In this document: positions 1 through 30,795 of the stretch, piece after piece | How positions within the stretch are numbered: the stretch's first letter is position 1 | Layout: each line of letters opens with the position of its first letter | From: Parvularia atlantis | Taxonomy: Eukaryota; Opisthokonta; Rotosphaerida | NCBI GenBank assembly: GCA_943704415.1 | Contig: CALSCO010001384.1 | Location: forward strand, 1 to 30,795 | DNA length: 30,795 nucleotides | Reading direction: 5' to 3' | Program-made: the position numbers and the translations under genes | The notes under the pieces: generated by a model | The model's input: only the letters and a program-made list of their open reading frames with translations | The model's database searches: none | What the model was told of the DNA's origin: nothing

Positions 1-91
1 GGCCCAGAACGGTCGCCGCCGGTCGAGAAGAGCCGCTCGCATGCAGCGCCGTACTGTCGCTGCTCGCCGTCCAGTCCGCCGAGCCGCGCCC

Positions 92-183
92 GCCGCGCGG
101 TCCGCCTCGCTGCACCGACGCCACGCTCGCCGACGTCGCCGCGCGGTCCGCCTCGCTGCACCGACGCCACGCTCGCCGACGTC
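92..183. repeat. 46-bp tandem direct repeat, two copies
   Basis: Bases 92-137 and 138-183 are identical 46-bp units, beginning GCCGCGCGGTCCGCCTCGCT, followed by the first bases of a third copy. The unit is not a multiple of three, which argues against it being part of a coding repeat. Confidence 0.85.
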
Positions 184-332
184 GCCGCAGGCACAGGCTC
201 GCCGCCCGGCACACGCCGCGTCGTCATACGCCGTGCCATGGTCGCCCAAAGCAAAAAACGTGCCACGGCGCGGACCCCACGGCACACCACGCGCCGCCGC
301 CGCGCGCAGAGGAAAGTGCGGGCACACGCCGC

Positions 333-421
333 ATGGATTGCGCCCCCAAATAGGCTCAGGCGCTGGGATTGCGCCTCCCACTGAGGGGCGCGCTGGGATT
401 GCACTGCCTGCTGAGGCGCCT
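333..421. repeat. Imperfect ~30-bp tandem repeats
   Basis: Three degenerate units share a (T)GGGATTGC core followed by a TGAGG or CTCAGG end. They lie just upstream of the A/T-richer presumed promoter of the gene at 497 and could be a decayed minisatellite. Confidence 0.5.
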
Positions 422-496
422 AAGTGTGGCTACAAAAAAATGAGGAACGGAAGTTATTTGGCGGCGTACCCTTAAGCGTCGAGATTTGAAAGCAGC

Positions 497-1216
497 ATGC
501 CCGCGAAGGCCGCGTTCGCGTGGCGCGACGCGGACGCGGACGCGGACGGTCGTGACGACGCCGAGGTCGCGGCCTTTGCGGCGCACGTGCTGGGCGCGGC
601 CAAGGAGGACGTACAGTGGGGCCCGCCGACGCTGCCGCCACTGCGCGACGACGCGCTGCGACGCACGCGCGTGCTGCTGTACCGTGCCGCGCCGCCTGCT
701 GACGGCGACGGTCACGCGGCGCTGTCGGGCGACGTGCCACACAGCAGCGCGCCGACGCTCGCGCTGCACTTCGCCAAGGTGAGCGGGCGGGGCAGAGACG
801 CGCGACAGGCGCCCGGACTGACGCCCACGCCAGCCGTGGCAGCGGCAGAAGCGCGACACCGGCTGGGCGGGCGGCTTTGTGGCGCCGGTGCGGTGCATTG
901 TGCCGTTTGCGAGCCTGCGCGTCGCGGCCACGGACGCACTCGTCGAGTGCGGTGAGCAGGTGCACGAGTGCTGGGCGCGCATCACCGCGGCCGTGCGCGA
1001 CGGACGACTGCCGCACTGCACAGCGCACGCTGCGGTGCGCGCACTGGGCGCCGCCCGCGACGCGCTCACGCTCGGGCCGCCGCGCAGACGAGCGAGTTTC
1101 ACCTGTACACGGACGAGCTCTGGGTTGAGATGGTCAAGGACGGGCTGCGTGCGGCGCTCGCGTCGGCCTACGCGATCGACGACGGGGCGCTGTGCACGTT
1201 CAGGCCGGTGTCGTGA
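497..1216 (+). CDS. Unrecognised 198-aa protein, three exons
   Basis: Exons 497-778, 849-1034 and 1088-1216 join in phase 0 to give 198 residues. Introns start GTGAGC and GTGCGC and end CAG, with a CTGAC or CTCAC branch site. The first half is acidic and Ala-rich (DADADADGRDD near residue 11). The second half looks like a folded domain, with short motifs such as DTGWAGGFVAPVRC, FHLYTDELWVEMVKDG and a C-terminal CTFRPVS. No signal peptide or membrane segment is seen. I do not recognise the family. It converges on the arrestin-rod gene, with a CA microsatellite between the two stops. Codon use and intron style match the neighbours, so it is probably a genuine native gene. The second exon contains a further possible donor (955), so the middle of the protein is less certain. 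Confidence 0.7.
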
Positions 1217-1229
1217 CTCGGTAAAGCAA

Positions 1230-1231
<2 letters not shown>

Positions 1232-1311
<80 letters not shown>
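1232..1311. repeat. (CA)40 microsatellite
   Basis: An uninterrupted CA dinucleotide run of about 80 bp sits between the stop of the small plus-strand gene (1214-1216) and the stop of the arrestin-rod gene (1318-1320 on the complement). It therefore lies in the 3' regions of both convergent genes. On the minus strand it is translated as a spurious Cys-Val repeat, which is not coding. Confidence 0.97.
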
Positions 1312-1312
<1 letters not shown>

Positions 1313-1317
1313 CAGCG

Positions 1318-4300
1318 TCACGCCTCGCTGTCGCTCACCACCGAGCGCGAGCTCACGCGCGGGGTCGGGGCGCGGCGCGCGGGCGGGGCGCGCGTGTACG
1401 TCTGCGTCGCGATGAGCGCCCCCGGTGTGTGGCGCGCCGTGACCGCGACCGCACCATCTCGCGCTCGAGCGTCAGGTCCTGCTCGAGTTTGAGCACGCGC
1501 AGCTGGTCCTCGACCTGCCCGACACGGCTGTGCGGCACGTTGACGGGCGCGGCGGCGTTCTTGTTGCTGATGTCGCCCTGGCGGCCGGTAAGCCGATCTG
1601 CCCACTCGCCAGCGCGTGCGGGAGGCGCACCAGGTGCGACGTTGTCTGCAGCACGCGGTTGACGAGGATCTCGAGGCTGCGCTGCACCTGGCTGCTGTTG
1701 CTGCCCTCTCGCGTACGCGACGCCGTCATGACCTTGGTGGCCGCCGACGCCGTGCGGGCCAGCGCGCCCGAGAGGTTGGCGACCCTGTTGTGTGCGCGCG
1801 CACGTCAGCGCTCGCCCACCCTTGCGCGTACATCGACGCACGTGTCCATCGCCTCGCTCACGCGCTCGCCTAGCACGGTCAGGTCCTCGACGCTGGTGGC
1901 CAGGCTGCGCACTGCGTCCACAAAAACCTGCAACGCGGCGTCACGGCCGCGCCGGCGCGGCGATCGAGAGTACGGCGCGCACCGCCGACCAGCTGTCGTA
2001 CTCGCGCTGCTTCACCTCGCGGTCGACGTCGAGCAGCGACTGCGTGAGGAGGAACACCTGCGCGCGCGGCGCGGTCAGCACCGTGCGACCCGTGCTGGCC
2101 GCGCACCTCCTGGTGCCGCAGCGTGGCCTGGGCGACGGCCTGCGACGTGCTCTTGGCAATGACGTACAGGCGATCGATCAGCGGTGAGGGTGAGCCCGCG
2201 ATCTCGACGTAGCCGCGCTCGACCGTGAACGTGCGGCGCGACGGGCTGTGTGAGCGCGTGGGTCGGCAGACGTCACACGCGCCCGCCAGGCCGGCTGTGG
2301 CACCTCGACCGGTGGTTGACAAGCCGCCGGGACACGGCGTCGACGCGCGTCCGCAGAAGACGCAGGGTCTCGTCCGGCGTGCCCGCGAGCGTACGCTCGG
2401 CCTGCGGCGCGTGCTGTCACAGTCGCGTCGACATCGCCAGCCGAGCGCACGTTGCCGCTTCCGCTGCCGGGTGTCGCGAACTGCTGCAGCCTTGTGTCGG
2501 CCTTGCGCGTCTGCTGCAAGAGCACGTCGTCCGGCAGGACCGAGCCGACAACGGCGGCCGTGGCAGAAGCAGTGGCCGGCTTGACGATGGGCGGCGCCGT
2601 CGTGCGCACGGTCGACTGCTCGAGCACGCCGGGCGAGACGAGCGTGCTGCTGATGTGCGTCGAGGGCGAGGCGGCGGGCGCGCCAGTGAGCTGCTGCAGC
2701 TGCATCTGCAGGACGGCGCACGCGTGAGGGGCCGAGCTAGCCGCACACGCCCGCCCGTGCCTGCAGCGAGCTGGTGCCATTCAGCAGGCGCTTGAGCGTG
2801 TCGGCGGCCTCCTGTGCGCCCATGTCGACGTTGCTCTGTCGCGATCGGCCAAAAAGGTCAGGCACTGGCCGCAGTGCACACAGCCGCGCCAGACCTTGTG
2901 CAGGCTGTTGGTCGGGTTCTGGTTGTGCAGCAGCGCGCACTTGAGCAGCCGGATAACGGCGTCGCCCAGCAGCTGCAGCAGCGTCACGTACGCCTGTCGC
3001 ACGTCGTCCTTGTTGATCCCGCCGGCGACCGTCTTGCCGGCCGACAGGATGCGCGGCACGACCGTGCGGTACACCTGCGCGGTGCGCGATCAGGGGCAGC
3101 GGCGGGTGCGGGCGCGGCCGTAGCGCACCATGGCCACGCTCGCGAGCTGCTCGGCTGTGCCCTTGGCAGCGACGGGCGTCTGGCGCAGCGCGCCCGAGAG
3201 GTTGGCGGCCTCGGCGTTGATGGTGTCGAGCGAGTGCTGCAGCACGGCCGGTGCTGGTCGCCACGCGCAGCAGTCAGTCCAGGCGCGGCGGCCGTCTGCC
3301 CCCTTCCGCGCTCACCGACGCTCACGCTTGTCGGCTGCAGCAGCTCCGACAGCGCCGCCGAGATCGCCGAGATCGTTGTCGTGACCTCCATCTTGCCCGG
3401 GTGCAGCATTCTGGCGGCGCCGCTGTCAGCGCCCTTGTGCATACGTCTCACGACGACCCGTACTGAATGTTGTTGTAGCTATTGAGCGCAGCGTCGGCAA
3501 CCGAGCGCAGCTACGAGGCGGTCAGCGGGCGGCGCTCGCATCGCGCACGCACGCACTCGGAAGCGCAGGTCCGGCAGCGACGGGTTGTGCAGCAGGTCCA
3601 AGCCGGCGCGCATCAGCCCGTCCAGGCTGTCGGTGGCCTCTGCCAGCGTCGAAAACAGCGGCTGAGGGAGCAGTCAGCGTTACAAGGACACCTGCAAGGC
3701 CGGGCGCACCTGGCGCTTCTGGTAGCTGGCCTCGTGCGACGCGAGGCGCTGGACGATGCCGATCAGCTGCGTGTGCTCGTTTGCGAGCAGCGTGCCTGTC
3801 TGTGACCGCAGCATCGCGTCGTACAGGCTGCCCGCGAGCCGTTAGGGCCGGGCGGCGCGTTCTCCCTCGTACAACAGCGCACCTCAGGTCGGCCACGAGC
3901 GTCTGCAGCCGCGCCACGGCTGCGTTGACCGTGTCGGTGAGCATCTGGTAGTTCTGGTGCGTGTGTGCGGTTGCGGCGTCAGCAGCGCACACGACGGCGT
4001 CAGGCAGCGCGCACCACGGCCTCCGAGCGCGATGCGTCGAGCGCGGCAACGTTCTCCTCGAAGGGCGCGTTTAGCATGCTGACGACGGTGGCTCGCGCGC
4101 CGCGCACGGCCGCGAGCGCCCTGACAAGGTCCTCGCGAAGCAGCGGCTGGTCGCCGCCGCGCACGCCCTTGTCGCCGCCCTGTGCCGCTGTCAGCCGGCG
4201 GCGTGTGCCACGCACGGGCCGCACAGTCGCGACGGGCGCGCTGCTCGCGCCGGCCGACGACACCACAAGCACGGGCGCGGGCGGCGGCGCCGAGGGCGGC

Positions 4301-5996
4301 TGCATCACGGCAGTTATCACGCCGGCGACGGGCGCGGGCGGCGGCGGCAGGGCGCTTGACGTAGCGGGCGGTGCCAGGGGCGATGACACGGCCAGACCGG
4401 CCACTGTGCCCGCGGCGTTGGCGCTCTCTGCGACGCCCGCGCACCGTCCAGTCGCTGCACTGGCACAGATTCGCACGCGCGCACGCACCGTAAAAGTCCG
4501 ACAGCGCAAACGGGAGGCTAACGATCGTGTCGTGGCCGAGCGAGACGACAGCGTGCACGTTGAGGTAGTACGACACCGTGAGGCCCTTGCTGTGCGCAGC
4601 CCGGGTCGGCTGTTGCCGCGCAGGACGTGCTGCGCGCACCTGCGGCGCACGGGCGCCTCGTTCGAGCGCGTGGACGGCGCAAGCACGGTCGGGTCGTTCA
4701 TGTTGAGCGTGCCTGCGCGGGCGCAGCGGTGCAGCGCACTGGCGGGGATCTCGGGGGTGACGATGTACGTGCGCGTGATGACCTGGTGCCGCCGGATGGG
4801 GCAGCCGTCGCTGCGCACGCGCAAGATGAGCGGGATGATGCGCGCGAGGTATGCCCGACCTGCTTTCGAGGCTGGCCACCTGCGTCTTGAAGCGCTCGAC
4901 GTTGAGCGCCCGCACCGACGCCTCGACGACCTGCTTGGCCGAGATGCGAATCGCGTTGACGTCGTGGTTGCTGTCGTTGGTCAACTCGACGCTGCACGCG
5001 CACGTCAGCCGCACACGTCGTGCGCCTGGTCGGACACGCACTGGACGGCGATCGGCTGCCCGACGCGGTAAATCTCGTGGTCGAGGCGCGCGATCAGCTT
5101 GAGCGGGCGCGTGCTGCCAAAGTATGCCTGTGGGCGCACGTGCCACACGTCACGCCATATGCTACAGGCGACTGCGCGCGCCGCTCGCCTTGGTCGCAGA
5201 GTCTGACGGGGCGATGTCGCGCACGAGCGGGAAGTAGTCGGTCTTCTTGAGGAAGAGCATGGCGACGTGGTGGCGCATGGCTGCGGGCGTGACGAGCGCG
5301 ACGGGCGGCGCAGGTGCTGCTGCGGTGACGATGCTGGTCGCGGGCGCAACGGCCGGCACGACGGCGGTGGCGGACACGCGGCTCGCGACGTACGCCGCGA
5401 CTTCGTAGCTGACACCGATGGGTCGGCCGTAGAAGGCGAGGCCCGGGTTGAGCGTGATCGAGGGCGGGAGGTTGAGCGGCACGCGGAACACAAACGGGAA
5501 GTGGTACTGGTCGGGCAGGACGACCTTGCCCAAGAGCGCGTCGAGCTGCTTGCGCACAGCGCGTCACGGCGCGAGCCGCCCCGGGCGCGATGGGCGCAGC
5601 GCACCTGCGGCCCGGCATCGTCGGGCGTGCGCGGATACACCTGCACGACGTGCTCGTACAGCGTAAAGTCAAGGATGTCGGTGCCGGTCTCGCCGCTCTC
5701 AAAGACAAAGTAGACGTGCAGCGCCGCAAACACGGCTGCGCGCGCCGCGTCACGGGCGCACGGCCGGGCTGCCACGCTGTGCGCACCGTCGTCGGCCGCG
5801 AGCGCCGCTGCCACCTGCGGGTCGAGCCTCACGACGCCCTGGACCGGCTCAATGCCCTGGCCGTGGTCGACGAAGACGCGCTGGTTTCGCGGGCGGCTCA
5901 ACACGCCGCCTGCCGCGCGCGCGCGCGTGCCTTGCGCAGGTAGACCGACAGGACCGCGTCCTGCGAGTGCTTGCCGACGAACGCGAGCGACGGCAT
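1318..5996 (-). CDS. Arrestin-domain protein with a C-terminal talin/Sla2-like helical rod
   Basis: A 24-exon, 1145-residue model. Exons (complement): 5996-5931, 5880-5605, 5545-5189, 5127-5042, 4991-4860, 4810-4640, 4589-4489, 4427-4015, 3953-3883, 3827-3710, 3661-3557, 3510-3452, 3410-3316, 3253-3129, 3074-2895, 2835-2761, 2705-2451, 2401-2310, 2245-2107, 2057-1983, 1927-1842, 1784-1631, 1577-1455, 1401-1318. Residues 1-396 match the visual/beta-arrestin fold: YLRKRVFVDHG, VQGVVRLDP, FVFRVPLNLPPSITLNPG, GVSYEVAAYVA, PLKLIARLDHEIYRVGQPI, IRISAKQ, VSYYLNV and VSLPFALSDF. A Pro/Ala-rich linker (about 398-490) leads without a stop into helices (490-1118) with a Ser/Thr-rich break near 811-895, ending in a coiled segment RVLKLEQDLTLEREM like the end of I/LWEQ modules. 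The tail is basic, then acidic. Arrestins bind receptors or cargo; I/LWEQ proteins bind actin. Three introns are GC-AG. Arrestin identity is strong; the rod family is tentative. Confidence 0.85.
2706..2760 (-). other. GC-AG intron, arrestin-rod gene intron 16
   Basis: The exon ends CTGCAG; the intron begins GCACGGGC, contains CTCAC and ends GTCCTGCAG (55 nt, phase 0). It contains an in-frame stop, so reading through it would end the protein. Confidence 0.7.
5128..5188 (-). other. GC-AG intron, arrestin-rod gene intron 3
   Basis: The exon ends ACCAAG; the intron begins GCGAGCGG and ends GCCCACAG (61 nt, phase 0) with a GTGAC branch-like site. The join leads into the conserved start of the arrestin C domain (PLKLIARLDHEIY). 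Confidence 0.75.
5881..5930 (-). other. GC-AG intron, arrestin-rod gene intron 1
   Basis: On the minus strand the exon ends ...CGCAAG and the intron begins GCACGCG and ends AACCAG (50 nt, phase 0). Using GC as donor gives YLRK|RVFVDHG, which fits the conserved arrestin YLGKRDFVDH motif exactly. No GT donor restores this join. Confidence 0.8.
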
Positions 5997-6084
5997 CGCG
6001 GCGCGGCGACGAAGTGCTGGGCCGGGCAGGGCCGCATGTTGACGTCCGCGCTCACTTGTCACTTTTCGTCGGCCGCGGACGACG
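5997..6084. promoter_or_regulatory. Bidirectional promoter region, arrestin-rod / Ras-BTB
   Basis: Only 88 bp separate the two divergent start codons. The interval holds a TTGACGTCC element (about 6040-6048) resembling a CRE/ATF half-palindrome and a short pyrimidine-rich CACTTGTCACTTTTC stretch. Element assignment is by eye. Confidence 0.4.
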
Positions 6085-8872
6085 ATGCGCGCGTCGGACC
6101 CGTGCGTGCTCGCGCTGCTGAGCGCGGGCGCGGTCGGCAAGAGTGCGCTGATCCAGCGCTTCCTCACGGACGAGTTCTTGGACGTGTGGGACCCGGTGCG
6201 CGCCCGCTCGTCGCGCCCGCTCGTCGCACGCGCGTTTCACTGACCGAGAACGGCAGACGATCGAGGGTGCGCGCGCGGCCGCCGCCGCCCCTTGCGCGTG
6301 CGCCCGGCAGCGTCCGGCTCACTCACACGCTCGCGCTTGCTCGTGCGGCGCAGACTCGTACCGGCGCGTGGTGTCTGTGGGCGGCAAGCTGGTGCTGGTG
6401 CGGGCCGCAATTGCGCGACGGCGTCGCCGCGTCTGACGCGGGCGAGCGACACAGGTGCACCTGCTCGACACCAACGGGCACGACGAGTACCGCGCGCTGC
6501 TGGCGTCGTGGACGGCGCAGAGTCAGGGTGCGCGGGCCCGCCGTGGGCCGCGGCGGCGGCGCTGACGTCGCGCGCTCAGGTGTTATCATTGTCTACGACG
6601 TGACCCGGCGCGTCTCGTTCAACCAAGTCGCGCCGTGCGACCGTCTCGTGCGCGCTCGGCGCGCCGCCTGATGCGCGCGTGGCAGCATCTACCGCAGGGT
6701 GCTCGCGGCGGCCAGCACGGCGTACCGGCTGCCGGGCGTGGTCGTGGGGAACTTTGCCGACCTCGAGCACGACCGCGCCGTGACCGAGAACGAGGGTGTG
6801 CCGTGTGGCCTCGCATACTGGTGTGTGAGCCCAACCGCGCGCGTGCGCACACCACCGCAGGTCGCACGCTTGCGGGCAAGCTGGGCCTGGGCTTCATCGA
6901 GACGTCGGCGCGGACGGTGCGCGGGTGGCCGCCACTTCGACAAGTCTGACATGCGATGCGCGCGCGCCAGGGCCACAACGTGCAGGAGGTGTGCGACCGA
7001 ACGGGGGGCGTGAACGGGGCGCCGTCTGAGCCCTGCACCGCGCAGATGTTTGCGCTGGCGGTCGAGGAGGTCCTGCACTGCATCGACTCGGTGGTGCACG
7101 AGCAGCGGCGCGCGCTCGCGAGCGTGCCAGCGACGCAGTTCCAGCGACGGCGCGCGCTAAGCGAGCAGCTCAAGCGGCTGGAGCGGCGCCAGGTGTGCGG
7201 CTGTTTGTGCGCGCCGTGTGCATACGCGTACTGACGGGCTGCCGCAGAGCCTGCGCGATTTCACGCTCGAGCTCCGTGCGCGGCAGACCGTCTTCCAGAC
7301 ACCGCTGGTGACCGTCGCGCCGTGCACGCTGCGGGACGAGCTTGAGTGGCTGTACCGCGAGGCGCGTGCCAGCGGCTGGACGTGCGTCCCACCACTGCCG
7401 GCGACGCCGCTGCTGCTGTCGTCCGAGGTCTCGGAGGCGGACGAGCAGGACACGCTGGCGTCGTCGCGGCGGTCGTCGACGGGGTCGATGCGCGGGCTCA
7501 AGGGCGTGGACGGCGATGGTGTGCGGCACTCGCCGACGTCGATGCGGCCGCGCGGCAGCTCAGCGGGCTCGGCTTCGATGGCCTCGGCGCCGGAGAGCAT
7601 CGTGGAGGTGCTCGACGACCCGTCGCTGCTTGCCGTGCGCCTGGCGCTGCGGCCCAACGTCGACCTGGTGGCAACGAGCGGGCCAGACACGGCGAGCGTC
7701 TTCCGCGTACACCACGTCGTCGTGGCGGCGCGATGCCCTGTGCTGCTGCGCGGCGCTCAGCGCGCGGGCGACCGCTGGCAGGTGCGCGTGGCCCTGGAGC
7801 CGCGCGCCGTCGACCAGGTTGTGCGGTACCTGTACACGGGTGCGGTCGAGGTCGCGAGTTCGCTCGAGCTCGCCGCGCTCGGGCGTGCCACGCGCGCGCT
7901 CGGGCTGCATGAGTTGAGCCTGAGCTGCGCACTGGCTGCACCGGTGCTGCAGGTGCGCCGCCTGCGCACGCATGGCGAGGCCGTCGTAACGCGCTGGAGC
8001 GCGCAGGACAACGAGCAGCTTGGAATGGTGGGCGCGCTGGCCGTGCGCACCAACGCGCAGACGTTCACCGACAACCTGCGCGACCTGCTGCGCTCTGGTG
8101 CGTGTGCTCCGCGCGCATCGCCGGCGACACGCTGCGGCCGACGGTACGAGGCTTCGCAGGCACGGGGACGGACGTGACGTTCCTCGTCGAGGGCCAGCGC
8201 ATCGGCGCGCACCGCGCCATCCTGATCCTGCGGTCGCCGTACTTCCAGGCACGTGGCCGCGTACTCCCGTGCGCGTGCGTGCTAAGCCGGGGCGCGCGCG
8301 CCTCGCCAGACACTGTTCAAGTGGCACCTTCGTCAGCACGGCGGCGCCGAGCACGCGTTCGTCACGCCGATCCAGCTGGGCGAGGTCAGCCGCGAGGACT
8401 TCCGGCGCGTGCTCGAGTATGCGTACACAGGTGCCGCTGCGCTGCGAGGAGGCGGCGCGTCCTGAGCGCCCGCGCGCGCGCCGTGCAGGGCAAGTGCGCG
8501 CGCTTAACGCCGCGACGGCCGGCTCGCTGCTTGTGGTGGCGGGCATGTACGCACTCGACCGCCTCGTGCAGCTCTGCGAGCTCGAGCTGCAGCGCGTCAT
8601 CAGGACGCCCGCCGAGGCGATCGACGCCGTCGTCGACGCTGACAGCCACGACGCGCGTCAGCTGGTCGAGCACTGCGTCCATGTGCGTGAGCTTCGTTGC
8701 GATCGCGCCGGCTGAGCCGCGCCCGCACCAGCTGCTCGCGTCCGAGTTCCGCAGCATCTGCCACCAACGCGCCTTCTTGCAGCTGCCCGTGGGCCTGCGG
8801 CGGCGCGTGCTGGTCGCGTACCGCCGGCAGGGCGCGGCAACCGAGCAGACTCGCCATGTATCCGCGAGTTGA
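6085..8872 (+). CDS. Ras-like GTPase fused to two BTB domains
   Basis: A 15-exon, 654-aa model: 6085-6195, 6257-6266, 6354-6397, 6455-6527, 6580-6634, 6686-6795, 6861-6916, 6971-6988, 7046-7192, 7248-7952, 8007-8097, 8160-8248, 8310-8430, 8489-8682, 8732-8872. Residues 1 to about 165 are a Ras-type domain: [27 protein letters not shown] (Ras effector loop), [37 protein letters not shown] and FIETSART. Key positions have drifted: the first P-loop glycine is Ser, the Gln61 position is His, and NKxD is NFAD, so nucleotide handling is probably altered. A Ser-rich linker leads to a divergent first BTB (about 324-443) and a canonical second BTB (about 474-565, [19 protein letters not shown]), then BACK-like helices. 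The layout recalls RhoBTB, a Cul3 adaptor, but the switch is Ras-like. No CaaX box: the tail ends HVSAS. Intron 12 is GC-AG. Confidence 0.85.
6257..6266 (+). other. 10-nt microexon in the Ras-BTB gene
   Basis: The exon ACGATCGAGG is flanked by an acceptor (GGCAG) and a donor (GTGCGCG). It supplies Thr-Ile-Glu of the switch I motif DPTIEDSY, and the codon split over its 3' border gives Asp. Skipping it would remove the effector loop core and shift the frame. Confidence 0.8.
8249..8309 (+). other. GC-AG intron, Ras-BTB gene intron 12
   Basis: The exon ends TTCCAG; the intron begins GCACGTGGCC and ends CTCGCCAG (61 nt, phase 0). The join gives [12 protein letters not shown], as expected in a BTB fold (SxYFxxLF). 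The GTGG donor four bases on gives the wrong frame. Confidence 0.8.
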
Positions 8873-8904
8873 CATTTAAGCTGTACTGTGAAATATACGC
8901 GAAC

Positions 8905-10184
8905 ATGATGCGCCTCCAGCGTGCCTTCGCGACCTTGCCACGGCGCGTCAAGATCGTCGAGGTCGGGGCGCGGTGCGTCTGCCACCGCAAAAGCGCGTCC
9001 CCGTTCGGCTCACGCGCGCACCCGGGCCGCCGCAGCGACGGTCTGCAGAACGAGAAGGCCGTCGTGCCGACCGACGTCAAGGTCCAGTTCATCAACCTGC
9101 TCAGCCAGACCGGCGCGTCGGTGATCGAGGCCACCAGCTTTGTCTCGCCCAAATGGATCCCGCAGGCGCGTACGGCGGCCCCGCGCGCACCACGCCGCGT
9201 GCTGAGCGTGCGCCGCGCAGATGGGCGACAACGCCGCCGTGATGAAGGCGATCACGCGCGCGCCAGGCGTCTCGTACCCGGTGCTCACGCCCAACCTGCA
9301 GGGCTTCGAGAGCGCGCTGCAGGCCGGGGCAGACGAGGGTGCGGTGCGGGGCGTGCTGCGCGTGTGGCAGGGCGGCTGATCGGCCCTGCTGCGCGGCGGC
9401 ACAGTGGCCATCTTTGGCGCGGCGTCCAACGCGTTCAGCAAGCGCAACATCAACATGACCATCGAGGAGAGCCTGAAGAAGTTTGAGGAGATCTGCGCGG
9501 CGGCGCGGAAGCACAACGTGCGCCTGCGCGGGTGCGTGCTTGCTGCGGAGTGCGGCGCTCGGGCGGGCTCAACGCGCGCGTATAGGTACGTCTCGTGCGT
9601 GGTCGGGTGCCCGTACGAGGGCGCGGTCGACCCGGAGCGCGTGGCCTGGGTGGCCGAGCGGCTGCTGCAGATGGGCTGCTACGAGATCTCGCTTGGCGAC
9701 ACGATTGGCGTCGGCACGCCTGGGTCCATCGGGCGCATGCTCGACAGCGTCCTCGCCAAGGTGCCCGTCGACAAGATCGCTCTGCACTGCCACGACACGT
9801 ACGGCCAGGCCCTTGCCAACATCTTCTACGGCCTGCAGGTGCCGCCTGGACGCGCAGTTGTGGCGCGCGTCTGATGCGTCGCGGCCCGCAGCGAGGCGTC
9901 ACTGTGTTTGACAGCTCTGTCGCGGGCCTGGGTGCGTGCCGTCGTCGGCGACGGTCGGTGTGGCTCGCTGACTGTGCCTGCCAGGCGGCTGCCCGTTCGC
10001 CAAGGGCGCCACGGGAAACGTCGCGACCGAGGACGTGGTGTACATGCTCAACGGGCTCGGCATCGAGACCGGCATCGACATGGACCGCCTGCTCGACGCG
10101 GCCGAGTTTATCGGCAAGCACCTGAACCGGGCCACGCAGTCGCGCGCGGGCAAGGCCCTGGCGATCAAGCGGTCGTCGCTGTGA
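8905..10184 (+). CDS. HMGCL: Hydroxymethylglutaryl-CoA lyase
   Basis: Cleaves HMG-CoA to acetoacetate and acetyl-CoA, the last step of leucine breakdown, normally in mitochondria. Exons 8905-8972, 9036-9165, 9221-9338, 9405-9531, 9586-9838, 9892-9931 and 9985-10184 give 311 aa, close to the mature animal enzyme. Seen: [15 protein letters not shown] with Arg23/Asp24; [48 protein letters not shown] with His215/His217; and the signature [14 protein letters not shown] with Cys248. All usual catalytic and metal ligands are present. The usual EVGPRDG is EVGARDG. The N-terminus before the barrel is short ([15 protein letters not shown]), so a mitochondrial presequence is minimal; the C-terminus SSL could act as a weak PTS1, but this is speculative. 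Only 32 bp separate it from the upstream stop codon. Intron 2 is GC-AG. Confidence 0.95.
9166..9220 (+). other. GC-AG intron, HMG-CoA lyase intron 2
   Basis: The exon ends CCGCAG; the intron begins GCGCGTACGG and ends CGCGCAG (55 nt, phase 0). The join gives SPKWIPQ|MGDNA, matching the conserved PKWVPQMGD of the family, so the splice is fixed by homology. Confidence 0.9.
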
Positions 10185-10244
10185 GGCGATGCAGGGGAGG
10201 AAACACATCCTGCGAAGCCTGGCACGCGCACACCACCACCACCA

Positions 10245-11543
10245 TCACCGCCGCTTGAAGACCGGGGCGACCTTGCGCCGCGTCGCGAACGGATCCTTGT
10301 GGTCTAGCGCCGCCGCTGCGATGAGGCGCTGCGAGGGCCGCGGGCGCCGGCGCGAGCGCACCAGACATCCGGTTGAGGCGGCCGCCGAAAAAGTGCTGAT
10401 CCTTGAAGTTGACAACTTCGGGCGCGACCTGGTGCGCCTGCGCGACAGCCGCGTCGAGCGACACGACGGCAACGTCGTCCGCGCTGGCGCGAGGAGGCCG
10501 CGCGAGTGAGCCCCGCATCCAGCGGCACGGCCCCTTGAAACTCACACAAGCTTGGCACTCGGCTTCTTCGGCGGCCGCGCCACCCGGATGGGCTCGGCAG
10601 CCGCGGCGCCGGCCTCGCCGTCAGGCGCATTGTCGCCGAGCAGGCTGCGCGCACAGGCGTGAGCGCGTGCGGCACTTGTCGACGGCCAGCAGCACCTGTC
10701 GGCCGTCAGGCCCGCTGCCCTGGCCGCGATCTCGGCCGGCAGCGCGGCTTCGAGCCGCCGACGCTTCTCTTCGAGCTGCGTCTTGTTGCGCTCGTCCGTC
10801 GCGCGGCGCTTCGCCTTACGCTCGGTGTCGACCCTGGCGCGTGCGCGGGCCGCGTGAGCGTGGGGGCACGGCGAGCGGCGGCGCACGCACTGATGCCGCA
10901 GCTGCCGCTCGCGTGTCTGCTGCTCAATCGCGTCTGAGCGGGCGCGGCTGAGCGAGACGGCCTCGGGCATGTCGTCGTCGTCGTCGTCGTCGTCGTCATT
11001 GTTGGCCGGCGTGGGCGCGTCGTCAAAGTCGAGCTGGCGGGTGCGTCCACAATGAGGGGGCAGCACGGCCGTGTGTGCGCCAACAAAACGCACGCGCTGT
11101 GCCTGGCCCAGCGACGTGTCGGCTGCCGGCGCGTCGGTCACTGGCGCGTCCGGGTCCGGGTGGAGGTCGGCCACGGGCGTGCGCGTGGGTGAGCGCGCGG
11201 GCGGGCGCTGCGCCGACGCGGCCTTGCTGGCCTTGCTGCTCTTGCGCGCGGTCGCGGCGACTACGCGCACGCCGTCGTCCACGCCCTCGGGCGCCGGCGG
11301 CGGCGTGCTGGGCAGCGGCGGCGCGGCGGTTGCTGTGCGGCGCGCGCTGCGACGCGCCGGCCTCGGCGTCGCGTCTGCGTCGTCCGTGTCGCCGCCAGCG
11401 TCGCGGCCGTGCTGTGCCGCGGCCGCCGGTGCGCGCGCCGGCACGGGCGTCGTGGCATGGCGGTGCGGGCGCGGGCCGCGCGGGGTCGCGTCTAGGTCCG
11501 CCAGGGCAACGGTGACACGAGTCAAGTTGGATCGAGCGACCAC
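10245..11543 (-). CDS. Basic, acidic-tract protein, possibly nucleolar (ribosome biogenesis)
   Basis: Five exons (complement): 11543-10891, 10833-10696, 10644-10546, 10483-10362, 10315-10245; 360 aa. The first exon encodes a disordered Ala/Pro/Arg-rich region with KSSKASKAASAQRP, then LDFDDAPTPA and a run of nine Asp (from GTC repeats at 10977-10997). A charged helix follows (ERKAKRRATDERNKTQLEEK, then RRLEAALPAEIAARA) and a short conserved-looking C-terminus with VNFKDQHFFGG and KDPFATRRKVAPVFKRR. This pattern (acidic tract, Lys/Arg/Glu helix ending in LPxE, short basic tail) is common in nucleolar pre-rRNA processing factors, and a fungal Utp16-like protein is one candidate, but I cannot confirm any family. 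It converges on HMG-CoA lyase with 60 bp between stops. Confidence 0.65.
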
Positions 11544-12026
11544 GTGGCGCGCTCAGCCCACTCGGTCCCGCCCTCTCTCGCCCTCTCTCATTCGTGCGCG
11601 CCCTGGTCCGCTGCCACGTTTCGTGCGCCACGCTGCCGCCACTTGGCCGCTGCACCAGCGTCGCGCGCGGCGCGCCGTGCCTCGGGGCGAGGCCGAATCG
11701 CTCACTGACACCGGCGCCCTCGCCCAGCGACCGCTCGCCCCGCGACTGCGCCCCCCCCCCTGCCCACCGCGCCTCGCTGTCCAGCTGCCCGCGCGCGCGC
11801 ACACTGTCCGCGTCACCGCCTTGTAACCCGCGGTGCGCACGGGCGCGGCAGCTGGCGCGCCGCGGTGCTTATTTGCGCCACAACGCGCAGATCACCTGCC
11901 CCGGTTGCGCGTACAGCGCCCCTCCAGCCCCCCACACACCACTCGACGCACCAGACGGGGCCATGGCCCGCGCGCGGCAGCCGCTCGCCGCCGCCGTGCA
12001 GCTCTGAGCGCGCCCACCCCGCCCCC
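11544..12026. promoter_or_regulatory. Divergent intergenic region
   Basis: It separates two divergent start codons (11543 minus, 12027 plus). It holds a pyrimidine-rich CCCTCTCTC repeat (about 11571-11590) and a C homopolymer (about 11749-11760). The frame of the downstream zinc-finger gene is open upstream from 11865 but has no ATG before 12027, so that part is taken as 5' UTR. No RNA gene seen. Confidence 0.5.
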
Positions 12027-13418
12027 ATGTCGCTGACCGCGCCCGATCCGGCGACGTCGCCTGTGCCGCGGCCCCGCTCGGCCGCCGTCACAACCTCGCC
12101 CATGCCCCCACTCCGCCGTGCGCACTCGTTCGACGGCGACGACCGCCTCACGCCCGACAGCCCCGCGCGGGACGGGCGCCTGAGCGACCTCGACAACGAC
12201 ATCTGCCCCGTCTGCGAGAAGGAGTGCACCTGCGACCAGCGCATGCCCGCGAGTCAGCGCCGGCGCGACTCGGTGCACCTGCGCCCCATCGACATCTTCG
12301 ATCGGCCCGTCGCGCAGAGCGGCGCCGCATCCAGCGCCCCGCCCAGCCCGACCAAGACGGCCGCGTTCAGCACGCGCCGCGCCACAGCAGCCGCGACGAT
12401 GGCCGCTTCGTCGTCCAGCACCACGGTATCGCTCTCCGGCTCGCCCGCGCCCGCCACGCCCGCGAGCGCTCTCGCGCGCGCCGCCCGCCGTGTGAGCGAC
12501 TCTGCGGCCACCGAGACCGCCACCGCCTCGCCCGCCGCCAAGCTCTCCGGACGACGCACGACGACGAGCGCGTCACCGCGGTCACGCGCCACCGGCCCCG
12601 CCAAGGTCGAGCCGCTGCCAGCCGTCTTTGGCGTGGTCCTGAGCGACATCACCCCGCACATGACCCACAACCCGGCCACGCCCGAGCCCGCGGACGACGA
12701 CGCGATGGAGGACGCCAAGCCGCCGACGATGCCGTCCGGGCGGTCCCATCGCGGGGCGGGCGCTGCTGCCGCCCTGGCGCGGCGCGCCAAGTCGGCGCCC
12801 GGGTCAGCCGTCACGAGCCCGCGGCGCGGCCCGGTCGTGAGCTCGGCCCCTGCGTCGCCGCCGCCGGCCCCACCGGCGCAGGCAGCCGGCGCCAACACCC
12901 GCGGGGCGCGCAACGGCGCTAGCGGTGCTGGTGCAAGCGCGGCCAGCGCCGCCGGCACAACCGAGCAGCGCATCATCCAGTGCAAGCAGCCCGGGTGCGA
13001 CAAGACCTACACGACCATGGCCGGACTGCGATACCATATGAAGACGTTCGACCATACGCGCGTCGGGCCCCCCGGGCGCGCGGCAGGCGAGGGCGCGGCA
13101 GGCGACGACGACGCGGCACGCGACGAGGGCATCGCCAGCGACGACGAGGCCGCCGCGGCCGCACGACGCAAGAAAGGTGCGGCGCGGCCCGCGGTGACCA
13201 AGCCTGCGAGCGCCCGGCCAGCAGTGCGCAAGGGCGGCGCCGTGCGCGAGGCACCGGCTGCGGTCGAGAATGGGCACGCACGTGGCGCCGGCGGGGATGA
13301 CGGCGAGGGCGAGGAGGACGACGACGTGTACGACGACGACGACCCCGCCGACCCGGACAGCATGACGCGCTATGACGCCCTCGTCGCGACCGGCAAGGCC
13401 GCCCGCCGCAGCCGGAGC

Positions 13419-13472
<54 letters not shown>

Positions 13473-14090
13473 CAACAGAGCGGGGCACGCAAGCGATCGG
13501 CCGCGACCATGAACGGGTCCAGCTCGTCGCTCGACCTGATGGGGCCCGGCCAGCTCGCCGGGACGCACCCATCGCAGGCGCGCCGGCGGGCCAACTCGGG
13601 CGCTGCCGGGCCGGTGATCCACTCGTACAAAAGCCAGGGCATGAGCGTCGAGGGCTACACCGCCGCCGACGCTGCCACGCTCTCGTCCGACGACGAGGTT
13701 CTGTCGAGTGCGCTGCGGCGACCCGGGCCGACGCCGTCGCTCGCAGCGGCCGCGCTGAGCAACCGCAAGCGCAAGGGCGGGAGCGGCGGCGGCAAGCACG
13801 GCCTGGTGGGCAAGGGCAAGGGCAAGGGCAAGAGCGCCGCGCAGGACCGCCTCGCGGCGCTGGAGCAGTACCGGGCGCTGGCGAGCGTGCCGCCATCGCG
13901 CGGGAGTGGCTACGACGAGGACGAGGAGGACGTGTTTGTGGACGTGGACGACATGGACGACGACAAGGACCGCGAGATGTTGCGCGGGCTGACCCGTCGC
14001 GCACACGGCGCCGACTCGGACAACAGCAGCCACTCGGTGTCGCGCGAGGACGACGGCGATGCCGACGAGGACGCGGGCGACGACGGCGAG

Positions 14091-14125
<35 letters not shown>

Positions 14126-15481
14126 AGACGACGGCGTCCACGGCGGACGGGCGATCGCGCACGGCGTCGACGGCGACGAGGGCGCGGACGACGGCGGCGG
14201 CGACCGCGACGACGACGACGATGACGAAGACGACGAGGACGATGAGGCAGACAGCGATGACGACGCCTTTGCAAGCCTGATGCGGAACGACCAGCACAAC
14301 AGCTGGGGCGACCTGTCGAGCGAGGCGCGGCGGCTGCGGCGCACGGCAACGGACGGCACCAGGTGCGCTCGCCTTTGCTGGTGCGTTGCAACTGACCGGC
14401 GCGCGTAGTGCCATGATGGGTGCGTTCACGCTTGGCGGTCCCGACGACGGCCTGGACGAGGAGCTCTACGACGAGTACCAGTACCTGTCTGTGCAGCGTG
14501 CGTGCCCGCCACGCTGCGCCGCGCCGCTGCGGCGCGTGCTCACGATGCGCACTCGCGCCTGCAGCCTCCACACGCACCGAGACGCCGCTGCTGACGACGA
14601 GCGCGCTGCTGCTGACGACCGGGCCGTCGGGCAAGGACGGCGCGCGGTCCGGGGCAACGGTCTCGGTCCCGACGCAGCCGACGGCGAGTGGCGCGGGCAA
14701 GGTCGGCGCGGGTGGGAGCGGCGCTGCGAGCGCGCGCAACGGCGCCAACGGCCACCACGCCGCGGGGGCCGCCAACTCCGCAGCGCAGCAGTCGTCCACG
14801 GCCGGCAAGCCGCCACTCGGTCTGGGATCGTCGGCAAGCAGTGGCAAGGTGCGGTGCGCGCGTCTCGTGCTGTGCGTCACTGACGGCTGGGCCGCGCAGG
14901 TGCTCGGCGGCATCTTTGCGATGCCTGGCGCGCCGGCTGGCCGCGCGAGCCACACAGGCATGGTTACCGCCGCGATCAAGCACACGTCGGCCCTCGCGCC
15001 CACACGGCATGCGTCCACGCCCGCCGCCGCCGAGCCGCCCGCGCCGTCGACGTCGCCGATGGTCATCACGGCCGAGGACCGGAGCTTCCTGTCAGCGGTG
15101 GTGGCGGTGCGTGCGGAGTGTGCGGCCGGTGTGCGCTCGTGTCTACGGTGTCTGACGCGGGCGGCGCGGCGCAGGACACGGTGCTCGACACGAGCCTGTC
15201 GCCGATCCAGCGTGCGGTGCACCCGCACGCAGCGACGATGTCGTTCCTGTCGCAGCCGCACCCGCCCATCCCCGTGCCGTCGCCGTCGTACGGGCCGATG
15301 CAGTCGCCGCTCATGCTCGGGAGCGGGGCGCACCTCTCGCTGGACGCGGCGCACCACGTGCGTCTCGCCGCTCTCGCGCGAGGGCCCGCGCGGCTGACAC
15401 GGCGCGGCGCAGGACGACCGCGGGCTCAACAACTTTTGGCTGGACGCACGGCAGCCTGGTGAGATGGATCTGGACGGGTGA
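12027..15481 (+). CDS. C2H2 zinc-finger regulator with Cys-rich motif, polyQ and polyD tracts
   Basis: Six exons (12027-14362, 14409-14497, 14565-14848, 14900-15106, 15175-15357, 15413-15481) give 1055 aa. Most of the chain is disordered and rich in Ser, Ala, Pro and Asp. A compact Cys motif CPVCEKECTC lies at residues 60-69. A single zinc finger, CKQPGCDKTYTTMAGLRYH then H343 (C-X4-C-X12-H-X5-H), starts at Cys319; its style recalls fungal Sfp1-like fingers. A 19-Gln tract follows at residues 466-484, then several Asp/Glu runs (for example DVDDMDDDKD and long polyD at about 14094-14123). ASLMRNDQHNSWGDLSSE is a possible short conserved motif after them. The C-terminus NNFWLDARQPGEMDLDG is well formed. 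Likely a nuclear transcription or chromatin factor; the exact family is not recognised. It converges with the SAMD9-like gene (139 bp between stops). Confidence 0.85.
13422..13478 (+). repeat. CAG repeat encoding polyglutamine (19 Gln)
   Basis: A (CAG)n run with two CAA interruptions near its 3' end, in frame with the zinc-finger protein. CAA interruptions usually stabilise such tracts. Confidence 0.95.
14091..14123 (+). repeat. GAC repeat encoding polyaspartate
   Basis: In-frame (GAC)n run within the zinc-finger protein, followed by further Asp/Glu-rich codons to about 14260. It belongs to an extended acidic region of that protein. Confidence 0.9.
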
Positions 15482-15620
15482 AGCTGTAGACGTGTCCTCC
15501 TCTTGTAACTACCTACACGACGCTTTTGAGGGTGCGAGCACGTGCGCGTGCCAGTGGTGCGGACGCGGCTTGCTTGAGCTGTCACAAAGAACAACAAAAT
15601 TGCCATCTCACTGTTCACGT

Positions 15621-18600
15621 TCAGTCCGTTGCCCAGATGGGTCTGAACCGGTCATCGCTCTGTTGCGGGGTGTCGAGCTCATCCCGGTCAGCGGCCGAAA
15701 ACTGCCGAAGGCGCGTCGTCCACTCCTCGGTCTCGCCGTAATTGTCCAGCTCGTCCTCGCTGTACTCTCTGTCCAGCAGGCGCGAGTAGCGAAGAGCTTG
15801 ATGTGCATTGTGTGCCCGGTAGTGGTCGCTCGCGGCTTCCTTGAAAAGCTCTTCGAACAGTTTGAGGCACTCGCTGTAGCGTTTGATGCGATACACGCTG
15901 GACTGGCCCGTGTACTTGCTGCGGGAAGCCTCAAATCCGATACACTCGGCCAGCTGGTTGGCTGTCACGGGGCCTTTGAGAACGTCGTAGGCCTTCTTGG
16001 CGCACTCAACAGCCTTAAGAGCGTGCTTGTACGAGATGTTGTTGTGCTCCTCGCGCTTCTGATTTTCATTCACGGCCAAACTTGCACTACGGCGCGCAGC
16101 ATAGCGCTCTACTCGGGCCAGCAGCACATTCATGTGACCCTCATCCACGTAATTATGGAGCTGCTTAATAACCTCGTTCACGCAATCAGGGCCGCGATTG
16201 CCGCTATGATAGAGGACATACTGGACAAGCGGCGTAAACTCGCGCGCACTCGGTAGATGCAGGTTGGTTCCCTCAGCGTCGCCACGCGTAACCAGCAGGT
16301 GTTTCGCGACGTCCCGCATTTCGCGCCCTATAAGGCAGTCGGAGAGAGTCTTGGCGGCGGTGCCAAACACAACGCAAATCGTCGCAACAGCCTTGACCGG
16401 CATCGACGACTCAGACATGTCGTCGGCGATCGAGGTCCAGTCCACAAAGTGCAAGGTGTGCAGGATGAGACGGGCAAAATAAGGGTGGACGATGGACACT
16501 TGCGTCTCTTGCGTCTCTTCGTCATCATGCAGATCAAGGAGATGGCGGGCCTGAACACACTTGTCAAAGAAGATCTCCTCGGCAAGCCTGCGGCGTGCCG
16601 CTGAGAGCGGCAGGCGGCGATGTTCACGCAACGGGGCGAAAGCCGAGACGAATGCCACAGCGGTGAGAAAGTTGCGAGCGACATCGCTAAGGTCCCGTGT
16701 CATCCGCTCGACCATAGCGATCGCACGCTCGTGTACTCCTTGCTTGGCCGTAAGTGCAAAAATGAAGATGTGCCTATCGTACATGTTTGCATGCGCTCGA
16801 AGAGCCACGTCTTTGGCCTTGTTAAGCTCGGCCGACGCGCTTTCGTAGTGGTTCACGAAGACGTTGCAGACTTTGGTCACGTCAGTGCTTGTCCCAAGGA
16901 ACGGAGCAAAGGGGAAGCTTCCGTCCGCTGTGTCGGTGGACGCATACGCCATGCGTGCAGACAAAATCAGCACCTGCAAGCCAGCTGCCACACCTTGCTG
17001 GTGCACAAAGTCGGCCATTGCGTCTTCCAGCTGCTCATCAGCGACGATGACAATCCATCGGCGCTTGTTCTGTTTGGCCAGCGTAACCATGTCATTCCAG
17101 GCCATGCTAAGCCTGAGCCCAGCGGGCTCAGGCTTAGCACAGGCCCAAAAGACGAGAGCTGCCGCTACAGTTGTGGCGAGGTCGTACGCCAAGAAGCGGA
17201 GCAACGTCGTGACGCCGCAGCCTTCGGACGATTTGCTGATCACGAAGCGCTCGATCTGCTTGTGCGACGTTTCCAGGCGCGTATGCAGACTGTTTCTCGC
17301 AGCCCTGAAAGAATCGAGCTCTGGAACGACGTGATTTTCGAAGAGAGACCACGACGCCACCTCTTTGCCCTCGAGCCACTGTCGACCGGGTTGCAGTAGT
17401 GCGCCTCTGTTTTGGCTCTCTGCGCGCATGACGAGTTCGGCAAACTGGTTCCAGCCGTACGCGGTCGTGCTGTCGACCAAAATTGCACTTGGTGAGCTGA
17501 CGGAGGGCTTAACGGGACAAAGGCCCCTTAACCACACGTCCACAATGCGGCTGCCTTGAAAGTGTTTAGCCACAGAGTCAAAAATGTTCTGAGCCTCACA
17601 GAGGTCGGCAGACTCCAGAAGCAAGACAATGTTCCACTTGGCCGACGCAAGCGCCGACGCGGTCACGGTCTCGTCAGGTTTCAAGTTTGCCATCATGACT
17701 GTCAGTGTGCGCCAGTCGAACAAAAGATATTTCTCGGCGCTGTGCTTCTTGCGACTCAGTTTCCGCCAGTCATGCACCTTGACGTCGTTCCACCCCTCCC
17801 ATACCATATCTAGACGAATCAAGCGCCCGCCCAGATGGCTGGAGAACTGGTCACGGCTTTGCGAGCCCTCTCCCGGCGGACAAAGCAGTACGTTCATAGA
17901 CGTCGAGGAAATGAGCGCGTACTCGGTATTTGCCGTGACGACGTCGCTGTGCGAGCGCAGATAGATACCCATTGGCTCAAGGGTTTTGGACAAACCATCG
18001 TTAGTCATGTAGGCCTTGGTACCAGAGGCCGAGACAGTTGCGAACCGAACCTGCTCACCCTCACTGCTTAGATCGAGGGCGATCTCCACAATCCAGCGAT
18101 CAAGATTCTCCAGCAGCTTCGTCTTTGGCACAGCCATCCAGCGCGGTTTCGGATCTTTAGGGTTGATTTCAGACGCTACGGCATCGTCCGAGTATTCCTC
18201 AACCGATGATCTAACGTCCTGTGTGCGTGCCACGAAATGCAGCAAGGGCTTCGCGCCATCAGTAGTTTGGGCGACATGCACCATGCCGTTGACGTCGTCG
18301 ACGACCGCGTTCACCAGCGCTTGAACCGTCTTGCTGTCGTTCAGATTCGTCAAGGGCATGCACACCAGCTCATCGTCGGCGTCCCACTCATCCGGAGGCA
18401 GAGAGCGTAGACGGACCACAACCGAAGACGGCGGTAGAGGTGGGAACAGATAGCGACGCAGCCATCCGGATAGGTTTTCTTTGCAGAAACGCTGAATATC
18501 GTCGATGCTGGACACCGCGCCGAAGGTGAGGCCGTTGTCCAGCACGCCCAAAAGAAGCTCGCTTTTGACGTTGGCGTTGATCAGGCGTGTCAATGATTCC

Positions 18601-19406
18601 CTAAGCTTGTCAATAATGATATCACTCGTGAAGCATAGGCCTGTTGGGTATTTGAACTCGATGGAGGCAGCCTCGTCGCGCGGACAATGTGAAGAATGGT
18701 CAAACGGCTCCCCGTCCTCGACTACAAGCACGCTTTGACGCGCAGTGCCAGCCAAAAAACGCGACACGGCGTCATTAAAGTCAATAGACTTCATGGCGCG
18801 GAAAAAGTCCTGTTTGTCGATTTTTTGCTGATGTGGCCCGCTGCGCGTCCACGGCCCACCTTCCTTCAGCAGGCACACGAAGCCAGCTGGCAAGGCGCGG
18901 ACGGTGATCTCGAGCTCGAAGCGCGTGTTCGCGGCGCTGTTACTGCCAGCCTTTTTCGACTTGTCAGCCGCTGTTTTCGTCTTGGCAGCCGTCGCCTCGT
19001 CAGCCGACGTCGCCTTAGCAGCCGTCGCCGGCTTGCCAGCGGTCGTCGACTTGTTGGTAATGATGGTCGGCGCCAGCGATGATGCAGACGCTGCAGACTC
19101 AGGTTCGGTTGGCACCTTGCGGCAGTACTCCACGACATGCAGCGCACTGAGCGCAGAGCCGGCTGTGCTCGCTGCCTCCCGGGCCTCACGCAGGGTCAGG
19201 GCCAGCGGCGTGCCTTGTGGCGAGCCAATGACGAGGTCTTCGAGCGCCTTATTGACAGCTTGAGTGGCTTCCGTCAGCCCCTTGCCGTTCAAGACGTACG
19301 CGACGGCCACGTTTTGGCCGCTGGCGTTAAGAGACGCGCACACCCAATTTCTGAAGTTCTTGTCCGTGGCAGCGGCATGGAAGGCGAGCGGGGCTTGTTG
19401 CGTCAT
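15621..19406 (-). CDS. SAMD9-like AlbA plus STAND NTPase protein, intronless
   Basis: A single uninterrupted frame of 1261 aa. A Thr/Ala/Lys-rich spacer occupies about 115-160. Residues about 248-305 look like a Schlafen-type AlbA_2 domain: IEFK, then LRESLTRLINANVKSELLLG and VLDNGLTFGAV. EGKEVASWSLFENHVVPEL (about 679-697) precedes a P-loop domain: SSEGCGVTTLLRFLAYDL (726-743), a Walker B-like WIVIVADEQ (784-792) and VLILSAR (812-818). VSIVHPYFARLILHTL and a helical C-terminus with KRYSECLKLFEELFKEA suggest winged-helix/TPR parts. AlbA, STAND NTPase and helical repeats in this order is the SAMD9/SAMD9L plan, and that family also lacks the usual P-loop lysine (here Val732). SAMD9 proteins are animal antiviral factors with bacterial relatives. 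GC content is visibly lower than in neighbours and there is no intron, which suggests transfer or retrocopying. Function in this organism is inferred only. Confidence 0.8.
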   Translation of the reverse strand: MTQQAPLAFHAAATDKNFRNWVCASLNASGQNVAVAYVLNGKGLTEATQAVNKALEDLVIGSPQGTPLALTLREAREAASTAGSALSALHVVEYCRKVPTEPESAASASSLAPTIITNKSTTAGKPATAAKATSADEATAAKTKTAADKSKKAGSNSAANTRFELEITVRALPAGFVCLLKEGGPWTRSGPHQQKIDKQDFFRAMKSIDFNDAVSRFLAGTARQSVLVVEDGEPFDHSSHCPRDEAASIEFKYPTGLCFTSDIIIDKLRESLTRLINANVKSELLLGVLDNGLTFGAVSSIDDIQRFCKENLSGWLRRYLFPPLPPSSVVVRLRSLPPDEWDADDELVCMPLTNLNDSKTVQALVNAVVDDVNGMVHVAQTTDGAKPLLHFVARTQDVRSSVEEYSDDAVASEINPKDPKPRWMAVPKTKLLENLDRWIVEIALDLSSEGEQVRFATVSASGTKAYMTNDGLSKTLEPMGIYLRSHSDVVTANTEYALISSTSMNVLLCPPGEGSQSRDQFSSHLGGRLIRLDMVWEGWNDVKVHDWRKLSRKKHSAEKYLLFDWRTLTVMMANLKPDETVTASALASAKWNIVLLLESADLCEAQNIFDSVAKHFQGSRIVDVWLRGLCPVKPSVSSPSAILVDSTTAYGWNQFAELVMRAESQNRGALLQPGRQWLEGKEVASWSLFENHVVPELDSFRAARNSLHTRLETSHKQIERFVISKSSEGCGVTTLLRFLAYDLATTVAAALVFWACAKPEPAGLRLSMAWNDMVTLAKQNKRRWIVIVADEQLEDAMADFVHQQGVAAGLQVLILSARMAYASTDTADGSFPFAPFLGTSTDVTKVCNVFVNHYESASAELNKAKDVALRAHANMYDRHIFIFALTAKQGVHERAIAMVERMTRDLSDVARNFLTAVAFVSAFAPLREHRRLPLSAARRRLAEEIFFDKCVQARHLLDLHDDEETQETQVSIVHPYFARLILHTLHFVDWTSIADDMSESSMPVKAVATICVVFGTAAKTLSDCLIGREMRDVAKHLLVTRGDAEGTNLHLPSAREFTPLVQYVLYHSGNRGPDCVNEVIKQLHNYVDEGHMNVLLARVERYAARRSASLAVNENQKREEHNNISYKHALKAVECAKKAYDVLKGPVTANQLAECIGFEASRSKYTGQSSVYRIKRYSECLKLFEELFKEAASDHYRAHNAHQALRYSRLLDREYSEDELDNYGETEEWTTRLRQFSAADRDELDTPQQSDDRFRPIWATD
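17106..17138. repeat. Perfect 15-bp inverted repeat inside the SAMD9-like gene
   Basis: Arms GCTAAGCCTGAGCCC (17106-17120) and its exact reverse complement (17124-17138) flank a 3-nt loop AGC. It encodes the AKPEPAGLRLS segment just after the P-loop helix. The perfect pairing is unexpected for a coding stretch. Confidence 0.9.
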
Positions 19407-19698
19407 CTGTAATGCAGGAGCGCGTTCACGCTACAGTGCGGTGACGACGCAGGCTGGGGGATTGTGAGAGTCAACACCTGACCGGTGACAACGCGCACAA
19501 CGCTGCGCTCCCGGGTGAATAACGCACCTAGTGGTGGTGGTTGGCTTTCAGACGTGCTGCGCAGAGGCGACACGGAGTCTGGTCTGCGCTGCTTTCGTCC
19601 TTATCACGGATCCGCGGCCTTTCAAGGTCAGCCGCACCTGCTGCTGGTGCGCCGAAACGAGGTGCGCGTCTGGTGTGCCCTAACTGCGAGGTACGGGT

Positions 19699-19741
19699 CG
19701 GTTCTGCCAGGCAGAGCGCAAGGGGTGCGTTGGCAGAACCG
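19699..19741. repeat. 11-bp inverted repeat with 21-nt spacer
   Basis: CGGTTCTGCCA (19699-19709) pairs exactly with TGGCAGAACCG (19731-19741). It lies in the intergenic region upstream of the hydrolase gene and could form a stem-loop or be a dyad operator. Confidence 0.8.
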
Positions 19742-19831
19742 GATGGCAGAAAACAGGTTTGGCACTGGGCCAGCCTGAGTGACCGAAAATAGTAATGCAA
19801 TGTACACTGCCAGGACTGAGTGAACCGCTCG

Positions 19832-19839
19832 TCACGTGA
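19832..19839. promoter_or_regulatory. TCACGTGA E-box palindrome
   Basis: Perfect 8-bp palindrome with a CACGTG core, the target of bHLH factors (Cbf1/Pho4/USF type). It is immediately upstream of the hydrolase start codon at 19844, so it is more likely in the 5' UTR or core promoter than a distal element. Confidence 0.5.
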
Positions 19840-19843
19840 TCGG

Positions 19844-21623
19844 ATGCTGCAGGTCGGGTACCGCGTGGCGTACCTCGCCGTGGGCCCGCTGGCGCTCGTG
19901 GCGCTCGCGGTCGCGTGGATGTACCTGTGGCAGGTGCTGCCGGTGGCGCTGGTGCTGCTGGGCGCGCGCGCGGTCCAGGTGAACGCGGTGCAAAGAGTGC
20001 GGGAGTTCGAAGCGCTCACGTGCACATCGTGTGCGCACGCGATCCAGGTGCACTGGCGGCGAGCCCAGCGCGACCCGCTGCGCTGGAAGGTGCCCGAGCC
20101 GCAGGCCAAGTCGCTGACGACGCGCGACGGCGTGCGGCTGAGCTACTACGTCGTGCGTGGGCGCACCGAACAGGTCGTAATGATCGCGCCAGGCCTGTTC
20201 GTTCCGTGGGCGTGGGCGCAGCGCGGGCGTGGGCGTGGGCGCTCACACGCTCGCTCGGCAGCGGCTGCTCGTCCACATTCCGCCTCTGGGCCGCGCCGCT
20301 GATGCACCGGCTGTCGGACCGGTACACGTACATCTACTGGGTGCGCAGTCGGCGTGCGCAATTGGCTCTTGCTCGCCTGCGCCTGACCGGGGGCGCCTGG
20401 CCGGCGGGCAGGACTACCGTGGGCTGTTCAACAGCCAGGGGCCGAAGCGCATCCGGCGCATGTCGATTCACGAGCAGGGTGCGCGCCCGTCGCAGCCGAG
20501 CACGGCGGCCCCTTGACGAGTCTGCGCCGCGGCGCGCATGCAGCCGAGGACCTGTACGAGATCCTCAAGGCCGAGGGCATTCAGACGATCCACATGCTGC
20601 TGGGCCACTCGTGCGTGCTCGCGCGCGGCCCGCCGCACGCGCGCGCGTGAGCCTGAGCGGCGCCACAGGATGGGCGTGCAGGTCGGGCTCGAGTTTGCTC
20701 TGCTGTACCCGGAGCGGGTTGAGCGGCTGGTGCTGTGCAATGGCGGGCACGGTGTGGCGCGACAGATGCAGCGCTGCGGCCGGTCCGCTCACGTCGTTGT
20801 GCGGCAGGCAAGCTGATGTCGTCAGGGCTGCAGCCGCTGTTCCGCGTGCCCGTGGCCGGTCTGGTCATGTACCACGTCATCCGCGTGTTCAAGGACTACG
20901 TGTGCGTGGCCGTGCGGCCGGATGAAGCTGCACCGCTGCTGAATGCATGCGCGCCGTGCAGCATGAGCTTGTCGGACAAGCACATGACCGACTTCATAAA
21001 CATGCCGGTGAACGTGTACGGCCGCCAGGTCCTGCGCCAGCTCGTGCAGCTCTACAGCCTGCTGTTTGGGTCGAAGATGCTGCGCGACGTGCTCGGACCG
21101 ACGTACCTCGAGGTGTGTGTGCGCGTGCGCGCACCGCGGCTGTTTCGCTGACCGAGCGCGCGCAGGACTTTTACGAGACGTACCTGATGATGTGCGTGCG
21201 CGTGTGCGCGGGCCGCTTGTTGCTGACACAGACGCCGCAGGGGCGCGTCCACGCGGCACGCAATCAACTACGTGCGCCTGATCATGGAGCTGGACGCGCA
21301 CAGCATCTACCACCTGCTGCCCGAGATCGACCACCCGGTGCTGATCATCAGCGGCATGTTTGACCCGGTCACGCCGGCGTATCATAGTGCGCGCCCCGTG
21401 AGCTGCGCGCGACCCCGTGCCAGAGCCGCTGATCGCACACGCCGGGGCAGGCTTCGAGATGGCCGAGCTGCTGCCCAACTGCCGCCACGTCATGAGCGTG
21501 TTCTCGGCGCACGTGACGCTGCTCGAGGAGCCGTCGGCAGCGATGCGCGCGATCGAGGCGTTTGCGCAGGACCGCGACCCTGCGCTGCGCTTCAAGCGCG
21601 CGACCTCGAAGGCGTTCTTGTGA
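19844..21623 (+). CDS. Membrane-anchored alpha/beta hydrolase
   Basis: Ten exons (19844-20211, 20262-20340, 20412-20478, 20544-20610, 20669-20751, 20808-20901, 20962-21112, 21166-about 21203, 21241-21386, 21451-21623) give about 421 aa. The N-terminus has a strong hydrophobic anchor (VAYLAVGPLALVALAVAWMY and onwards to about residue 45) preceded by few residues, so a type II or hairpin anchor is likely. LTTRDGVRLSYYV opens the fold, and WDYRGLFNSQGP fits the strand 4 loop. The nucleophile elbow is GHSMG with Ser194; GMFDPVTP supplies Asp357; and FSAHVTLLEEP supplies His385. The triad is complete, so an active lipase or esterase is likely; substrate unknown. The start chosen is the first ATG. 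The intron between exons 8 and 9 is uncertain: a GT donor gives only 37 nt, a GC donor at 21198 gives 43 nt. Confidence 0.85.
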
Positions 21624-22074
21624 GTTTGTGTTCGCTTCGCTCGCGCCCGCGTAGTCCGTGAGGGTGGAGGCGAGGGCTCGCGTGCGGGTTCTGTGAGCCG
21701 AAGACCGGCGCGAGCGCTTGTCCGCGCTGCCCATGCGATGTAGCGCGAGGCGTCTGCACCAGCCTCCCTGAATGCTGCTCACAGCCCCACGCGCGGCTCG
21801 CATGAGCGTGCTCAGCCAATCACAAGCCGGCGGAAACGCTGCCGCTCTCGCCGCCCTCGCCTCGGTGCACTGGTCACTGGTTGAGACCGAGACCGAGACG
21901 CCGCAGAACCACATGGACTTCCCTCGGCTGCCGCGTCGCTCGTGTCGTTCTCGCTGTCGGTCGCGGCCGTGGCGCTGGTCTGTGAGCGGCTCTTGTGTCT
22001 GCCTTCTGTGCACCCACTCTGTGTCTGTCTGTGTGTGCGTGTGCGGGGCCCGGCAAGTACTTTTGGCATCTGCT
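21624..22074. other. Intergenic region with no resolvable gene
   Basis: It lies between two convergent stop codons (21623 plus, 22075 minus). It has a CCAAT box (21816-21820) and a short plus-strand frame beginning MSVLSQSQAGGNAAALAALA (21802), with a hydrophobic stretch in another frame near 21925-21975, so a small membrane-protein gene is conceivable. I found no splice model joining them. TG-rich sequence occupies about 22016-22042. Confidence 0.4.
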
Positions 22075-23296
22075 TCAATCCAGCTCCAGATGCGGCTCTG
22101 GCGGCTCGTCGTCCAGCCCCGCGCCGCCCGGCTCGTCGTCGTCCTCATCATCGCCAAACTGGCGCAGCAGCGTCAGCGCGACCTGCGCCGCCATCGCCCG
22201 CCGCTGGTCGTCCGGGAGGCGCTGAAGGCGGTCTGCGCAGCTCGCATCGTATGAGGCGGTGCGGTGCCCAGGCGTCCGCGCACGCACCGCGCATGGTGAG
22301 CGCCGACTGGATTGCCCGATCAAACCCGCCGCCGTCGTCGTCGTCGTCGTCCAGCGCGCTCAGGCTGTTGAGGTTGCTGAGCAGCTGCGCAAACGACGGG
22401 TCCACGCCGCGCGCGCCCGTCCCGCCCAGCAGCGGCTCCGTGGCACCGGCCGCCACCGCGGCCGCCGGTGCTGCGGGCTGCGGCCTGTGTGCGGCCGCTC
22501 AGCAGCTCGCACGTGCCGCCGGCGTGCACGCAGCGCACCTCGCCGAGGCCGTGCCGCTGCCGCTGGACCCGCCCGCCTTGATGACCATGCTGGGCCACAT
22601 GTGGCTCGAGAGCGAGTCGAGCACGCGGTGCACGACCGAGTGCTGCCGCCCAAACTGCTCCTCCGAGTCGTCCGGCACGTCCGCGTCGACGTAGTCCAGC
22701 CCGCGCTCAAGGCAGAACGTCTCGAGCGCGTCCAGCGCAGCCGCGGCAGCGCCAGCGGCCTCGACGGGCCGCGGCACGGTTTCTGCGAGCGGCTCGGACT
22801 CGTCCGACACGACCACGCACAGGTTGACGTTGGCCGTGCCATGCCGCTCGATAGCCGCGCGCACGGCAGCGAGGCTCGCGGGCTGCGGCCGGCGTGAGTG
22901 GGCGCGCGCGAGGCAGGCAGACAGGTCGCGCACCAGCGCCTTGTGCGCAACAAATACAAAGGCCTCGGCCGCACGCGCGTCGTCGGTCGGCAAGCCGTGC
23001 CACGCCGCCTCGTCCAGCACGTGCATGCTGAGCGGGGCGCTGTAGTACTTGTTGTCGATGCGCCAGGGGATGACGAAGCAAACGCTGGCCTCGGCCGCGG
23101 CGAAGCCGTCCGGGCTCCACTGCTGCGTGTGCTTGAGCAGCTCTGCGGCCGCCGGCCGTGTCAGCGCGTGTACACCAGCACGGGCACGGGGCACGCGCGA
23201 CGACGCACCCTGCACCAGCTGCGGTGGCGCAAACACGCCCGCGCGCGTCTCAGGCAAGAAGCCCGCCGCGACCACGACCACGTCCGCCTTCGACAT
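22075..23296 (-). CDS. AAGAB: Alpha/gamma-adaptin-binding protein p34 (AAGAB/Irc6 family)
   Basis: Four exons (complement) 23296-23209, 23142-22539, 22484-22288, 22232-22075; 348 aa (human AAGAB 315). In animals AAGAB chaperones assembly of AP-1 and AP-2 clathrin adaptors; yeast Irc6 is the counterpart. Matches to the family: QLVQELLKH near the N-terminus, [18 protein letters not shown] (human [11 protein letters not shown]), [49 protein letters not shown] (human QALNANVWSNVVMK), and a C-terminal helix [17 protein letters not shown] like the human PHEQRKVHAEKV motif. The pseudo-GTPase core is present with an Ala-rich expansion at the centre and an acidic run DDDDDD before the C-terminal helix. 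The start at 23296 gives [12 protein letters not shown], a proper first strand, and lies 5 bp from the MSH3 start. Confidence 0.9.
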
Positions 23297-23301
23297 TCGA
23301 A
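23297..23301. promoter_or_regulatory. 5-bp gap between divergent start codons
   Basis: The AAGAB ATG (complement of 23294-23296) and the MSH3 ATG (23302-23304) face away from each other with five bases between, within a TTCGAA palindrome (23296-23301). Promoter and 5' UTR of each gene must therefore overlap the first exon of the other. Confidence 0.75.
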
Positions 23302-26300
23302 ATGGCGCCAAAGAAGCAAGCGACGCTGTCAGCCTTCTTCGGGGCGCGCGCGCCGCCGCCTGCTGCGCCTGCTGCGCCTGCTGCGCCTGCTACGCCTTCA
23401 CCGGCACCGGCACCGGCACCGGCGCAGCGGCTGCGGCGCAAGCTGCTCGACAGCGACGACGAGGCCGACGACGCGCCACCCAAGCGCGCGCGCGCCGACG
23501 CGCTTACGCCGCCGCCCAGCAGCTCGCCCGACCACGCCGAGGCCGAGGCGCGGCTGGCGGCGTTCTCGGCCGGCGCGGTCGCGGACGAGGACGCGGATGA
23601 GGGCGGAGACGGCGCGGCGCGGGCCAAGCGCCTGCGCTTCGTCGACCGCGCGCCGCCCGCGTCGAGCGACGGCCAGCCGCCGCGCGCGTTGCCCGGGCGG
23701 CTGCTGGACATCGTGAGCGATCTCGGACCGAAGGCCAAGTTCACGCCGCTCGAGAAGCAAGTCATCGACCTCAAGCGGCAGCAGCCCGACGCGGTCGTGC
23801 TGGTCGAGATCGGCTACCGCTTCCGCTTCTTCGCCGAGGACGCCGAGGTGGCGCGACCCGCGCAGGCGCGCGGGGACGCTCACCGCGCGCGCGCAGATCG
23901 CCGCCAGAGTGCTCAACATCGCGGCCTTCCCCGACCGCACGTTCCTGACCGCGAGCATCCCGACGCACCGGCTGCGGGTGCACGTCGGCCGGTGCGCGCC
24001 CGCTCAAACGCTGTTGCACCGTTGAGGCGCCGCACCCCAGGCTTGTCGCGGCCGGGTACAAGGTCGGCGTCGCGCGACAGACCGAGACGGCTGCGCTCAA
24101 GAAGGTCAGCGCGACCAAGGCGGGCCCGTTCGCGCGGCGCCTGACGGGCCTGTACACCAAGTCGACGATGGTGGATGGTGCGGGGCCGCGTGCGTCTGCG
24201 CGCATCGGCGACGTGCTCACGCGCGCCGGCAGAGGCCGACGACCTCGAGGACGACGATGTCGCGCGCAGCCCGGCCACGCCAAGCTACCTCGTCGTCGTC
24301 GCCGAGTCGTCGCCACCCGAGCGCCCTGGCGGTGTGCCGCAGAAGGCCGAGATTGCGATTGTGGTGCGAGCGTGCGCCGCGGACCGCCGCAACTGCCCGC
24401 TCACCCCCACCCCCCACCCCCCCGCACACGCGCAGGCCGTGCAGGCCGCGACAGGCGACGTGGTGTACGACTCGTTCCAGGACAACGCTTTCCGCACAGA
24501 GCTCGAGACGCGCATGCTGCACCTGGAGGTGCGCCTGCGCCGCGTCGCTGACTGCGCTGGCCTGACGGCAACGCGCGCAGCCGAGCGAGCTGCTTCTGCC
24601 GCCGGTGCTCTCGCGCCCGACCGAGCGGCTGCTGGCGACGCTGGTCAAGAAGAGCGCAGCGTACGCGGGCGACGGCATGCGCGTGGAGCGACTGGCACGG
24701 CCGCATCTCGTGGCGGCCGAGGCCGCGACCATCGTGCACGACTTTGTGCGCGCGGCCGCGGAGCGCCGACGTGCGGGTGGCGACGCGGGCAACGGTGGCG
24801 CAGCCGAGCGTGCACGGCTCGAGGGCGCCAAGGCCGTCGACGAGCTGCCGCCGCTCGTGCAGGCCGGCCTGGCGTCGCTGCTGACGCACCTGCGCGCGTT
24901 TGGACTCGAGCGCGCCCTGGGGCTGATCGAGGTGCGCGCGGGGTGCATTTGAGGTGGCTGGCAAACTGAAAGGAGCCGTCGCAGTACTTTGCGCCGTTCA
25001 CGACCCAGCGCACGATGACCATCAACGCCGACACGCTGCACAACCTCGAAATCCTGCGCAACGAGACCGACGGGCAGGTCTTTGGCTCGCTGCTGTGGCT
25101 CATGGACCACACGTGTACGCCGTTCGGCAAGCGCCTGCTGCAGCGCTGGGTGTCGCGGCCGCTGCTCGTGCGCGAACGGATTGACGAGCGTCTGGCCGCC
25201 GTCGACGAGCTACTGCAGGTGCGCGGCCCGTCGCGCTGCTGTGCACACGGGGGAGACTGACGCTCACATCTGCTGCGCAGATGCGCATCAACATGCCGCC
25301 GGCAGTGCAGCACCTTGAGGGCATGCTGCCGTCGCTGCCGGACCTCGAGCGCGCGCTCGCCCGTGTGCAGTACGGCAAGGTGCGCTGTTGTGCACGGTCT
25401 TCTTGCCACTGCTCATCCGCCCGCCGCCTAGACGACCGCCAAGGAGCTGCTCGCGGTACTGCGCGCGTTTGACCAGGTCTCGAGCGCCGCCCGCAGCGCG
25501 CCCGACACGTTCCAGGCCGTGCTTCTGCGTGAGGCGTGGGAGGCGCTCGGCGCGGTGGGCCCAGAGGTGCGGGCGCTCGCGGGCGAGCTGGACGCGGCCG
25601 CATGCGACGAGGGCCGGTTGGCGGACGTGTTTGCGGACGCGGCGAAGCGATGCCCGGGCGTGCTGCGGTGCAAGCAGGTGCGGCCGCGGGCCGTGCGTCG
25701 CTCGCTCAGTCTCACTGGATGTGGTGGACGCGCAGGAGATTTTGCGGTGCGAGCGCGAGCTGGACCAGCACCTGGTCGAGGTGCGCGGGATCCTGCGCAA
25801 GCCCGCGCTCGAGTACAAGACCGTGGCCGAGCACCAGTACCTGATCGAGGTGGACCACCGCGACACGCGGCTCGTCCCGGCGCAGTGGGAGAAGATCAAC
25901 AGGTGGCGCTGCACGCTGCGCGCAACGCCCCGGCCGCGCCCTGAGCCACCCGCACGCGCGCAGCACAAAGCAGTTTGGCCGCTACCACAGCCCCGTCATC
26001 AAGGCCATCCTGGCCGACAAGGCGCGGCAGGAGGAGACGCTACAGCTGGAGGCCGCCGCGGCGTTCCGCGCGTTCACCGAGTGCGTGGCCGTCGCGCGCG
26101 CGCGTGCGCAGGATGTCTGAACACCCCGCGCAGGGAGGTGTCAGGGCTGTACGACGAGCTGCGCGAAGTGGTGACGTCGCTGGCGCGGTACGACTGTCTG
26201 CGATCGCTGGTGATCCTGGCCGGGCAGCCCAGCTACGTGCGGTACGTGCTCGGTCTCTGGTGGCGGCCGTGCTCACGCCCGCTCGGCAGGCCAACGCTGG

Positions 26301-27563
26301 CTGACGAGAGCTGCATCGAGGTCGAGGCCGGGCGGCACCCGATGGTCGAGGCGACGCTGCGGATGACGTTTGTGCCGAACAACGTGCATCTGACCGTGCG
26401 CAACGCAGCAGCGCGCCCGTGCCCGTGCGTGACACTGCGCCGCGAGCAGGACGGTGGCGCGCGCCAGCTGATCATCACCGGGCCCAACATGGGCGGCAAG
26501 TCGTCATACATCCGGCAGGTGGCGCTGATCGCGATCATGGCGCAGGTGCGCAGGGCGTGCTCGTGATGCTTGCGTCGCTGACTCGGGCGGCTCCGCACAG
26601 ATCGGCTCGTTTGTGCCGGCCACACGGGCCAAGATTGGCTTGCTCGACGGCGTGTACACTCGGTGCGCGCTGTGTCCGCGTGCCGGGCGACGCCGCGGGT
26701 TCACAACGCGCGCAGGATGGGCGCGTCCGACAACATCGCGCGCGGGCGGAGCACGTTCATGAGCGAGATGCAGGCACGCGCCCGGTTGTCGCGGCAGCGG
26801 ACGAGCTGAGGGGCGCCGCCGCGCAGGAAACGTCCGACATCATGCGCATGGCCACGCGGCGCTCGCTCGTGATCCTGGACGAGCTCGGGCGCGGCACGAG
26901 CACGCACGACGGCGTCGCGATCGCCTTCGCCGTGCTGCACCACTTCATCACCGAGGCACGCGCCGTTTGCACCGCGCCGCGTTATGCACCGGCTGACGTG
27001 CGTGCGTGCGTGCGTGCGTGCGTGTGCAGAAGCAGTCGCTCACGCTGTTTGTGACGCACTACCCGCTGCTGGCCCAGCTGCAAGAGCAGGTGCGTGGGCG
27101 GGCGGTCTGCGCACGGCGTGACCGCGTGCTGCCGCGCAGTTCCCCGACTCTGTGCGCAACTTCCATATGTCGTTTGTGACCAGCGGGAGCGGTGCGAGCT
27201 CTCGCGCACACAAACGCGTCGGCGCTGACGGCCGGGCGCAACACGCAGACAACGACGAGCAGGTCACGTTCTTGTACAAGCTCGTCGACCGCGCGGCCGA
27301 GCGCAGCTACGGGCTCAACGTGGCGCGCCTGGCGCACCTGCCGCAGTCGGTGTGTCTAGGGCCGCGCAAGTGTGTGCGCTGACGATGCCGCGCAGATCCT
27401 GGCCGAGGCGCGCCTACGTTCGATCGAAATGGAGCGCTCGGTGGCCCGCCGGCACAACCGCGCGGCTGCACGGGCGATGCTGCGGCTCGCGGCCGGCGAC
27501 GCGCTCCCGGCCGGCACGACCATCAAGGCCGCGCTCACCGAACTGCTGCATGCTGCCATGTGA
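23302..27563 (+). CDS. MSH3: DNA mismatch-repair protein MSH3
   Basis: A 21-exon, 1051-aa model: 23302-23847, 23897-23991, 24041-24177, 24233-24363, 24436-24528, 24581-24931, 24985-25218, 25281-25379, 25432-25677, 25736-25902, 25964-26080, 26134-26241, 26290-26395, 26450-26545, 26601-26662, 26716-26773, 26827-26955, 27030-27089, 27140-27191, 27249-27349, 27396-27563. MSH3 pairs with MSH2 (MutS-beta) to recognise insertion/deletion loops. Seen: N-terminal PCNA-binding PIP box QATLSAFF (residues 6-13) and a Pro/Ala-rich linker; mispair-binding domain [15 protein letters not shown] (MSH3-type, lacking the MSH6 Phe-X-Glu); [22 protein letters not shown]; clamp; Walker [10 protein letters not shown] (Lys827); STFMSEM; Walker [16 protein letters not shown] (Asp900-Glu901); [25 protein letters not shown]. 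All ATPase motifs are intact. Introns 16 and 17 are GC-AG. It converges with kinesin-8, 83 bp between stops. Confidence 0.96.
26774..26826 (+). other. GC-AG intron, MSH3 intron 16
   Basis: The exon ends ATGCAG; the intron begins GCACGCGCCC and ends CCGCGCAG (53 nt, phase 0). The join [18 protein letters not shown] matches the invariant MutS STFMxEL..TAxI region. Confidence 0.88.
26956..27029 (+). other. GC-AG intron, MSH3 intron 17, with (GTGC)n tract
   Basis: The exon ends ACCGAG; the intron begins GCACGCGCCG and ends GTGTGCAG (74 nt, phase 0). The join [16 protein letters not shown] fits the family. Its 3' half is a tandem run of about six GTGC units (26998-27023) directly after the CTGAC branch site. 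Confidence 0.88.
26998..27023 (+). repeat. (GTGC)n short tandem repeat in MSH3 intron 17
   Basis: About six tandem GTGC units between the branch site and the acceptor CAG, where a polypyrimidine tract would normally lie. Confidence 0.85.
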
Positions 27564-27646
27564 GCGCGCCGGCGTTCTTTGGCTTTGTTGTCTTGCTACG
27601 CACAGCGACACGTTCTCTCGAGGCGGACAAAAGTGGTTCGGCGCGG

Positions 27647-30600
27647 TCAGTGCGCCTGCGCGCCGTGAGGCCGGACCGGCTGCGGCAGCAGTGACAAGCG
27701 GCGCGACGATCGCAGGCCCATCTTCTTGTCCGCGCCGCCGAGCTCTGGCAGGCGCGCAAGGAGGGCGTTTGTCTCGACGTCGCTCAGCGGCGCCCGCGTG
27801 GTCGAGCGAGCAACCGACTGGCGTCGGTCGGCCGGGACGGGCACGGGCAGCATTGAGCGGCGGCGCGTGGACGGCCGCCGTGCACCGTCGTCGTTGACCG
27901 CGCCGGCTGCACGCGGCGTGAGCAGTCCGCGTGCCGCCGTGGGCAGGGCGCACCTTCCGGCGCCAGCGGGACCATCTCGATACGGACGTGCGCGCGGCGC
28001 AGCGGCGACGACGGCCGCACGGGTGCGCCCAGGTGGTGCCGCGTCGCGACCTTGCCGGCAGGGCTGCGCGCTGGTGGTTGGGCGCGGCGCCTTAGTACCA
28101 CGGCCACCGCACGCGCTTGGCCGGCGCACCTTTGGCGCTGGGTGAGCCGTGAAGGCGCGCGGCCGGAGCAACCTTCATGGGCGATGCGACGGGCGTTTTT
28201 GCGGGCAGCGGCGCGGCAACGACGGCGTCCTGTTGTTGCCGTCAGCTTCGCGCGTGCGCAGGCAGCAAGGCGCACGCACCGTCGGCGCCGGCTCGACCAC
28301 GGCCGCGCGCAGCAGCGCCGGGTCGATCGCGCACAGCATGAGCACCTCGCGCGGGGCTTGTAGCAGAGCGGTGCAGATCTGCGTGCGGTGCACGGTCAGC
28401 TGCGACTGGTGTGGCGCGCGAGGATGACGCACGAGACGGTAGCGTGTCGCAGCCTCCTGCTGCAGCTGGTGCACCTGAAGGCCGTAGGCTGCCGCACGCG
28501 CGCTCAGGAGGCAGTGGACGCTCGGCAAGCGCACGGCGGCACACCAACGCTCTGTTGCAGCTGCGTCTCCAACGAGCGGCTGCGTGTCGCGTACACGCCG
28601 CTGAGCAGCTGGTGCCGCAGCGCCTCGGCGACGTGCGCCGTTGTCCCGTCTGCGGCTGCGCGGCACGCCAAGGTCAGCCACGGGCGCGGGTCGCTGCAGT
28701 GCGCACCGCGCTCGGCCAGCCACTGTTCGATCGCCTGGAGGTGCTGTGTCGCCAGCTGCTCGGCCTCTGTCAGCGCGCCTGCGGCCGCGCGTCGGTCAGG
28801 CACGCGCGGTGCGTGCTGAGGTGCAGCGCGCACTGGTGTCGACGGGTGCGGCGGCCGACGCGGCGAAGGTGCACTGCCAGGCATCCAACCGGCGGGCGTC
28901 CAGCTCGGCAAAGCGCCTGCGGCACGCACGGTTAGCAGGGCACGTGTGTGGGCGAGGGTGCACGCACTGCAGCAGCTTGTTCACGTGAGCCTGGTACTCT
29001 TCCCACACGGGCCCGGCCGGCGCCGCCACTGCGCCGACCGCGGCCGACGACAACTGCTGCTTGAGATCGACGATCTGTTGCTGCAAGTCCTTGATCACGG
29101 TCGTGTAGGCGTTGACGTGGTACTCGACGCTGACGACGTTCTTGTCGAGGGCCATCTTGATCTCCTTGGCGCTTCGGAGGGACCGGTGAGCGCGCGGGCT
29201 TGGGCGCGGGCTGCGCGAGCGCAACGCACCGGTTGGCATACTTGAGCGTGTTGTGCGTGTCTTCGTAGTGCATGGCCGAGGGCGAGACGTTGGCGATCAT
29301 GACGGTGCGGCAGTTGCCGCCGAGCGAGTCCTGCACACGAGGTGAGCGTGAGCGTGCGCGCACGGCCCGCCGCACCTTGAGCATGCGCGTGAGCTTCGAG
29401 TCACGGTAGGGCACGTGGCCGCCCTTCCTGGCCGGGTCCCCGAGCGCGTTGATGCAGTTGCCGAGCGCGAGCAGCGACTTGTTGATGTTGGCGCCTGCGC
29501 CGGCCGTTACGGCCTCAACAGCGAACAAGCACGGCGGGCACGCACCCTCCTGCAAGCGCTCGCCCTGGTTCTTGGTGGCCGAGGCGCGCTCCGAGCCGGC
29601 GAGGTCGATCATGGACAGCTTGGACGTGCGGATGGTCGTGGCCGTGCCCACGGTCTCGTCTGCGGCGGCGCGTGAGCGGGCCGACGTGGCGCACACGGGC
29701 CGAGCGGTGCCACACACCGCGCTGGCGGATGCGGATTTGCAGCACGGCGTGCGAGCGCGACGACGTTGCGTTCATATTGGTGGATGACACGGTGCGGTTG
29801 CTGCGGCGCGCGTGAGCGTTGCTGAAGCGCACGACCGCGCGGCCCCGCGCGCACCTGTTACCCAGCGCGAGCAGCTCGAGCACCTCGGCCGCGCTCTTGG
29901 GCTCGTGCTCCGACAGCCCCGGGACGGTGACGCTGCCGTCGGTGTCCTCGCGCACGTCGAGCGGGGGCGAGCGCGTGCCGTGCGGGACGAGGATGTCGTG
30001 CAGTGTCTCGTTGTAGATCTCGGCCATGCTGACCGTGACCTGCGCCCGCCGCGGATCAGCGGCGCCGGGCGTGCGCGCGCGTGCGGCGGCCGCGCACGTG
30101 GATGGTGCGCTTGCTCGTGCTGATGCGCTCAAACAGCTCTTGCATCGTCAGCACCATCACGCCCGGGGCGCCGCTGTAGCCGAGCATCGTGTGCGTTTTC
30201 CCCGCGCCGGTGGCCTACGCGCGCGCGGGCGTGGGCGAAGGGCGCAGTGCGGGTCCCGCGCACGGCACGCACGCCGTAGGCAAAGACGGAGCAGTTGTAG
30301 CCCTCCAACAGCGGGTCGATCAGCGGCTGCGTCGTCGCCTTGTAGACCTCGAGCTGCGTCGCGCGGGTGCCGAGGACGCGGTCGAACGCGTAGCGCATGT
30401 CCTTGGCGCGGCGCTGGCCCGGCACGCCCGGGCGGTACGCCTCGCGGTCGCGGCCGAACGGGTCGAGCGGGTCAAACACGACGACGTGCTCGTCCAGGGC
30501 CTTGACGACCTCGCACGACTGCGCGCTCGCCAGCTCGGCCTCGTTGGGCGGACGCACGCGCACGGCGACCGTAATCGTGTTCTCCACCGCGCTCGCCGCG

Positions 30601-30665
30601 CCCGCCGCGCCCGCCGCGCCCGCCGCGCCCGCCGCGCCCGCGCTTGTGCCGCTCAGTCGGGTCAT
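27647..30665 (-). CDS. Kinesin-8 motor protein (Kip3/KIF18/19 type)
   Basis: Fourteen exons (complement): 30665-30273, 30214-30098, 30039-29855, 29800-29718, 29659-29546, 29494-29376, 29330-29230, 29171-28968, 28916-28834, 28778-28545, 28488-28280, 28229-28130, 28070-27954, 27906-27647; 772 aa. Kinesin-8s walk to microtubule plus ends and depolymerise them, controlling spindle length and nuclear position. The N-terminal motor (about 30-370) has [12 protein letters not shown]-loop [12 protein letters not shown] (Gly131-Thr138, the kinesin-8 form), [15 protein letters not shown], switch [13 protein letters not shown], switch [47 protein letters not shown] and the neck [21 protein letters not shown] coiled segment [14 protein letters not shown] follows, then a basic, disordered tail with [10 protein letters not shown] (GCCGCGCCC)5 repeat codes for an Ala/Gly run at the N-terminus. 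Family assignment to kinesin-8 is confident; ortholog level is not. Confidence 0.93.
30597..30641. repeat. 9-bp tandem repeat (GCCGCGCCC)n in the kinesin N-terminus
   Basis: About five copies, in frame on the minus strand, encode the repeated GAA-type Ala/Gly tripeptide before the motor. Being a multiple of three, length change would keep the frame. Confidence 0.85.
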
Positions 30666-30742
30666 CCCGCCGGTGCAACCGTTACAAATTTGAAAAATCG
30701 TTCAGTGGCGCACCCGGTTGAAACCTCCAAACAGCGGCCAAC

Positions 30743-30795
30743 TCAGCCGAGGCTGCCAAACGTCTTGTTCCACTCGCTGTAGGCCTGCAAGTCCT
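30743..30795 (-). CDS. C-terminal end of a further minus-strand gene (partial)
   Basis: Reading the complement from the window edge gives DLQAYSEWNKTFGSLG then TGA (30743-30745). The composition is far less Arg/Ala-rich than non-coding frames here, and the spacing (77 bp to the kinesin start) fits the compact layout, so it is probably the last exon of a gene that continues beyond the window. The family cannot be told from 16 residues. Confidence 0.45.
   Translation of the reverse strand, partial: DLQAYSEWNKTFGSLG

Follow-up and report, generated by a model that had tools for sequence, protein, structure and literature searches.

The window, by which we mean the whole 30,795-nucleotide stretch of DNA analysed, carries on its minus strand a gene in which an arrestin of the visual/beta kind is likely fused, according to a splice and codon model, to a talin-like rod (Table 1). 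We lean slightly toward reading this one gene as encoding a membrane-to-actin tether of the talin or Sla2/HIP1R type, with an arrestin standing where such proteins carry a FERM or ANTH domain. In this reading the arrestin would bind a receptor or other cargo at its cytosolic face, pull would pass along the flexible linker and helical rod, and an I/LWEQ-like C-terminal module, dimerised via the last helix, would hold F-actin. Captured cargo would thereby be joined to actin, whether cortical or endocytic, with no need of separate adaptors, an arrangement that could give the protein an endocytic or adhesive role.

Table 1. Features of the minus-strand gene and its immediate surroundings, with positions in the window
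Feature	Positions	Strand	Details
Whole gene, predicted	1318..5996	-	25 exons, 1135 residues; splice/codon model and shuffle test
Arrestin N and C domains	4489..5996	-	exons 1-8, residues 1-376; PDB and Pfam matches
Intron 8, arrestin/linker boundary	4428..4488	-	GTGCGT..CGCAG, 61 nt
Pro/Ala-rich linker	4188..4427	-	first 80 codons of exon 9, about residues 377-456; stop-free, coding-like
Intron 9, within rod	3954..4014	-	GTGCGC..ACCAG, CTGAC inside
Talin R9-like segment	2749..3410	-	exons 14-17, about residues 650-793; PDB, Pfam, shuffles
Possible I/LWEQ module and dimerisation-like helix	1455..2057	-	exons 21-24, residues 983-1107; Pfam PF01608
(CA)n run	1232..1311		just past the gene's stop

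The core of the preliminary description, a minus-strand gene running from 5996 to 1318, stands. Using a splice and codon model with weights set by hand and allowing GT introns only, we obtained a top gene score of 450.7 in this stretch, compared with a top score of 2.1 among dinucleotide shuffles of it (n = 200) and 18.7 on the opposite strand. The predicted gene has 24 introns of 23 to 97 nt, which begin with GT in 23 of 24 cases (GTGCG in 17 of 24; intron 1 needs GC-AG) and end with AG in all 24. When either half of the gene served as the codon training set, the other half was recognised in its own frame, at 0.32 and 0.34 per codon, with wrong frames at -0.48 to -0.94. The two halves have the same GC3, 0.92, and the linker exon has 0.85.

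By its database matches, the N-terminal third of the protein is certainly an arrestin, as the first half of the earlier claim had it, and one of the visual/beta kind. Residues 9 to 372 match beta-arrestin-1 in the PDB (E = 5.7e-35), and the best 60 of the 94 matches in that search are visual/beta arrestins or constructs thereof; the Pfam matches Arrestin_C (3.1e-5) and Arrestin_N (1.8e-4) are both under cutoff. Helix I of the N domain is given in PMC2515105 as a feature of visual/beta arrestins only. In the alignment with PDB beta-arrestin-1, residues ~97 to 107 fall on the presumed helix I region. A motif scan of the protein found none of the PY (PPxY) motifs of alpha-arrestins. The polar core, which we take to be D26, R169, D290 and D297, is mostly substituted in the same alignment (D26 by V, D290 by A, and the D297 column by P with an adjacent D); R169 reads as K by eye, in a stretch left unaligned by phmmer. 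Because most polar-core residues are replaced, we suggest that cargo may be chosen by means other than the classical beta-arrestin phosphate sensor. The protein shares its two arrestin domains with visual and beta-arrestins but differs from them in this core, in the absence of any AP2-type motif in the motif scan, and in carrying a linker and rod in place of the C-tail; its single clathrin-box match (LLDVD at 970) sits in the rod and not in an arrestin C-tail. Relatives of the arrestin stretch (142 residues) and of the rod stretch (85 residues) were absent from viral contigs, as were relatives of 154 arrestin residues from prokaryotic genome contigs, which says little because these collections hold viruses and prokaryotes.

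Next, we considered whether arrestin and rod belong to one gene. The preliminary description had placed the junction at the intron we number 9, which in our model lies inside the rod at residue 514/515, the arrestin boundary being intron 8. A further AG 24 nt downstream of the end of intron 8, noted by eye, would also preserve the frame. The linker scored 0.039 per codon with training elsewhere in the gene, compared with a mean of -0.56 and a maximum of -0.13 in 1,000 base shuffles; one of its antisense frames scored -0.05. In a first splice run the linker had been rendered as a 257-nt intron plus a 15-nt exon, a solution that we set aside in favour of coding sequence after retraining; both variants hold arrestin and rod in one frame. 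Other splice paths, such as one with a stop at 4317, lose this shared frame, and the claim that no start codon separates the halves proved wrong, with rod-frame ATGs at 4305, 4077 and 3944. Matches of the linker to ribosomal L14 in the PDB (E = 0.011 to 0.037), and PDB matches to a spike construct (0.085) and DNF1 (1.2), were dismissed as compositional or chance.

The main alternative, which we regard as unlikely but the strongest of those considered, is two genes lying end to end on one strand: the arrestin gene would stop near 4317 (or 4000), and a talin-like rod protein with no head would start at the ATG at 4305 (or 3944). One gene scored 457.3 and the best split, 4000/3944, scored 453.8, a margin of 3.5 nats before start/stop penalties; the 4317/4305 split scored 452.4, likewise without such penalties. 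The preference of the gene finder for one gene carries little weight, because its run on the whole window fused this gene with its neighbours (minus-strand prediction 21003-712 with 78 exons; plus-strand 497-5408, neighbours being merged on both strands), a bias that favours the two-gene reading; we used that run solely for pieces of neighbouring genes. The two best splits would, however, leave 55 bases (4000/3944) or 11 bases (4317/4305) from stop to ATG, and the third, with a gap of about 120 bases (4426/4305), scored 445.5. An arrestin ending at 4000 requires retention of intron 9, and the 4000/3944 split breaks a presumed helix. The linker frame is moreover open and coding-like, and a rod without a head of its own would be missing its membrane end, which we count in favour of the fusion. 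The hexamers AATAAA, ATTAAA, TATAAA and TTTAAA are absent from the coding strand of 1200-6084. The junction shows no AT-rich gap, its AT fraction being 0.25 and its longest AT run 4, compared with an AT fraction of 0.55 in the sequence upstream of the gene at 497, but this is a weak argument for one gene because the spacer 5997-6084 is itself just 0.28 AT. A scan of the junction for bacterial promoters and terminators returned nothing and, being built for bacteria, is uninformative for a eukaryote. We consider a fusion, probably expressed as one transcript, the likely arrangement under this gene model.

In the predicted protein, the linker is followed by about 640 residues of presumed helices. 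One segment, residues ~650 to 785, resembles talin R9, matching talin-1 in the PDB (2l10, E = 0.0092, barely ahead of the 0.011 of ribosomal L14 on the linker) and Pfam PF21865 (E = 0.005; 17.4 bits, under the cutoff of 27). None of 4,000 shuffles matched its score, and of 10 decoys, scrambled or reversed, not one matched a talin or I/LWEQ family in Pfam; a search of NCBIfam with the R9-like piece gave no match. The PDB, Pfam and shuffle results point weakly to an R9-like segment in the rod.

The C-terminus matches Pfam PF01608 marginally (E = 0.0029 to 0.015; 18.1 bits, cutoff 27.5), a shortfall that is not decisive because the clear arrestin also falls under its Pfam cutoffs. The numbers of shuffles out of 4,000 that equalled its score were 3 for SLA2, 23 for HIP1, 164 for talin and 1,140 for HIP1R. 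It is thus conceivable, though we think it improbable and less probable than two genes, that the fusion is real but that its rod is no more than a generic scaffold of helices, either talin R9-like or resembling helical proteins by chance, with an end that does not bind actin, the whole being an arrestin scaffold. Families that we take as spurious reach similar scores here: the 217-residue tail gave TEX47 (0.0025) and Phage_CP76 (0.0029) in Pfam, which we dismissed together with Amidase and other weak matches as compositional or chance, and the same tail found no I/LWEQ chain in the PDB (E up to 10). A four-sequence I/LWEQ model reached 2.6 bits on the whole protein and was equalled by 80 of 4,000 shuffles. 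Against a generic scaffold stand the domain order and position, which are those of talin and Sla2, and the last helix, which has 9/20 identities to SLA2, 9/20 to HIP1 and 2/20 to talin (20-residue frames picked by eye). An I/LWEQ end is plausible from its order, its position and the last helix, and the succession of an R9-like and then an I/LWEQ-like part, the same order as in talin, would argue for the fusion. For the talin/Sla2-like rod proposed earlier, we found an R9-like segment that shuffles did not reproduce and an I/LWEQ end that is at best marginal. We hold it very improbable that the gene is misassembled or nonfunctional, given the equal GC3 of the two halves, the codons of each predicting the other, and a 25-exon model that is stop-free.

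We then compared the putative tether with known systems. It is like talin in having an R9-like rod segment and then a possible C-terminal I/LWEQ module, but an arrestin stands instead of talin's FERM head, about 200 residues lie between the R9-like segment and the I/LWEQ-like end, and the rod is about 640 residues long, compared with about 2,000 in talin. Sla2, HIP1 and HIP1R have a similar layout (head, linker or coil, I/LWEQ-type end), and the last helix here is nearest to SLA2 and HIP1, but these proteins carry an ANTH domain that is missing here; neither a FERM head nor an ANTH domain was found in Pfam at E up to 1. In the known I/LWEQ tethers the head is a FERM or an ANTH domain. Amoebozoan arrestins are likewise fused to other modules (C2, FYVE), with no helical rod or actin-binding module among those described in the relevant part of PMC2515105. 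The talin of Orpinomyces has a fungal rod with an I/LWEQ module that ends at residue 2139, and the Pfam table of PMC5042518 shows no FERM and lists no arrestin for it.

Our literature search found no description of a fusion between an arrestin and a talin-like rod. The human beta-arrestin-1 and talin-1 are separate proteins that associate with each other, according to the co-IP, GST pull-down from lysates and PLA reported in PMC9886921; the portion of PMC2832758 that deals with talin and a receptor describes no arrestin-talin contact, and passages of PMC12716839 had no bearing on a fusion. Whether the gene represents a new head-swap in the talin/Sla2 tether class, with a beta-type arrestin and a talin-like actin-binding rod in one polypeptide, we hold to be close to an even question. 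Of the earlier proposal that the protein couples cargo directly to actin, the single frame was recovered in the splice model, and the coupling itself is what we infer. If true, receptor capture and actin attachment would reside in one molecule, with no intermediates, and a pair that is separate in human cells would be naturally fused, an evolutionary counterpart to the association of beta-arrestin-1 with talin-1. Visual and beta-arrestins are called metazoan-specific in PMC6867901, whereas PMC4824007 infers that the ancestor of eukaryotes already had them and that most branches, Excavata and Holozoa excepted, saw them decay or disappear, so that these accounts, as far as the passages concerned go, disagree over the distribution of beta-type arrestins. 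Should the host be something other than an animal, the gene, if read correctly here, would place a beta-type arrestin outside animals and would bear on where such arrestins occur.

We read the minus strand in three frames and then applied a dynamic-programming splice model whose codon usage was seeded by exon pieces chosen by eye as arrestin-like or helix-like. In the final model, the arrestin-rod gene is split into 25 exons by 24 introns of 23 to 97 nt; 17 of the 24 introns start with GTGCG, all 24 end in AG, and intron 1 requires a GC donor. With GT introns only, the top gene in the stretch scored 450.7 (200 dinucleotide shuffles, ≤2.1; opposite strand, 18.7), and because the splice weights were hand-set and the codons drawn from the same gene, the evidence lies in this contrast and not in the absolute score. 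When codons were trained on the arrestin half, the rod half scored 0.32 per codon in its own frame, compared with −0.69 and −0.77 in the other two; the reciprocal test gave 0.34 versus −0.48 and −0.94. These results bear out the multi-exon, intron-containing minus-strand gene of the preliminary description.

Genes and frames around the arrestin-rod gene in the window
Feature	Coordinates	Strand	Observation
Ras-BTB gene, RhoBTB-like layout	6085 to at least 8224	+	Pfam Ras, 4.5e-35, then BTB, 6.4e-22
Possible small gene	497-1216	+	Convergent with the arrestin-rod gene; end set by eye
C2H2-like finger, then polyglutamine run	12978-13478	+	
Uninterrupted 1269-codon frame	15624-19430	-	Weak nSTAND NTPase match (E 2.8e-4, below cutoff)
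Kinesin motor gene	30665 downwards	-	Pfam 1.4e-108, first 440 predicted residues

The Ras-BTB gene lies head-to-head with the arrestin-rod gene, 88 bases from the latter's start. The 182 residues predicted for the possible small gene had no Pfam match at 0.001, and the gene model extended its frame as far as 5408; an 80-base (CA)n run (1232-1311) separates its stop (1214-1216) from that of the arrestin-rod gene. GC content is 56-57% at 16-19 kb, compared with 69% for the window, and the 1269-codon frame is perhaps an acquired or mobile gene. Together with the introns, the neighbors (Ras-BTB, kinesin, HMG-CoA lyase-like and MutS) indicate a eukaryote and nothing narrower.

The proposed arrestin identity was confirmed by beta-arrestin-1 chains in the PDB, which matched residues 9-372 (E 5.7e-35); of 94 matching sequences, the 60 listed were all visual or beta arrestins or their constructs. 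The general arrestin models of Pfam matched weakly, neither reaching its cutoff (Arrestin_C, 3.1e-5; Arrestin_N, 1.8e-4). At what we take to be the polar-core positions, alignment to beta-arrestin-1 showed V for D26, A for D290 and, in the D297 column, P with a neighboring D; R169 is K by eye, within a stretch left unaligned by phmmer. The classical phosphate sensor therefore looks largely missing from the predicted protein. A motif scan of the protein found neither a PPxY nor an AP2-type motif. Two sources conflict over beta-arrestins outside animals: PMC6867901 describes visual and beta-arrestins as restricted to metazoan cells, whereas PMC4824007 infers that the ancestor of eukaryotes already had them and that, outside Excavata and Holozoa, most branches saw them decay or disappear.

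A crude helix-propensity index was mostly favorable from about residue 471 to 1108, except near 801-840 and 921-940, and is a weak discriminator, as certain arrestin windows score alike. The top PDB match of a 759-residue part was talin-1 R9 (2l10, E 0.0092), and an independent Pfam hit, to the talin rod segment PF21865, had an E-value of 0.005, short of the cutoff for that family. A ribosomal L14 match on the linker (PDB, E 0.011), though close behind talin-1 R9, is regarded as chance. Scored for R9 only, the real segment reached 19.8 bits, whereas scrambling it 4000 times gave at most 12.3; none of 10 decoys returned talin or I/LWEQ in Pfam (best E-values, 0.038 and 0.039). A weak talin R9 resemblance within the rod is in line with the first description.

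The putative I/LWEQ match at the C terminus is weaker than the R9 match. Pfam E-values were below cutoff for the whole protein (0.0029), the rod alone (0.015) and two tail versions (0.0037 and, for a version mixed by hand that includes some intron residues, 0.0029), and cannot be trusted alone, because TEX47 and Phage_CP76 match the same stretch as well. With the tail as query, no I/LWEQ chain was found in the PDB. Among 4000 scrambled tails, the real score was equaled by 3 against SLA2, 23 against HIP1, 164 against talin and 1140 against HIP1R; a four-sequence I/LWEQ model was equaled by 80 of 4000 and gave 2.6 bits on the whole protein. The I/LWEQ-like end suggested earlier is marginal but plausible: the domain order (R9-like, I/LWEQ-like, protein end), a block around '..AAS(R/K)' that aligns with one single-residue gap, and a final helix with 9/20 identities to SLA2 and to HIP1, but 2/20 to talin (frames picked by eye), count for it.

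At the junction, the alternative to one gene is two abutting same-strand genes, an arrestin and a headless talin-like rod. The frame runs from the last arrestin strand (ALSDF) across intron 8 (4488-4428) into the Pro/Ala-rich first 80 codons of the next exon. Scoring with codons trained on the rest of the gene gave this stretch 0.039 per codon (1000 base shuffles: mean, −0.56; maximum, −0.13); the signal is supportive, not strong, because one antisense frame gave −0.05. The in-frame join described initially stands as an open frame; one gene scored 457.3, the best two-gene split (stop 4000, ATG 3944) 453.8 and the second best (stop 4317, ATG 4305) 452.4, with the extra start and stop unpenalized. 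Stop-to-start spacing in these splits is 55 and 11 bases, and about 120 in a third (445.5). A similar model across the whole window fused the gene with both flanks (21003-712, 78 exons) and also joined plus-strand neighbors; its liking for one long gene is therefore bias, not evidence. No AATAAA, ATTAAA, TATAAA or TTTAAA occurs on the coding strand at 1200-6084, and the junction is GC-rich throughout, although the divergent spacer (5997-6084) is likewise GC-rich, which makes this evidence weak. The absence of a promoter gap between the halves fits weakly, whereas that of a start does not hold, as the rod's frame has ATGs at 4305, 4077 and 3944. We consider a real arrestin-rod fusion likely.

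Among the open-licence papers listed for arrestins, talins, chytrids and domain architecture, none showed an arrestin-talin or arrestin-I/LWEQ fusion, in agreement with the initial statement that no described protein with this layout was known; LWEQ occurs in PMC6912373 just once, among the references. PMC2515105 describes domains associated with arrestins as extremely rare except in protists, and names fusions to C2 and FYVE in Amoebozoa; PMC5042518 reports I/LWEQ-bearing fungal talins and has a domain table in which Orpinomyces talin has no FERM entry. Scans of viral and prokaryotic sequence collections with arrestin and rod stretches gave no relative.

Talin and Sla2/HIP1R alike have a head, then a rod or coil, then an actin-bound I/LWEQ end; the head is a FERM domain binding the integrin tail in talin and an ANTH domain binding membrane lipid in Sla2/HIP1R, whereas here an arrestin holds that position. 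Human beta-arrestin-1 and talin-1 associate after endothelin receptor stimulation, as sections of PMC9886921 report from coimmunoprecipitation, GST pull-down from lysates and proximity ligation, and its abstract terms the interaction direct; the pair would therefore be a precedent for a fusion of both. In the simplest mechanism, the arrestin would catch cargo, the rod would transmit force and the C-terminal end would attach actin.
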